DNA of 64,000 nt from Fimbriiglobus ruber. GTDB lineage: Bacteria > Planctomycetota > Planctomycetia > Gemmatales > Gemmataceae. Shown here piece by piece: positions 1-64,000 of the stretch. Where the stretch lies: contig NZ_NIDE01000004.1 of NCBI RefSeq assembly GCF_002197845.1, positions 62,001 through 126,000 on the forward strand. Reading direction: 5' to 3'. Under the pieces are notes generated by a model. That model was not told the DNA's origin and ran no database searches. It worked only from the letters and a program-made list of their open reading frames with translations. The first letter of the stretch is position 1. Every line of letters starts with the position of its first letter. A program made the translations under genes and the position numbers.

Positions 1-1086
1 CTCTTCTGGTCCAAGAGTCTATCAGCCCGCGAACGGGAGCAGTGGGAGCTAATGCGGCACGAGCACTGGGTTCAGGCTCACCCGCCGGGCATGACGCTGT
101 TCACCGCCCCGTTCGTCCGGCTGTTCGGCGTCCTCGGCACCCAGGTCGCTTTCCTGCTGTTGTCGTTGGTTTGCCTCGGTTACACCCTCCGGGTCATCCA
201 CCGCGAACTCTGGCCCGACGCCCCCGCGCCGCTGGTTATCGCCGTCGCGATTGCGGTGGTCGGGTGGGATCCTGTCGTCGACGTACTCCGACTCGGTCAA
301 CCCGGGCTCATTCTGGTCGCGCTCCTGACGGCCGCGTGGGCCAACGTCCGTAAGGGCAGAGAGGGGGTAGGTGGAGCTTTTGTGGCTGTGGCCGTGTCGC
401 TGAAGTTAATCCCCGCAGTCCTCTTCGTTCCACTGTTGGCACAACACCGGCGGGCGTTCGCGACAGCCCTTTTGGTCCTCGCTCTCGTTGCGGCAACCAT
501 CGCTGCCATCGTTCCTTGGTCAGACCTCGTCGAATACCGCGTGACGGCTGACGGCGTGGTGGAGGAATACGCCGCGTTCCCGGGCAACATCTCCCTGCTC
601 GGGGCTTACGCGCGGGTCGCCCGTGCCGTTGGGCAGCCGTTGGGCACCGCGAAACTGGCCTGGGCGGTGACCGGCGGTGCGATCGCACTCGGGCTCTTAT
701 GGGGCTTGGTTCGGGCCAATCGAAGTGTGGCCGAGACGGACCGTGGGTTCGCCCTGGGGACGGCACTCATGCCGCTCGCCTCCCCGGTGGCCTGGGATCA
801 CTACCTCGTGTTCCTGATCCTGCCCCTGGCAATCCTCGGCCGCATGGTCTACGTAAATTCGTCGAGCTATCGGGCACGGGTGGCGTTTTGGGCCTTGCTC
901 GCCGCCCTCGCCATCACGGACCACACGTACATCTGGGCGATCGACACGGTTCGCGAGGCCGGGCTGACGGTCCTGGAACTCGGCCTCGTCGAACCGCTAC
1001 GGGTGTGGCTGATCGCGGCCGTTCTGGGCTGGCTGGCCGTCATCCGGACGCCCGCCGAGTCTTTGCAGTCTGCGGGGTCGGTATGA
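1..1086 (+). CDS. Glycosyltransferase family 87 (DUF2029-like) membrane protein, 5' partial
   Basis: The reading frame is open to the first base, so the N-terminus lies outside the window; the ATG at 52 is probably internal. The product is a polytopic membrane protein with many hydrophobic segments, and its spacing of charged loops and Pro/Trp-rich turns (for example SPVAWDHYLVFLILPLAIL near the C-terminus) is typical of the DUF2029/GT87 mannosyltransferase-like family, which use polyprenyl-linked sugars outside the membrane. The stop codon overlaps the next start as ATGA at 1083, so the two genes are translationally coupled. Family assignment is by overall resemblance; the substrate is unknown. 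Confidence 0.7.
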   Translation, partial: LFWSKSLSAREREQWELMRHEHWVQAHPPGMTLFTAPFVRLFGVLGTQVAFLLLSLVCLGYTLRVIHRELWPDAPAPLVIAVAIAVVGWDPVVDVLRLGQPGLILVALLTAAWANVRKGREGVGGAFVAVAVSLKLIPAVLFVPLLAQHRRAFATALLVLALVAATIAAIVPWSDLVEYRVTADGVVEEYAAFPGNISLLGAYARVARAVGQPLGTAKLAWAVTGGAIALGLLWGLVRANRSVAETDRGFALGTALMPLASPVAWDHYLVFLILPLAILGRMVYVNSSSYRARVAFWALLAALAITDHTYIWAIDTVREAGLTVLELGLVEPLRVWLIAAVLGWLAVIRTPAESLQSAGSV

Positions 1087-2707
1087 CATTCCTTCCGCGG
1101 GCTCCGTGGTGGCCGCTCGGCGTCGTCCTGATGGCGGTCCTCGGCGGCCATCTTTACGCTTCACCGGCGGGCGAACCGTTCAAGAATCACGACGAAACCC
1201 GGCACGTCATGACCGGGGTCTTCTTCCACGACCTCGCCTTCGATCTACCGACCGCCGCGAGCGACCCGAAGGGGTACGCGGTGCGGTACTACACCCAATA
1301 CCCGGCACTCGGGTTACTCGCCTGGCCGCCACTCTTTCACATGGTGGAGGGGTTGGCCATGACGCTGCTCGGGACGAGTTACCTGACGGCCCGGGCGGTC
1401 CTGACGCTGTACGTCATCCTGGCCGCCGTTTATGCCTACCGGCTGGCCGCCCGGACCCACGGTCCACGGATCGCCATCGTGAGCCTGGCCGTCCTGATGT
1501 TTTCTCCCGTGGTGTTCGACTACAGCCGGTACGTCTTGCTTGAAGTCCCGACGCTCGCCCTCGTTCTCGGGGCGGTGTTTCACTTCGAGCGCTACCTGAC
1601 GGACCTCCGGGCGCGCGACGCGTGGCTGGCTTGTCTGTTCGCCGCCGCTGCCGCTTTGACACGATTCGACGGGATTCTGCTCCTGCCGTATGTCCTCATC
1701 CGCCTCACCGCGACTTGGAATTTTGCGTTGGTCCTTCGCCGACCGGTTGTCCTGGGCGTGGCCGCCGCTCTCCTGCTGACGGTCCCTTATTACTTGCTAA
1801 CCTGGCGAGAATACGGGACCGGCGTTACAACCGCGGCGGCCGCCGGGACCGCCCCCGATTCGACCGGGTTTCTCGACCCGAATAACTTCTGGCTGTATCC
1901 TGCGTTCGTGTACAAGCAGATGGGGTGGGTGACGGCGGTCACGGCGGGGGTTGGGCTGGTTTATTGCCTGTTCGCACGGCGGGCGGGGTGCGGTCCGTAC
2001 TTCGGACTGGTCGTCGCGACCTATGTGACCTTCGTGCCGCTGGCCGAACCGGACTTGCGACATGCGATCTACTGGGTGCCGGCGCTGGCCGTCTTCGCGA
2101 CCATACTCGTCGACCAGGCGTACCGCCTCGGCCGACCGGCCGGCATGGTGGCCAGCGCGGCCCTAGTTGGCGTCACGGCCTACGTGGGGATCGGCCACAC
2201 CGGCTTCGCCCTTCACGGGTACGCCGACGCCGCCCGGTACGTGGTCGCCAATCGCACGACCGACCGGCCAGTGTTGTTCGAGGGCGTGCTGACGGGCGGC
2301 TTCGTTTACCAGATCCGTCAAGCCGACCCGGACCGCCGCCTGTGGGTACTCCGCGGCGACAAGCTCTTCTACGCGGTCCTCAGCGACCCGCACGGGAAGT
2401 ACGAGGAGTTCGCCGGCACCGACGCGGACGTGCTGGCCGTCCTTCACGAAGCGGACCCGGAGTACATCGTCGTGGAGGAGCCGCAGTTACTGTTTGATCT
2501 GCCCGCGGCCGACCGCCTCCGGGCCGTGCTGCGAGCGCACCCGAGCGGTTCCGATTGGAGTATGAGGTGCCGCTGCGGACGAATCACCACGAGTTCCGGA
2601 AGGTGACGCTGCAAATCTGGAAGAAGTTGGACCGCAACCCGGCCGCCCCGACGGGAGTGGCCATTCCCGTACTCGGATTGGGCAAGACGCTGGGTACGAA
2701 AAAGTAG
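1083..2707 (+). CDS. ArnT/PMT-like glycosyltransferase family 39 membrane protein, with frameshift near 2540
   Basis: Starts at the ATG overlapping the upstream stop. The N-terminus has one membrane segment, then an exoplasmic loop with HDETRH and YTQYPALGLLAWPPLF, the usual arrangement of family 39 glycosyltransferases with an acidic residue in the first loop. About eight further membrane segments follow, then a soluble C-terminal part. The frame runs to a stop at 2606, but protein-like sequence (ERFRLEYEVPLRTNHH..KTLGTKK) continues in the +1 frame to TAG at 2705. One extra C in the CCC run at 2540-2542 would join the two. I therefore give the whole span. Probably transfers a sugar from a lipid carrier to a cell-surface acceptor. 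Confidence 0.75.
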
Positions 2708-2816
2708 CCGCACTTTTCGGGGCACGATCTTGCGGCCGCCTCGCGGGCCAATCAAGATGTCCCACACGGGCTGCGCCTTTTCCAAACCGGCCCGCCCTCT
2801 CTTTCCGAGGCCAACA

Positions 2817-3727
2817 ATGACCCGCCGATTCTGGGCGTTCCTTCCACTCGTAGCGTTGTTGTGGCTGGCGGCCCCGGCTTCCGCCCCGGCCGCCGACCCG
2901 ACCCCTTCGACCAGTCGGACGTACCGATCGAGGAGAAGCCGACCGATCCGGCCCTGGCCAAGATCGTTCTGATCGCGGGCCATCCCACTCCGAAGCTGAA
3001 GTCTGGCGAGCATGAATACTTCGCGGGCTGCGCGCTGCTCTGGAAAATGCTGAAGCAAACGCCGGGCGTATTTCCCGTCGTGGTCCGCGACGCGTGGCCG
3101 AAGAAGGCGGACACGTTGACGGGGGCGAAGGCGGTCGTCCTCTTCCTCGAAGGCGGCGACGTTCACTCCGCCCTGAAGGGCGACCACATGCAAGAACTGC
3201 TGGCCCTCGAACGGGCGGGAACCGGCATCGTCCACTTGCACTCGGCCATCGACTACCCCAAGGACTACGGCGACCGCACGCGGACCCTCGCCGGGGCTGC
3301 CTGGGAAAAGGGCTATTCGCTCCGTGCCCACTGGGTCTCGTCGTTCGAGACGTTCCCGGACCACCCGGTCTGCCGAGGCGTTACGCCGTTCAAAATCGAC
3401 GACGGGTGGCTCTGGAAACTGCGATTCGTGCCGGACATGAAAGGGATAACGCCGCTACTGCGAACCAAGTCCCCGAAAGCGGCAACCACGACCACCGACG
3501 ATGAGGCCATCATTTCGTGGGCTTACGACCGGCCGAGCGGGGGCAAATCATTCGCGTTTACGGGCTGCCACTTGCACGACAGCTGGAAACAAGAAGGGTA
3601 TCGGCGGTTCCTCGTCAACGGGATTCTCTGGTCAGCTGGCCGGGAGATTCCGCCCGGCGGTGCCCCCGTCGCCCTCGACGCCAAAGACGCTTGGAAGCAC
3701 CTCGACCGCAAGCCAGCGAGTAAATAA
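2817..3727 (+). CDS. ThuA-like domain protein with signal peptide, with frameshift near 2897
   Basis: The body of the protein (from about 2905) reads KIVLIAGHPTP..GEHEY, LFLEGGDVH, GTGIVHLHSAIDYP and GKSFAFTGCHLHDSW, the pattern of ThuA/trehalose-utilisation domains, a class I amidotransferase-like fold common in planctomycetes and often found with sugar catabolism. In its own frame there is only a GTG at 2861 and no export signal. A good signal peptide (MTRRFWAFLPLVALLWLAAPASA) starts at ATG 2817 in another frame, and one extra C in the CCC run at 2897-2899 fuses the two cleanly. I take this as one exported protein of about 300 residues with a sequencing-type frameshift. Enzymatic activity is not established for most family members. 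Confidence 0.7.
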
Positions 3728-3764
3728 TGGGGTTCTGTCGAACCTGAAACAGCATCAACGTCGT

Positions 3765-3808
3765 TAAACGAGCGAGCCCGGAACAATCGTCCCGGGCTCG
3801 CTCGTTTA
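3765..3808. terminator. Bidirectional hairpin terminator
   Basis: A 17-bp perfect inverted repeat (TAAACGAGCGAGCCCGG at 3765-3781 and its complement at 3792-3808) lies between the convergent stops at 3727 and 3819. The arms end in T/A tracts on both strands, so it can terminate both genes. Confidence 0.8.
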
Positions 3809-3818
3809 TTTCCCGTCG

Positions 3819-4235
3819 TTACTTCGATTCGGTATCCTTCTTGGCCTTTTCCAGTAAGTCGGAGATCTTCTTCTGAAGCTCTTCGAGTTTAGCCTTATCG
3901 TCCTCGTTCAGTTCCTTGTCGCTCAGGTCTTGTTCGTGCTTGTTCAGTTCTTCGATTTCTTGCGACAGCGCGTCGACCTGTTTCTGGAGCTTGGTCTTCT
4001 CGTCGTCTTTGGCCTCGGCGGCCTTCTTCTTCATGTCGGCGAGTTTGTCCGCCAACTTCTTCTTCTTGTCGACGACATATTCCTTGGCCTTGGCCTTGTC
4101 GCTGTTGAACTTCGCCCGGTCGAAGTTGACGTGAATTCCCGTCTCGTCCTTCTTCACCCCGAACCAGCCCTGATAGTAGGCCACCCCGCCCCCAATCAAA
4201 GCCAGGACCACGACGCCGATAATGACTTTTTTCAT
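3819..4235 (-). CDS. Small membrane-anchored coiled-coil protein
   Basis: Start chosen at the ATG at 4235 (MKKVIIGVVVLALIGGGVAYY), because an N-terminal membrane anchor begins there and a GGAG lies about 10 bases upstream; an in-frame start 33 bases further upstream adds only a polar leader. After the anchor the protein is almost wholly charged (runs of K, E and D with Leu at heptad-like spacing), so residues of about 40 to the end should form a long coiled coil. No enzymatic motif is visible and I do not recognise a family. It could be a periplasmic spacer or structural protein. It ends at the shared terminator with the ThuA-like gene. Confidence 0.7.
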   Translation of the reverse strand: MKKVIIGVVVLALIGGGVAYYQGWFGVKKDETGIHVNFDRAKFNSDKAKAKEYVVDKKKKLADKLADMKKKAAEAKDDEKTKLQKQVDALSQEIEELNKHEQDLSDKELNEDDKAKLEELQKKISDLLEKAKKDTESK

Positions 4236-4553
4236 TGCTTCGTTCTCCGGGAAAGGAACACTATGCACGTTCTATCTTGTCTGGCAAAGACGGACCGGAT
4301 CGGGCGACGTTACGATCTGCGTTAGCCGGTCCAGTATACCTCGGTCGGCAGCCCGCGGGCAGCGATTCCTTGGGACTTCTGGACACGCCGGCCCGTTTAC
4401 CGGCGCCTTGCCTACTGGAGTGTTCGTCGCACGCGGGCCAGTATTGCGAGAGGTGATCCGGATTTCCCGCATGCGTTTACCCTGTGTTCGCGCATCCCCG
4501 CGCCCGAATGTCGAAAAAACCTACGATTTCCCCAAAAACTCTCCGGCTCGTAG

Positions 4554-4582
4554 TTGGCCGGGCGGAGAACATCGCCTAGACT
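4554..4582 (+). promoter_or_regulatory. Sigma-70-type promoter candidate for the diadenylate cyclase gene
   Basis: TTGGCC at 4554-4559 and TAGACT at 4577-4582 are 17 bases apart, about 50 bases before the ATG at 4634. I see no gene in the rest of the 4236-4633 gap. Confidence 0.4.
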
Positions 4583-4633
4583 GTTGCGAAACCCTTCTCG
4601 CAGAACCGTTTCCAACAATCGGCCAGCGACCGC

Positions 4634-5593
4634 ATGAGTCTGCCGCTCCAGACGACGCAATTGATTCAGGCCGCCCGAGACCTCGTCAAGGGGCTCCCGG
4701 CCGATGCCGTGCTATTGCTCACGGAAACGTCCCTCGATTGGGACGAGGTGGGGCGGATTCTGGTCGGCTGCAAGCTGTTCGTGGCGGCCGAGAACCCGGC
4801 GCTGACCAAGCCGCTCAGGGACCGCCCGGAGTGGCACGTCATCGACCTGGAAGTGGACCCCATCCCGACCCAGGAGCGGTTGAGCAACGCCCTGTTGCAC
4901 GCGATCACGTCGAACCTGCTCCAACCCGGCGCGCACGTCGTCGTTCTTTACAACGGCATCGCAACTCAGGAAGACGCGCCGGAGCCGATTGACAGCGTGA
5001 GCGTCATTCACCTGGGCGAACACCTCGGCCGGATGACATCGCAAGACCTTCGCGTTCTCGGCACCTCGGTTCCGATGGATGTTCTCCGCTCGGTTGTCGA
5101 ACTCTCGACCGAGATCGGCCGCGAGGGGCGGGAGGGGCAGCCGATCGGGACCGTGCTGGTGGTCGGGGATACCCGGCGGGTGTTGAAGATGTCCCGCTTC
5201 CAAAACTTCAACCCGTTCCGCGGGTACACGAAAGCCGAGCGGGATATTCGGAACCGGGACGTCCGCGAGCAGATCAAGGAGATCGCCAAACTCGACGGCG
5301 CGATCCTGATCGGCCGGGATGGGATCGCCGAGGCGGCGTGCCTTTATCTGGACGTGCCGTCCGACGGGATCGACCTGGCGAAGGGGTTTGGCAGCCGGCA
5401 CATGGCGGCCGCGGGGATCAGCCAGCACACGAAAGCGATCGCGTTTTGCGTCAGCCAGTCGTCCGGCAGCTCGCGCGTCTTTCAGGACGGTTTGGTCAAG
5501 CTCCACATCGAACCGCTGGCCCGCCCGCACGTCTGGCAGCCCGTCCGCCTCGAAACCCACGACGCCGACGGTGCCGAGGAAGGCCACGATTGA
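4634..5593 (+). CDS. Diadenylate cyclase (DisA_N/DAC domain), c-di-AMP synthase
   Basis: The C-terminal third holds the hallmarks of the DAC domain that condenses two ATP into cyclic di-AMP: DGA at residues 221-223, GFGSRHMAAAG with the conserved R-H at about 255-256, and a Ser-rich stretch (SQSSGSS) followed by FQDGL. The first 200 residues are not part of DAC; they form an alpha/beta-looking region (ADAVLLLTETSLDWDEV, AHVVVLYNGIA, GTVLVVGDTRRVL) that could be a regulatory or fold-completing domain. It has no DNA-binding HhH region like DisA and no membrane helices like CdaA, so it is a cytosolic enzyme of a different architecture. Its targets in this organism are unknown. Confidence 0.8.
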   Translation: MSLPLQTTQLIQAARDLVKGLPADAVLLLTETSLDWDEVGRILVGCKLFVAAENPALTKPLRDRPEWHVIDLEVDPIPTQERLSNALLHAITSNLLQPGAHVVVLYNGIATQEDAPEPIDSVSVIHLGEHLGRMTSQDLRVLGTSVPMDVLRSVVELSTEIGREGREGQPIGTVLVVGDTRRVLKMSRFQNFNPFRGYTKAERDIRNRDVREQIKEIAKLDGAILIGRDGIAEAACLYLDVPSDGIDLAKGFGSRHMAAAGISQHTKAIAFCVSQSSGSSRVFQDGLVKLHIEPLARPHVWQPVRLETHDADGAEEGHD

Positions 5594-5635
5594 CTGTCGC
5601 CCGCCGAGACCCGTTTCGACTGCCGAATAGAAACG

Positions 5636-5670
5636 AAAAAAGCCCCGCAAGATGTTACCCTTGCGGGGCT
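5636..5670 (-). terminator. Rho-independent terminator of the tRNA-His gene
   Basis: Arms of 11 bases (AGCCCCGCAAG at 5641-5651 and its complement at 5660-5670). On the minus strand the hairpin is followed by a run of T (A-run at 5636-5640), just downstream of the tRNA 3' end. Confidence 0.75.
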
Positions 5671-5677
5671 TATGAAG

Positions 5678-5752
5678 GGTGAGTGAGGGGACTTGAACCC
5701 CCGACCCCCAGAGCCACAATCTGGTGCTCTAACCAGCTGAGCTACACCCACC
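5678..5752 (-). tRNA. tRNA-His (anticodon GTG)
   Basis: On the minus strand the sequence folds as a complete cloverleaf: acceptor GTGGGTG/CACTCAC, D-arm GCTCAGCTGGTTAGAGC, anticodon arm CCAGA-TTGTGGC-TCTGG with anticodon GTG, and T-arm around TTCAAGT. An extra G at the 5' end can face the C discriminator, the identity feature of histidine tRNA. CCA is not encoded. Confidence 0.95.
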
Positions 5753-5876
5753 ACGTCACTCGGTTGATTTTAGCGGCGCCCCCGCCGGTGACAAGATGTT
5801 ATTACTCGTGACCTCGCCGACTGATCCGCGACGGGCCGGTTCGGGCGATTGGAATGTCATTCCGGGGCCGGGTGCG

Positions 5877-5882
5877 TATAAT
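5877..5882 (+). promoter_or_regulatory. -10 element (TATAAT) upstream of tmRNA
   Basis: A consensus TATAAT lies 33 bases before the mature tmRNA 5' end. No strong -35 is seen at 17 bases; TGTCAT at 5855-5860 (16-base spacing) is the closest. The precursor would have a short 5' leader to be removed by RNase P. Confidence 0.5.
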
Positions 5883-5914
5883 ACCCGTGTCTGCCGAGCG
5901 CGGAGACGATCCCG

Positions 5915-6315
5915 GGGGGCGATCTGGATTCGACCGGGCAAGTTGATGTGCCGGTGGCGTGCCGAGGTTGATCGGTGGGCCTCGTAAATAGCCGATCACA
6001 CTTTAACTGCTGAACCGCAGTTTTCCCTCGCGGCTTAATAACCCGTGAGCCGTTCAGTAACCTTCGCCTGAGAGGTTGCTGATCGGACGCCAATTCAGGA
6101 TCGCGGGTGTTTGAGGGTCGGGGCAACCCGGTCCGCCTCGGTGGCCGCACCTGCTAAAAAATCTGACCGATAGTCTTCCGGGAACCCTGCTTGCTGGGGC
6201 TCCGGCGGACGAACATGGGGCGGCCGCAGGGTAGGCCCTAGGCATAAACAAGCTACGCACGTAGATGCCGGTATGTCGGTGCCACGGGACCCGGGTTCAA
6301 TTCCCGGCGCCTCCA
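5915..6315 (+). ncRNA. ssrA: tmRNA (ssrA)
   Basis: The 5' end GGGGGCG followed by ATCTGGATTCGACCGGG and the 3' end with a T-arm CCGGG-TTCAATT-CCCGG followed by CGCCTCC form the tRNA-like acceptor of one-piece tmRNA. The resume codon is GCC at 5991 and the tag reads ADHTLTAEPQFSLAA, followed by two TAA codons (6036-6041), so stalled proteins receive a degradation tag ending in the usual LAA. CCA is not encoded after the discriminator A at 6315. The RNA rescues stalled ribosomes together with SmpB, which is not in this window. Confidence 0.95.
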
Positions 6316-6318
6316 CTC

Positions 6319-6353
6319 AAGGCCCCTTGCGATCAGACGCAGGGGGCCTTTTT
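6319..6353 (+). terminator. Rho-independent terminator of tmRNA
   Basis: GGCCCCTTGCG pairs with CGCAGGGGGCC with one wobble/bulge, closed by a six-base loop and followed by TTTTT, starting four bases after the tmRNA. Confidence 0.8.
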
Positions 6354-6511
6354 CTTTGGGATTATGTTGAGACGCAAGTTCTGCAATGGAATGTTGGGCC
6401 TCAATACTCAAACTCGCCGTTACGGTTTTGCTGCCACACCTTCTGGGTTGTTCGCTATCGGTCCCCGTGATAAACTCTGGTTCGTATTTGATCAATTCGC
6501 GGAGGCCGGTC

Positions 6512-7288
6512 ATGGCGATGGACGACTTCGACGCGATGATTCATCGGACGTTAATTGACTACTTGATTCACACCAAACAACACGAACTTGCAGCGGTCAT
6601 ACTGGATGGCGAAGTCTGCTCCAAATATATTTTTGATCGGTATGAACTACCTGAGTTTGATCGTTTTTTTATCGACATCCCCGCTGCGGCATACCCTCTG
6701 ATCGGATCGAATGCACAGTCTCAACAAGCACTGACTGCGGCTATCCGAAAAGTGGCGAGCGGGCAAAAGCCGGAACATATGCCTGATATCCCAGTTGGGG
6801 AAATAGCGGTATCCTTCCGCATTAAGTTACTTACCGTTGAACCGGGATGGGAAGTTATCACCCGTTCTTTGCTCGCGAACCCGAAGGGGGCAAATCAAGC
6901 ACTCGTTTCGGACATCGCCAGTGACGGGCGGCCGCTTCATAAGTGGAATGAACTCCGGTACGCTTCCAAATCCGAAATCGCTGTCGCACAAGAGCTAGAA
7001 CAACGACAGGTGTTATTCTTTCCTTTAGCAGTCGGCGTCCGGGCTGAGACAGGAAAACATTGGAAGGATCATCGGGAGGCCGATTTTGTGGTCTGCGACA
7101 ACGGGAACTGGGGTATCCTCGAAGTGTCATACCATCCCGACCGCTATGAAATGGATGCCGAAAAGACTCGATGGTTTAAGAAGTCCGGTATCCTGTGCGT
7201 GGAGCATTTTCCGGCAGAGCGTTGCTATAAAGAACCTGAAGCAGTGGTTAATGAGTTCCTTTCCTTGCTCGCGAAGCACAAGCGTTGA
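6512..7288 (+). CDS. Hypothetical protein with PD-(D/E)XK nuclease-like C-terminus
   Basis: Start at ATG 6512 is favoured because GGAGG lies six bases upstream (6501-6505); the frame extends further up without a better signal. The 258-residue product is soluble. Its C-terminal half reads SEIAVAQELEQRQVLFFP, then READFVVCDNGNWGILEVSYHPD, the spacing E..D..(E)V seen in PD-(D/E)XK nucleases, although the usual E-x-K is EVS here, so activity is uncertain. The gene is visibly AT-richer than its neighbours, uses rarer codons, and sits directly behind the tmRNA, a classic integration site. It is likely acquired. No integrase accompanies it. Confidence 0.6.
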   Translation: MAMDDFDAMIHRTLIDYLIHTKQHELAAVILDGEVCSKYIFDRYELPEFDRFFIDIPAAAYPLIGSNAQSQQALTAAIRKVASGQKPEHMPDIPVGEIAVSFRIKLLTVEPGWEVITRSLLANPKGANQALVSDIASDGRPLHKWNELRYASKSEIAVAQELEQRQVLFFPLAVGVRAETGKHWKDHREADFVVCDNGNWGILEVSYHPDRYEMDAEKTRWFKKSGILCVEHFPAERCYKEPEAVVNEFLSLLAKHKR

Positions 7289-7344
7289 TCGAGTAAATCG
7301 CAAGGGATTGAATTCGCGGTATTTTCAGCCGGTGCCCCCCAGTG

Positions 7345-7358
7345 TCGAGTCGACTCGA
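7345..7358. other. 14-bp perfect palindrome in the gap between convergent genes
   Basis: TCGAGTCGACTCGA reads the same on both strands and lies between the stops at 7288 and 7386. It may be part of a weak terminator hairpin or a protein-binding site; no poly-T follows. Confidence 0.3.
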
Positions 7359-7385
7359 CTTTCCCTGTGGCAATGCCCTCTCCCA

Positions 7386-8768
7386 TCACGCCAAAATCTC
7401 ATTCACCACGCGCCCGTGCACATCGGTCAGCCGGAAGTCGCGGCCGCTATAGCGGTACGTCAGCCGCTCGTGGTCCAGCCCTAGTAGGTGCAGGATGGTC
7501 GCGTGCAGGTCGTGAACACTGACCTGGCCGTCCGCCGCGCGGAAGCCGAACTCGTCGGTCGCCCCGTGGACCATGCCGCCCTTCACGCCGCCGCCGGCCA
7601 TCCACATGGTGAAGCCGTAGTGGTTGTGGTCGCGGCCGTCGCCGTTCTCGGAGACGGGGGTGCGGCCGAACTCGCCGCCCCAGACGACCAGGGTGTCGTC
7701 CAGGAGGCCCCGCTGGCGGAGGTCTTTCAACAGGGCCGCGATCGGGCGATCGATCTGGCCGCACTTCTTCTTCAACTCGTCGTTGATCCGGGCGTGGTGG
7801 TCCCAGCCGCCGAGGGACAATTGCACGAACCGGACGCCCCGCTCCACCAACCGCCGGGCCAGCAGGCAGCCGCGGGCGAATTCGCCCTCCCCGTAGGCGT
7901 CCCGGTCCCGCGGCGTTTCGCGGCGGACATCGAACGCTTCGCCCGCGGCGGACTGCATCCGGAACGCCGTCTCCATCGCCCGGACGCGAGCCTCCAGTTG
8001 CGGGTCGTTCCCGTTCGCCGTGGCGTGCGCCCGATTGAAAGCCTGGAGAACGTCGAGCTGCCGTTTCTGGTCGGCGGGCGCGATGGCGGGGTTGCGGAGG
8101 TGCCGGATCATCTTCTCGGGGTCGGACTCGGCGGCCGTCACCCGGGTCGCCTGGAACTGCCCGGGCAGATATCCACTCCGCTCGAACCCGGTCTGGCCGA
8201 ACCCGCCCCCGAGCGACACGAACCCGGGCAGGTCCGCGTTCTCGGAGCCGAGGCCGTAAGAGACCCACGCCCCGACCCCCGGATGGACGGCGTCGATCCG
8301 GCCGGTGGCCAGGAAGTTCGCGGCCGGCGAGTGGTTCGGATTGATCGCGTGGACGGCCCGCAATACGCACAACTCGTCGGCGCACTCCCGGATGTTCGGG
8401 AGCAGGTCGCTCACCATCAGCCCGGACTTCCCGCCCGGCTGGAACTTGAACGGGGAGGGCAGCAACCCGCCGGTGATTCGCTCGGTCCGGAGGTCGGCGC
8501 TGCCCGGCCGCTTTCCGGCGTGACTCGCGAGAACCGGCTTCGGGTCGAACGTGTCGAGGTGCGACGGCCCCCCGGCCATGAACAGGAAAATCACCCGCCT
8601 GGCCCGCGGCTTGAAGTGCGGCTTACCCGGCGTGGCGGGCGGCACCGCGGGCGCGTCGGCGGCCTTCAAGTAGCTGGCCAGCCCGAGCAGACCGACGCTG
8701 CCGCCGAGTTCGCGGAGGAATGACCGGCGGGTCGGCCCGAACGGGTCGGCGGGGTCGGGTTGAGTCAT
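7386..8768 (-). CDS. DUF1501 family Tat-exported protein
   Basis: The N-terminus carries a twin-arginine signal (TRRSFLRELGGSVGLLGLASYL), so the protein is exported folded. Family marks are FLFMAGGPSHLDTFDPKP near residue 60, LSLGGWDHH and WGGEFGRTP in the C-terminal half, and DHNHYGFTMWMAGGG. DUF1501 proteins belong to the alkaline phosphatase/sulfatase superfamily by fold and are hugely expanded in planctomycetes; their biochemical role is not settled. It begins 12 bases after the end of the DUF1549/DUF1553 gene, the usual two-gene unit, so the pair is probably one transcript starting near 11162. Confidence 0.85.
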   Translation of the reverse strand: MTQPDPADPFGPTRRSFLRELGGSVGLLGLASYLKAADAPAVPPATPGKPHFKPRARRVIFLFMAGGPSHLDTFDPKPVLASHAGKRPGSADLRTERITGGLLPSPFKFQPGGKSGLMVSDLLPNIRECADELCVLRAVHAINPNHSPAANFLATGRIDAVHPGVGAWVSYGLGSENADLPGFVSLGGGFGQTGFERSGYLPGQFQATRVTAAESDPEKMIRHLRNPAIAPADQKRQLDVLQAFNRAHATANGNDPQLEARVRAMETAFRMQSAAGEAFDVRRETPRDRDAYGEGEFARGCLLARRLVERGVRFVQLSLGGWDHHARINDELKKKCGQIDRPIAALLKDLRQRGLLDDTLVVWGGEFGRTPVSENGDGRDHNHYGFTMWMAGGGVKGGMVHGATDEFGFRAADGQVSVHDLHATILHLLGLDHERLTYRYSGRDFRLTDVHGRVVNEILA

Positions 8769-8780
8769 GACGGCACGCGG

Positions 8781-10697
8781 TCAGTTGAGGAACAGAAACT
8801 CGTTACTCGCCAGCAGCACCTGTGCGAGCAATTCCCATGCGGGCGAAACGCCTTCTTTCGCAGGCTTAATCAATCGCAACGCCGTTTCCACTTCGGCGGT
8901 GGTCGGCTCGCGCAGCAACACGCGACGGAATAGTGCCCGGACTCCGTCGTCGTTCGACTTCCCCGCGGTCGTCCTGGCCAGAGCCGTGGCCGCACGGCGG
9001 ACGAACGGGCTGTTGAGGAAGTACAACTGTTGAACGGGGGTCGTCGTCGCCTCCCGCTTTTCGCCGTGCGATTTCGGGTCGGGCAGGTCGAACAGCCGGT
9101 GGATGTCGGACGGCCGCTCCCGGCTCACCTTGCCGTAGACGGTCCTGCGGGCGCTCCGCTGCCCGTCCAGGTTGTCCGACGGTCCGCCGCCAGCTAGGTC
9201 GAGTTGGCCGCTCACCTGGAGAGTCGCGTCCCGCCACTCTTCCAGTTCCAGCCGCTTGCGGGGGGACCGCCACAGCCAGCGGTCGTCCGGGTCCGCGGCG
9301 GCGGATTTGTCGTCGTTTCGGCTCGATTGCCGGTACGCCGCGGACAGCACCAGTTCCCGGACCAGCCACTTCATCGACCAGCGGTTGGCGACGAACCGGG
9401 CTGCCAGGTCGTTGAGCAATTCGGGATGGGTCGGGCGGTCGCCGAGTGCCCCGAAGTTGCTCGGTGTGGTCACAAGGGATCGGCCGAACACCCAGCCCCA
9501 CGCCCGGTTCACGAACACGCGGGCCGTCAACCCGGCCGCGTCGGTGACGATCGCGTCAGCCAGTTCCTTCCGGCCGCTCCCCTCTCGGAACGGCTGCGGA
9601 GCGCTGGCCGCGAGTACGCCCACGAACCGTCGCGGGACCACTGAGCCGGGGCGAGCCGGGTTGCCCCGGACAAAGACGGGGAGGTCGCGGAACTGGCCGG
9701 GCTTGTAGTCGATCGTCGTCCAGGTGGGGTCGTCGCCGTTGACCCACGTTCCGGCGTCCCGGACGACGTTCACGAGTGGGCCGACGTCCAGCCCCTTCTC
9801 CCGCTTCCGGAGGTCCGCCACCTGTGTCTCAAACGTCTTGATCTGTTTCTCGAACGGTGCGGTACTCTTCTTCTCCTTGGCCGCCGTTCCGCGCTTTTCC
9901 TTCGCGTAGTCGAGGCGAAGGGTTGCGTCGAGGAGAGCGAGTTTGACGGTCGTGAGGGCGTCCGGACCCTCGGCAGCGGGCTTCAGCGGCCGCTCCGTGA
10001 GTTGCGTGTTCGACATCACGCCAGCGAGGGCGTAATAGTCTTCCGTGGTGATCGGGTCGAACTTGTGGTCGTGGCAGCGGGCGCAGGCGACCGTCAGGCC
10101 AAGGAAGCCGCGGGTGATCACGTCCACCCGCTCGTCCCACTCGTCGGCGACGAACGCGGTGATCACGTCCCTGGAGAGCTTCGGCTCCTTGTGGTAGACC
10201 GGCGACAGGCCCAGGAAGCCGAGTGCGGCGTAGTCGCCCGGCGGGGTGTCGGGGGTCAGGTCGGCGGCGAGTTGGAGGCGGACGAAGTGGTCGAACGGTA
10301 CGTCGGCGTTAAAGGCCCCGATCACCCAGTCGCGGTAGCGGTACGGGAACCGGGGCGGCTTGCACGTCGACTCGCCGGTGGGGTTGTCCTCGGCGTACCG
10401 GACCACGTCCAGCCAGTGGCGAGCCCACTTCTCACCGAACCGCGGCGACGCGAGCAGTTCGTCGACCAGCCGCTCGTAAGCGTCGGGACTGGTGTCGGCG
10501 GCGAACGCCTCGACCTGTTCAAACGTGGGTGGGAGGCCGATCAGGTCGAAGTAGACGCGGCGGGCGAGCGTGCGACGGTCAGCCAGCGGAGCGGGTGCCA
10601 GCTTCTGCTCGTCGAGCTTCTTCAAAACAAAGAAATCGGCTTTCCGCGCCGGCCACTTCGGGTCCGAGACCGTTGGGGCGGGACGCTCGACGACGGG
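8781..10697 (-). CDS. DUF1549/DUF1553 part of a planctomycete cytochrome-type protein, downstream of an in-frame stop
   Basis: The segment contains DUF1549 (RRVYFDLIGLPPTFEQVEAF, FGEKWARHWLDVVRYAED) and DUF1553 (NRAWGWVFGRSLVTTPSNFG, LELEEWRDATLQVSGQLD, LYFLNSPFVRR). It has no convincing start: the first possible codon is a TTG at 10625 with no ribosome site. Upstream the same frame runs without shift through a TAG at 10698-10700 into the cytochrome part, so the two are halves of one gene of about 794 codons. Related proteins carry FQP at the break, so CAG to TAG is the simplest explanation. In this family the protein is thought to be exported and to work with DUF1501 partners, possibly in complex polysaccharide breakdown. 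Confidence 0.8.
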   Translation of the reverse strand, partial: PVVERPAPTVSDPKWPARKADFFVLKKLDEQKLAPAPLADRRTLARRVYFDLIGLPPTFEQVEAFAADTSPDAYERLVDELLASPRFGEKWARHWLDVVRYAEDNPTGESTCKPPRFPYRYRDWVIGAFNADVPFDHFVRLQLAADLTPDTPPGDYAALGFLGLSPVYHKEPKLSRDVITAFVADEWDERVDVITRGFLGLTVACARCHDHKFDPITTEDYYALAGVMSNTQLTERPLKPAAEGPDALTTVKLALLDATLRLDYAKEKRGTAAKEKKSTAPFEKQIKTFETQVADLRKREKGLDVGPLVNVVRDAGTWVNGDDPTWTTIDYKPGQFRDLPVFVRGNPARPGSVVPRRFVGVLAASAPQPFREGSGRKELADAIVTDAAGLTARVFVNRAWGWVFGRSLVTTPSNFGALGDRPTHPELLNDLAARFVANRWSMKWLVRELVLSAAYRQSSRNDDKSAAADPDDRWLWRSPRKRLELEEWRDATLQVSGQLDLAGGGPSDNLDGQRSARRTVYGKVSRERPSDIHRLFDLPDPKSHGEKREATTTPVQQLYFLNSPFVRRAATALARTTAGKSNDDGVRALFRRVLLREPTTAEVETALRLIKPAKEGVSPAWELLAQVLLASNEFLFLN

Positions 10698-11162
10698 CTA
10701 AAACGACCAGAACTGGCGAGCGGCGGTGCCGTCAGCCAGTTGAGTGGTGGCGGCCGGGAGCGGTGCCCCCATCTTCACCCACCGCCGGAGGTCCGCGACG
10801 GCCGCGTCCGGCAGCTTCCCTTTCGGCGGCATCGCGGGAACGTCCGGGTCGTGGGCGACAACTTGCAGCAGCAGGCTGGTCTCGTCGTTCGCCGCGAGAA
10901 CCGGGCCCGAGTCGCCGCCCTTGAGGAGAACTTTCGGGGTGTCGAGTTGGAGGCCGCCCTTCGCCTTTTTCGTGGCGGTCGAATGGCAGGAGTAGCAATG
11001 TTCAGCGAGAACCGGGCGGACCTTCTTCTCGAAGAAATCGGCACCATCGTCGGCCCGGCCGGTAGATGACAGGGAAACGACGAGCAACAGTGCAACGGCG
11101 GGCCATGCCCAGCAACGAAGCGCAGGCGCGGGCGGTCGGATTTCGGCGTGCATGACCGTCAC
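10698..11162 (-). CDS. Cytochrome c-like N-terminal part (PSCyt1) of the same gene, ending at a premature TAG
   Basis: The product begins with a membrane or signal segment (WPAVALLLVVSLSSTGRA), followed by FFEKKVRPVLAEHCYSCHS with a CxxCH haem site at residues 56-60, then GGLQLDTPKVLLKGGDSGP and MPPKGKLPDAAVADLRRWVKMGAP, the standard planctomycete cytochrome C1 domain. It stops at TAG immediately after QFWSF, a place where full-length relatives continue with QP into DUF1549. Alone it would be a small exported cytochrome without its partner domains. The stop may be a real mutation, a sequence error or a suppressed codon. Confidence 0.8.
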   Translation of the reverse strand: MTVMHAEIRPPAPALRCWAWPAVALLLVVSLSSTGRADDGADFFEKKVRPVLAEHCYSCHSTATKKAKGGLQLDTPKVLLKGGDSGPVLAANDETSLLLQVVAHDPDVPAMPPKGKLPDAAVADLRRWVKMGAPLPAATTQLADGTAARQFWSF

Positions 11163-11380
11163 GGGGGGTCGCTGGCGGCGGGAAGAAAGCTGGGGAGGCT
11201 GAAATCATAGTAAGGACTGGCAGACGCGGCTCCAAGGCCGCGTACTCCGAACTAACGCGGCTGGGTGTGCAGCTGGATAATTGGTGCAACACGACGATTA
11301 ACGGAAGGATGTGCCCGATTGGCCGCGAAGGGGTGTGGTAGCATGTACCCGGACTGAGACGACAGCAAGAGGAGACGGGC

Positions 11381-12244
11381 GTGAAAAAGCTCATCGGCAT
11401 TAACCGCGACGCGGACGCTCATTGGGTCGGGAACGGGTTCCCCGTTCGGACCATCTTTTCGTTCCAGACCCTGGGCCAATGCATCAGCCCATTCCTGATG
11501 CTGGACTACGCCGGCCCGGCAGAGTTCCCGCCGTCGGACCAACCCCGCGGCGTGGGCGAACACCCGCACCGCGGGTTCGAGACGGTGACGGTCGTGTACC
11601 AGGGCGAACTCGAACATCGCGACTCGGCCGGCCACCACGGGAAGATTGGCCCCGGCGACGTGCAGTGGATGACCGCCGCCTCCGGCGTCGTCCACGAAGA
11701 GTGGCACGAGCAGGCGTTCGCCAAACGGGGCGGCGTCTTGGAGATGGTACAGCTCTGGGTCAACCTGCCGGCGAAGGTCAAGATGTCCCCGCCCCGGTAT
11801 CAGGAGATTCTTGACGCCCACATCCCGGTTGTGAACATCGACGGGACCGGGACTGCGCGGGTCATCGCGGGGGAATTCCGCGGGGCGAAAGGCCCGGCCA
11901 AGACGTTCACCCCGATTACCCTCGTTGACCTGCGACTGGGAGCCGGTACTCGCACGGAAATCGGCTTTCCGGACGGCTTTACCACGCTCGTCCTCGTCCT
12001 GAAAGGGAAAGTGACGATGAACGACGCGGAGACGGCCGGGGAGGCGGACCTGGCGATCTTCGACCGCACGGGCGACCGCTTCGTCGTGGCGGCCCAGGAA
12101 GCCGCCACGCTTTTGGTGTTGGGCGGGACGCCGATCGACGAGCCGGTCGTAAGCTACGGCCCGTTCGTGATGAACACCGAGGCCGAGATCCGCCAGGCGA
12201 TGCACGACTACCGAAGCGGTCGGATGGGGCGTGTCACTTCTTAA
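11381..12244 (+). CDS. Pirin family protein
   Basis: Starts at GTG 11381 with AGAGGAG seven bases upstream. The bicupin metal site is complete: GEHPHRGFETVT (His 61 and His 63) and ASGVVHEE (His 105, Glu 107). The C-terminal cupin (FTPITLVDLRLGAG..FTTLVLVLKGKV) follows. Bacterial pirins bind one iron or other divalent metal; some have quercetin dioxygenase activity and some modulate metabolic enzymes, so the specific role cannot be read from sequence. The gene stands alone between a minus-strand operon and the acetylation operon. Confidence 0.9.
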   Translation: MKKLIGINRDADAHWVGNGFPVRTIFSFQTLGQCISPFLMLDYAGPAEFPPSDQPRGVGEHPHRGFETVTVVYQGELEHRDSAGHHGKIGPGDVQWMTAASGVVHEEWHEQAFAKRGGVLEMVQLWVNLPAKVKMSPPRYQEILDAHIPVVNIDGTGTARVIAGEFRGAKGPAKTFTPITLVDLRLGAGTRTEIGFPDGFTTLVLVLKGKVTMNDAETAGEADLAIFDRTGDRFVVAAQEAATLLVLGGTPIDEPVVSYGPFVMNTEAEIRQAMHDYRSGRMGRVTS

Positions 12245-12597
12245 CGGTCGGCCGGGCGGCCCAACAGCCCGGTCGAGCGCCGGTGGCTACGTAGAATCCT
12301 CGAATCTCACATTCCTGTCCCGATTCACGCGCGCGACCGGATCATCCGGATCGTGAAGGAGACCTGCCATCCTGGCTAGATCAGCATATTCTCACGAAAG
12401 GAACTACAGCGGTATTCCGGCGCCTCGCACGGCATCATTGACCGGTAGGCAGGTGTCAACGCCATCGCCCGGCGTCACCCCGTCTTCGGGTTGACCCCCT
12501 TTTCGCGCATCTTGTATAGTTCCCGCCGTCCGCGCGGGGGGTACCGCCGGGCTCTGACTACGGCGACGGAACGCCCGCACACCCAGGACGGCCCTCG
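12245..12597 (+). promoter_or_regulatory. Intergenic region with promoter of the MBOAT-SGNH operon
   Basis: TTGACC at 12491-12496 and TATAGT at 12515-12520 are 18 bases apart and lie about 80 bases before the MBOAT start, a good match to a sigma-70 promoter. I see nothing else convincing in this stretch; possible ORFs across it lack start signals and family resemblance. Confidence 0.55.
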
Positions 12598-14286
12598 ATG
12601 CCTCTGTTCGCGCAAGCCGCCCCACTACCTGTTCTTCCGCCGAACCCTGCCGTCCTCAATGCCGAGCAGCTTCAGGCGGCTACCGATACCGTCCACGCGG
12701 TCCCGGCCAATCAACTCGCCACTGCCGATCCGAAATGGTTCTCCCAGGCGGCCCAGATCCTCGAACGGAACCGCTGGGAAAACGAAGAAGGTAGCTACTT
12801 CCGCGAACTCCATAAACTGCTGCCGGAACTCTTCTTCCAGACGCAGGGGTTCGTTCTCTTCTTCCTGGCCGTGGCGACCATCTACTGGCTGATGCCCCGG
12901 CGGTGGAACACCGTTCGGGTGTGGGTGCTGGTGATCGCCAGCTTCCACTTCTACGCCGCGTGGAACGCGAGCCTCGCGTTCCTGGTGACCGGAACCGCTA
13001 CCCTCGACTACTTTTTCGCCCGCGCGATCGAGTGGACTGCAAACCGGCGGACCAAGTTCGCGATCATGTGGACCAGCATCGGGATGAACCTCGGCATCCT
13101 TTGCTATTTCAAATACCGCGGATTCTTCCTGAACGAACTGCACGACGGGCTCGTGCGACTCGGCGCGCACCCGGCGTTCGACCGATTCACGCCGCTCGAC
13201 ATCCTCATCCCGTTCGGCATCTCGTTCTACACGTTCGAAGCCGTCAGCTACGCGGTCGACGTGTACAAGAGCAAGGTCCGGGCCGAGCGGAGCCTGCCGC
13301 ACTTCCTGTTGTTCATCCTGTTCTTCCCGCACCTGGTCGCAGGGCCGATCGTCCGGGCGGGCGATTTCCTGAAACAGGCTCACCGGGTCAAGCGGTGGAA
13401 CTGGGTCCGCATCCAGATCGGCGTCCAGTTCGTCTTGCTCGGGCTGTTCAAAAAGTTGGCAATCGCGGACCGGATGGCCGTGTTCTGCGACGGCGTGCCC
13501 GGCAACCCGGGACCGCTCCTCGACCCGGCGAGCTACAACGCCTCCGCCCTGTGGCTCGCGGTACTCGCTTACGCCTTGCGGATCTACGCGGACTTCTCCG
13601 GTTACTCGGACATGGCCGTCGGCACCGCGCACCTGCTCGGCTACCGGCTGACCCAGAACTTCAACATGCCCTACCTGTCGCCGAACGTGGGCGAGTTCTG
13701 GCGGCGGTGGCACATCAGTCTCTCAAGCTGGCTCCGCGACTACCTGTACATCCCCCTCGGCGGGAGCCGCGGGTCGGCGTTCGCCACGAACCGGAACCTG
13801 ATGATTACGATGATCCTCGGCGGGCTGTGGCACGGGGCGAACTGGCCGTACTTAATCTGGGGCGCGATCCACGGCGGGCTCCTGGTGGGCCACCGCCAGT
13901 TCCGGGCGTTCGCGGAGAATCGACCGACCCTTCGGGCGGTTCTCGAATCGACGCCCGGGACCGTCGCCCGTGTCGCGCTGACGTTTTTCTGCGTAAGTCT
14001 CTGCTGGGTCTTCTTCCGCCCGGACCTGGATAAGGCTCTGATTACCCTCGAACGGATGTTCACGCTCGCCCAATCCGGGCAGTCGCTGGCGTTACACAAC
14101 CGGAGCCTGTGGTGGACGGTGGCGTTTGTGTTCGGCTGTCACCTGCTCGTGGCTCATGGAATTTGGCAGTGGCTCTGGGCGCGGACGCCGCCGGTGTTCG
14201 TCGGGTTCGGGTATGCGGTCACGTTGACCGTGGCTATGGTCCTCGCCCCGGAACAAGGGCAGACGTTCATTTACTTCACGTTCTGA
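12598..14286 (+). CDS. MBOAT family O-acyltransferase (AlgI-like)
   Basis: A 562-residue polytopic membrane protein with the MBOAT signature: FGISFYTFEAVSYAVDVY, PHLVAGPIVRAGDFLKQ, EFWRRWHISLSSWLRDYLYIPLGGSRG (His at about 372) and GGLWHGANWPYLIWG with the presumed catalytic His at about 412. AlgI-type members move acetyl groups across the membrane to exopolysaccharide acetylation partners. The first 60 residues are polar and unlike AlgI, so the true start may be further in. Four SGNH-like genes follow on the same strand, matching the AlgI plus AlgJ/AlgX logic, so the operon likely acetylates a secreted polymer. Confidence 0.88.
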   Translation: MPLFAQAAPLPVLPPNPAVLNAEQLQAATDTVHAVPANQLATADPKWFSQAAQILERNRWENEEGSYFRELHKLLPELFFQTQGFVLFFLAVATIYWLMPRRWNTVRVWVLVIASFHFYAAWNASLAFLVTGTATLDYFFARAIEWTANRRTKFAIMWTSIGMNLGILCYFKYRGFFLNELHDGLVRLGAHPAFDRFTPLDILIPFGISFYTFEAVSYAVDVYKSKVRAERSLPHFLLFILFFPHLVAGPIVRAGDFLKQAHRVKRWNWVRIQIGVQFVLLGLFKKLAIADRMAVFCDGVPGNPGPLLDPASYNASALWLAVLAYALRIYADFSGYSDMAVGTAHLLGYRLTQNFNMPYLSPNVGEFWRRWHISLSSWLRDYLYIPLGGSRGSAFATNRNLMITMILGGLWHGANWPYLIWGAIHGGLLVGHRQFRAFAENRPTLRAVLESTPGTVARVALTFFCVSLCWVFFRPDLDKALITLERMFTLAQSGQSLALHNRSLWWTVAFVFGCHLLVAHGIWQWLWARTPPVFVGFGYAVTLTVAMVLAPEQGQTFIYFTF

Positions 14287-14324
14287 CCCCCGAGCCGCCT
14301 GGAAGACCCTCCGCCGGAACCGGA

Positions 14325-15461
14325 ATGCCACCCGCGCCCCATGTGTCCCGCTGGTTTGCCGAACTCGCCGCCGCGGCCGGCCGACGACACGGAGCGGCTA
14401 CGACTCCCGCGGTCCGGCCCGCGAGCCGTCGCCGGGCTCCGCGGGCGCTGGCCTGGGCTGCCGTCGGGATCGTCGTGCTACAGTTCGGGCTCGGGACGGC
14501 GGCAGAGCTGTACACCCGCATCCGCGACCCGCTGTACGGCGACAAGCTGGCAAAACTCCGCCGGCGCGTCGAGGAGCCGACTACCGACCCGCTCAAGGTT
14601 GTCATGTTCGGGAGTTCGCGGACCGGGCTGGCTTTTCACGGCCTCCGGGTCGAAGAGCGACTTCGGGTGGATCTGGGGCGGCCGGTCGTCGCGTTCAACT
14701 ACGGCATCCCGGCAGCTGGGCCCGTGACCGAACTGGTTTACGTGAACCGGCTCCTGGCCGACGGGATCACGCCCGACCTCGTCTTGCTCGAAGTGCTGCC
14801 GTCCACGCTCGCGGAGGTGCCCAACGGCCCGCTCGAACGGCACTGGTTCTTCGCGGACCGGCTGCGGTATTCGGAGCAGGCGATCGTGATCCGCCACGGG
14901 TTCGACCCGAGTGTCGTCCACGAACGGTGGTGGCGGACGGTGCTGCTGCCGTGGTATATGCTTCGCTTCCCGGTACTCACTCGCATCGTCCCGAGCTGGG
15001 TGCCGCTTCCGGTCCGCACTGACTGGAGTAGCGGGGCGGACCCGTGCGGCTGGGGGCAAAGCCCCCGACAACAGCCGACACAGGACGAGCGGGCCACGGG
15101 GTTTGCCCGAGCCCGCCTGGAATACGAGGCGACCCTGGCAACGCTCACCCCCGGTGGACCGGCGGCGGACGCCCTCCGCGAACTGCTCGCCCTCTGCAAG
15201 GCCCGCGGAGTCGCGGTCCGGCTCGTTCTGATGCCCGAGTCGGCCGCGTTTCGGGCCTTTTACTCGCCGGCAGTAAGTGCCAGGCTGGATGCGTTCATGA
15301 AGGCTCTGAGTGCCGAATACGCGGTTCCGGTGATCGACGCCAGGCAATGGGTTCCGGACGACCAGTTTACGGACGGGCACCACCTGCTCGTCGTCGGCGC
15401 GGAGACGTTCTCCGACCGAATGACCCGCGAGGTGATCGAACCGTTCTTGCACGATCGGTAG
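14325..15461 (+). CDS. SGNH-like protein 1 of 4 (O-acetyltransferase partner, AlgJ/AlgX-like)
   Basis: Starts at ATG 14325, 38 bases after the MBOAT gene; the frame is open further back but inside MBOAT. One membrane anchor (ALAWAAVGIVVLQFGL) precedes an exoplasmic domain. The SGNH marks are FGSSRT with the presumed nucleophile Ser at 97 or 98, FNYGIPAAGP as the oxyanion block, and TDGHHL near residue 350 as the Asp/His pair. The length (378) and layout match its three downstream paralogues. It probably accepts acetyl groups from the MBOAT protein and transfers them to, or removes them from, a polysaccharide. Direction of the reaction is inferred. Confidence 0.75.
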   Translation: MPPAPHVSRWFAELAAAAGRRHGAATTPAVRPASRRRAPRALAWAAVGIVVLQFGLGTAAELYTRIRDPLYGDKLAKLRRRVEEPTTDPLKVVMFGSSRTGLAFHGLRVEERLRVDLGRPVVAFNYGIPAAGPVTELVYVNRLLADGITPDLVLLEVLPSTLAEVPNGPLERHWFFADRLRYSEQAIVIRHGFDPSVVHERWWRTVLLPWYMLRFPVLTRIVPSWVPLPVRTDWSSGADPCGWGQSPRQQPTQDERATGFARARLEYEATLATLTPGGPAADALRELLALCKARGVAVRLVLMPESAAFRAFYSPAVSARLDAFMKALSAEYAVPVIDARQWVPDDQFTDGHHLLVVGAETFSDRMTREVIEPFLHDR

Positions 15462-15487
15462 TTTGGCCCGGTTGGTAAACAGTAAAG

Positions 15488-15505
15488 GCGAGGAATGAAT
15501 TCCTC
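15488..15505. other. Short hairpin between SGNH genes 1 and 2
   Basis: CGAGGAAT and ATTCCTCG are separated by two bases in the 74-base gap between the first two SGNH genes. It may attenuate transcription or stabilise the RNA; the gap is the largest in the operon. Confidence 0.3.
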
Positions 15506-15535
15506 GCGACAAGTTCCACACGAGGTCACACGGAC

Positions 15536-16741
15536 GTGACGATCGGGACACACAACGCGGGCACGCCGCCAACCCAGGACGGGCCGGTCACCGAGCCACG
15601 CTTCGCGGACAGCGAGCCGTCGGCCCGCGTCTCCGCCGTCGATATCGTTACCATCCCCGCTGCCCCTGTGCGGCCAGCCGGCCGCCGCGGATCGCGGGCG
15701 CGGATGGCTCTCGTGGCCGGGATGGTGCTGTTCTTCGCGGGGCAGGCAGCGTTTAGCGTGGCCGTGCGACGCGATTGGATTCCAGTCGCGGACCCCGTCT
15801 ACGGCGGGAAATTCGGTTTATTACGCGAACACCCGGAATTCTTCGCGCCATCAGGCCCGTCCGCCGACCGGCCGGTGCGGGTGCTAGCACTCGGGAGTTC
15901 GCGGACCCAACTCGGCTTCGACGCGGGCCGGTTTGCCGGGGCGGTCGGTCCGCGGACAGTGGCGTTCAACTTCGGGACGCCGGCCGGCGGGCCGGTCACG
16001 GCCGCCCTCTACTGGCGGCGGCTCCTCGCCGACGGCGCCACGCCAGACTGTGTGTTCGTCGAGATTCACCCCGGCCTCGTCAGCCAGCTCACCCCGCCGT
16101 TCGAGGCCCGGTGGCTGTGGGGCGAGCGGCTCCGGGCGGACGAGGTGGCGGTCGTGCGAAACCTCGGCTGGCCGATCGCCTCGCCCCCGCACCTCGGCTG
16201 GCGCGGGTGGACGACGGCCGTGTACGCCTACCGGTCTTCGTTCCTGAACCGCTACGCCCCCGTCTTGTTGCTCTCCCCGTTCGGGTTCGCGGTCGAAGTG
16301 ACCGGCGACGAATTCGGCTATTTACGCGGGCTCGATCTGCCGCCCGCCACCCGCGCGAAGGCGCTCGAACGGACCCGCACCCAGTACGCTCCCGTCTTCC
16401 CGGACTATCATGTCGGGGGACCGGGACCGGCCGCGTTACGGGACGTTTTGGCCCTGTGCCGAGAGCGTGGTATCCGGGCGGCCCTGCTCGTGACGCCCGA
16501 GTCGACCGAACTCCGAAGCTGGTACGGGGCGGCCGCGAATGACGAGTTCGCGGCGTTCGCCCGCAGCCTCGCGGACGAAGCCGATGTCCCCCTGTTTGAT
16601 GCCCGCGGGTGGGTGCCGGACGACGGCTTCGCGGACGGACACCACATGACGACGCCCGGCGCTGCCGCGTTTACCGACCGCCTCGCCCGGGAAGCCGGCC
16701 CGTGGATCGCCCAGACCCCGGGAGTAACCCCCGCCCCATGA
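15536..16741 (+). CDS. SGNH-like protein 2 of 4
   Basis: The start is a GTG at 15536; no ATG gives a sensible N-terminus. The 401-residue product has about 50 polar residues, a membrane anchor (MALVAGMVLFFAGQAAFSVAV), then LALGSSRTQLGF with Ser at 121-122, FNFGTPAGGPV and FADGHHM as the SGNH blocks. LLVTPESTELRSWYG is the counterpart of LMPESAAFRAFY in paralogue 1. The stop overlaps the next start as ATGA, so translation of paralogue 3 is coupled. Role as for paralogue 1; sequence divergence among the four suggests different acceptors or positions. Confidence 0.75.
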   Translation: MTIGTHNAGTPPTQDGPVTEPRFADSEPSARVSAVDIVTIPAAPVRPAGRRGSRARMALVAGMVLFFAGQAAFSVAVRRDWIPVADPVYGGKFGLLREHPEFFAPSGPSADRPVRVLALGSSRTQLGFDAGRFAGAVGPRTVAFNFGTPAGGPVTAALYWRRLLADGATPDCVFVEIHPGLVSQLTPPFEARWLWGERLRADEVAVVRNLGWPIASPPHLGWRGWTTAVYAYRSSFLNRYAPVLLLSPFGFAVEVTGDEFGYLRGLDLPPATRAKALERTRTQYAPVFPDYHVGGPGPAALRDVLALCRERGIRAALLVTPESTELRSWYGAAANDEFAAFARSLADEADVPLFDARGWVPDDGFADGHHMTTPGAAAFTDRLAREAGPWIAQTPGVTPAP

Positions 16742-17886
16742 CCCCCGCACCGCCGACCGCCGTGCCGCCGACCGACCGAGTCGTGGTCGCCTTGAAACGA
16801 CTCGCCTACTGGGGGGCCGGATTCGCCGACCCACCGACGGCAATGCCGCGACCCTCTCGTCGTCGGGCCGTCCGGGCGTTGGCCGCGTTTCTCGTCGTTG
16901 GGCTGGTCGCACACTTCGGATTCGCCCTCTGGTTGGACTACGGACCGCCCCGCGCCCGCGACCCGGAGTACGGCAAGCGGCTGACGCGGTTGCAGGAACG
17001 GGTCGCCGAAAATCCCGGTAAACCGCTCGTGGTGGTCTTCGGCAGCTCGCGGACCGCGATGGGCGTCCGGCCCGGCGTTTTGGCCGCGGACCCGCACGCG
17101 CCGTTGTTGTTCAACTTCGCGCTGGTCGGCAGTGGGCCGGTGATGGAGTTGATGGCCTTCCGCCGGGCGATGGCGGACGGGGTGGCCCCCGCGGCCGTGT
17201 TGGTCGAGTATTGGCCGGCGTTCCTGCGCGAAGACGGCAGTTACAACGAGGAATACCGGATCGACGTGAACCGTCTGCGGCCGATCGACGCGGCCGTCGT
17301 GAACGAGTATTTCAGCCCGGCGACCCGCGAAAAGTATACCCGCGCGACGTGGGGGCAGTGGATCAGCCCGTGGTACCAGCAGCGTCGATCGCTGATGAAC
17401 CAGACTCTCCCCGCGTGGCTCGGAAATCACCAGCGGGTCGACGGGTTCTACGCCCAGCTGGACGATTGGGGCTGGCTCCCCGGCCACGAGGCGGCAACGC
17501 CCGAGGGGAGAGAGGCCGCACAAAAGGCCGCGAAAGAGTACTACGAACCGCTGTTCAAGTACTATCACATTGCCCCGGCCGCCGACCGCGCGCTGCACGA
17601 GTTGGTAGGCGAGTGCCGGGCTCGCAACATTCCGATCGCGCTGTTGTACCTGCCCGAATCGGCCGCGTTCCGCGCGATCATGCCGCCCGCGCGCCAGAAG
17701 ATTGCGGACGACCACCTGGCCCGCATCCGCGGCGAACTGAACCTGCCGCTCATTGACGCCCGCGGGTGGGTGTCGGACGACGCGCTGCCCGACGGGTTCC
17801 ACCTGATGCAATACGGGGCGGCCGAATTCACGCAGAAGCTCGGCCCCGCCGTGACCGCGACGTTCCCCGAATTGAAGCGAAAATAG
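16738..17886 (+). CDS. SGNH-like protein 3 of 4
   Basis: ATG 16738 overlaps the previous stop. The anchor is AVRALAAFLVVGLVAHFGFAL, followed by VVFGSSRTAMGV (Ser 103-104), FNFALVGSGPVMEL and LPDGFHLMQYGA. The His after DG is replaced by Phe while the second His is kept (DGFH rather than DGHH), so the D-x-x-H pair is still intact. LLYLPESAAFRAIMPP matches the block before the C-terminal motif in the other copies. The 382-residue size fits the set. It is likely exoplasmic and membrane-tethered. Confidence 0.75.
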   Translation: MTPAPPTAVPPTDRVVVALKRLAYWGAGFADPPTAMPRPSRRRAVRALAAFLVVGLVAHFGFALWLDYGPPRARDPEYGKRLTRLQERVAENPGKPLVVVFGSSRTAMGVRPGVLAADPHAPLLFNFALVGSGPVMELMAFRRAMADGVAPAAVLVEYWPAFLREDGSYNEEYRIDVNRLRPIDAAVVNEYFSPATREKYTRATWGQWISPWYQQRRSLMNQTLPAWLGNHQRVDGFYAQLDDWGWLPGHEAATPEGREAAQKAAKEYYEPLFKYYHIAPAADRALHELVGECRARNIPIALLYLPESAAFRAIMPPARQKIADDHLARIRGELNLPLIDARGWVSDDALPDGFHLMQYGAAEFTQKLGPAVTATFPELKRK

Positions 17887-17968
17887 AGCGGAGGAACCTC
17901 CCTATTCGTCGGGAAGGCCCAAGTATTTTGGAGAGATCAGCGAAGCCGTGAGACGCCCCCCGCCAGTC

Positions 17969-19087
17969 ATGACGCCGCCCACGCACCCGCTCGTCCGCTG
18001 GTTCTTGCGGCCGCAACCGCCGGCCGGCGAGTGGCGGCTGCGCGGCGTCGGCTCTCGGGCGCGGGGTCGAGCGAAGAGAGCGGTTCTTGCGGGCGTGGCG
18101 GTGGTCGCGGTCCTCGTCCTGGGGATGAATGTCGTCCTGGATACTGCCCGACCCGAGTGGCACGACCCCGAGATCTGGCACCGCATCAAGCAACTCCGCG
18201 GTGAGACGGCCGCAACCGGCTCTCACGCACGTCCGCTAGTCGTCGCACTCGGAAGTTCGCGGTCCCAGATGGGGTTCAATCCCGCGCGGATGGGGTTCGA
18301 CGACGACCCGGCGGGACCGCGGATTTACAACCTCTCCCAGGCCGGATGTGGGCCGGTTCACGAAGTGGTGAACCTGAAACGGCTGCTCGACGCGGGCGCG
18401 ACGCCGGACTATTTGCTCGTCGAAATCCTGCCCCCGGTCCTGGCCGGAAATGGGCCGGTGGAAAAAGTGTTTGCGCCTGAAAAACTCGGCGCGGCCGACC
18501 TGCCCCGGGTGCTTCCGTACTGCGAACACCCGCGCGACCTGTTGGCGGCGTGGCTCGCGGCGCGGGTGAACCCGTGGTACTCGCTCCGCATCTCCCTGAT
18601 GAGCCACTGGGGCGCGGGCAGCACGATGCCGTGGCAGTGGCGGACGGACTTTCTCTGGAAGCAGATGAAAGAACACGGCTGGATGCCGTACTTTTTCACC
18701 GAAATTCCACCAGGGCAGCGGAAAGAGGGGATCGATAAAGCCAGTGGGCAGTACGTCCCGTACTTCGCCGACTTCCGCATCGCGCCGTTGCCGGATCGAG
18801 CGTACCGGGACTTGCTCGCCTTGTGTCGGGCTCGTGGCATACCCGTCGCGTTTTACGTGATGCCCGAATCGCCGACGTTCCGCGGCTGGTATCCACCCGC
18901 GGCCCGGGAACGAATCCGTTCGTATTACCGAGAGTTGGGCGTCCCGGTGTTCGATGCGTCGGATTGGATCGGCGACGAGACGATGTTCGCCGACGGCCAC
19001 CATCTCATGCGACACGGGGCGACCGCGTTCAGCGAGCGGTTCGGTCGGGAGTGTGTCGGCCCGTGGATCCGCAACGGGGGACGGTGA
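17969..19087 (+). CDS. SGNH-like protein 4 of 4
   Basis: I prefer ATG 17969 because its N-terminus (MTPPTHPLVRWF) resembles the others; an upstream GTG at 17948 is possible. The anchor is AVLAGVAVVAVLVLGMNVVL. The SGNH blocks are VALGSSRSQMGF (Ser 96-97), YNLSQAGCGPVHE and FADGHHLMRHGA. The MPESPTFRGWYPP block is conserved. The gap to paralogue 3 is only about 80 bases, so it belongs to the same operon. With a single MBOAT and four SGNH proteins the operon is unusually rich in the transferase or esterase side. Confidence 0.75.
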   Translation: MTPPTHPLVRWFLRPQPPAGEWRLRGVGSRARGRAKRAVLAGVAVVAVLVLGMNVVLDTARPEWHDPEIWHRIKQLRGETAATGSHARPLVVALGSSRSQMGFNPARMGFDDDPAGPRIYNLSQAGCGPVHEVVNLKRLLDAGATPDYLLVEILPPVLAGNGPVEKVFAPEKLGAADLPRVLPYCEHPRDLLAAWLAARVNPWYSLRISLMSHWGAGSTMPWQWRTDFLWKQMKEHGWMPYFFTEIPPGQRKEGIDKASGQYVPYFADFRIAPLPDRAYRDLLALCRARGIPVAFYVMPESPTFRGWYPPAARERIRSYYRELGVPVFDASDWIGDETMFADGHHLMRHGATAFSERFGRECVGPWIRNGGR

Positions 19088-19130
19088 CGGCTACTCATTT
19101 CGAAGTGAAACCGCCGGGAGTTAAGATTGC

Positions 19131-19179
19131 AACCCCGTCGGCCCCGCGGGGTCTCAAGACCCGCGGGGCCGACGGGGTT
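19131..19179. terminator. 20-bp perfect GC-rich hairpin, probable operon terminator
   Basis: AACCCCGTCGGCCCCGCGGG at 19131-19150 is exactly complementary to 19160-19179, with a nine-base loop. It lies about 45 bases after the last SGNH gene. There is no T-run, so it is either a rho-assisted end or a dispersed palindrome; it also separates that operon from a minus-strand gene. Confidence 0.55.
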
Positions 19180-19237
19180 GACCGCCCGGCGAAGAGGCGT
19201 CCTTCGAGGAAGCTCTCGCCCGGTCTATCGGGCTCGG

Positions 19238-19579
19238 TTACCTGCTCTCTTTGGTTTCCTTAATGTTCGCTTGTTCCAAGCTAATCTCTATCTCCAGACG
19301 TCTCGCTTTGACTTTGAGTGTACTCAACTCGGTTCCCCTTGCAGCCGCTTTGCGGGCCGTAGCCACCTCCTCGTATTTCTTCAGCGCGTCCAAAGTCTTC
19401 TTGTAGAGCGCGATTCGATCGGACTCTTTCTCGGCGGCATCCAGTTCCGCCTTGAGCAGGGACATCCTTGCTGCTAAGTGGTCCGTTTCGCAAATAACGT
19501 CCGCGTTGGTTAGATGCCGTCGAAAGGCCGCCAGTGTATCTTGGTTGGTGGTCCAGTTTTCAGGGTCCACTATATTCAT
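19238..19579 (-). CDS. Small hypothetical coiled-coil protein
   Basis: Start placed at the ATG at 19579 (MNIVDPENW); a GTG 24 bases upstream is an alternative. The product of about 113 residues is polar, with a Lys/Glu/Leu-rich middle (LKAELDAAEKESDRIALYKKTLDALKKYEEVATARKA shows heptad-like Leu spacing) that should be helical or coiled coil. No family is recognised. The gene is AT-richer than its surroundings, which makes it stand out as possibly acquired. It converges on the SGNH operon and its hairpin. Confidence 0.5.
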   Translation of the reverse strand: MNIVDPENWTTNQDTLAAFRRHLTNADVICETDHLAARMSLLKAELDAAEKESDRIALYKKTLDALKKYEEVATARKAAARGTELSTLKVKARRLEIEISLEQANIKETKESR

Positions 19580-19654
19580 TGCAGGTTTTGTGAGCGGAAG
19601 CACTAGCTTATGTGACAGCTAACGATTGATCGCATTTCCGAAAGGACATGAGCG

Positions 19655-20641
19655 ATGGAGTACGTGCGGCTCGGGAAGTCCGGTATGAAGGTTTCCCGCA
19701 TTTGCCTGGGGTGCATGAGCTACGGGGTGCCCGAGCGCGGCACCCACCCGTGGTCGCTGGACGAGGCGGCGAGCCGGCCGTTCATCAAGCAGGCGCTCGA
19801 CGCGGGGATCAACTTCTTCGACACCGCGAACGTCTACTCGGACGGCACCAGCGAGGAGATCGTCGGCCGGGCGTTGAAAGAATTCGCCCGGCGGGACGAG
19901 ATCGTCCTCGCGACCAAGGTTCACGGGCCGATGCGGAAAGACCCGAACGGCCGCGGTCTCTCCCGCAAGGCGGTCCTCACCGAGATCGACGCGAGCCTCC
20001 GCCGCCTCGGTACGGACTACGTCGACCTGTACCAGATCCACCGCTGGGACTACGAAACGCCGATCGAGGAGACGCTGGAAGCCCTGCACGACGTGGTGAA
20101 AGCCGGAAAAGCTCGGTACATCGGTGCCTCGTCCATGTACGCCTGGCAGTTCTGCAAGGCTCTTTACGTAGCCGACCTTCACGGATGGACGCGGTTCGTC
20201 TCAATGCAGAACCATTACAATCTGCTCTACCGTGAGGAAGAACGCGAGATGTCCGGCCTCTGTGCCGCCGAGGGGATCGGCGTCATCCCCTGGAGCCCGT
20301 TGGCGCGCGGGAAGCTGGCCCGGCCGTGGCAAGAGGGGGCGTCGACCGAGCGGGCCGCCACGGACGAATTCGGGAAGACGCTTTACGCCAAGACCCAGGA
20401 CGCCGACCGGTTGGTGGTCGACCGCGTGGGCGAGGTCGCGGTTGCCCGCGGCGTCCCGCAATCCCAGGTCGCCCTCGCGTGGCTGCTTCAAAAATCTGTC
20501 GTCACGTCCCCGATCGTCGGGGCGACCAAACCGCAGCACCTGGACGACGCGGTAGCCGCGCTGGCCGTGAAACTGTCGCCCGACGAGGTGGCGAAGTTGG
20601 AGGAGCCGTATACGCCTCACCCCGTCCTGGGTTTTGCGTGA
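19655..20641 (+). CDS. Aldo/keto reductase
   Basis: AAAGGA lies nine bases before ATG 19655. The 328-residue NADPH-dependent TIM-barrel enzyme has the full catalytic tetrad: Asp 56 and Tyr 61 in FFDTANVYSDG, Lys 88 in LATKVHG and His 129 in LYQIHRWD. The cofactor-binding C-terminal loop (SPIVGATKPQHLDDAVAAL) is present. The LGCMSYG N-terminus and length match the AKR11/12-type general stress or sugar-aldehyde reductases. No operon partner is evident, so the substrate is open. Confidence 0.92.
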   Translation: MEYVRLGKSGMKVSRICLGCMSYGVPERGTHPWSLDEAASRPFIKQALDAGINFFDTANVYSDGTSEEIVGRALKEFARRDEIVLATKVHGPMRKDPNGRGLSRKAVLTEIDASLRRLGTDYVDLYQIHRWDYETPIEETLEALHDVVKAGKARYIGASSMYAWQFCKALYVADLHGWTRFVSMQNHYNLLYREEEREMSGLCAAEGIGVIPWSPLARGKLARPWQEGASTERAATDEFGKTLYAKTQDADRLVVDRVGEVAVARGVPQSQVALAWLLQKSVVTSPIVGATKPQHLDDAVAALAVKLSPDEVAKLEEPYTPHPVLGFA

Positions 20642-21366
20642 AGTATTGCGTAGCCGTTTCCGGCACCGACGACGGGTTGCGTTCCGACCGCCGGGACGTC
20701 GCGTCTCCACCTTCCTGCATCCCTTCGCTCCACCGGAGTTACCCGGCTTCGACGCGACTATGGATGCTCTGACTCCGAACGAGGATCCGGCCCGAGTTCG
20801 CGTCGCAGGCTTCGCTCCCCTACGCGCGACGCCGCGTAGGGCCAGGGCGCTTGGGGCCGGTCGTACCTCCGGACCGGATGTCGCCTCAGACCCGTGATGC
20901 CTTCCCTCGTCCGGTCTCCCTGCTTAAGTCCTGAACCGTCCGAACCGTCCGATCCGTCCGCCTCCGACCACCCCGGACCTTCCCGAGGGCCGTGTTTGGG
21001 CTTTGGCACTCGGGCTGACCGCGTGATCCGACGGGCACCATCTCCCGCCGCCACCCCTCTCGCGAGGTTCCGAGCGGACGTGGGGCTTCGCCGTTCCCGC
21101 GCAGGCTCGCCAAGGTCACAGGCCGAATCGAGTTCCCTTCCGTTGCGGACGGATCGCTCGCCTCCGGTTGCTCCCCATCCCGCCTCACGGCGACGCAGTT
21201 ACCTTCGGCTACGAGAAGCCCAACCGCCTCTCGACAGGGACTTGCACCCCGCTGGTTCGAGAACTATCACAGCGTGCCCTACGCCGACCACCTATTCGAG
21301 TGGCACGGCCGCGCCGCCGTACATATCATCCAGTTGGCTGTCAGTTCGGTCAGAGCGAGAGACGTT
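20642..21366 (+). other. Long non-coding, structured-looking region before prpB
   Basis: About 720 bases without a credible gene, although all frames are unusually open. It holds several short perfect hairpins, such as CCCTACGCG/CGCGTAGGG (20818-20826 with 20833-20841) and CCGGTC/GACCGG around 20856-20876, and phrases such as CTTCGGCTACGAGAAG and CAGGGACTTGCACCCC. The composition resembles a structured RNA or a degenerate dispersed repeat rather than random spacer. It lies upstream of the methylisocitrate lyase gene, so its 3' part may include that promoter. Confidence 0.45.
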
Positions 21367-22275
21367 ATGCCGGATTCGGCTTCTTCGCGACCACCCGCGA
21401 CCAATACCCCCGGCCGACGTTTACGAGACGCATGGGCGTCGGGGCCGGTCCTTTTGCCCGGCGTGTTCTGCCCCCTTGTGGCCAAGCTGGCCGAGCGCAT
21501 CGGGTTCCGGGCCGTGTACCTCTCGGGCGGCGCGCTTTCCGCGGCGACCGGCGTCCCGGACATCGGTTTACTCACACTCACCGAGTTCGTGGACGAAGCC
21601 CGGCGGATCGCCCGCGCGACACCTCTACCCCTTCTCTGTGACGCCGACACCGGGTTCGGCGAAGCCCTCAACGTGGAGCGAACGGTCCGGGAGTTCGAGG
21701 CCGCCGGTGCCGCAGGGATTCACCTCGAAGACCAGGAGATGCCGAAGCGGTGCGGCCACCTGACCGGTAAATCTCTCGTTCCGGCCGAAGCGATGGCCGC
21801 AAAGATCCGGGCGGCGACCGCTGCCCGGCGCGACCCCGACTTCGTGTTGATCGCGCGCACGGACGCCAGAAGCGTCTCGGGGTTCGACGACGCCGTCCAC
21901 CGCGCGCACCTCTACCTTGAGGCCGGCGCCGACGCGATCTTCCCGGAGGCGATGGAATCCGCCGAGGAGTTCGCCCGCTTCGCCCGCGAAGTCCCCGCCC
22001 CCCTCCTCGCGAACATGACCGAGTTCGGCCGCGGCCCGTTACTGGACGCCGCGGCCCTCGGGGACATGGGCTACAAGCTCGTGCTGTACCCGCTCACGGC
22101 GTTCCGGGTCGCGATGAAGGCCGCGCACGATACGCTCGCCCACCTCCACCGCGCCGGGCACCAGCGCGAGTCCGTACCGAACATGCTGACCCGCGCCGAA
22201 CTGTACGACCTGCTCGGATACACCACGTATGAAGCACGAGACCGGGCCTATTTTGCCGCAGATGAACGCAGATGA
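21367..22275 (+). CDS. prpB: Methylisocitrate lyase (isocitrate lyase/PEP mutase family)
   Basis: ATG 21367 gives a 302-residue protein of usual PrpB length. It shows GGALSAATGVPDIGLLT, the metal/substrate loop CDADTGFGEA, and the catalytic loop KRCGH at 127-131. ARTDARSV and FPEAMESAEEF complete the family pattern. PrpB splits 2-methylisocitrate into pyruvate and succinate in propionate breakdown. The citrate-synthase-type gene downstream supports this pathway; prpD is not in the window. The last residues (FAADERR) and the stop are encoded inside the left arm of a large inverted repeat, so the C-terminus may have been altered by that element. Confidence 0.85.
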   Translation: MPDSASSRPPATNTPGRRLRDAWASGPVLLPGVFCPLVAKLAERIGFRAVYLSGGALSAATGVPDIGLLTLTEFVDEARRIARATPLPLLCDADTGFGEALNVERTVREFEAAGAAGIHLEDQEMPKRCGHLTGKSLVPAEAMAAKIRAATAARRDPDFVLIARTDARSVSGFDDAVHRAHLYLEAGADAIFPEAMESAEEFARFAREVPAPLLANMTEFGRGPLLDAAALGDMGYKLVLYPLTAFRVAMKAAHDTLAHLHRAGHQRESVPNMLTRAELYDLLGYTTYEARDRAYFAADERR

Positions 22276-22387
22276 ACGCGGATCAGAGATAAACCGAGAG
22301 ATAAAAGGCAAATACTTACTTAATGCGGCAAATGAATTATGTCTGATCTCTTATCTCTGATCCGCGTTTATCTGCGTTCATCTGCGG
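22256..22387. repeat. Large imperfect inverted repeat, copy 1 of a dispersed family
   Basis: Arms of about 37 bases at 22256-22292 and 22351-22387 with one mismatch, each built of CCGCAGATGAACGCAGAT-type units followed by a GCGGATCAGAGAT segment. The left arm overlaps the end of prpB; the element fills the gap to the citrate synthase gene. The same word set recurs at 43484-43583. Confidence 0.85.
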
Positions 22388-22411
22388 CGAAACATTCTTG
22401 AGGATCTCTCC

Positions 22412-23560
22412 ATGAGCGCGTCCGCACCGAGTCAAGCCACGTATTCTCCCGGGTTAGAGGGAGTCGTTGCCGGTGAGACGGCCATCTCGACCGTCGAGGG
22501 GGGCTTGCGCTACCGCGGCTACGCGGTCGGCGAGCTGGCCGAGAAGACGTCGTTCGATGAGGTGGCGTACCTGCTACTCAACGACGACCTGCCGACGGCC
22601 GGGGAATTGAAGGAATTTCAATCGCGGGTCGCGGCCGCCCGCCTCCTGCCGGAGCCGGTGCGGCAGTTGCTCGGGGCGTTGCCGGCCGGGGCCGCGCCGC
22701 TCGACGCCCTGCGGACGGCCGTGAGCGCGCTCGCCTCCTTCGACCCGGAAACCGCCGACAACTCGCGGGACGCGAATCGGCGGAAAGCGGAGCGGTTGCT
22801 CGCGCAGATGCCGGTCGTAATCGCGGACCATTACCGACTGAGCAAAGGGTTGCAGCCGGTCGCGGCGAAAGCAGACCTGTCCCACTCGGCCAACTTCCTC
22901 TACATGCTGCGCGGGACGGAGCCGACGGCCGACGAGGTCCGGGCGCTCGACATCTCCATGATCCTGTACGCCGAACACGAGTTCAACGCGAGTACGTTCA
23001 CCGCCCGCGTGATCGTGTCCACACTGTCGGACTTGCACGCGGCGGTCACGGGCGCGATCGGCGCACTCAAGGGCGCGCTCCACGGCGGCGCGAACGAGAA
23101 GGTGATGGACGTGGTCCGTGCCGCGGGCAACCCGGCGACGGCCGAGCAGTGGACGCGGGCCGCCCTCGCCCGCAAGGAGCGCATCATGGGCTTCGGCCAC
23201 CGCGTCTACAAAGCGGGCGACGTTCGGGCGGGCATCCTCAAGCCGATCGCGCGGCGGGCGGCGGCGGCCGCCGGGCCGGAATACGTCGCGTGGGAGGAGA
23301 CGGCCGAGGTGATTGAAGGGGTGATCGGCCGAGAGAAGAACATGTTCCCGAACCTCGACTGGCCGGCCGGCCGGCTCTACCACTCGCTGCACCTCGATAT
23401 CCCGATCTACACGCCGATGTTCGCGATGGCGCGGATCGCCGGCTGGGCCGCCCACGTGATCGAGCAACTCGACCACAACCGACTCATCCGCCCCCGCTCG
23501 ATTTACAACGGCCCGGCCCCGCGCGACGTGCGGCCCATTTCCGAACGAGGTTCGGCGTAG
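22412..23560 (+). CDS. prpC: 2-methylcitrate synthase / citrate synthase
   Basis: A 382-residue short-type citrate synthase with SVEGGLRYRGY-like start (STVEGGLRYRGYAV), the catalytic blocks ALHGGANEKVM and MGFGHRVYKAGDVRA (both active His), and NLDWPAGRLYHSLHLDIPIYTPMFAMARIAGW with the catalytic Asp. The C-terminal RPRSIYNGP is standard. The adjacent prpB suggests that it makes 2-methylcitrate from propionyl-CoA and oxaloacetate, but sequence alone does not exclude a role as the main citrate synthase. The two genes are separated by an inverted repeat, so co-transcription is not certain. Confidence 0.85.
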   Translation: MSASAPSQATYSPGLEGVVAGETAISTVEGGLRYRGYAVGELAEKTSFDEVAYLLLNDDLPTAGELKEFQSRVAAARLLPEPVRQLLGALPAGAAPLDALRTAVSALASFDPETADNSRDANRRKAERLLAQMPVVIADHYRLSKGLQPVAAKADLSHSANFLYMLRGTEPTADEVRALDISMILYAEHEFNASTFTARVIVSTLSDLHAAVTGAIGALKGALHGGANEKVMDVVRAAGNPATAEQWTRAALARKERIMGFGHRVYKAGDVRAGILKPIARRAAAAAGPEYVAWEETAEVIEGVIGREKNMFPNLDWPAGRLYHSLHLDIPIYTPMFAMARIAGWAAHVIEQLDHNRLIRPRSIYNGPAPRDVRPISERGSA

Positions 23561-23656
23561 GGCACGCTATCTGCCTGCCGTCACTCCCCGCGGCAGAGGC
23601 GATACCCCGCCGACGCGACCACCACTCAGCACAACGTGTTGCAGGACGGCATACCC

Positions 23657-23770
23657 ATGAGCGACAAGAAATACTGCGACCTGTGCGGTGAGACGTACGA
23701 CGACGGCAACCCGACGATGTGCCGGTGTGCAACCTGTAGTTCTGCTATCGCGGCGACTCCGAGTGTATGA
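23657..23770 (+). CDS. Very small zinc-ribbon-like protein (37 residues)
   Basis: ATG 23657 opens a 37-codon frame with six Cys arranged as YCDLCGETY, then MCRCATCSS, that is CxxC plus CxCxxC, a compact zinc knuckle or ribbon. GGACGG lies nine bases upstream. Such a Cys pattern is unlikely by chance in so short a frame, but there is no long homologous domain to confirm it. It could be a metal-binding microprotein. Its stop is about 70 bases before a pair of long direct repeats. Confidence 0.45.
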   Translation: MSDKKYCDLCGETYDDGNPTMCRCATCSSAIAATPSV

Positions 23771-23837
23771 GATACACGGGGCGTTTGGCAGCCAACCAAC
23801 CTGTGGAACTCCCCGTGGCGAGGCCGTCGAGCGGTGA

Positions 23838-23969
23838 CGCCGGGGAGCATTTTTTGCATTTATTGCGCTAAAACCCCCGTTTTGGGACCGGCGCATCTCC
23901 GCGACTACCGAACCGTGGCGCCGGGGAGCATTTTTTGCATTTATTGCGCTAAAACCCCCGTTTTGGGAC
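23838..23969. repeat. Two perfect 51-nt direct repeats with a 30-nt spacer
   Basis: Positions 23838-23888 and 23919-23969 are identical. Each copy starts CGCCGGGGAGCATTTTTTGC and ends in a small hairpin AAAAC-CCCC-GTTTT. The bases just before each copy are also similar. No coding function is visible. Confidence 0.9.
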
Positions 23970-24166
23970 TGGTAGGTCGCCACAGTCATCGAGGCAGTCG
24001 GGTGGGGAAAGTATTTCCTGCTGAACGCCTGGAAACCAGGTCTGCGGAAAATTCACGTCAGACCAATGAGGCGGGCGCCGATAAGCCCGGGAATCCCAAT
24101 CCGTAAGGATTCGTTAACGTGTGCCGCGAGTTTTCACGAAATCGCTTTCGTGGACGGCGTGGCGGC

Positions 24167-24196
24167 TTGACCGCGTTTGGGCCTTCTCCGTAAGGT
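24167..24196 (+). promoter_or_regulatory. Promoter candidate for the His-rich membrane protein
   Basis: TTGACC at 24167-24172 and TAAGGT at 24191-24196 are 18 bases apart, about 57 bases before ATG 24253. The -10 is a weak match. Confidence 0.3.
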
Positions 24197-24252
24197 CTAA
24201 GCGTAGTCTTCCGCCGCGGTAGAATTTTTGAGGCACAGTGGGAAACCCGGAC

Positions 24253-25032
24253 ATGCAGTTCATTGTCCCCGATGTCCTTTCTGCCGCCCGGGGATTGTCG
24301 TTCGGCGCGACCGGGTTTCTGGCTCTCGTCGGCTTGTTGCTCTGGGCGGTCGGGTGGCGGTGGCACCGCTTCTGGGTCGTGTTCGGCATCACGCTCTCGG
24401 CCGGGGTACTCGGGTTGGGGGCGGGCCAGGCGGCCGGCGGCCAGGTGATGGTCGTCGGGGTGCTGGTGGCGGTGTCGGCCGGGATGCTCGCTCTGGAACT
24501 GGCCAAGGTCCTTTCGTTCGCGACCGGCGGGACGGCCGCGTGGGTGGCCGCGCAAGCGGTGCTTCCGCAAGCCCACGAACTCTGGGCGGTGTTCATGGCC
24601 GGCGGACTGATCGGCGTCGTGCTGTACCGCCTGTGGACGATGCTGTGTACCAGCTTCGTGGGCGTCGTGGTCGCGTGGCACGCCCTCATCACCGCGGTCG
24701 ACCAACTCGCCCCGTTCAACGCCCCGACGTGGGTCGGCGACCACGCCGCAGCCCTGAACGGCGGGGTCGTCGCGGTGACGCTCCTGGGAGTCCTGGTCCA
24801 GGTCAAAACGTCCCCGCCCGCGGAAGGAACTGCGGGTACGGCCGAGGATGACCACCACGACCACGACGAACATCACGGTCACGACGATCACGACAGTCAC
24901 GATGACCACGGCCACGACCATCACGACAAACATCACCACGACGATCACGGCCACGACGGCCACGGGAAGTCGCATAAACAGGTCAAAGGCTCGTGGCTGG
25001 GCCGGATGGTTCACGGGCGCAAGGCCGCGTAA
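24253..25032 (+). CDS. Polytopic membrane protein with a long His/Asp-rich C-terminal tail
   Basis: ATG 24253 (MQFIVPDVLSAARG) is preferred over an upstream GTG at 24238. The first 195 residues hold about six to seven hydrophobic segments rich in Gly/Ala (LALVGLLLWAVGW, VVVAWHALITAVDQL), resembling small integral-membrane families of unknown role. Residues of about 195-245 are a cluster of almost only His and Asp (DHHDHDEHHGHDDHD and so on), then a basic end (KQVKGSWLGRMVHGRKAA). Such tails bind Zn, Ni, Co or Cu in transporters and chaperones, so a metal storage or sensing role is plausible. No transporter signature is seen. Confidence 0.7.
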   Translation: MQFIVPDVLSAARGLSFGATGFLALVGLLLWAVGWRWHRFWVVFGITLSAGVLGLGAGQAAGGQVMVVGVLVAVSAGMLALELAKVLSFATGGTAAWVAAQAVLPQAHELWAVFMAGGLIGVVLYRLWTMLCTSFVGVVVAWHALITAVDQLAPFNAPTWVGDHAAALNGGVVAVTLLGVLVQVKTSPPAEGTAGTAEDDHHDHDEHHGHDDHDSHDDHGHDHHDKHHHDDHGHDGHGKSHKQVKGSWLGRMVHGRKAA

Positions 25033-25067
25033 CTCGTTGATACCCGCCCGACAGCCGGTGCCGCGAT

Positions 25068-26114
25068 CTACTCCAAGCGGACGGGATTTTCGAGCAGACG
25101 AATAGTGCCTTTGTCGGCGTCCAGTTCGACTAACCCGCCGTGCGGCAACGTCGCGTTTCGCGGGGTGTGCCCCACGGGGTAGTTCATGAGTACCGGCACT
25201 TTACTGCCTTTGAAATACTCCCGAAGCACGCGATCGATGTCTTTCTCTTCGCCTGGTTCCTTGCTCGTGAAGCTCCCGAGTACCACGCCCGCGACCACGT
25301 CGAGCGCGCCCGCCAGCCGGAGTTGAGACAGCATCCGGTCGACCCGGTACGGGGCCTCATGCACGTCTTCGATGAACAGGATGACGCCCTTCGGCTGCAG
25401 CGCGTACTTCGTCCCCCACGTCGCGCAGATCAGGCTCAGATTGCCGCCGAGTAAGCGCCCCCGGGCAACCCCGCCGACCAGCGCCGCGGGCTTGGAGTCG
25501 GGCGGGATCGCGACGGTGTAGCCGGTCTCGCCTTTCTTGTACTGGTCGGCGAACACGGCCCGCCGGAACGAGGCGCCCGCGAAGGCGTGCTGGGGCTTGT
25601 CCTCTTCCCACAAGTCCCGCGCCGGCATCGGCGAGTGGAACGTGACGAGTTTCACTTCGCGGGCGATGGCCAGGTGCAGGGCGGTCAGGTCGGAGTAGCC
25701 GGTGATGATCTTCGGGTCTTTCCGCAGGGCGGCGTAGTCGATGCGGTCGATGATCCGGGTGAGGCCATACCCGCCGCGGGAGGGGAAGATCGCCCGCACC
25801 TTCGGGTCGCGGATCATCACGTTTAATTCGGCCGCCCGCTCGTCGTCGGTCCCGCCGAGATAACCGCTCCGCCGCTGACCGATTCCCTCCGGGATCAAGA
25901 CGTGATACCCGTCCTTTTCCAGTCTCTTGGCGTAGATCTGGAGCAAATCGAGTTCGGCCGGGGCTGCGGGAGCCACGAAGGCGATCGTGTCGCCCGGCTT
26001 CAACGCGGCCGGCCGGAGCCATTCCGCATCTCCCTTGAGTTCCTGAGCCGAGGCGACCGGGGATAAGACCGACAGGATAATGACCACACCAACCGACCAA
26101 CGCGCGAAAAACAT
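25068..26114 (-). CDS. LD-carboxypeptidase (peptidase S66), exported
   Basis: Start set at ATG 26114: AGGAG is just upstream and the first 24 residues form a signal peptide (FFARWSVGVVIILSVLSPVASA). The mature enzyme shows the S66 pattern: LKPGDTIAFVAPA, RGGYGLTRIIDRIDY, the nucleophile in ITGYSDLTALHLAI, GRLLGGNLSL, LFIEDVHEAPYRVDRML and MNYPVGHTPRNATLPHG, with Glu and His completing the Ser-Glu-His triad. S66 enzymes trim the terminal D-residue from murein tetrapeptides or degrade microcin-like peptides. Export suits peptidoglycan recycling. It is divergent from the SNF2 helicase gene. Confidence 0.88.
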   Translation of the reverse strand: MFFARWSVGVVIILSVLSPVASAQELKGDAEWLRPAALKPGDTIAFVAPAAPAELDLLQIYAKRLEKDGYHVLIPEGIGQRRSGYLGGTDDERAAELNVMIRDPKVRAIFPSRGGYGLTRIIDRIDYAALRKDPKIITGYSDLTALHLAIAREVKLVTFHSPMPARDLWEEDKPQHAFAGASFRRAVFADQYKKGETGYTVAIPPDSKPAALVGGVARGRLLGGNLSLICATWGTKYALQPKGVILFIEDVHEAPYRVDRMLSQLRLAGALDVVAGVVLGSFTSKEPGEEKDIDRVLREYFKGSKVPVLMNYPVGHTPRNATLPHGGLVELDADKGTIRLLENPVRLE

Positions 26115-26182
26115 TCGACCAGCTCCTGAGGTGTTAACGGGCTGTTCCAAGATCCCACGCCGCACGCCCGCGGGCAACGCGC

Positions 26183-26215
26183 GGTTTTCGAAAACCGTAC
26201 TCCGGTTCGTATAAT
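26183..26215 (+). promoter_or_regulatory. Promoter with palindromic operator candidate; leaderless start
   Basis: A consensus TATAAT at 26210-26215 ends only six bases before the ATG at 26222, so transcription would begin at or near the start codon. Over the -35 position lies a 14-bp perfect palindrome GGTTTTCGAAAACC (26183-26196), a good size for a dimeric repressor site. Confidence 0.45.
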
Positions 26216-26221
26216 TCGCGC

Positions 26222-29200
26222 ATGACACTGGCCACAAACCTTGCGCCGCAAGTCCCCGTCACGATCCGCGACCAGGGGGCAACGCTTTTACGAGCCGGGG
26301 CCGTGACCCTCGACTCCGTCAGCTCCGTCGACGTTTACGCCTCGGTCAAGGACCGCGGGACGTGCGACGTCGACCTGTACCTCGAAGGCCGGCTTATCTA
26401 CGCCTCGTGTACATGCCAGCAAGTCGACACCTACGGGATGACCTGCAAGCACATCTGGGCGACCATCCTGGCCGCCGAGGGCCGCGGGTTCGTCTCCCCG
26501 GCTTTGAGGCTCGGCTACCTGCGTCTCGTTATTGAGGGGGGCGACGAACCCGAAGACGTTTACCCCGAGGACACCTACCCCGTTTACTCCCCACCCGTTC
26601 CCCAGCGCCCGGCCCCGCCCGTTCCGGCCCGCGAGAATTGGAAAGCCCAGCTCGATTCCCTGCAGCAGCAGTTCAAATCGACCACCACCTCCTACCCCCG
26701 GCGGACCCTCCCGGCCGAGCGGCAGTTGGCCTACATCATCGACGTGCCGACGAGTACGCAGAGTCAGCGACTGACTCTGGACCTGGCGGCGCGGGAACTC
26801 AAGAAGAACGGCGAATGGGGTCAGCCGCGGCAACAGGGCGTCTCGACCCAGGACATCGATACGCTGCCCGATCCGCTCGACCGGCAACTCATGACCTTAC
26901 TCGGCGGGGCCGAGCGCAGCGACCAGTACAGCGGCTTTTACTCGTCCGGCTACGGTAGCACCACCCGCTATCGCCTGTCCGCGGCGATGGTGGCCGCCGC
27001 GCTGCCGCTACTCGCGAAGACCGGCCGGGTCCGCCTTCGCACCGACCCCAAACGCAATAGCCCGTCGGACGTCGTCACCGCCGACGACGGCCCGCCCTGG
27101 CAACTGGCCGTCACCATCAACCGCAACGACAAGGGCACGCACTGGGTTCTCGCCGGTCGCCTCCAGCGGGACAACGAAACGATGGACCTCTCGACCACCA
27201 AGCTGATGGTGCCCGGCGTGGTGTTCTGGGCCGACCGCTTCGCCGCCCTCGACGACGACGGCGCGTTTTCGTGGGTGCCGCTGCTGCGCAAGGTGGGCTC
27301 GATCAGCGTCCCGGTCGCCAAGGCGGACGAACTGCTCGGGCACTTACTTCAAATGCCCAAACTGCCGCGGCTCGATCTGCCGAACGAGTTGAAGTACACC
27401 GAGGAAAAAGCCTCGCCCAAGCCGCGACTGGTGGTCAAGGCGCACAAGCCGCAATGGGGCGCGCAGGTTCTGCACGGCGAGCTGTCGTTCGTTTACGAAG
27501 GGCAAACCGTCCCGTCCCAACCGCCCGCCCGCGGCATCTTCCAACCCGACGGCAAACGGCTCCTCCTCCGCGACCCGGAGGCGGAACAGGCCGCCGCCCA
27601 GAAGCTGACCCGGCTCGGCTTCCGCCCCGGGTACAGTTACGGCAGCGATCCGCACAAGCTGGAGTTGCGGCCGGATCAGTTACCCAAGGCCGTGCGCGAA
27701 CTGGTCTCCGCCGGCTGGCAGATCGAGGCCGAGGGCAAACTGTACCGCCAACCAGGCGCGTTCACGCTGGCAGTCCATTCCGAAAACGACTGGTTCGACC
27801 TGGAAGCCGCGGCCGATTTCGACGGCCACGCCGTCCCACTCCCGCGCCTGCTGGAAGCGATGCGCCGGGGCGAAAACACCGTGGTGCTGGACGACGGCAG
27901 CATGGGCATGGTGCCGGAGGAGTGGCTGAAGAAGTACGGTCTGCTCGCCCGCCTGGGCACCGTCGAAGGCGACAAGGTGCGGTTCGCCCGGGCGCAGGTC
28001 GGCTTGCTCGACGCGCTGCTCGCGTCCCGGCCGGAGGTCACGTTCGACAAGCAGTTCGCGAAGGCCCGAGACGAGTTGAAGAAGTTCGTGGGCGTGGCCG
28101 CGGTCGACCCGCCGAAGGGGTTCAAGGGCGAGTTGCGGGAGTACCAGCGCGAGGGGCTGGGCTGGCTCCGCTTCCTCCGCCGCTTCGGCTTCGGCGGGTG
28201 CCTGGCAGACGACATGGGCCTGGGCAAGACCGTGCAAGTGCTCGCGTATTTGGCGGGCTTGCGCAAGACCGCCCCGTCGTTGGTCGTGGTGCCGCGATCG
28301 CTAGTCTTCAACTGGAAGCAAGAGGCGGCCAAGTTCGCCCCGAACCTGCGCGTCCTCGACCACACGGGCACCGAGCGCGACCGCACCGGGGCCGCGTTCA
28401 AAGACTACGACCTCATCGTGACGACCTACGGCACCCTTCGCAACGACGCGACCGTGTTCAGCGAGTTCCGGTTCGACACCTGTGTGCTGGACGAATCGCA
28501 GGCGGCCAAGAACTCGGAAACCGAGACGGCCAAGGCGGTGCGGCTTATCCGCGCCGACCACCGGCTGGCGCTGAGCGGGACGCCGGTGGAAAACCACCTC
28601 GGCGAGTTGTGGAGCTTGTTCGAGTTCCTGAACCCCGGCATGCTCGGCCAGGCGGCGCTCTTCGGCAGCACCACCTCGGCCGGCCGCACCTTGCCCGTCG
28701 AGACGCGCGAATTGCTGACCCGGGCGCTGCGGCCGTACATCCTGCGGCGGACCAAGGATCAGGTGGCCAAGGATCTGCCGGCCAAGACCGAGCAGACGCT
28801 CTACTGCGACCTGGAACCGGCCCAACGCAAGCTGTACGACGAACTCCGCGATCACTACCGGCACTCGCTCCTGGCCCGCGTCAGCGAGGTCGGCATCAAC
28901 CGGGCGAAGATCCAGGTGCTGGAAGCGCTCTTGCGACTCCGCCAGGCGGCCTGTCACCCGGGTCTGCTCGATAAACAGCGACTGGCGGAGGGGAGCGCCA
29001 AATTGGACGTGTTGCTGCCGCAACTCCGCGAACTCGCGGAAGAGGGGCACAAGGCGCTGGTGTTTTCGCAGTTCACGTCGCTGCTGTCGATCGTCAAGCA
29101 GCGGCTGGACAAGGACGGGGTGACGTACGAATACCTCGACGGCAAGACCCGTGACCGGCAGGCCCGGGTGGATCGGTTCCAAACCGACCCGACCTGCAAG

Positions 29201-29500
29201 CTGTTCCTCATTAGTCTGAAGGCCGGCGGCGTGGGCCTGAACCTGACGGCGGCCGAGTACGTGTTCCTGTTAGACCCGTGGTGGAACCCGGCGGTGGAGG
29301 CCCAGGCGATCGACCGCAGCCACCGCATCGGCCAGACCCGCCCCGTGTTCGCCTACCGGCTGATCGCCCGCGACACGGTGGAAGAGAAAGTCCTCGCCCT
29401 GCAGCAAAGCAAGCGCGAGCTGGCCGACGCCATCCTGGGCGGCGACGGCCGTCTCATCACCGACCTCAAGCGCGAGGATTTGGAGCTGTTGCTGTCGTGA
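26222..29500 (+). CDS. SNF2-family helicase with SWIM zinc finger
   Basis: A 1092-residue protein. The N-terminal SWIM finger is CTCQQVDTYGMTCKHIW (Cys 63, 65, 75 and His 77). A long middle region of about 500 residues of SNF2-associated type follows. The ATPase core starts near residue 640: REYQREGLGWLRFLRRF, ADDMGLGKT (Walker A, about 662-669), DESQAAKN in place of DEAH, SGTPVENHLGELWSLF, and the C-terminal lobe KALVFSQFTSLL, ISLKAGGVGLNLT and DRSHRIGQTRPV. These proteins translocate on double-stranded DNA and remodel protein-DNA complexes; bacterial versions aid transcription recycling or DNA repair. The specific role here is unknown. Confidence 0.93.
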   Translation: MTLATNLAPQVPVTIRDQGATLLRAGAVTLDSVSSVDVYASVKDRGTCDVDLYLEGRLIYASCTCQQVDTYGMTCKHIWATILAAEGRGFVSPALRLGYLRLVIEGGDEPEDVYPEDTYPVYSPPVPQRPAPPVPARENWKAQLDSLQQQFKSTTTSYPRRTLPAERQLAYIIDVPTSTQSQRLTLDLAARELKKNGEWGQPRQQGVSTQDIDTLPDPLDRQLMTLLGGAERSDQYSGFYSSGYGSTTRYRLSAAMVAAALPLLAKTGRVRLRTDPKRNSPSDVVTADDGPPWQLAVTINRNDKGTHWVLAGRLQRDNETMDLSTTKLMVPGVVFWADRFAALDDDGAFSWVPLLRKVGSISVPVAKADELLGHLLQMPKLPRLDLPNELKYTEEKASPKPRLVVKAHKPQWGAQVLHGELSFVYEGQTVPSQPPARGIFQPDGKRLLLRDPEAEQAAAQKLTRLGFRPGYSYGSDPHKLELRPDQLPKAVRELVSAGWQIEAEGKLYRQPGAFTLAVHSENDWFDLEAAADFDGHAVPLPRLLEAMRRGENTVVLDDGSMGMVPEEWLKKYGLLARLGTVEGDKVRFARAQVGLLDALLASRPEVTFDKQFAKARDELKKFVGVAAVDPPKGFKGELREYQREGLGWLRFLRRFGFGGCLADDMGLGKTVQVLAYLAGLRKTAPSLVVVPRSLVFNWKQEAAKFAPNLRVLDHTGTERDRTGAAFKDYDLIVTTYGTLRNDATVFSEFRFDTCVLDESQAAKNSETETAKAVRLIRADHRLALSGTPVENHLGELWSLFEFLNPGMLGQAALFGSTTSAGRTLPVETRELLTRALRPYILRRTKDQVAKDLPAKTEQTLYCDLEPAQRKLYDELRDHYRHSLLARVSEVGINRAKIQVLEALLRLRQAACHPGLLDKQRLAEGSAKLDVLLPQLRELAEEGHKALVFSQFTSLLSIVKQRLDKDGVTYEYLDGKTRDRQARVDRFQTDPTCKLFLISLKAGGVGLNLTAAEYVFLLDPWWNPAVEAQAIDRSHRIGQTRPVFAYRLIARDTVEEKVLALQQSKRELADAILGGDGRLITDLKREDLELLLS

Positions 29501-29873
29501 GGTGGCGGAGGACTCTCGATTAATGAGCGTCGTGTTGTGTAGAGGCGGCTGTGAATCCTGCGGGCATGCGAGGACGGCACCGGCGCGGGTGATCAAAAAG
29601 GTGCGCGAGGCCAGGAGCGAGGAGGAATCGAGCTGGAAACCGATAACAGCTGCGGCTATCGCTTCTTATGCACGAACATGCTGAGACTGTCGCGGTTGAG
29701 AGTTCTTCATTCGGACGGCCCGGCGCATTTCTCAAAAACGGATCGCAATTCCAATTGCTATCCAAGAAGGCGAAGGCTAGACTTGGGATGTTTTGATAGT
29801 AGCCCGAATGCCTACCGTTCGATCCTGCCGGCTACGGACACTTTCCACACTCCCACCGTCCGAGGCGCACGCC
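29501..29873. other. Intergenic region with no clear feature
   Basis: About 370 bases between the helicase and the second DUF1501 gene. It has stops in all frames at short distance, no clear hairpin with a T-run and no good promoter match. I see nothing I can support. Confidence 0.3.
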
Positions 29874-31181
29874 ATGTTCACGTTCTGGGGCCAAAAACAG
29901 CCGTTCTGTGACGGCATCAACCGTCGTAACTTCCTCTCTGTAGGCGCGTTCGGCGCCGGTCTGACCCTCGCCGACGTGTTGCGGGCCAAGGCGTCCGGCC
30001 CGGATGCGGCCGTCCCGGCCGCCCCGATCCCGACCTCCGCGCCTAAAGCGGCGATCATGGTCTACCTGCCCGGCGGGCCGTCGCACATCGACATGTACGA
30101 CCCCAAGCCGGACGCCCCGGCCGAGTTCCGCGGCGAGTTCGGCACGATCCCGACCAGCCTCCCCGGCGTCCGGTTCAGCGAATACATGCCGCTCCAGGCG
30201 CGGATGATGGACAAGTTCGCGGTCGTCCGGTCGCTGGTGGCGAACGACGAACACAGCGACTCCTACGTGATGACCGGGTACACCGAGCAGGTGAACCGGG
30301 CCGCGGCCCAGGGCCAGCACCCGTCGTTCGGGGCGGTCATGTCCAAGCTGCGGGCCGGGACGGGCGACATCCCGCCGTTCGTCAGCCTCCGCGGCATGAG
30401 CATGGGCACTGAGCCGGGCTTCCTCGGCGTCGGCCACCGGCCGTTCACCCCGGACGGCCCGGGCCGCGACAACCTGCGCCTGGCGAACGGCGTGTCCGCC
30501 CCGCGGCTGGACGAGCGCAAGGATCTCCTCGCCAAGTTCGACACCGCCCGCCGGGAAGCCGACGCAACCGGCAGCATGAAGGGGATGGACGCGTTCGCCC
30601 AGCGGGCGTTCGACATGATCGCGTCCGGGACGGTCCGCAAGGCTCTCGACCTCAAGCAGGAAGACCCGCGGACGCGCGACCGCTACAAGAACGTCGAGCA
30701 GTTCCTGACCGCCCGCCGACTGGTCGAGTCCGGCGTCGGCTGCGTGACCCTGAGCTACGGCGGGTGGGACACGCACAGCGGCAACTTCAAGACGCTCCGC
30801 AAGCAGTTGCCGGAACTCGACCGCGGCATCGCGAATCTGGTGCAGGATCTGGACGACCGCGGCATGCTGAACGACGTGGTGGTGGTCGTGTGGGGCGAGT
30901 TCGGCCGCACCCCGAAGATCAACATGACCGACGCCGGCCGCGACCACTGGTCGCCGGTGATGAGCGCGCTGGTCGCCGGCGGCGGGCTGAAGATGGGCCA
31001 GGTGATCGGCTCGTCGAGCGCTCGCGGCGAATACCCGAAGGACCGCCCGTACAAGGTTCCGCACCTGCTCGCGACGCTTTACCGGGCGATGGGCATCGAC
31101 CCCGGCATGACCTTCCCGAACGGCTCCGGCCGGCCGATGTATGTCCTCGACGAACGGGCGATGGTCAACGAACTGGTGTGA
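29874..31181 (+). CDS. DUF1501 family Tat-exported protein (second copy)
   Basis: ATG 29874 is chosen because the Tat motif GINRRNFLSVGAFGAGLTLADVL then lies near the N-terminus. Family blocks are MVYLPGGPSHIDMYDPKPDAP, VRSLVANDEHSDSYVMTGY, LSYGGWDTHSGNF and VVWGEFGRTPKINMTDAGRDHWSPVMSALVAGGGL. It differs from the copy at 7386-8768 in being a single gene without a DUF1549/DUF1553 partner. The superfamily is that of alkaline phosphatase and sulfatase, but catalytic function is unproven for DUF1501. Confidence 0.88.
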   Translation: MFTFWGQKQPFCDGINRRNFLSVGAFGAGLTLADVLRAKASGPDAAVPAAPIPTSAPKAAIMVYLPGGPSHIDMYDPKPDAPAEFRGEFGTIPTSLPGVRFSEYMPLQARMMDKFAVVRSLVANDEHSDSYVMTGYTEQVNRAAAQGQHPSFGAVMSKLRAGTGDIPPFVSLRGMSMGTEPGFLGVGHRPFTPDGPGRDNLRLANGVSAPRLDERKDLLAKFDTARREADATGSMKGMDAFAQRAFDMIASGTVRKALDLKQEDPRTRDRYKNVEQFLTARRLVESGVGCVTLSYGGWDTHSGNFKTLRKQLPELDRGIANLVQDLDDRGMLNDVVVVVWGEFGRTPKINMTDAGRDHWSPVMSALVAGGGLKMGQVIGSSSARGEYPKDRPYKVPHLLATLYRAMGIDPGMTFPNGSGRPMYVLDERAMVNELV

Positions 31182-31349
31182 GTCGTGCGACGAGTACGCC
31201 GGGGGCGAGCGTCCCCGGCGTTTTCACTTGGTATATTGAACAGCCTGGCCCGATAGACTCGGGTACTCGCGAGCCATCCGAGCATCGGTTTTCGGCCCGC
31301 GACTCTCGTCTCATCTGTAATCCGGTCATCGTTTCACCCCGGCTTCGCC

Positions 31350-31435
31350 ACGTTCCGCAACTTGCCGTTCCCTTTTCCCGGCCGGTTGGGTAACGTCCGC
31401 CCGCTTGTCCCACCCTCGCCCGGTGAGGTCGACCG
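31350..31435 (+). promoter_or_regulatory. Upstream region shared by both caspase-like genes
   Basis: The stretch before ATG 31436 (CTTGCCGTTCCCTTTTCC, then TAACGTCCGCCCGCT, then GTGAGGTCGACCG directly before the ATG) recurs almost unchanged at about 34636-34718 before the second paralogue. It includes the ribosome site and probably a shared promoter or untranslated-region signal, so the duplication carried regulation with it. Confidence 0.6.
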
Positions 31436-34400
31436 ATGCGGACCCGTTTTCTTTGCGCCCTTTTCTGCGTCATCCTCGCGGTTCAAACCGCGCCCGCCGC
31501 CGGCAAGCGGTACGCGGTCTGTATCGGGGTGAACCAGTACACGTCTGACAAACTCGACGCCCTCGGGCAAGCAGTCGCGGACGCGACCGCCTTGGCGGGC
31601 GTCCTGCGGGACGCCGGGTACGAGGTCGCCCTACTCACCCCGGCAGCCACCCGGACTGACCCGACCGCGGCACCGACATCCGCAAATATCGCTGCCCGGC
31701 TCGCCGCCCTGTGCGCGGACAAGAACCCGAGCGACACCGTCGTAGTCGCGTTCATCGGGCACGGGGTCCGGTTCCCCAACGATCCCGACTACTACCTGTG
31801 CCCGAAGGACGGCCAGTTAGCCCCTGACCAGAAGCGCACGCTGATCTCCCTGGCCGACATCTACGCCCGACTCGGCCGGTGTGGGGCCGGGGGCAAGGTG
31901 CTGCTGTGCGACGGGTGCCGGACCGACCCGACTCCGGGCCAAATCCGCGTACCGAATGACGTGTTGGAAGCGGCTCCGCCACCCGGTGTGTTCGCCCTGT
32001 TCGCGTGCGCCCCCAAGGAACGAGGGTACGAACATGCGGCGCTGGGCCACGGAGTGTTCACCCACCACCTGCTCGCCGAACTGAACCCGCCGGCCCGGGA
32101 CGCGAACGCGGACATCGACTTCGCGGCACTCGCGACGCACGTCTGCCGCGAAGCACCGGCGACGGCCGCCCGGTGGCTGGGGCCGGGGGCGAGACAGACG
32201 CCGACCGCCCGGGTGGGCAGCGGGCTGTCGCCGGTCCTGCTCACACCCGCCGACACGCGGTTGTTAGCCGACCGGGCCGAGGTTCGCGAGATCTGGGCGC
32301 GGGGCGGTAAGACTGACGAGTACGTCGAGCGCGTGGCAGTCCAGCGTATCGGCGAATGGAAGGAGGCAGCCGAACGGGGGTCTGCGATCGCGTCGTTCCT
32401 GTTCGCGAACTGCCTCAGAACGGGGCACGGGACCGGGCAGAACGTCAAGGCGGCGGTCGAATGGTATCGCAAAGCTGTTGCGCAAGGGAAAACGGCAGCG
32501 ATGGCCTATGTTGCAAACGGCTATCCGGACAACGCCGAGGTGGGTCAGAGCGCAAACGCGGTGTCGGCCTGGAATAATCAGGCGGCAGACCTTTGGGACG
32601 GGTCGGCGATACTCGGGGCGGAAAAAGTTCAGGCATGTACCATTGTCGTGAAAGCGGACGAGAAATTAAAGACCATGTGGCACAACCAGAATGTTATTAC
32701 CGGAACCCCGCAGACTATTTCTAGATTGGATGACTATTGGGCCATCATGGGGCGCGAGACTGGTATGGAATCAAGGGTGTTGATGGTCAACGATGCATCC
32801 GCGCTAATTCATCCGGCGGTGACGGCAACGCTCGAAGCGGGAAAAGTTCCGACAGGCACCGTTGTCGTGAAAGCGGACGGGAAGTTAAAGGCCGTGTGGC
32901 ACAACCAGAATATTGTCCCCGGAACCCCGCAGACTATTTCTGGTTTGGAAGGCTATTGGACCGGCACGGGATTCGGGACTAGCACGGAAGCAACGGTGTT
33001 GATGGTCAACGATGCATTCGAGCTGATTCATCCGACGGTGACGGCAACTGTGGTATTTCATTCCGAGGGCGAGAGGGAGACGGGTGGTGAGGCAAACGAG
33101 GCGCCGGACTGGTATCGCAAAACTGTCACCTCCCATGAATCTCTGGCAATGAGCCTACTGGAAAATGGCTGCTCTCAAAGCCCGGTCGTTAAGCCACACG
33201 CGAAAGCAGCGTGGTACCGCAAGGCGACTGACTTGAATCACCCGCAAACCATGAGGGAATTAGGAACGCGCTACGCGAAAGGCTTAGGTGTGAAGCAGGA
33301 CGCGCAGGCAGCCGTAGCGTGGTACGGCAAGGCGGCCGCCGCGAATAACTCGGAGGCCATGAAGGAATTGGCGGCTTGCTACATGACGGGGTTCGGAGTG
33401 CAACCCGACGCGAAAATGGCCGCGGCATGGTATCGCAAGGCGGCCGATCTGAATAATCCGGGAGCCATGACCGAGTTGGGAATCTGTTACGGGAACGGCA
33501 CCGGGGTGAAACAGGACGACAAGGAGGCCGCGGCATGGTTCCGCAAAGCGAGCGCCCTGAATGAGCCGAGGGCGATGGGTAAACTGGGTATCTGCTACAC
33601 TCTCGGGCTCGGGGTCGGGCGGGATCAAAAAGAAGCGCTCAACTGGTTTCGCAAGGCAGCCGCACTCAATGACCCGCAGGGGATGATTCGTCTGGGGTAC
33701 GGCCTTTTCAAAGGGATCGGTGTGACGCAAGACACCGCGGAAGCGGTCGCCCTGTTCCGCAAAGCCAATGCAATCAATGAAACGCTGGCTTTAAAAGAGT
33801 TGCGGGCCTGTTACCTACTGCCCGTCACTCGGGGCGCATCCGAAAAGATGGCCGAACTTCGCCAGGCAGCCGACCGGAACGATCCGCGTGCCATGACCGA
33901 TCTGGGGATCTGTTACAGGGATGGGGTCGGAGTACGAAAAGACCCGGAACGGGCGGCGATGTGGTTCCACAAGGCAGCCACACTCAACGAACCGAAGGCG
34001 GCGTGCAGTCTGGGATGCTGTTACGAAACAGGTTTTGGGGTCGAGCAGAACGCGGAAAAAGCAGTCGAATGGTATCTCAAAGCCGCCGCGCGGGACAACG
34101 GGCGAGCGATGGTCTACCTGTGGAACTGCTATATGAACGGTGTCGGGGTAAAGCCGGATTATTCGCAGGCGTTGGTGTGGTTGCACAAGGCGATCGCACT
34201 CAACGAGCCAACGGCGCTTTACGAGATGGGAAGAGAATACGGGTGTGGTTTCGTTGTGGAGAAGAATAAGAAGGAAGCGTTGGAGTGGTATCGCAAGGCT
34301 GCGGCGTTGAATGAGCCCCAGGCGATCATTGAGTTGGGGAACTGTTATGAGGAAGGGATCGGTGCAAACGAGGACGAGAAAGAAGCAGTGGCGTGGTACC

Positions 34401-34573
34401 GCAAAGGGGCCGCGTTAAACGACCCAAAAGCCATGTATTACCTGGGCCGGTGCTACGAGTTTGGCGTCGGCGTCACCCCCGACCTCACGGAAGCGATCGC
34501 CTGGTATTGGCTCGCGAAGGCCGGTGGGAACGACATCGCCGCCGTGGCGCTCAAGCGGCTCAAGGAAGATTGA
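31436..34573 (+). CDS. Exported caspase-like (peptidase C14) protein with Sel1 repeats, paralogue 1
   Basis: A signal peptide (MRTRFLCALFCVILAVQTAPAAG) precedes a caspase-like domain: KRYAVCIGVNQY, VVAFIGHGVRF with His 109, and VLLCDGCRTDPTP with Cys 161, the usual His-Cys dyad. Residues of about 290 onward are Sel1-type repeats, about a dozen 36-residue units of the form AWYRKAADLN..AM..LG.CY..G.GV..D. Between the first repeat and the main array sits an inserted pair of about 65-residue modules (VVKADGKLKAVWHNQN..). Sel1 arrays bind proteins. The enzyme is probably periplasmic or secreted. Bacterial caspase homologues cut after basic residues, but the target here is unknown. Confidence 0.85.
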   Translation: MRTRFLCALFCVILAVQTAPAAGKRYAVCIGVNQYTSDKLDALGQAVADATALAGVLRDAGYEVALLTPAATRTDPTAAPTSANIAARLAALCADKNPSDTVVVAFIGHGVRFPNDPDYYLCPKDGQLAPDQKRTLISLADIYARLGRCGAGGKVLLCDGCRTDPTPGQIRVPNDVLEAAPPPGVFALFACAPKERGYEHAALGHGVFTHHLLAELNPPARDANADIDFAALATHVCREAPATAARWLGPGARQTPTARVGSGLSPVLLTPADTRLLADRAEVREIWARGGKTDEYVERVAVQRIGEWKEAAERGSAIASFLFANCLRTGHGTGQNVKAAVEWYRKAVAQGKTAAMAYVANGYPDNAEVGQSANAVSAWNNQAADLWDGSAILGAEKVQACTIVVKADEKLKTMWHNQNVITGTPQTISRLDDYWAIMGRETGMESRVLMVNDASALIHPAVTATLEAGKVPTGTVVVKADGKLKAVWHNQNIVPGTPQTISGLEGYWTGTGFGTSTEATVLMVNDAFELIHPTVTATVVFHSEGERETGGEANEAPDWYRKTVTSHESLAMSLLENGCSQSPVVKPHAKAAWYRKATDLNHPQTMRELGTRYAKGLGVKQDAQAAVAWYGKAAAANNSEAMKELAACYMTGFGVQPDAKMAAAWYRKAADLNNPGAMTELGICYGNGTGVKQDDKEAAAWFRKASALNEPRAMGKLGICYTLGLGVGRDQKEALNWFRKAAALNDPQGMIRLGYGLFKGIGVTQDTAEAVALFRKANAINETLALKELRACYLLPVTRGASEKMAELRQAADRNDPRAMTDLGICYRDGVGVRKDPERAAMWFHKAATLNEPKAACSLGCCYETGFGVEQNAEKAVEWYLKAAARDNGRAMVYLWNCYMNGVGVKPDYSQALVWLHKAIALNEPTALYEMGREYGCGFVVEKNKKEALEWYRKAAALNEPQAIIELGNCYEEGIGANEDEKEAVAWYRKGAALNDPKAMYYLGRCYEFGVGVTPDLTEAIAWYWLAKAGGNDIAAVALKRLKED
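32633..33049 (+). repeat. Intragenic tandem duplication (about 200 bp) in caspase paralogue 1
   Basis: The segments about 32633-32831 and 32852-33049 are highly similar at DNA level, both encoding VVKAD.KLK..WHNQN, then GTPQTIS and VLMVNDA..LIHP.VTAT. This coding stretch is AT-richer than the caspase part. Paralogue 2 lacks it, so it was inserted and duplicated after the gene duplication, or lost from the other copy. Confidence 0.8.
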
Positions 34574-34718
34574 TCGGTACCCGTGCGACCTCGTGGGCTG
34601 CCGCCCCTATCTCCTCGCACGCGCTTCACTACCTCCGCCACTTGCCGTTCCCTTTTCCGGTACCCGTCGGTAACGTCCGCCCGCTCATCCCTTTCTCCCG
34701 GTCCCGTGAGGTCGACCG

Positions 34719-36778
34719 ATGCGGACGCGACTCCTGTTCGCCGTGCTGATCGCTGTCACCGTCGCCCCGGACGCGCCCGCCGCGGGTAAGCGGTACGCGG
34801 TGTGTATCGGGGTCAACCAGTACGCATCCGACAAGCTGGACACTCTCGGGTGCGCGGTCGCGGACGCGACCGTCCTGGCCGATGTACTGCGGGACGCCGG
34901 GTACGAGGTCGCCCTGCTCACCCCGGCGGCCGCCCGGACCGCTCCGGCGGCCGCACCCACCTGGGCCAATATCGCTGCCCGGCTCGACGCCCTGTGCGCC
35001 GGCAAGGAACCGGGCGACACGGTCGTGTTGGCGTTCATCGGGCACGGAGCGAGGTTCCGCGACGATCCCGACTACTACCTTTGCCCGAAGGACGCTCAGC
35101 CTGTCCCTGACCGGAAGCAGACACTGGTCTCCGTGGCTGACATCTACACCCAACTCGGTAGGTGCAAGGCCGGCAGCAAGGTCTTTCTGTGCGACGGCTG
35201 CCGGACCGACCCAACTCCGGGGCGCCCCCAGACACCGAACGACGTACTCGGGACGACTCCGCCGCCCGGCGTGTTCGCCCTGTTCGCGTGTGGTGTCGGG
35301 GAGCGAGGGTACGAACATGCTGCGCTGGGCCACGGGGTTTTCACCCACCACCTGCTGGCGGAACTGAACCCGCCGGCGCGGGACGCGAACGTGGACCTTA
35401 ACTTCACGGCGCTCGCAACGCACGTCACCCGAGAAGCACCGGCGACGGCCGCCCGATGGCTGGGCTCCGGGGCGCGGCAGACGCCGACCACCCGGGTGGG
35501 CAGTGGACCATCGCCGGTTCTGCTGACACCAGCCGATTCGCGGTTGTTGGCCGATCGGGTCGAGGTCCGCGCGATCTGGGCCCGGGGCGGGAAGAGTACC
35601 GAGTACGTTGAGCGGGTAGTCACCGAGCGGATCGGTGAATGGAAGGAAGCCGCCACACGGGGATCGGCGATCGGGATGTTCTTGCTCGCAAAGTGTCTGG
35701 AAACAGGGCGCGGAATACCGCAGGACGCAAAAGCGGCTGTGGCGTGGTACCGCAATGCCGCTGACCACGGGGACGCCGGCGCGATGACAAGTTTGGCGGG
35801 TTGTTACGTGACCGGTACGGGCGTCATACCTGACCAGAAAGCCATGCTTGAGTGGCTTCACAAAGCGGCCGACCACGGCGATGCGGACGCGATGAGCAAC
35901 TTGGGAGCCGCTTACTTGCTCGGCCAGGGGGTCGCGACGAACCACGAACGCGGGTTCGCGTGGGTTCGCAAGGCGGCGGCCCTGGGCGAGCCGTCGGGCC
36001 TTTATTACCTGGGCCTTTGTTACCGGAACGGCCTCGGCGTCGCGCGCGATGCCGAAGAAGCGGTCGCATGCTTTCGCAAGGCGGCCGAGCTAAATGACTC
36101 GATGGCAATGACGAATCTGGGCGGCTGCTATCAGAAAGGGATCGGCGTCCCCGCGGACGCGGCAAAGGCGGTCGAGTGGTACCGCCTGGCCGCCGACCTG
36201 AAAGATCCCGTAGCGACGTGTCTTGTCGGGTGTTGTTACGAACGAGGGATCGGGGTCGAGAAAGATCCGAAGGCGGCGGTGGCGTGGTATCGTAAAGCGG
36301 CCGACCTCGGGGACGTGGCCGCGATGGGCAACCTGGGTCTTTGTTATTTGGACGGAGAAGGTGTCGAGAAAAATGCCTACGAGGCGACATCGTGGCTCCG
36401 CAAGGCGGTCGACCTGAACGACCCGGAAGCGATGGCGCGCCTGGGAGACTGTTATTTACACGGCACCGGGGTGAGATACGACGACGTGACGGCGATCGCC
36501 TTGTACCGCAAGGGCGTGTCAATGAACGACCCCGGGCCATGTACTGCATGGGCAGCTGCTACGAAAACGGGCTGGGCGTCGAGACGAGCCTGACGGAAGC
36601 GGCGGCCTGGTATCAAACTGCTGTGACTGCCGGATACGGACCCGCGACCCAGGCACTCCAGCGGGTGCAAGGAAAACAGAAACCCGCTGCTAAACCCGCG
36701 ACGTACGACACCACCGGAACGACCGGGGCATTCAATCAGACGGCCAACAAACCCCACTGGCTCTACGGCGATAAATGA
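34719..36778 (+). CDS. Exported caspase-like protein with Sel1 repeats, paralogue 2, with frameshift near 36530
   Basis: The N-terminus matches paralogue 1 closely: signal peptide, KRYAVCIGVNQYASDKL, FIGHGARF with His 109 and VFLCDGCRTDPTP with Cys 161. Sel1 repeats begin near residue 305 and number about eight, without the inserted modules of paralogue 1. The frame ends at 36593 in low-complexity sequence, but Sel1 sequence (RAMYCMGSCYENGLGVETSLTEAAAWY) continues in the next frame to TGA at 36776. One extra C in the CCCC run at 36530-36533 restores it, so the full protein is about 686 residues. It starts 145 bases after paralogue 1 with a copied upstream region. Confidence 0.8.
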
Positions 36779-36877
36779 CCGCCGGTCGCGTGGGATCGTA
36801 AGACAACGACGTTTGGCACCCACCAACTTCGGGTGCCCGCCTGCCTGCCCCAATCGTGGCCCACGGACCGACGTCTC

Positions 36878-37423
36878 ATGCCCGCCGCCCTGCCATCACT
36901 TTCCGCCCTCGAACTCCTCACCGCCGACGGCGACCGGGCCGCGCTGGGATCCTACCTCACGGCCGACTTCCTCGTCGTCGTGTTTCTGCGACACCTCGCC
37001 TGAATCCCGTGCCTCGCCCACCTCGGGGAGGTGGCCGCCAACCGGAAGCGATTCCTGGCCGCAGGTGCCGGCATCCTCATCGTCTGCCAGGCAAAGCCGG
37101 CCGTACTCGCGATGTTCCTGCGCAACCAGTCCCAGCCGGTTCCGGTCGTCTGCGACCGCGACCGGGTGGCGTACCGGGCGTTCGGGCTGGAAGAAACGAC
37201 CTGGCTCAGTTTCTTCCGTCCGTCGGTGCTGTGGGGGTACGTGAAGTTGATGGCCCGCGGCGGCCGTTTGCGGCGGCCTTACGAAGGGGAAAACGTCCTT
37301 CAACTCGGCGGCGACTTCGTCCTCGATCGGGACGGCCGGGTCGTGTTCGCGTACCGCAGCCGGGTCGCGACCGACCGGCCGATTGTCGCCGCGCTCCTGG
37401 CCGCACTGCCGACCCGTCGATGA
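36878..37423 (+). CDS. Peroxiredoxin-like (AhpC/TSA_2, PRXL2/SelU-type) protein with in-frame UGA, candidate selenoprotein
   Basis: ATG 36878 opens a frame that meets TGA at codon 42 (37001-37003) and then runs on to 37423, 181 residues in all. The surrounding sequence is FLVVVFLRHLA-(UGA)-IPCLAHLGEVAANR, which aligns with the FlRhfGCxfC redox site of this thioredoxin-fold family, placing UGA at the first Cys of CxxC. Downstream, YRAFGLEETTWLSFF and GGDFVLDRDGRVVFAYRS..TDRP are family blocks. A hairpin (CCACCTC-GGG-GAGGTGG, 37018-37034) starts 14 bases after the UGA, where bacterial SECIS elements sit. Without readthrough, translation could only begin inside the domain. A TGC to TGA mutation is the alternative. 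Confidence 0.7.
37018..37034 (+). promoter_or_regulatory. Candidate SECIS-type hairpin after the in-frame UGA
   Basis: Seven perfect base pairs (CCACCTC with GAGGTGG) closed by GGG, within the coding sequence, 14 bases after the UGA. The G-rich apical loop and the distance suit SelB binding, but GC-rich coding sequence often forms such hairpins by chance. Confidence 0.4.
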
Positions 37424-37438
37424 CGCGGCCGCCGGGCT

Positions 37439-38328
37439 TTACCCGGCCGCCCAATCCCGCGGCTTCAGCCAGTAGCCCGTTAGCTCAGCTTCGGGCGTCC
37501 CGGCGACCGGGTGGTAGTCGTACACGTACCGGACGGCGGGCGGCAGACTCATCAGGATGCTCTCGACTCGCCCGTTGGTTTTCAGGCCGAAGATCGTGCC
37601 GCGGTCGTAAAGCAGGTTGAACTCGACGTATCGGCCGCGGCGGTATTCCTGAAACTCTCGCTGGGCCGCCGTCCACTCTAACCCCTTCCGCCGCCCCACG
37701 ATCGGGAGGTAGGTGTCGAGGAACTGGTCGCCGGCCGCGCGGACGAACGCGAACGCCGCGTCCAGGTCGTCGCCCCCGAAGTAGTCGAAGAAGATCCCGC
37801 CCACGCCCCGTGGTTCGCCGCGATGCGGGAGGAAAAAGTAGTCGTCGCAGTCCTTCTTCATCTTCGCGTAATCGACCAGCGGGGCGTGGGCCTCGCAGAC
37901 CCGCTTCCAGGTCTGGTGGAAGTGAACCACGTCTTCCCGGACGGGGTAATACGGCGTCAGGTCGCCCCCGCCGCCGAACCACGCCTTGCCGCCGTGCGTG
38001 AGCATCCGGAAGTTCGCGTGGACGGTCGGCACGAGCGGGCTGCGCGGGTGCAGGACGAGCGAGACGCCGGTCGCCGAAAACCGGAGGCCGTCCCCCGGGA
38101 TCTGCTTGGCGAACTCGGGGTGAAGTCGCCGTGGACCTCCGAGAAGTTCACGCCGGCCTTCTCGAACACCCCGCCCCCCTCGATCACCCGGCTCCGCCCG
38201 CCGCCACCGCCCGGACGGGTCCACTCGTCCTGTCGGAATTTGGCCGCTCCATCGATCCCTTCTACCCCGGCACAAATGCGATCCTGGAGCCCGCGGAAGT
38301 ATTCGACGGCGCGGTCGTGCATCGTCAT
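37439..38328 (-). CDS. hemF: Coproporphyrinogen III oxidase, oxygen-dependent, with frameshift near 38117
   Basis: The C-terminal two thirds show HemF blocks: [67 protein letters not shown] and [31 protein letters not shown]. The N-terminus ([27 protein letters not shown].., EDEW-like [20 protein letters not shown], then [15 protein letters not shown]) lies in a different frame. One extra base in the four-base run at 38117-38120 joins them as GDFTPEFAKQ. HemF decarboxylates coproporphyrinogen III to protoporphyrinogen IX in haem synthesis and needs oxygen. Start at 38328 or two codons later. Confidence 0.88.
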
Positions 38329-39028
38329 CGAGAGAGTCTCCGGGCAAAACGGGGCGAATCGTCGTGTCGGAATTAAACCGAAAGCCGTCACCCCCAGCAA
38401 CCTGCCCGCCGCACTTTGCATGAGCGGCACGGAGCGGTCCGCGAATGCGGGTGGAGCCCGGGGCAGACCGGAGACAGGAGGCATGTTTTCTCTGCCGGAA
38501 AAACAGGACTCGGCCTGGGAGACCGAAAACTCGGGTGCGGAACCCGGTCTTGCGTCTGCTTCGGGCCAACCAAGATTTCTTCCGTCTCGCAATAGTACGC
38601 TAGCTGACACATCACTTTTTCGTTCCGCCGGCGCGAAAAAGTGCCGGTCACAGATGCAGTGTGTCACCATTTTAAAAGAATTTCGCGTCCAGTCATAACA
38701 TTTGATTTCCGGACGAATGCCCGCCCGGCATTCACCTTTTTTTCTTGTTCGTCGCGTTGTGTTTCGTCCCCCACAGGTCATAATCGGTGACACTACGATG
38801 TCGGACCAGGGCATCGCCGCGTATGACTCGCCGCCGAATGTTCGTATGGTCGTAGATTGCGTGTAGTGACTCGCCCAATTCCAGATTATTGCGTCACACC
38901 GTCGGCTGCTGACTCCACCGCCCTCTTTGACCGTTCGCCCGGGGCGAGCGACGACGGCCGCGGGAGCGACCGGACCCGCGCTCGGTAAGGACCGCCGCAA
39001 CACAGTCCGAACAAGGTTGCCGACATCC
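38329..39028. other. Intergenic region between hemF and the histidine kinase
   Basis: About 700 bases between divergent genes. It is locally AT-rich (about 38640-38760) and so probably holds the two promoters, but I cannot fix -35/-10 pairs with confidence. Frames are short or composition-driven; no RNA gene is evident. Confidence 0.35.
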
Positions 39029-41064
39029 GTGCGACTTACGCTCTCGTCCAAAGGGGTGGTCCTCCTCGCCGTCCCGACCGCCGCGCAGCTATTCCTGGCC
39101 GGTATGGTCTTCTGGACCCAGCGGGCGCACGTCGGAGCCGAGCAGTGGGCCGCGCACTCCAAAGAGGTTCTCTCGCAAACCCACGTCGTCCTGGCCGACG
39201 CGGAGGCCGTCGTCGCCGCGACCCGCCTGTACGCGGCGGCCGGCGCCGGCTCGGGCGTCCCGGCCGAGTCCGCCGGGAACGACCTCCGGGCCGACCTTGA
39301 TCGCCTGGAATTTCTCGTGTCGGACAACCCGGGCCAGAGCGAACACGTCCGGGCCGCCCAATCGGCGGCGGACGCCCTGGTGGCGCGGAGAGACGCCGTC
39401 GTGCGGGCGGCCGGCGACGGAAACGGCGATCGGGCAGTACGGTTGGCGGCGGCCGCCGGGAGTACGGCCGATTTAGCCCAAGTCCGCTCGGTCCTTGTGA
39501 CGTTTGCGCGCGAGGAAGAACGGCTCGACCGCGACCGGGCGGAGGGGTTGAAAGCGGCCGGGCGGTGGGTCGACCGGGTTCTCGTCGGCGGGGCCGCCGT
39601 CTCGTTCTTACTGACCGCGGGCGTGTGGGTCGTCTTCCACCGGGGGATCAGTCGGCGGTTCGCCGCCCTCGTGAACAACACCCGCCGCCTGGCCGCCGGC
39701 CAACCCCTCGCGGCCCCCCTGTCCGGGACCGACGAGATCGCCGACCTCGACCGCGCGTTTCGGGCCACGGCCGCGGAACTGACGCGGGCCGCGGACCGCC
39801 TCCGGGAGTCCGCCGACCAAATCCAGGATCTGTACGACCACGCCCCCTGCGGGTACCACTCGGTCGATCCCGACGGGACGATCGTGGCCATGAACCAGAC
39901 GGAACTCCGGTGGCTGGGTCGGCCGGCCGATCAGGTGATGGGGCGGAGTAAATTCGTGGACGCGGTGAGCCCGGCCAGCCGGGAGACGTACTGGGCGACG
40001 TTCGCCCGCATGGTGGAAACGGGCGCCGCCTCGGACGTCGAACTCGAGGTACTCCGCGCGGACGGGACCACGTTCCCCGTCCTGCTCAACTCGACGGCCG
40101 TCCGCGACCCGGACGGGCGGTTCGTCCGGAGCCGGTCGATCCTCACCGACCTGACCGAGCGGAAGCGGGCCGAGGACGAAGTCCGGCGGTTGAACACCGA
40201 CCTCGAGGTTCGCGTCCGGGACCGGACGGCCGACCTGGCCGAGGCCAACCGGACCCTGGCGGCGCGGAACGAGGAGAACGAGCTATTCGTCTACAGCGTC
40301 TCGCACGACCTCCGGTCCCCGCTCGTCAATCTCCAGGGGTTCAGCCAGGAACTCCGGCTCACGTTCGGGGACCTGCGGGACGTACTCACCGCCCCCGACG
40401 TCCCCGCGGGCGTCCGCGACCGGGCGGCCGGGCTGCTCGACCGGGACGCGGACGAGTCCCTCCGGTTCATCCTGGCCGGGGTCATGCGGCTCAGCGGGAT
40501 CATCGACGCCCTGCTCCGCCTGTCCCGGGTCGGGCGGGTCGAGTACCAGTGCCGGTGGGTGGACGTCGGGGCCGCCGTCGGGCGGATCGTCGGGTCGTTA
40601 CACAAGACCGTCGCCGATAAAGGGGCGGAGGTCGCGGTCGGCCCGCTCCCGCCGGCGTGGGGCGACGCGACCGCCGTCGAGCAGGTGTTCGCGAACCTGA
40701 TCGGGAACGCCCTGAACTACCTCGACCCGGTCCGCCCGGGGCGGATCGAGGTCGGGGTGGTCCCGTCTCCCGGGGGGCGGACGGGGTCACGTACCTCGTC
40801 CGGGACAACGGCCTGGGCATCTCGCCGGCGTACCAGCACAAGATCTTCCAGGCGTTCCAGCGGGTCCACCCGGACGTCGCGGCCGGCGAGGGGATGGGCC
40901 TGGCGATCGTCCGCCGGGTCGCCGACCGCCACCGCGGGCGGGTCTGGGTCGAGTCCGCGCCGGGGGCCGGGAGTACGTTTTTCGTGACCTTCCCCTTCCC
41001 GCCCGCCGGCGGCCCGGCGGGCTCCCGATCCGTACCCGTCCCGGCCGAAAGGGCGACCCCATGA
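39029..41064 (+). CDS. Membrane sensor histidine kinase (HAMP-PAS-HisKA-HATPase), with frameshift near 40772
   Basis: GTG 39029 is chosen because the first membrane helix (VVLLAVPTAAQLFLAGMVFW) follows at once. A periplasmic region of about 150 residues lies before the second helix (VLVGGAAVSFLLTAGVWVVF). Then come HAMP (RRLAAGQPLAAPLSGTDEI), PAS (DLYDHAPCGYHSVDPDGTIVAMN), a short coiled coil, HisKA with VYSVSHDLRSPLVNLQGF, and HATPase with EQVFANLIGNALNYLD. The G-box part (VTYLVRDNGLGISPAYQHKIF, GEGMGLAIVRRVADRH) is in the next frame; one extra G in the six-base run at 40772-40777 restores it. The stop overlaps the next start as ATGA. It should phosphorylate the downstream receiver. Confidence 0.85.
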
Positions 41065-43442
41065 CCCCCGTACCGCTCCGCATCCTGCTCGCCGAGGACG
41101 ACGACGGGCACGCCAGCCTGATCCAGCGGAATCTGTCCCGGGCCGGGATCACGAACGAGGTGGTCCGCGTCCGGGACGGCCAGGAGGCCCTCGACTACCT
41201 CCGCCGGGCCGGCCCGCACGCCGGGCGGCCGCGGGACCGCCCCCTCCTCCTGCTCCTGGACATCAAGATGCCCCGGGTGGACGGGATCGAGGTTCTCCGG
41301 CAGGTCCGGGGGGAACCGGAACACGCGAACATCCCGGTCATCATGTTGACCACCACCGACGATCCGCGCGAGGTCCAGCGGTGTTACGAACTCGGGTGCA
41401 GCGTGTACGTGACCAAACCGATCGCTTACGACGAGTTCGTCGAAGCCATCCGCCGGCTCGGGCTGTTTCTGTCGATCGTCAAAGTGCCGTCGGAAGACGA
41501 CGCGGTCGGGGGTGACGCGATGACGGCGGACATGACGCGGCCGGTCCCGGCCGCGACCGGGCGGGGAACGATCCTGGTCGTCGAGGACGACCCCGGGGTC
41601 ATCCTCCTGGAGCGGCGGCGGTTGGAGCGGGCCGGGTACACGGCCCTGACCGCCGAAAGCCCGGCCGAGGCCCTCGACCTGCTGCGCACGAGCCCGGTCG
41701 ACCTGATCCTGTTGGACTACCGGCTCCCGGGCGAAATCGACGGCCTGGAGTTTTACGCCCAGGTCCGCGCGGCCGGGTACGACATCCCGGTCATTTTGGT
41801 CACCGGGTATGGGAACGAGGCCGTCGTCGTCCGGGCCCTGCGGGCCGGCGTCCGCGACTTCGTGACCAAGTCGGTCGAGTACCTGGACTACCTGCCCGAG
41901 GCGGTCGAGCACGTCCTCCGGCAGGTCCGGACGGAACGGCAGCTGGCTGAGTCCGAAGCCCGCCTGGCGAGCATCATCGGGTCGGCCACGGACGCGATCA
42001 TCGTCGCCGGCCCGGACCGCCTGGTCACGCTGTTCAACACGGCCGCCGAGGAAATGTTCGGGTGTCCGGCCGGGCACGCCCTCGGGCAGCCTCTGAGTAC
42101 GTTCTTACCCCCGGAGGTACTAGCCGGGGCGGACGATCGGAGCCCCCGACCCGCCAAGGCTCCGCGACACGAGGCCCGCCTGGCCCGGGCTGACGAGGGG
42201 CAGTTCCCGGCCGAGGTGGCCGTGTCCCGGGCCGAGGTCGGCGGGCGGACGTTCTACACGGCCGTCGTCCGCGACGTGACCACGCAGCGGCGGCTGGAAG
42301 AGCAATTCCGGCAGGCCCAGAAGATGGAAGCCGTCGGCCGGCTGGCCGGCGGGGTGGCCCACGACTTCAACAACCTGCTGAGCATCATCAACGGGTACTC
42401 GGAGCTGCTCGTGTCCGCGCTCGCGGGTCCGGCCCGCGAGCAGGCGGCCATGATCCTGGACGCCGGCGAACGGGCCGCCCGGCTGACCGCGCAACTCCTG
42501 GCCTTCAGCCGGAAGGCGGTCATCGAACCGAAGGTGCTGAACATCAACGAGGTAATCGCCCCGATCACCCGCCTGCTCGGCCGCCTGATCGGCGAAGACG
42601 TCATCCTCACCACCGTCCTCGCCCCCGACGTCGGCCGGGTCAAGGTCGACCCGGGGCAGATGGAGCAGGTCGTCATGAACCTGGCGGTGAACGCCCGGGA
42701 CGCCATGCCGACCGGCGGCCGACTCACCGTCGAGACGCGGACCGTCGACGTCGAGGCGGACACTGCCTCGCTGTACCCCGACCTGGCCCCGGGGCCGTAC
42801 ACCCAACTCGCCGTGTCGGACACGGGGATCGGGATGACGGACGAGGTGAAGGCCCGGATCTTCGAGCCGTTCTTCACCACCAAGGAGGTCGGGAAGGGGA
42901 CGGGGCTCGGCCTGGCCACGGTGTACGGGATCGTCAAGACGCACGGCGGGCACGTCGCGGTGTACAGCGAGGTGGGGGTCGGGACGACGTTCAAGATCTT
43001 GTTCCCGGCGGTGCCCGGGGCGGACGAGGTGCGGGCGCCCCGCGACACCTGGGTCGCCCCGCGGGGGACCGAAACGGTGCTGCTGGTGGAGGACGAACCG
43101 GGGGTCCGCGGCCTCGTCCGGGTCGCCCTGGAGCTGCAGGGGTACACGATCTTGGAGGCGGACAGCGGGGAGGACGCCCTCCGGGTCGCGGCCGCCCACA
43201 CCGGCCCCGTTCACCTGCTAATCACGGACGTGGTGATGCCGGGGATGGGCGGCAGAAAGGTGGCCGACGCCCTACGGCACCAGTACCCGGGCCTGAAGGT
43301 ACTCTACACGAGCGGGTACACCGACGACGCCATCGTCCGGCACGGTGTCATCGAGGCGGCCGACGCCTTCCTCCAGAAGCCGTTCACGCTGTTCGGGCTG
43401 GCGCGGAAGGTGCGAGCCGTGCTGGGGGCCAACGGCGGATGA
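41061..43442 (+). CDS. Response regulator / hybrid histidine kinase (REC-REC-PAS-HisKA-HATPase-REC)
   Basis: Domain order by residue: REC 1-145 (LLAEDDDGHA, LLLLLDIKMPRVDG, VTKP), REC about 170-290 (LVVEDDPGV, LILLDYRLPGEIDG, VTKS), PAS about 295-410, HisKA with AGGVAHDFNNLLSIINGYSELL, HATPase (MNLAVNARDAMP, SDTGIGM, GTGLGLATVYGIVKTHGG) and a C-terminal REC (LLVEDEPGV, LLITDVVMPGMGG, FLQKPF). The first REC resembles separate Rcp1-like regulators. An ATG at 41520 and a G5 run at 41508-41512 suggest that, with one more G, it would end at TGA and a second gene would start four bases later. So this may be two genes in reality. Coupled to the kinase upstream. Confidence 0.85.
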   Translation: MTPVPLRILLAEDDDGHASLIQRNLSRAGITNEVVRVRDGQEALDYLRRAGPHAGRPRDRPLLLLLDIKMPRVDGIEVLRQVRGEPEHANIPVIMLTTTDDPREVQRCYELGCSVYVTKPIAYDEFVEAIRRLGLFLSIVKVPSEDDAVGGDAMTADMTRPVPAATGRGTILVVEDDPGVILLERRRLERAGYTALTAESPAEALDLLRTSPVDLILLDYRLPGEIDGLEFYAQVRAAGYDIPVILVTGYGNEAVVVRALRAGVRDFVTKSVEYLDYLPEAVEHVLRQVRTERQLAESEARLASIIGSATDAIIVAGPDRLVTLFNTAAEEMFGCPAGHALGQPLSTFLPPEVLAGADDRSPRPAKAPRHEARLARADEGQFPAEVAVSRAEVGGRTFYTAVVRDVTTQRRLEEQFRQAQKMEAVGRLAGGVAHDFNNLLSIINGYSELLVSALAGPAREQAAMILDAGERAARLTAQLLAFSRKAVIEPKVLNINEVIAPITRLLGRLIGEDVILTTVLAPDVGRVKVDPGQMEQVVMNLAVNARDAMPTGGRLTVETRTVDVEADTASLYPDLAPGPYTQLAVSDTGIGMTDEVKARIFEPFFTTKEVGKGTGLGLATVYGIVKTHGGHVAVYSEVGVGTTFKILFPAVPGADEVRAPRDTWVAPRGTETVLLVEDEPGVRGLVRVALELQGYTILEADSGEDALRVAAAHTGPVHLLITDVVMPGMGGRKVADALRHQYPGLKVLYTSGYTDDAIVRHGVIEAADAFLQKPFTLFGLARKVRAVLGANGG

Positions 43443-43483
43443 CGCGGGGCGGGGCATAGCCCACATGATCGCCGGAAAACGGA

Positions 43484-43583
43484 TTTCGCCGCAGATACAC
43501 GCAGAGGAACGCGGATCAGAAAGAAGAATTCTGGACTTCTCTTCTTTCTGATCCGCGTTCCTCTGCGTGTATCTGCGGCGAAA
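43484..43583. repeat. Perfect 44-bp inverted repeat, copy 2 of the dispersed family
   Basis: 43484-43527 is exactly complementary to 43540-43583 with a 12-base loop. The arms contain CGCCGCAGATACACGCAGAG and GAACGCGGATCAGA, the same word set as copy 1. It lies between convergent genes and can act as a terminator for both. Confidence 0.95.
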
Positions 43584-43590
43584 AATCTTG

Positions 43591-44697
43591 TTACTCGTCG
43601 AACTTCAGCAAGAACTGCGGGTTGATGACCTTGAAGCTCAAGCGACCGCCGACGTCCGGGTCGCGCTCCTCGACCGGCGGCCGGAGGACGATCCCCTCCC
43701 GCGGCGTGCGCGGGTTCAGGACGCTCGACCCGATCGAGAACTGGACCAGTTCGTCGATCGTGTGGTCGAGGACCATCGGCCCCAACTGCGGCACCGTCTG
43801 GAGGCCGACGTCGGCGAGGATCGCCAGGGCCGGGGCGTAATCGACGAGCCGGCCGGCGTCCAGGTCGAGCAGGTTGAATACCCGCAAGTCTGGGGCGTCC
43901 AGGCCGTACTTGTTCTTCTGAATCCCCGGCCCGATGATCTCGCCCTGGACCGCCGGCGAGAACCCGTGCCGGTCGCGGATCGCCCGGAGCTTGGCTTCCA
44001 GCTCCAACTTCTTCGCGACGCGGGCGAGCACGTTCGTCTCGTCGGCCTCGTCCATGTGCAGGTTCCGGCTGCAGATGCCGAACTCGTCGGCCCGCAGGAA
44101 CGCCGTGAACGACGTGCCGTCGAGCTTCTCCGTGACGAAGAACGTCTTCCCGCGGTTCCGTTCGAGGACCGGTTCGAGAACCTGAACCCGCGTCTCGTCT
44201 GTCTTCGACAGGAAGCCGGGAAACCCGCCCTTCACCTTCCCGCCCATCCCGACCGGCAACGGCGGTTCCCATTTAGCGACGCCGAGCAGTTCTGTCACGT
44301 CCGCCCCCTCGTCGGTCGGGGCGCCGGGCGGGAGGATCGCTAGGGGGAAGCAGATGCCCTGCGACACCTGGCCGCGGAGCTTCACGGTACGGATGCGGAA
44401 CCCGGCCGCGCGGACGAGCGTGTCGCCGTCGCGGACCTCCGGCTTGAAGCTGCTCGGGCGGAGGAACTCGAACTCGGCCCGCTCGGGCAGGAGCGAGTCT
44501 ATCTCGCAATAGACGATCTTGTCGCCCGGCCGGTGTTCGCCCTTCTTGGCCACGACCCACCACCCGAGGACGCGGACGCGCTCGATGGCGTCCGCGTTCG
44601 GGATCGGCTCGATCGTGTTAACTGTCTGAATACTGGCGAGCTTCCGCACGACTTCCACCTTTCGCGACAACGGATCGTTGGTGCGAATGAAAGACAC
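43591..44697 (-). CDS. RNA ligase of the DraRnl (Rnl5, DRB0094) family
   Basis: The adenylation motif is TEKLDGTSF with the nucleophile Lys at about 191. Other ligase motifs are VQGEIIGPGIQKNKYGL (motif III/IIIa region), EGIVLRPP (motif IV) and LSFKVINPQFL (motif V). The first 150 residues form the N-terminal OB-like domain that marks the Deinococcus-type enzyme (ASIQTVNTIEPIPNADAIERVRVLGW, then KIVYCEIDSLLPE). Such enzymes seal 3'-OH/5'-phosphate nicks in RNA-containing duplexes and are linked to RNA repair. The start is a GTG; later GTG codons could also serve. It ends eight bases from the inverted repeat. Confidence 0.88.
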   Translation of the reverse strand: MSFIRTNDPLSRKVEVVRKLASIQTVNTIEPIPNADAIERVRVLGWWVVAKKGEHRPGDKIVYCEIDSLLPERAEFEFLRPSSFKPEVRDGDTLVRAAGFRIRTVKLRGQVSQGICFPLAILPPGAPTDEGADVTELLGVAKWEPPLPVGMGGKVKGGFPGFLSKTDETRVQVLEPVLERNRGKTFFVTEKLDGTSFTAFLRADEFGICSRNLHMDEADETNVLARVAKKLELEAKLRAIRDRHGFSPAVQGEIIGPGIQKNKYGLDAPDLRVFNLLDLDAGRLVDYAPALAILADVGLQTVPQLGPMVLDHTIDELVQFSIGSSVLNPRTPREGIVLRPPVEERDPDVGGRLSFKVINPQFLLKFDE

Positions 44698-44734
44698 GGC
44701 GGGCCGGCCCGAGGTTCGGCCGAACGGGCGACGG

Positions 44735-46225
44735 CTAGGCCGCCGGTTGACGGGCGATCTCGCGTTCGGCCGGCGGCGCGTCGGGCGTCGACGGGTCGGC
44801 GTCCGCGGGGTCGGGGGTCGTGGTCTCGATCACCTTCATGGTCCGCCATTTGCCGCCGCGGAAGCGGACCAGGAACACGACCGCCGTCGTGGAAATGTAG
44901 ATCGTGGCCGAGGCCCACGCGGCCTCGATGCCCCACCCGTTTCGCGACGCGACCCACGTCGGGATGACCATCATGGGCCACGACAGGCCGATGGCCACGA
45001 GGGTTACGAACCGCGTGTCCCCGGCGCCGCGCAGGGCGTAGGCGAGGATGATGTTCACCCCGTCCGCGAGCGAATACGCGGCCACGAAGCGGAGCAGGAT
45101 CGGGATGAGCGGGCCGACGGCCGCCCACTCGTCCGGCTTCATCCCGCCCGCGAACGGGGCGGTCAACACGCCCGGGATGAGACAGTAAATGGCGGCGATC
45201 ACGATCATGTACGCGGTCGCCAGCTTCGCGCCGGTCGCCGTCGTTCGCGCGGAGACGTCCGGCCGGCTCTCCCCCTGCCGGCGTCCGACCAGGACTTCCA
45301 CCCCCTGGCCCAACCCCATCACCGGCAGGAACGTGAGCAGGTTCAGGGAGAACGTCAGGGTCGTGCCCGCGAGTTCGGCCTGCCCGATGTTGCCCACGAG
45401 CAGGATAAACGCGGTGAACGCCAGCCCCTCAATACACCACTGGACCCCGTTCGGCAGGCCGAACCGGAGCAACCGGGTGAACAGCGGGCGGTCGAACCGC
45501 CAGCCGGAAGCGGTCTGGTATTCGGCCCGGAACTTCTTGCGGAATAAAAGGGCGAGGCCGAACACCGCGGACACCGCGCTGCCGACCGCGGCCGCGTACC
45601 CGGCCCCCTCCATCGCGCGGACCGGGTCGTCCTGCCGGAGGACGATGAGCGGGTACGCGAGGGCCGCGTTCGTGAGGGTGCCGACGGTGTTGATGAGCAG
45701 GACGGTCCAGCTCTCCCCGCGGCCGGCGAAGAACGCGTTCGTCGCGCCGACGACCAGCATCGGTAGGGCCGCGAACGTGAGCGCGGCGAAGTACACGGAC
45801 TCGAGTTCCTTGACCCGGTCCGCGTGGTTCGTCATCGAGATGATGAAGTCGACGAGCGGGATCAGGACCGGGAACGCCAGCCCGGTCACGACGCCGAAGT
45901 AGAGCGCCTGCCAGACCACCGGGCCGATCCGGTCGGGCCGCCTGGCCCCGGAATACTGGGCGACGAACACGGTCGTGTACATGACCGTGTTGCTGAGCAG
46001 CGCGATCGGCGTCCAGAAGTACCCGACCGCGGGCATCGCCGCCGCCACCGCGTCGGCCCCGACCCAGCTCAGGAACACGCGGTCGACGAAGATCTGGATC
46101 GTCCAGAAACTGGCACTGAGGATGAGCGGGAAAGCCAGGGTGAGCAGTTCCCGGTACCCCCCCTCGACGTGTCGGCTCGCGGCGGCCGGCGCGGGCGGGG
46201 AAGGGGTGCCGTTGGTGTCACTCAT
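44735..46225 (-). CDS. MATE family efflux transporter
   Basis: The 496-residue protein has the twelve-helix MATE layout in two similar halves: ELLTLAFPLILSASFWTIQIFVDRVFLSWVG at the start of the first, RLLRFGLPNGVQWCIEGLAFTAFILLVGNIG at the start of the second, and LPVMGLGQGVEVLVGRRQGE in helix 8. The polar tail (DPADADPSTPDAPPAEREIARQ) is cytosolic. MATE proteins export drugs or metabolites by sodium or proton antiport; the substrate is not predictable. It lies directly upstream of the RNA ligase with a 37-base gap, so the two may share a transcript. Confidence 0.9.
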   Translation of the reverse strand: MSDTNGTPSPPAPAAASRHVEGGYRELLTLAFPLILSASFWTIQIFVDRVFLSWVGADAVAAAMPAVGYFWTPIALLSNTVMYTTVFVAQYSGARRPDRIGPVVWQALYFGVVTGLAFPVLIPLVDFIISMTNHADRVKELESVYFAALTFAALPMLVVGATNAFFAGRGESWTVLLINTVGTLTNAALAYPLIVLRQDDPVRAMEGAGYAAAVGSAVSAVFGLALLFRKKFRAEYQTASGWRFDRPLFTRLLRFGLPNGVQWCIEGLAFTAFILLVGNIGQAELAGTTLTFSLNLLTFLPVMGLGQGVEVLVGRRQGESRPDVSARTTATGAKLATAYMIVIAAIYCLIPGVLTAPFAGGMKPDEWAAVGPLIPILLRFVAAYSLADGVNIILAYALRGAGDTRFVTLVAIGLSWPMMVIPTWVASRNGWGIEAAWASATIYISTTAVVFLVRFRGGKWRTMKVIETTTPDPADADPSTPDAPPAEREIARQPAA

Positions 46226-46314
46226 GTCGTATCTGTCCTTGCGGCCGGCGGCAGGTCTTACGGCACGTTCCCCGGTCGGAGATACCGGGGACGTTCACAC
46301 TCCGACTCAACGCT

Positions 46315-47040
46315 CTATTCTTTAACCGGCAGCAGCCAGACGTTGCGGAACTGGACCGGGTGGCCGTGGTCCTGGAGCATGATCGGGCCGGGCGTTGCGG
46401 GGTCGCCGCCCAGGCCCGAAGTCGTGTTGTCCGTCGTCACCTTCACCGCGTCGTGAACCTTGACGCCGTTGTGATGGACGGTCATCACGGCCGGTTCGGT
46501 CTTCTTACCGTTTTCGAACTTCGGGGCCGCGAATTCGATGTCGTAGCTCTGCCACACGGTCGGGGCCTTGCACGCGTTGACGGTCGGGGCGGCGATCCCG
46601 TAGATCGCGGCGCAATCGTTCTTGCCGCTCTTCAACCCGTAGCTGTCGAGAACCTGCACCTCGTACCGACCCTGAAGGTAGACGCCGGAGTTGCCCCGGC
46701 CCTGACCCTGACCGGTCGGTTCATAAGGCACGCGGAATTCGACGTGAAGTTGAAATCGCCCGCCGAACGTGTCCTTGGTGATGATGTCGCCGTGCCCCTT
46801 CACGCCTTCCATCGCCCCGTCTTTGAGCGTCCATTTGACCTCGCCCTTGCCGTCCCGCTTGACCCATTTTCCGAGCGAGGTGCCGTCGAACAGCACGATT
46901 GCGGCGGCGGGGGCCGGGGTCGATTTCACGTCCTCCAAATCGGCCGGCTTGGCCGGTTTGAAGGCGTCGTCCAATTTCCACTGAGCCTGACTGGGCGCCG
47001 CGACGGCGATGATTAAGACCACGCAGGAAAGGAAGCGCAT
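46315..47040 (-). CDS. Exported DUF1080 (3-keto-disaccharide hydrolase-like) protein
   Basis: A signal peptide (MRFLSCVVLIIAVAAPSQA) is followed by the concanavalin-like fold of DUF1080: IVLFDGTSLGKWVKRDGKGEVKWTLKDGAMEG, FQLHVEFRVPYEP, GRGNSGVYLQGRYEVQVLDSYG and HNGVKVHDAVKV, ending in LQDHGHPVQFRNVWLLP. This family is greatly expanded in planctomycetes; some members hydrolyse 3-keto-glycosides or 3-keto-trehalose. It would act outside the inner membrane on saccharides. It stands alone, divergent from a kinase gene. Confidence 0.9.
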   Translation of the reverse strand: MRFLSCVVLIIAVAAPSQAQWKLDDAFKPAKPADLEDVKSTPAPAAAIVLFDGTSLGKWVKRDGKGEVKWTLKDGAMEGVKGHGDIITKDTFGGRFQLHVEFRVPYEPTGQGQGRGNSGVYLQGRYEVQVLDSYGLKSGKNDCAAIYGIAAPTVNACKAPTVWQSYDIEFAAPKFENGKKTEPAVMTVHHNGVKVHDAVKVTTDNTTSGLGGDPATPGPIMLQDHGHPVQFRNVWLLPVKE

Positions 47041-47448
47041 GGCGGATTACCTGACAGGTGAAACGAGGGGAACGTCGGAGGGCGGAAAAAACGTTCTGGT
47101 TTTCTATGACTCGGGATACGAGACGGAGAGGGCAACTCGTGCCCCGGGCCGGGCTGAAATGGGAAGACTACCCGCCCGTCGCCCGGGTTCGCGCGGCCCC
47201 GGCAAAAGTATGGTCCCGCGGGATTAAGGGCGACGAGGCCGGACAGAAGATCAGCTCGCGATCGATATTTCACACGGGCAGTCGGCTGCCGGAATCACAT
47301 GCAATTTAAGGCCGCAAGGAACTTTCCGCCGGAATTTCGTTCAGAATAAACTATAAGCTATGTAGGATTTATGCGCATCGCCCGCTGCTGACTCCGCACT
47401 CCCCGGGATTTTCTAAGAACGACCGTTGCCCACGGCCGGAGATACGGA
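47041..47448. other. Divergent intergenic region
   Basis: About 400 bases between the DUF1080 gene and the kinase gene. The AT-rich stretch around 47325-47375 (containing ACTATAAGCTATGTAGG) is the likely promoter zone of the kinase. No gene, repeat or RNA is evident. Confidence 0.35.
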
Positions 47449-48975
47449 ATGTCGCTCGATACGTCCCGCGGATTGCGAACGATCGGCAACTACGAACTCA
47501 TTTCGATGATCGCCGAAGGGGGCATGGGGGCGGTGCATCGCGGCCGACACCGGGAGACCGGGGAAATCGTCGCGATCAAGATCGTCCCCCAGGAAACCGC
47601 CCGGAACCCCCTCCTCCTCAAACGATTCGAGCAGGAGTTCAAGGCCGCCAGCCTGATCGACCACCCGAACGTGGTCAAAGCACTCGACTACTGCGGGACC
47701 GGGCCGACGCCGTTCCTGGTCATGGAGTTTGTGGACGGCGAGTCGCTGGGCCAGCGGGTCGAGCGGGAAGGGGCGTACCCCGAGGCCGAGGCCGTCCGGC
47801 TGACGGGTATGGTGTGCGAGGGGCTGCACCGCGCCCACAAGCAGGGGCTCATCCACCGGGACGTTAAGCCCGACAACATCATGGTCACGCTCGACGGGGT
47901 CGCCAAGCTGACCGACCTCGGACTGGTCAAGGACGTCGAAGGGGAACTCAACCTGACCCGCACGGGCCGCGGCCTCGGAACCCCGTATTTCATGGCCCCC
48001 GAACAGTTCCGCAACGCCAAAAACGCCGACGTCCGGTGCGACGTCTACTCGCTCGGCGCGACGCTGTACACGCTGCTCACCGGGGTCGTCCCGTTCGAGA
48101 AGACCAGTCCGCTCGACTGCTGGATGAAGAAGACCAAGAACGACTTCCCGACCCCGAAGTCGCTGGCCCCCGGTTTGAGCGAGCGCGTCGACTGGGCGGT
48201 GTGCCGGGCCATGAGTTCCGACCCGGCCCGCCGGCCGGCGTCGTGTCGGGAGTTCATGGAAGATTTGACCGGAACCCGGTGGCGGGTGACCGCCCCGGGC
48301 GCGTCCGATTCGCTCTTGCTCGGGCCGCCACCGACCGAAGACCTGTGGTATCTCGTTTACCGCGACGCGGCCGGCCAGCTTCACACGGTGAAAGGGGCGA
48401 CGGCGAGCGTCCGCCGGAACATCTCCGGCGGGTCGCTCGGGGATGTTGCCGCCATCCTGGTCAGCCGGACCAAGACCGGCCAATTCCTGCCGCTGAGGAA
48501 CGTTCCCGAATTCCGCGATCTGGTCATCAGTCCGTTCTCGGCCGGGATGTCCCCGCTCAACCAGCTCGTGAATACGACCTTTGTCCCGCCCCGCGGCGGA
48601 TCGGGAAATGCGACGCCGCGCACGGCCGACGCGGTGGCGGCTGGCGCGTCGGGCACACGGCTCGCGGCGCCGGGAACGCCGACGCGGCTCCCACAGACCA
48701 CCCCGACGGCCGGCGTCTCGGGCACCCGGCTCCCCCCGCAGCCCGCTCCCGCGACCCGGCCGAAAAGCAGTTACCCGTCGACCGACACCTTCTCGACCCC
48801 CCATCCCGCGCTCGACGCGAGCGGGGCGACCGAATCCCTGCCGTTCGTGACGATGCGGACGTCCCGGCGGGCCGCGCCCCGGAAGTTCGGGGCCGCAATC
48901 TGGGTCGCGACCGCGGTGGCGGCCGTGGCCTTCGTGATCGTGATGGCGGTCGTTGTCGTTCTGGTTTTGAAGTAG
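47449..48975 (+). CDS. Serine/threonine protein kinase with C-terminal membrane anchor
   Basis: The kinase domain covers residues 15-275: glycine loop AEGGMGAVHRG, VAIK with Lys 44, HRDVKPDN at 136-143 with catalytic Asp 138, DLG (156-158) instead of DFG, and GTPYFMAPEQF. Residues of about 295-365 form a small domain (LWYLVYRDAAGQLHTVKGATASVRRNISGG) that resembles GYF/forkhead-like adaptor modules found in planctomycete proteins. A Pro/Thr-rich linker leads to a single helix near the end (AAIWVATAVAAVAFVIVMAVVVVLVL). It is a PknB-like signalling kinase with a cytosolic catalytic domain. Confidence 0.93.
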   Translation: MSLDTSRGLRTIGNYELISMIAEGGMGAVHRGRHRETGEIVAIKIVPQETARNPLLLKRFEQEFKAASLIDHPNVVKALDYCGTGPTPFLVMEFVDGESLGQRVEREGAYPEAEAVRLTGMVCEGLHRAHKQGLIHRDVKPDNIMVTLDGVAKLTDLGLVKDVEGELNLTRTGRGLGTPYFMAPEQFRNAKNADVRCDVYSLGATLYTLLTGVVPFEKTSPLDCWMKKTKNDFPTPKSLAPGLSERVDWAVCRAMSSDPARRPASCREFMEDLTGTRWRVTAPGASDSLLLGPPPTEDLWYLVYRDAAGQLHTVKGATASVRRNISGGSLGDVAAILVSRTKTGQFLPLRNVPEFRDLVISPFSAGMSPLNQLVNTTFVPPRGGSGNATPRTADAVAAGASGTRLAAPGTPTRLPQTTPTAGVSGTRLPPQPAPATRPKSSYPSTDTFSTPHPALDASGATESLPFVTMRTSRRAAPRKFGAAIWVATAVAAVAFVIVMAVVVVLVLK

Positions 48976-49039
48976 CCCGGCTCACCTCAGAGTTGACGCC
49001 CGGATCGCCGCGGCTTATTGTTCCCGCTCCGGAGGGAAC

Positions 49040-50179
49040 ATGGGGCGCCCCGCGCGAGAGATTCGGTCGCTGACCGGGCTGCGAGCCGTGGCCGCGGGTG
49101 CCGTCGCCTTCGCACACGTCCCGTGGCTGCATCACTCTCTCAAACCCGGATCGCAGACCCGTCATTTGTTGGAAGAAGGGTTCATCGGCGTCCCGTTCTT
49201 CTTCGTCCTGTCGGGCTTCGTCCTCGCGTACACGTACCACGATCGGTTCCCGGCTCTGGACCGCCGGACGCTCGCCGGGTATTTCGTCGCCCGTGCCGCG
49301 CGGATCTACCCCGTCCACTGGTTGACGCTCGCCCTCGCGGTCGGGATCGCCCTCGCGACGGCTCGACCTGGGGATTTCGCCTCACGACTCGGTCCCTTCG
49401 TCGCGAACGCGACGCTCACGCACGCCTGGGTTCCCGACCTCGATTACATTCAGTCGTTCAACAGTGTGTCGTGGACGTTGTCGATCGAAGTGTTTTTCTA
49501 CCTCTGTTTGCCGGCGCTGGTGTGGGCGGCGGGTCGTGTGCGGACGGGAGTGTTGGTCGGAGCGGCTGCGGCGGCGTGTGCCGCCCAGGCGGGCGCCGTC
49601 GCCGCCTGTGTAGCCGACCCGTTCGGCCTACCCGACGTGTGGAAGTTGTGGCTCGCCAACGTCTGCCCGCTCACCCGCCTGGGCGAGTTCGCGGCTGGCG
49701 TCGCGCTCGGCGTTCAGTTCGCGAGGGCGGGTCCAGGGAAACCGGGCAGTGGATTGCGCGGGCGAATCGTCTGGACGGCTCTCGAAGTGGCAGCCGCGGC
49801 GGTCGTTTTTCTGATGATGAAGTGGTCGTCCGGGGTACCGATGCTCTTGCGGCTGAGCGGGTATTACCCGCCCGCGATGGCGGTACTGGTGGCCCTCTAC
49901 GCGCGCGAGCGGGGATACTTCTCGGCCCTTTTGGGCGGGCGCGTCCCGGTCTACCTGGGCGGAATCAGTTTCTCGTTTTACATGCTGCACGGGCTGGTAT
50001 TCGGACAAACGGAGCGGTGGGTCGGGACCGCAACGGTCGGCGCATACGGGCTCACCGCGATCTGCTTGGCGGCGGCGGTCGGGGGCGCCGCTCTGGTCCA
50101 CGGGTTGTTCGAGGCCCCGGTCCGGGAGGCGGTCGTCCGCCGCTTCCGGAATCGTGACACAACTCGGCCACAAACTTGA
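49040..50179 (+). CDS. Acyltransferase 3 (OafA/YrhL-like) membrane protein
   Basis: The 379-residue protein begins REIRSLTGLRAVAAGAVAFAHVPW, the acyltransferase 3 start with the conserved R and H, and continues GFIGVPFFFVLSGFVLAYTY and FVARAARIYPVHWLTLAL, the second family block. About ten membrane helices follow. These enzymes carry acyl groups, often acetyl, across the membrane to sugars of surface polymers. The start at ATG 49040 has GGAGGG about 10 bases upstream. It is not linked to the MBOAT operon. Confidence 0.9.
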   Translation: MGRPAREIRSLTGLRAVAAGAVAFAHVPWLHHSLKPGSQTRHLLEEGFIGVPFFFVLSGFVLAYTYHDRFPALDRRTLAGYFVARAARIYPVHWLTLALAVGIALATARPGDFASRLGPFVANATLTHAWVPDLDYIQSFNSVSWTLSIEVFFYLCLPALVWAAGRVRTGVLVGAAAAACAAQAGAVAACVADPFGLPDVWKLWLANVCPLTRLGEFAAGVALGVQFARAGPGKPGSGLRGRIVWTALEVAAAAVVFLMMKWSSGVPMLLRLSGYYPPAMAVLVALYARERGYFSALLGGRVPVYLGGISFSFYMLHGLVFGQTERWVGTATVGAYGLTAICLAAAVGGAALVHGLFEAPVREAVVRRFRNRDTTRPQT

Positions 50180-50394
50180 ATTTAGCGAGCGCCGGAGCGC
50201 CCCGCGGGGGAAAATCGGCGCGGCCGCGCGAACCGATGCCCGCGGGAACTGGGGACGAATCACCCCGACCGGGCAAAAACGGACGGGCGCGTAACAATCA
50301 GTTGTGGCTAAGTGTTGTCTACACTTGACCACGCTTGTCCCGCGGATCAATTTAGTCGTAACACCCAAATTCTCAGCCCCCGAGTGGGTTCACC

Positions 50395-53196
50395 ATGCTG
50401 TTCTCGCGCAATCTCGCCCGCGCCGACCGGGCCGGACGCCCGACCCGGACCCCGCGGCTATTCATCGAAGCGCTCGAAGACCGCGTGGTCCCGACGTTTA
50501 CGAGTGTGGGAAACTTCCCGACCAACTTCCCGGCCTTCCCGTCCGGGTTGGCGGTCGCGGATTTCAACGGCGACGGAAATAAAGACGTCCTCACCGGCAA
50601 CGGCTTGGGCCTCGGCGCCGCCTCGGCGACCGCCAGCTTTTTGACCGGGACCGGGACCGGATCGCTCAACCCGTATACGCTGACCTCGACCGGCAACATC
50701 ACCAGTCCGAGCGACATCGTGACCGGGGATTTTAACGGCGACGGCATCCCAGATATCGCGGTCGCGGGGGCCGCGGGCTCGACGAATGAAGTGGCCGTTT
50801 TCTTGGGTAAGGGGAACGGAACCTTCGGCGCGCCCATCTACACGGTCATTCCCGGCCAGGCCAGCGAACTCGGGGTCGGGGATTTCACCGGGAACGGGAA
50901 GCAAGATTTGGTCGTGATCGGGGGCTGGGACATCTCGATTTTGATGGGCAACGGCGACGGGACGTTTAAAATCACCCAGAGCTTCACCTTCTTCGTCGAA
51001 GCCCCGGGCAAAATCGCGATCGGCGACCTGAACGGCGACGGCCTCCCGGACATCGCCATCCCGGACACGTTCTTCAACAAACAGATCAACGTTCTTTACA
51101 ACAACGGCGACGGCACGTTCACGGCCGGGACGCCGATCACGACCCCGGTGAACCCGACCGGCGTGGCGATCGGGGATCTGAACGGCGACGGGGCCAACGA
51201 CATCGTTTATTCGAGCGCCAACCAGGTGTCCGTCCTACTCGGGAACGGGAACGGGACGTTCCGGACCGGGTCGACGTACGCCGGCACCACGAGCGGGGGC
51301 ACGGTCCTTCTCGCCGACTTGAACTACGACGGCAACCCGGACGTCGTGGTAGGCAACACGTCGATCGTCAACGACCAGATCGCGGTCCTGCAGGGGAACG
51401 GGGACGGGACGCTCCAGGCCCCGGTGTATTACACGGCCGGGGACGCACCGGGCGACGTCGCCCTCGCCGACATGAACGGCGACGGCGCGCTCGACATCGT
51501 GACGGCGAACTCGGACGACGCGCTGACGGGCGGGGTCAGCGTCTTCCTCAACAACGACAAGCCGGTCGCCCCGACCACCATCCAGGTCACCGCGCCGGCG
51601 AACGCGGTCGCGGGGAGTTCGGTCCTCGTCACCGTGGCCGCACTGACGTCGACCGGGAAGTACGCGTCCGGGTACAGCGGGACGATCCACTTCAGCAGTT
51701 CGGACGTGGCCGCCGGCCTCCCGCCCGACTACACGTTCACCCCGAGCGACCTCGGCCGGCACACGTTCCGCGTGACCCTCAAGACGGCCGGCACCCAGAC
51801 CATCACCGCGACCGACACCAAGGCCCCGGCCCTGACCGGGACGGGCACCGGGACGGTCGTCACGCCCAACACCCCGTCGGTCGTCTCGGTCGTGTCCGGG
51901 AACAACCAGACGGCGACCGTCAACGGGACGTTCGCGGCCCCGCTGGTGGTCAAGGTCACCGACGCGTACGGCAACGTGGTGTCCGGGGCGACCGTGTCGT
52001 TCGTCCCCCCGGACTCCGGCGGGGCCACCGCCCTCGTGGCCGGGGCCACCGTCGGGACGGTGACGACCGGAGCCAACGGGACGGCCACCTCGGGGGTGGT
52101 TTCGGCCAACAACCTGACCGGGTCGTACACCCTCCTGGGGGTGGTGGACGCGGCCCAGACGTGGGCCCAATTCACCCTCACGAACCAGGCGGCGGCCACG
52201 ACCACCACCCCGGTCGCCAGTGGCGAGCTGCTGGGTCCGGCCAACATCTACGCGGTCGGGACGGACGCCGGCCCCGTGAACAAGGTGTGGGTCTTCAACT
52301 CCGCCGGGGTCCAGATCTCCACCTTCCAGCCGTACCCGAGTACGTTCTTCGGCGGCGTCCGGGTGGCCATCGAGCAGGTTCTCGGCTTCCCCTCGGAAAT
52401 CGTCACCGCGCCCGGCCCCGGAATAGCCGGGAACGTCGAGGTGTTTTCGCAGTCCGGGCAACTGCTCAAGACGTACACGCCGTTCGAGGCGTCGTTCACC
52501 GGCGGGATCAACCTATCGACCGGGGATCTCCTCCAGGATGGGGCAGACGCGATCGTCGCCTCCGCGGACACGGGCGGAGGGCCCCGCGTCCAGGTGATCG
52601 ACGGCAAGACCGGGACGGTCGCCGCGGACTTCCTGGGCATCCAGGACCCGAACTTCCGGGGCGGTGTCCATACGGCGGTCGGGGACATCAACGGGGATGG
52701 CATCCCCGACCTGATCGTCGCGGCGGGGCAAGGAGGCGGTCCGCGGGTGGCCATTTACAACGGGGCGTCGATCCGCCCGGGCATGACGCCACAGCACTTG
52801 GTCCAGGACTTCTTCGTCCAGGACCCGAACCTGCGGAACGGGGTGAACGTCGCGGCCGGCGACTTCAACGGGGACGGGAAGGCGGACCTGGTGGTCGGGG
52901 CCGGCCTGGGCGGCGCGCCGCGGGTCACGATCCTGTCCGGGGCCAGCCTGATGGTCGGCACCCAGAAAGTCCTGGCGGACTTCTTCGCCGGCGACCCGAC
53001 GACCGACCGCGGCGGGGTCCGGGTGACGGTCACGAGCCTCACCTCGGTCGACCTCATCACCGGTAGCGGCCCCGGCGACGGTACGACCGTCAACCGGTAT
53101 CTCAACAGTACACTGACGCCGGCCAGCCAGGGCACTCCCGACGGCGTCACGTTCAACGGCCTGTTCGGGGTGACGTCCGGCGTGTTCGTCGGATAA
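50395..53196 (+). CDS. Large secreted FG-GAP/VCBS repeat protein with planctomycete extracellular signature
   Basis: The N-terminus has no classical signal peptide but carries TPRLFIEALEDRVVPTF, the short planctomycete extracellular signature. Residues of about 35-390 hold FG-GAP/VCBS units (VADFNGDGNKDVL, TGDFNGDGIPDIAVAG, IGDLNGDGLPDIAIPD and more), each with a calcium-binding D-N-D-G loop, forming a beta propeller. The middle (about 395-600) contains Ig-like Big-type domains (PTTIQVTAPANAVAGSSVLVTV, GNNQTATVNGTFAAPLVVKVTDAYGN). A second set of FG-GAP units fills the C-terminus. It is probably an adhesive or structural surface protein. Confidence 0.9.
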   Translation: MLFSRNLARADRAGRPTRTPRLFIEALEDRVVPTFTSVGNFPTNFPAFPSGLAVADFNGDGNKDVLTGNGLGLGAASATASFLTGTGTGSLNPYTLTSTGNITSPSDIVTGDFNGDGIPDIAVAGAAGSTNEVAVFLGKGNGTFGAPIYTVIPGQASELGVGDFTGNGKQDLVVIGGWDISILMGNGDGTFKITQSFTFFVEAPGKIAIGDLNGDGLPDIAIPDTFFNKQINVLYNNGDGTFTAGTPITTPVNPTGVAIGDLNGDGANDIVYSSANQVSVLLGNGNGTFRTGSTYAGTTSGGTVLLADLNYDGNPDVVVGNTSIVNDQIAVLQGNGDGTLQAPVYYTAGDAPGDVALADMNGDGALDIVTANSDDALTGGVSVFLNNDKPVAPTTIQVTAPANAVAGSSVLVTVAALTSTGKYASGYSGTIHFSSSDVAAGLPPDYTFTPSDLGRHTFRVTLKTAGTQTITATDTKAPALTGTGTGTVVTPNTPSVVSVVSGNNQTATVNGTFAAPLVVKVTDAYGNVVSGATVSFVPPDSGGATALVAGATVGTVTTGANGTATSGVVSANNLTGSYTLLGVVDAAQTWAQFTLTNQAAATTTTPVASGELLGPANIYAVGTDAGPVNKVWVFNSAGVQISTFQPYPSTFFGGVRVAIEQVLGFPSEIVTAPGPGIAGNVEVFSQSGQLLKTYTPFEASFTGGINLSTGDLLQDGADAIVASADTGGGPRVQVIDGKTGTVAADFLGIQDPNFRGGVHTAVGDINGDGIPDLIVAAGQGGGPRVAIYNGASIRPGMTPQHLVQDFFVQDPNLRNGVNVAAGDFNGDGKADLVVGAGLGGAPRVTILSGASLMVGTQKVLADFFAGDPTTDRGGVRVTVTSLTSVDLITGSGPGDGTTVNRYLNSTLTPASQGTPDGVTFNGLFGVTSGVFVG

Positions 53197-53219
53197 GCCC
53201 GGTCCGTAGGGGTGGAAGT

Positions 53220-53279
53220 CAGTCAGAAAGGGCGGGCCGGGCGGTTACGAGTAGCCGCCCGGCCCGCCCTTTCTGACTG
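53220..53279. terminator. 25-bp perfect hairpin after the FG-GAP gene
   Basis: 53220-53244 is exactly complementary to 53255-53279 with a ten-base loop. It starts 24 bases after the stop. The outer part carries an AAAG/CTTT step, and the right arm is followed by an AT-rich stretch. I see no gene in the AT-rich 53280-53553 gap. Confidence 0.8.
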
Positions 53280-53553
53280 ATAACCTGTGCAATGATGCAA
53301 ACGTCGGGGTTGGATTTGTTGGAGAGAGCATTTTTGCAGAACGAAGCCAATTTGTCGCAAGTTATTTGTGAACTTCAAATTAGGCCGCATTGTGTTACGC
53401 GACTTTTTAGTCGATTCGAGACCCCCCGCACTTTTCGTATCACGAACGATCACTCTTGATTGATCTTGGTTTGCAATCACGCTCAAATTAACCGCAACGG
53501 AACTCCCCGCCGTTTTCGATGCCGATGTCTGCGATATTCTCCGCTCCGGCATC

Positions 53554-54150
53554 CTAATCGTCGTACTCGTAACGTTTCGGCTTCCGTCTCACCTTCCTCG
53601 GGGCGGGGGTGACCAGGTACTGAAGTAAGACCGCGCCGCCGAAGAGCATCAGAATCACCACCACGCTTCCGGCCACAACGCTGGCCATCAACCGCGTACT
53701 CGGCTCCTCTGACGAGGGCGAAGACGGCAGTGACGGGGTGGAGTCGGGCGTTCTCACCGGTATGACGTCCGAAGAAGGGGCGAACGTCGACGGTATCTGA
53801 TTGGGATTCGCCGGTGGCGGTGTCATGCCCGGGTTGGGCATCGTGTTCGGGGTAAACCCCGGTTGGGCCCCCGGCCGCGACTGCGAGCAGTTCGGACAAA
53901 CGATCTCGGCTAAATTCGAGGTCGTATACCCGCACCGCGAACATTTCTTCATAAGCTGCGGCATCTGCGGCATCTGCGGCATCGCTGGTGGCTGTGGCAT
54001 TGCCGGGCGCTGCATTTGGGGCATTGCCGGCGGTTGAGGCATGCCCGGCCTCTGCGGACCGAATTGTTTGGCGAGCACGACCGGCGCGGCGACGCCGAGG
54101 GCCAGAGCCGCCAGCGGCAGCCACGCGAACCGATGGTACGAGGTGGGCAT
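53554..54150 (-). CDS. Zinc-ribbon protein with signal-like N-terminus, Pro/Met/Gln repeats and C-terminal helix
   Basis: Order of parts: an N-terminal hydrophobic segment (LPLAALALGVAAPVVLA), a low-complexity stretch of MPQPPAMPQM units (about residues 37-68), a zinc ribbon with CSRCGY and CPNCSQ, a disordered Pro/Ser region, and one helix near the end (VVAGSVVVILMLFGGAVLLQYLV) with a basic tail (RKVRRKPKRYEYDD). If both hydrophobic parts span the membrane, the ribbon would be exoplasmic, which is unusual for a zinc ribbon. I do not recognise a function. The DNA coding the repeats is itself tandemly repeated. Confidence 0.7.
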   Translation of the reverse strand: MPTSYHRFAWLPLAALALGVAAPVVLAKQFGPQRPGMPQPPAMPQMQRPAMPQPPAMPQMPQMPQLMKKCSRCGYTTSNLAEIVCPNCSQSRPGAQPGFTPNTMPNPGMTPPPANPNQIPSTFAPSSDVIPVRTPDSTPSLPSSPSSEEPSTRLMASVVAGSVVVILMLFGGAVLLQYLVTPAPRKVRRKPKRYEYDD

Positions 54151-54332
54151 AACGTAACCCAGGAAGGGCGGCCGCCTGCGTGAATTAACGTGTGTGAATC
54201 TTATCCCGGATTTTCAGTAATTACCACCGCCGTTTTTGCGTGTCGGGCCGCCTGATGCGTGCGGGCGTTTCCCGGCCCGGTATACTGATTCCCACCGCCC
54301 CCGCCCCTAATCTCAGACCACCGCTCCCGAAT

Positions 54333-56648
<2,316 letters not shown>

Positions 56649-56654
56649 GAAGTA

Positions 56655-56884
56655 TTCACCGCAGAGGGCGCGGAGAACACGAGAGAAGAGTAAGAGAGAG
56701 CGACAAAGTTAAAACAAGATCCGAGCCGAGTTCCGAGCGGTAAACCAAAGAATCACCGTAGAGGTCGCTGAGACACGGGAGAAAAAGCAAAAGAGAATGA
56801 TGAGCTTCTTGGCTCGGATCTTGTACTTGATTTTGTCGCTCTCTCGTATTCTTCTCTCGTGTTCTCTGCGCCCTCTGCGGTAAA
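56655..56884. repeat. Large imperfect inverted repeat, copy 3 of the dispersed family
   Basis: Arms of about 72 bases (56655-56726 and 56811-56884) match with several mismatches; both carry ACCGCAGAGGGCGC, GAGAACACGAGAGAAGA and AAGATCCGAGCC words. The inner part (about 56752-56785) holds a further degraded copy of the end word. It fills the space between the convergent cstA and TlpA-like genes. Confidence 0.85.
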
Positions 56885-56892
56885 TTTTTCTT

Positions 56893-57963
56893 CTACTTCT
56901 GGAACTTGAAGAGTTGTTCTTTCAGGAACTTCTTCAGGTCGTCTTCCTTGGCGAGTTCGATCGCCTGCTCGGTTAATTCGACGGCCTTCGCCTTGTTGCC
57001 GGCCTTGAAGCTCGCGTCGGCGACCGCGAACATCGCCGACGGGTCTTTCTCTCCGGCAATCGTCCGCGAAGCCTCGGCCGCGCGGACGGCGAGGTCGATG
57101 TTCTTGCGGCCCGGGTTCAGCTTGTCGTCGGACCAGAGTAAGCGGACGTCGTTCAACGCTCCGGCTTGCTTCTTCTCGATCATTTTCGGGATCAGGGTCT
57201 CGGTCAGCGCCTTGGCGTCGTCGAACTTCTTGGCCTGGACGAGCAGGATCAATTTGTTCCACTGGTAGGACGATTGCTTGGCCCGGTCCGGGTGCGCGGT
57301 TTCGAAACCGGTCAGGGCTTTGAGCGCGTCGGCCGGTTTCTCGTCGGCCGTGGACAGGATCACTTCGAGTTCCTCCGTCTCCTTCATGAGCGCGTCCGCG
57401 TCTTCCCGCCCGCGCCACGTCCCGGCGAGGACCTTGGGCAGTACGCTGTCGAGGTTCATCGGGTGCCCGATGTACGCGACCTTGCCGGCCTTGTCGATCA
57501 CGAACGACGTCGGCAACGAGTTCTGCCCGGCCGCCCGCATGTAGGCCCGGTAGGTGTCTTCGGTGTTGCAGACGGCGAACGCGAGGCCGAGTTTGGGCCC
57601 CTGCTGCCGGACGAACCCGCTCACCGCCGCCATCGGGTTGCGGTCGTCGGTCGTCGTCACCGGGGCCACGACCAACCCCTGGTCCTTGTACTCGCGCTGC
57701 AGTTCGGCGAGGTGGGGCATCATGTGGATGCACGGCCCGCACCACGTCGCCCAGAAGTCCAGAACATAGACCTTATCTCGTTCGAATTCACTCGGCCCCG
57801 CGCCGTTGAGCCAGTGGTCGACTTTCAACGGCGGGGCGGCGTCGCCGATCCCGAGTTTCGCGGTCTCTCGCTCTTTTTTCGTTTTGTCTTTTTCGTTCTT
57901 GTCTTCCGCGGACGAGCAGGCCGTCAGCAGAAATAAGAAAGAGGCCGCGAGCAGGGACCGCAT
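56893..57963 (-). CDS. TlpA-like thioredoxin-domain lipoprotein
   Basis: ATG 57963 gives a lipoprotein signal (MRSLLAASFLFLLTACSS, lipobox Cys 16). After a charged linker comes a TlpA/ResA-type domain: VYVLDFWATWCGPCIHMMPHL with CGPC at residues 75-78, then LPTSFVIDKAGKVAYIGHP. The C-terminal 170 residues are helical and TPR-like (ALTGFETAHPDRAKQSSYQWNKLILLVQAKKFDDAKAL). It is likely membrane-anchored outside the cytoplasm and reduces disulfides, for instance in cytochrome maturation, but no cytochrome assembly genes adjoin it. It is isolated on this strand. Confidence 0.9.
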   Translation of the reverse strand: MRSLLAASFLFLLTACSSAEDKNEKDKTKKERETAKLGIGDAAPPLKVDHWLNGAGPSEFERDKVYVLDFWATWCGPCIHMMPHLAELQREYKDQGLVVAPVTTTDDRNPMAAVSGFVRQQGPKLGLAFAVCNTEDTYRAYMRAAGQNSLPTSFVIDKAGKVAYIGHPMNLDSVLPKVLAGTWRGREDADALMKETEELEVILSTADEKPADALKALTGFETAHPDRAKQSSYQWNKLILLVQAKKFDDAKALTETLIPKMIEKKQAGALNDVRLLWSDDKLNPGRKNIDLAVRAAEASRTIAGEKDPSAMFAVADASFKAGNKAKAVELTEQAIELAKEDDLKKFLKEQLFKFQK

Positions 57964-58109
57964 GAGAACGTCCTCGGTGCATATTTGAAGGTACGAAGGG
58001 CGCGTCTGCGTATTGTATGCGCGACGGGCTGCGGGATTTGTAGGCGGTCTGCCCGGGTCAGGTCGGAAAATCCCCAACACGTTTCGCTCCTCGCCCGTAC
58101 ACCACCCGT

Positions 58110-58583
58110 ATGGTTCAATCCGTCCGCCGATTCCTCGTGTTCCAGGTGTTCCTGCTGTGGCAGGGCGGCTTCCTGTTTTATTCGGCGGTCGTCGTTCCGG
58201 TCGGAACGGACATCCACGGTGCCCGTGAACAGGGGTTGGTGACACAGGAAGTCACGAACTGGCTGAACCTGGCCGGGGCGGCGTGGGCGGCGGCGTTCCT
58301 GTGGGACGTAGTCGCGACGCCCGACCCGAACCGGCTGCGCCGTCGGGTCCGTTGGGCGGGGTGGTTGGTGTGTGTGGCTTTACTGGCTGTTCTCGTCGGT
58401 CTGCACGTCGAACTCGACAAGTTGGTGGACTCGGGCGGCCGGCGGTGGTTCTTGATCGTTCACGGCGCGTATCTGTGGATCAGTACGGCGCAATGGGTTC
58501 TCGGACTCGTCCTCGCGTGGACGACACTGCGGGCGTGGAGTACAGAATCAGTCCCGCGCGCTGCCGACCGCAGCTCGGGGTGA
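58110..58583 (+). CDS. Small membrane protein, four predicted helices
   Basis: The 157-residue product has about four hydrophobic stretches (VFQVFLLWQGGFLFYSAVVV, WLNLAGAAWAAAFLWDVVA, WAGWLVCVALLAVLVGLHVEL, LIVHGAYLWISTAQWVLGLVLAWTTL), with conserved-looking GTDIHGAREQGLVTQEVTNW between the first two. No enzyme motif is seen and I do not recognise the family; the layout resembles small DUF4149-like membrane proteins. It precedes pepF by 54 bases on the same strand and is divergent from the TlpA-like gene. Confidence 0.7.
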   Translation: MVQSVRRFLVFQVFLLWQGGFLFYSAVVVPVGTDIHGAREQGLVTQEVTNWLNLAGAAWAAAFLWDVVATPDPNRLRRRVRWAGWLVCVALLAVLVGLHVELDKLVDSGGRRWFLIVHGAYLWISTAQWVLGLVLAWTTLRAWSTESVPRAADRSSG

Positions 58584-58637
58584 CAGTGAGCCCGTATCGC
58601 GCGGAGCCGCCCGCTTCCGCGAAGAAAGGACCGACGG

Positions 58638-60443
58638 ATGGCCGCCACCGCTGACCGCTTGCCGCCCCGCGCGGCTGTGCCCGTTCAAGACACCTGGGAC
58701 TTGAGTTCGCTGTTCCCGTCCGACGCGGCGTGGGAAGCCGCGTTCGCCGAGTGGGAACGGGCCATCGACGGGTACGCCAGGTTCCGCGGGACGCTGGGCG
58801 ACAGCGCAGCCGCCCTGCTCGCGTTCCTCGAATTCGACCTGAAGTTCGAGCGTGTGGCTGACCGGCTCAGCACTTACGCGTTCCTGAAAAGTACCGAAGA
58901 CGTGGCCGATAGTGCGTACCTGGGGATGAAGGCCCGATACCTGGGGAGTGCGGCGAAGGCGGCCGAGGCCGGGAGTTACTTCCGGCCAGAACTGCTGGCG
59001 GTTCCGGACGCAAGGCTGCGCGAATACCTCACGGCCCCGGAACTGGCTCCGTACAAGTTGACCCTCGAACGGCTGATCCGATTCAAGCCGCACACGCTGA
59101 GCGAGAAGGAGGAACGCCTCCTCGCGATGCAGATCGAGACCGCACACACGCCGCGGAACGTGTTCGATCAACTCACGGATGCCGACCTGAAGTTCGGTAC
59201 GATCGAGCTGGAACCGGGTCGCACCATCGACCTGACGCACGGGTCGTACATGGTCTGTCTCGAACACCCGAACCGCGACGTGCGGAAGAAGGCGTTCCAC
59301 CAGTATTACGCCGAGTTCTCCGACCACGCGAACACCCTGGCCGCCACGCTCGCCGGGTCGGTGAAGCAGGACGTGTTCGCGTCCCGCGTGCGGAACCATT
59401 CGTCCGCGCGGGCAGCCGCGATGTTCCCGGACAACGTTCCCGCGTCCGTTTACGACAACCTGTGCGGCGCCGTCCGGGCGAACCTGCCGGCCGTCCACAA
59501 GTATTACCAGGTCCGCCGGCGGGCCATGAAACTGGACGACGTCCACTTTTACGACGTGTACGTCCCCATTCTGTCCGACGTGCAGAAGCGGACGACCTGG
59601 GACGAGGGCGTGGAACTGGTGATCGCGGCGCTCGCACCCCTCGGCAAGGAGTACACGGACACGCTGGCGACGGGCCTCCGCGGGCGCTGGTGCGATCGGT
59701 ACGAGAACAAGGGCAAGCACAGCGGCGCGTTCAGCAGCGGGTGCTACGACAGCGACCCGTACATCCTGATGAACTACAAGCCGGACGTCTTCGACCACGT
59801 GTTCACGCTCGCCCACGAGGCCGGGCACTCGATGCACACGCACCTGTCGAAGGGCCAGCCGTATCAGTATTCGAGCTACACGATCTTCGTGGCCGAGGTG
59901 GCGAGCACGTTCAACGAGCAGTTACTGGGCCGCTACCTCATGGCCCGCGCGAAGGACGACCGCGAGCGGGCGTATTACCTCAACCGCGAAATCGACGACA
60001 TTCGCCGGACGATCATCCGGCAGACGATGTTCGCCGAATACGAGCGGGTGACTCACGACCTGGCCGAGAAGAACGCCCCCTTGACCCTCGACACGCTCCG
60101 CGGCGAATACCGTAAGCTGCTCGACGCCTACTTCGGCCCGGATTTCGCGCTGGACGCCGAACTCTCGCTGGAAGGCCTGCGCATCCCGCACTTTTACCGG
60201 GCGTTCTACGTGTACAAGTACGCCACCGGCCTCTCCGCCGCGATCGCGCTGGCCGAGCGGGTGGCGGGCGGGGGCAAAGCCGAACTCGACGCCTACCTCG
60301 GCTTCCTCAAAGGTGGTAGCTCGAAAGACCCGCTCGACCTGCTGCGCGGGGCGGGGGTCGACATGGAGACGCCGGAGCCGGTGAACGCGGCCCTCGCGCG
60401 GTTCAGTAAACTGGTCGACGAACTGGACGCGTTGCTGAAGTGA
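58638..60443 (+). CDS. pepF: Oligoendopeptidase F (M3 family)
   Basis: The 601-residue protein has the M3 zinc site HEAGH at residues 393-397 in FTLAHEAGHSMHTHLSKG, preceded by KHSGAFSSGCYDSDPYILMNYKPD and followed by FVAEVASTFNEQLL with the third ligand Glu. The N-terminal helical region (TWDLSSLFPSDAAWEAAFAEW) is typical PepF. The enzyme is cytosolic and cuts short peptides of about 7-17 residues, serving peptide recycling. Length agrees with the family. A membrane protein gene follows after 40 bases. Confidence 0.93.
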   Translation: MAATADRLPPRAAVPVQDTWDLSSLFPSDAAWEAAFAEWERAIDGYARFRGTLGDSAAALLAFLEFDLKFERVADRLSTYAFLKSTEDVADSAYLGMKARYLGSAAKAAEAGSYFRPELLAVPDARLREYLTAPELAPYKLTLERLIRFKPHTLSEKEERLLAMQIETAHTPRNVFDQLTDADLKFGTIELEPGRTIDLTHGSYMVCLEHPNRDVRKKAFHQYYAEFSDHANTLAATLAGSVKQDVFASRVRNHSSARAAAMFPDNVPASVYDNLCGAVRANLPAVHKYYQVRRRAMKLDDVHFYDVYVPILSDVQKRTTWDEGVELVIAALAPLGKEYTDTLATGLRGRWCDRYENKGKHSGAFSSGCYDSDPYILMNYKPDVFDHVFTLAHEAGHSMHTHLSKGQPYQYSSYTIFVAEVASTFNEQLLGRYLMARAKDDRERAYYLNREIDDIRRTIIRQTMFAEYERVTHDLAEKNAPLTLDTLRGEYRKLLDAYFGPDFALDAELSLEGLRIPHFYRAFYVYKYATGLSAAIALAERVAGGGKAELDAYLGFLKGGSSKDPLDLLRGAGVDMETPEPVNAALARFSKLVDELDALLK

Positions 60444-60483
60444 CGATGTCTCGCGGGACCGTTGATACGGAAGGAACGGGCGG

Positions 60484-60858
60484 ATGTTTGCTCATCTGGA
60501 ACGGAAGCACCAGCCGCTCGCCCCGCTGAGCGTGTTTTTCCGGCGCGTCGGGTGGCACGTCTTGCTCACGGTGGCGATCGTCGTGGTGTCACTGACGATC
60601 GGGACGCTCGGCTACCACCACTTCGGCGCGATCGGATGGGTCGACGGACTGCTCAACGCCGCCATGATCCTGACCGGCATGGGGCCGGTCGACAAAATGG
60701 AATCGACCGAGGGCAAACTGTTCGCCACGTTCTACGCGCTCTACAGCGGCGTGGCGTTCCTGACCATGACGGCGGTGATCCTGACGCCCGTCTACCACCG
60801 CTTCCTTCACCACTTCCATCTGGAAACCGAAGACAACCCGAAGCGCTCCCGGTCGTGA
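60484..60858 (+). CDS. Small two-to-three-helix membrane protein, potassium-channel-like pore region
   Basis: GGAAGG lies ten bases before ATG 60484. The 124-residue product has a helix (VGWHVLLTVAIVVVSLTIGTLGYHH), a re-entrant-looking stretch AAMILTGMGPVDKMESTEGKLFATFYALYSGVAF and a last helix. The segment with TGMGP between two helices resembles the pore loop of two-helix ion channels, although the classic selectivity sequence TVGYG is not present. It may form an oligomer. The basic-acidic end is cytosolic. It probably shares a transcript with pepF. Confidence 0.65.
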   Translation: MFAHLERKHQPLAPLSVFFRRVGWHVLLTVAIVVVSLTIGTLGYHHFGAIGWVDGLLNAAMILTGMGPVDKMESTEGKLFATFYALYSGVAFLTMTAVILTPVYHRFLHHFHLETEDNPKRSRS

Positions 60859-60876
60859 CCGCGCCGCCCGCGGGCG

Positions 60877-61251
60877 TTAACGTTCGACCGGCAGCCCCTT
60901 CGCCGTCCAGGCGCTCCACCCGCCGTCCATGCTGATGACGTTGGTGTACCCCATTTGCTGTGCGGCGTCGGCCGCGAGCGCGGACCGGAAGCCGCCGCCG
61001 CAGTAGAACACCAGCGGCGTGGCCGGGTCCGGGAACTTCTTCTCGATGTCCCGCTCGAGGACGCCCTTGCCCAGGTGAACCGCGCCGGCCGCGTGTGCGG
61101 CCGCGTATTCGCTATCTTCGCGCACGTCCACCAGGGCAAACGGGTCGCCGGCCGCTTGCCGCCGAACCACGTCGTCGACCGTACACTCCTTCACCCGGCT
61201 CTTGGCGTCGGTCACGATCTTGAGAAATCCGGGGCTATGTTGTTTTCCCAT
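60877..61251 (-). CDS. Rhodanese-like single-domain protein
   Basis: The 124-residue protein has the rhodanese layout: FALVDVREDSEYAAAHAAGAVHLG, then LVFYCGGGFRSALAADAAQQMGYTNVISMDGGWSAW. The active-site loop CGGGFR places the catalytic Cys at 84. Such proteins carry a persulfide sulfur from thiosulfate or cysteine-derived donors. No partner enzyme is adjacent; the gene converges on the small membrane protein with an 18-base gap. Confidence 0.9.
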   Translation of the reverse strand: MGKQHSPGFLKIVTDAKSRVKECTVDDVVRRQAAGDPFALVDVREDSEYAAAHAAGAVHLGKGVLERDIEKKFPDPATPLVFYCGGGFRSALAADAAQQMGYTNVISMDGGWSAWTAKGLPVER

Positions 61252-61421
61252 GTCAATCTCCTCCGATTGGTTCAGTCCTGGCGAGAAAGCCGGTTAGCTA
61301 GTCAGCCCAAACTCCCTAAACCTTCATGTTTTCTCATAGATCCCCGGTCTCTCGACCTATAACTAGATACTTGATCGCGACGGGTATCACGCCCAGACTG
61401 ACATCCAGGAAAGGATTGCCG

Positions 61422-62090
61422 ATGCGAGCGTATTTACTGACCGGGATTGCTTTGTTATCCGTCGCTACGACCTCTCCGGCTGGCCCGTTGGGCTCCCGCT
61501 TGCGTGGCACGTCGGCTCCGGCGAACCAACCCGTCTACACGTACCAACCCGACTATTCGACATCGCCGGCCGACGCATCATTGTATTACGGCCAGCCCGT
61601 TTACGTCCCACCGACTTACTACACCCCACCGACTTACTACCCCCAACCGACCGCCACACAATCCGTTCCGTACCCGATCCTGGCGGCGTTCGCGCTATCA
61701 CTCGGGCCGGACACGGCCCCCGGTGCCCCGCCCCCCCTCTGGCAAGGGCGACCGTTTGCCGCCGGGATTCCGCGGCTGGTCGAACTCACGTTCACCGTAT
61801 TCGCGTACATGAGCATGCCGTACACGGCGATCGGAATGGCCGCGCCGGTCGCGATTCGGTCCGCCCACGCGTTACTGAACGGGTCGCCGTACCCCGGCCA
61901 ACCCCGGCGCACGCTACTGTGGATCGCCTCGCCGTTCGCCGTCCGGGTCGTGGATAAGATTCGCGAGCGGCGGGGAATCGCCGGTCCTTACGACACGACC
62001 GGAACGACGTATTATGACGCACCCGGAACGGTTTATTACGGCGCGCCCGCCATCACACCGGCGCCGGTTTATTACTACTCGACGCCGTGA
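61422..62090 (+). CDS. Exported Tyr/Pro-rich protein of unknown function
   Basis: ATG 61422 has AGGAAAGG upstream and gives a signal peptide (MRAYLLTGIALLSVATTSPAG). The early mature part is rich in Tyr, Pro, Gln and Thr (TYQPDYSTSPADASLYYGQPVYVPPTYYTPPTYYPQP), the middle is more ordered with a hydrophobic stretch (LVELTFTVFAYMSMPYTAIGMAAPVAI), and the end is again Tyr-rich (TYYDAPGTVYYGAPAI). It may be a cell-envelope or stalk protein. I do not recognise a family. A strong hairpin follows the stop. Confidence 0.65.
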   Translation: MRAYLLTGIALLSVATTSPAGPLGSRLRGTSAPANQPVYTYQPDYSTSPADASLYYGQPVYVPPTYYTPPTYYPQPTATQSVPYPILAAFALSLGPDTAPGAPPPLWQGRPFAAGIPRLVELTFTVFAYMSMPYTAIGMAAPVAIRSAHALLNGSPYPGQPRRTLLWIASPFAVRVVDKIRERRGIAGPYDTTGTTYYDAPGTVYYGAPAITPAPVYYYSTP

Positions 62091-62100
62091 GCCGATGGTC

Positions 62101-62130
62101 TTGTCGGGCACGCAATCGCGTGCCCGACAA
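62101..62130. terminator. Hairpin terminator between convergent genes
   Basis: TTGTCGGGCACGC at 62101-62113 pairs perfectly with 62118-62130 over a four-base loop. It lies between the stops at 62090 and 62137. Confidence 0.75.
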
Positions 62131-62136
62131 AGCCAG

Positions 62137-63450
<1,314 letters not shown>

Positions 63451-63584
63451 GGCGGCGCCGTGGGAGAGCGTGTGTGGATCGGGATTAGGGATGGGGAAAG
63501 GGTAGGAGGTGGCGGCCGGCGCGGGTAGGATCGGGGGTGCGGCTTTCGGGTCCGAAAATCGGTCGCCCCCGGAGGACAACGCCC

Positions 63585-64000
63585 GTGTCGGAGCTTGTCG
63601 ACTACCCGCTCTTGCCGGACGACGTCCGGTATTGCCGACGGGTACAACGCGCCCGCGATCCCACGCATCCGTCCTCGGCGCACGCCCGCGACCCGCCAGA
63701 CGTCCGGCTGGTCATCGCTCGACGCCTCTTGCGGGAGTACATGGGGTGTCAATCGCCCTCAGGGCGGCAAGCGATGCGGGCGCCCGCGGCCCGGGTCATC
63801 GGGCGGGGATTACGATACATCCCGACGTCATTCGTTCAGCCGATTTGTTTGTGTTGTGCCGTGTCGGCGTTACCAATCGGTCTCATCTACGGCCTGGTTT
63901 GTCGGCCCCAGTTTCGCGGGGCTCGACTTCGAGCGCGAGTGTTATCTCCCGGCGACGTCCGGCGTATTTTATTCGACGGCCGGGTGAATTTATCAGTTGT
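63585..64000 (+). CDS. Hypothetical protein, 3' partial
   Basis: GTG 63585 has GGAGG nine bases upstream (63571-63575) and the frame stays open to the last base, at least 138 codons. The visible part is Arg-rich at first ([30 protein letters not shown]), followed by a Cys-containing hydrophobic stretch ([20 protein letters not shown]). I do not recognise a family. The ribosome site and length favour a real gene, but codon choice in the visible part is not decisive. Confidence 0.4.

Follow-up and report, generated by a model that had tools for sequence, protein, structure and literature searches.

An in-frame UGA codon very probably recoded as selenocysteine in a PRXL2-type redox protein of Fimbriiglobus ruber

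Overview

A gene of Fimbriiglobus ruber with a UGA codon inside its reading frame is, with high probability, a selenoprotein gene in which the UGA is recoded by the SelB- and hairpin-dependent route (Table 1). That this UGA, at codon 42, encodes selenocysteine (Sec) is close to certain. The gene lies in a stretch of 64,000 nucleotides (the window), which corresponds to C4:62001-126000 in a source genome of 12.36 Mb in 20 contigs. The evidence consists of the conservation of the codon, a hairpin downstream of it, the Sec machinery of the genome and the predicted active site of the protein.

The reading frame and its domain

The frame contained one internal TGA and a terminal TGA, and no other stop was present. 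The read-through protein matched Pfam AhpC-TSA_2 (PF13911) with 55.8 bits (cut-off 27, E 7.1e-15) and Pfam AhpC-TSA with 41.1 bits (cut-off 26, E 2e-10). A sequence-only reading of this DNA had claimed a complete AhpC/TSA_2 frame with a single internal TGA at codon 42, and both the coordinates and the Pfam results agreed with it. Moreover, the protein scored 175.9 bits against NCBIfam NF040769 (SelL-related redox protein), for which the curated cut-off is 120. All 24 members of the alignment used (A1) matched this family at E <= 0.001, and the window protein did not differ from it in the features tested.

Table 1. Positions of the selenoprotein gene and its features within the window
Feature	Position	Strand	Basis
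Gene of the probable selenoprotein, 181 residues and stop, AhpC-TSA_2 / SelL-related redox protein	36878..37423	+	Frame, profile matches and homologues; putative start ATG
UGA codon for predicted Sec42, first residue of UxxC	37001..37003	+	TGA in 59/64 and Cys in 5/64 family homologues
Cys45 codon (TGC), presumed resolving residue	37010..37012	+	Cys in 64/64 family rows and 67/69 phylum rows
Putative bacterial SECIS hairpin; arms 37018-37024 and 37028-37034 pair over 7 bp around the loop GGG (37025-37027)	37018..37034	+	Covariation, slid controls, codon bias, loop G

Conservation of the UGA codon

Homologues were sought in 95 genomes of the same family as the source, and 61 of these had one. 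The search gave 69 matches, from which the five weakest were dropped (E 1.8e-4 to 8.0e-4, no inner stop, four of the five partial), leaving 64 genes for examination. The codon-42 column held TGA in 59 of them, TGC in three and TGT in two, with Cys following three residues later throughout. In the phylum sample of 392 genomes, 279 matched the family alignment, and the 69 best rows outside the window gene were examined in a profile-guided scan. Among these, the column was TGA in 32 and Cys in 37, and the position three residues on was Cys in 67, Phe in one and Ser in one, both exceptions being TGA genes. These two phylum relatives with UGA and no second Cys were L136 (UxxF) and L145 (UxxS). The TGA column is conserved far beyond chance. 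The identity to the window protein over 12 residues was similar on the two sides of the codon and amounted to 58% before the UGA and 63% after it (58 genes).

The earlier reading had placed the UGA on a redox Cys column. The homologues bore this out, as they carried either UGA or Cys there, and planctomycetes of other families showed the motif RHFGCTFC; Cys was found in the column in 5/64 family genes and 37/69 best phylum rows. It had also been claimed that the TGA is not a break of the indel type. Possible frameshifts do occur nearby in the assembly, where hemF is split over two frames, and a sequencing error in a codon that is truly Cys, or a dead gene, could be suspected on that ground. 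However, the same TGA was present in 58 other family genes and in the 32 phylum rows, the frame had no further stop, and compensatory changes keep the hairpin. Since the same TGA occurs in 58 other genes, a base error is untenable, and its conservation excludes decay as well; the chance left to error or pseudogene is negligible. None of the three findings that the earlier reading had named as refuting it came up, and its interpretation is supported.

Recoding of UGA to another amino acid, such as Trp or Cys, through a code change or plain readthrough was also weighed. As relatives have Cys in this column, a UGA-to-Cys reading would fit the alignment as well. However, the terminal stop was TGA in 28 of the 59 UGA-form genes, which indicates that UGA remains a stop signal, and none of the 59 contained another in-frame TGA. 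The tRNA-Sec and sel genes of the source genome and the conserved hairpin further argue against such a reading, which is considered very improbable.

Further relatives were searched for in sequence collections. A scan of a collection of genome contigs with the window protein gave no relative. The narrower alignment A3, run against this collection, gave 23 loci, of which 20 had E <= 5e-19 and planctomycete or unspecified-bacteria titles. Named relatives among the A3 matches were Gemmata, Fimbriiglobus and other Gemmataceae, and the record of Gemmata sp. IIL30 carried one relative. The remaining A3 matches were weak and came from one Thermoanaerobaculia MAG and two Saprospiraceae MAGs. No match was obtained in the plasmid collection.

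The hairpin downstream of the UGA

The hairpin, CCACCTC-GGG-GAGGTGG, overlaps the codons for HLGEV (37019-37033). A hairpin of seven base pairs beginning 14 bases downstream had been noticed from the sequence, and 14 bases indeed separate the UGA from the first paired base. Its conservation was evaluated in the 59 UGA genes with identical rows counted once, giving 57 distinct rows, related sequences included. The seven stem pairs were formed in 87.5% of cells, compared with 35.6-53.1% when the pairing was slid by one to three columns. Double-change cells numbered 34, against 12.1 +/- 2.5 in shuffled alignments, and the covariation score was 0.243, against 0.096; neither value was reached in any of the 500 shuffles. 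Two of the five covariation measures did not rise above the shuffles, namely, the pairs with a double change (3; reached in 406/500) and the further pair types (9; reached in 127/500).

The outermost pair varied among CG (23), GC (16), UA (4), UG (3) and AU (1), with 10 rows unpaired, and the innermost was CG in 33, GC in 5, UG in 1 and unpaired in 18 of the 57 distinct rows. The five innermost GC cases coincided with a Glu-to-Gln replacement, and three other rows with Gln were unpaired there. Codon usage within the stem was also skewed: Val+10 was GTG in 47/48 genes (270/713 elsewhere in the same genes), Glu+9 was GAG in 39/40 (207/409 elsewhere) and Gln+9 was CAG in 8/8 (164/328 elsewhere). 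Codon choice thus follows the stem. The first base of the loop was G in 58 of the 59 UGA genes.

The window hairpin folded alone had a z of -0.40 over 48 nt and of -0.01 over 60 nt, and a different pairing won over it in the longer of the two folds. As single-sequence folding gave no unusual stability, the case rests on the comparative evidence. By comparison, the gene has what is expected of a bacterial selenoprotein: soon after the UGA comes a hairpin whose loop opens with G. Pairing is poor in 13 of the 59 genes, where no more than four of the six inner pairs form. Seven of these 13 are near-identical and come from one genus. In these seven UGA genes (L061, L062, L064, L065, L066, L069 and L070), the HLGEV stem is lost; for most of them, the prediction gives another short hairpin, GCCC-AUCU-GGGC, whose loop lacks G. 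Overall, it is likely that the hairpin at 37018-37034 directs Sec insertion.

Selenocysteine machinery

The sequence-only reading had proposed that the genome be searched for the sel genes, and selA, selB, selD and tRNA-Sec were all found. SelA (C1:625330-626688) scored 557.4 bits (cut-off 268), SelB (C1:1183716-1185608) 362.6 bits in two pieces (cut-off 242) and SelD (C5:62285-63208) 361.8 bits (cut-off 125). The tRNA-Sec (C11:63579-63672) scored 70.7 bits, with the anticodon given as tca by ARAGORN. Two loci called tRNA-Ser by ARAGORN also scored above the cut-off of the tRNA-Sec model; accordingly, only the 70.7-bit locus was counted. In 14 control genomes, the same models exceeded their cut-offs in five genomes for tRNA-Sec, two for SelB, one for SelA and two for SelD. 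As a positive control, a second UGA gene was found on the same contig, encoding the formate dehydrogenase alpha subunit (FdhA; C4:28752-31886, minus strand, approximately 30-33 kb before the start of the window; 1016.6 bits in pieces against a cut-off of 814). Its single in-frame UGA stands in the context QARI-U-HSASVPG.

By analogy with the established bacterial pathway, SelA would make Sec-tRNA(Sec) using selenophosphate from SelD, and SelB would bring the Sec-tRNA(Sec) to the UGA at 37001-37003. The delivery to codon 42 would depend on the binding of SelB to the hairpin.

Among the genomes with a UGA-form gene, selA exceeded the cut-off in 53/58 and selB in 51/58, and the three that had neither were 65-88% complete. 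Family genomes without a UGA-form gene had selA in 32/37. As selA is as common without the gene as with it, the machinery does not track the gene; it is general in the family. Two near-complete genomes (G049 and G094) had neither selA nor selB over the cut-off, and no homologue was found in them. Genes for Sec insertion were reported in Gemmata obscuriglobus in 2016 (PMC4807772).

Fold and active site

The structure was predicted with AlphaFold2 from a 24-row alignment, with Cys in place of Sec (pLDDT 95.0, pTM 0.91). Residue 42 was located directly before the helix at 43-54. The best PDB match of the predicted fold was 9usa, in which human prostamide/PGF synthase (PRXL2B) carries the C44S/C47S exchanges, with a Foldseek E of 3.4e-10, a Z of 20.3 and an rmsd of 2.3 over 160 residues at approximately 20% identity. 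The wild-type PRXL2B, 9us9, had a Z of 17.0 and tied with the best Bcp-type peroxiredoxin; PRXL2B therefore leads but does not stand alone. In sequence searches of the PDB, phmmer with the window protein gave nothing significant. With the profile, Bcp-type peroxiredoxins ranked first by E-value (2ywn, 1.1e-8) and human PGFS fourth (9.3e-7), and among the alignments shown human PGFS alone was matched in a single stretch (profile positions 2-158).

In the profile alignment, the pair U42/C45 coincided with C44/C47 of human PRXL2B, that is, with its CxxC. Against a Bcp-type protein, the pair fell on the motif TxxC, U42 matching its Thr and C45 its Cys. These alignments indicate that Sec stands in place of the first, thioredoxin-type Cys. 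Taken together with the NF040769 match and the fold nearest to PRXL2B, the placement on C44/C47 points to a UxxC selenoprotein of the PRXL2 type. The label "PRXL2/SelU-type" given earlier can thus be kept in its PRXL2 part, which is backed by the structure. The best curated sequence family is NF040769, and "SelU-like" (SelU being PRXL2A, a relative of PRXL2B) may be applied to the protein in the broad PRXL2 meaning only.

Oxidoreductase chemistry at the UxxC is somewhat favoured for this protein. Sec42, which in this thioredoxin/peroxiredoxin fold stands at a helix N-terminus, would be the attacking residue of the pair and, judging from the PRXL2B and peroxiredoxin families, may reduce a peroxide, an endoperoxide or a disulfide. 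A selenenylsulfide would then form between Sec42 and Cys45, and thioredoxin or a reductant of that kind would restore the starting state.

Distribution of Sec and Cys forms

A quick tree was built from 133 genes; it is unrooted, and many of its forks are unresolved. The distribution of Sec and Cys required 11 changes on this tree, compared with approximately 36 with shuffled labels. The window gene was among 59 rows behind a branch with a support of 97, of which 56 were Sec and three Cys, and the three Cys genes were single tips among Sec genes. The simplest reading of such lone tips on an unrooted tree is three changes from Sec to Cys. Two of them (L016 and L048) still formed all six inner hairpin pairs, as recent Sec-to-Cys converts might be expected to do. 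On this tree, Sec is the usual form in the family.

Genomic neighbours

A relative of the di-haem cytochrome c peroxidase/MauG (CCP/MauG) group was found on the same strand just downstream of the gene at 20 of the 64 loci, in 20 genomes (E <= 1e-20); its Pfam assignment comes from a single copy (L164:3077-4636, plus strand). This arrangement is no more than a lead on function, in which the selenoprotein would be tied to the adjacent CCP/MauG protein in several genera, for example as a maturation or reducing partner. However, no such neighbour was found beside the window gene or at the other 43 loci. CCP/MauG-type peroxidases are normally exported, and no signal peptide was seen by eye in the window protein. 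Such a partnership is accordingly regarded as unlikely.

In the window, the gene is followed on the opposite strand by hemF (coproporphyrinogen III oxidase; 37439-38301, minus strand), whose two frames cover profile positions 4-72 and 66-295. The split probably reflects a frameshift or an assembly indel near 38100. Positions 34719-36778 on the plus strand encode a protein that combines a caspase domain (Peptidase_C14) and seven Sel1 repeats, with a weak further Sel1 match at its end in another frame.

Relation to known selenoproteins

A 2008 listing counts SelL, a peroxiredoxin-like protein, among the selenoproteins that prokaryotes have in common with eukaryotes (PMC2398784). The window protein shares the Prx-like character of SelL from aquatic animals and bacteria, and the name of its NCBI family points to SelL; the existence of a family so named indicates that the protein is known to curators. 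SelL itself carries the diselenide motif UxxU. UxxU was found in none of the 133 genes examined, and the window protein, with UxxC, is therefore not a SelL in the strict sense. The nearest fold, human PRXL2B, has Cys at both active-site positions. Sec-peroxiredoxin (PF00578) shares the superfamily fold, but its motif is given as TxxU in the 2026 review table (PMC13188914), compared with UxxC here.

Another close entry is the AhpC/TSA selenoprotein (pfam13911 / cd02970) of a deltaproteobacterial symbiont, which has the same Pfam domain and one Sec at the start of the motif, according to the tabulated entries (PMC9312934, PMC13188914). It is listed as UxxS in the tables of both the 2022 and 2026 reviews (PMC9312934, PMC13188914), unlike the UxxC of the window gene; among the 69 best phylum rows, one (L145) was UxxS. 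Among the 119 families tabulated in 2026, UxxC does occur in further Prx-like entries, filed under PF00578 and PF08534, but neither an AhpC-TSA_2 UxxC entry nor NF040769 is included (PMC13188914). The AhpC-TSA_2 UxxC form was likewise not found in the parts of the 2022 table consulted (PMC9312934) or by a literature search, and an earlier account may exist in the 2007 SelL paper, in two by Haft and colleagues or in that on the Olavius symbiont. The 2026 review states, in its classification rule, that the same domain with a different motif makes a different subfamily (PMC13188914). Under that rule, UxxC and UxxS would be separate subfamilies. The recoding itself is standard and the Sec form is real; its dominance in the family is the new point.

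Implications

Standard gene callers end such genes at the UGA or start them after it. A conserved redox enzyme may thus be misannotated in many planctomycete genomes. With 59 Sec genes and five Cys genes among 64, the Sec form is far commoner in the family. Since closely related Sec and Cys enzymes share the same active site, they would permit a direct test of what selenium brings to a PRXL2-type enzyme. Tentatively, these genes may constitute a PRXL2-type UxxC selenoenzyme subfamily in which, within one planctomycete family, Sec is the older and normal state and Cys a rare derived one, with the SECIS element contained in the codons of the conserved HLGEV motif. The enzyme may pair with the neighbouring di-haem peroxidase in several genera and, together with FdhA, may be one reason for the retention of the Sec machinery.
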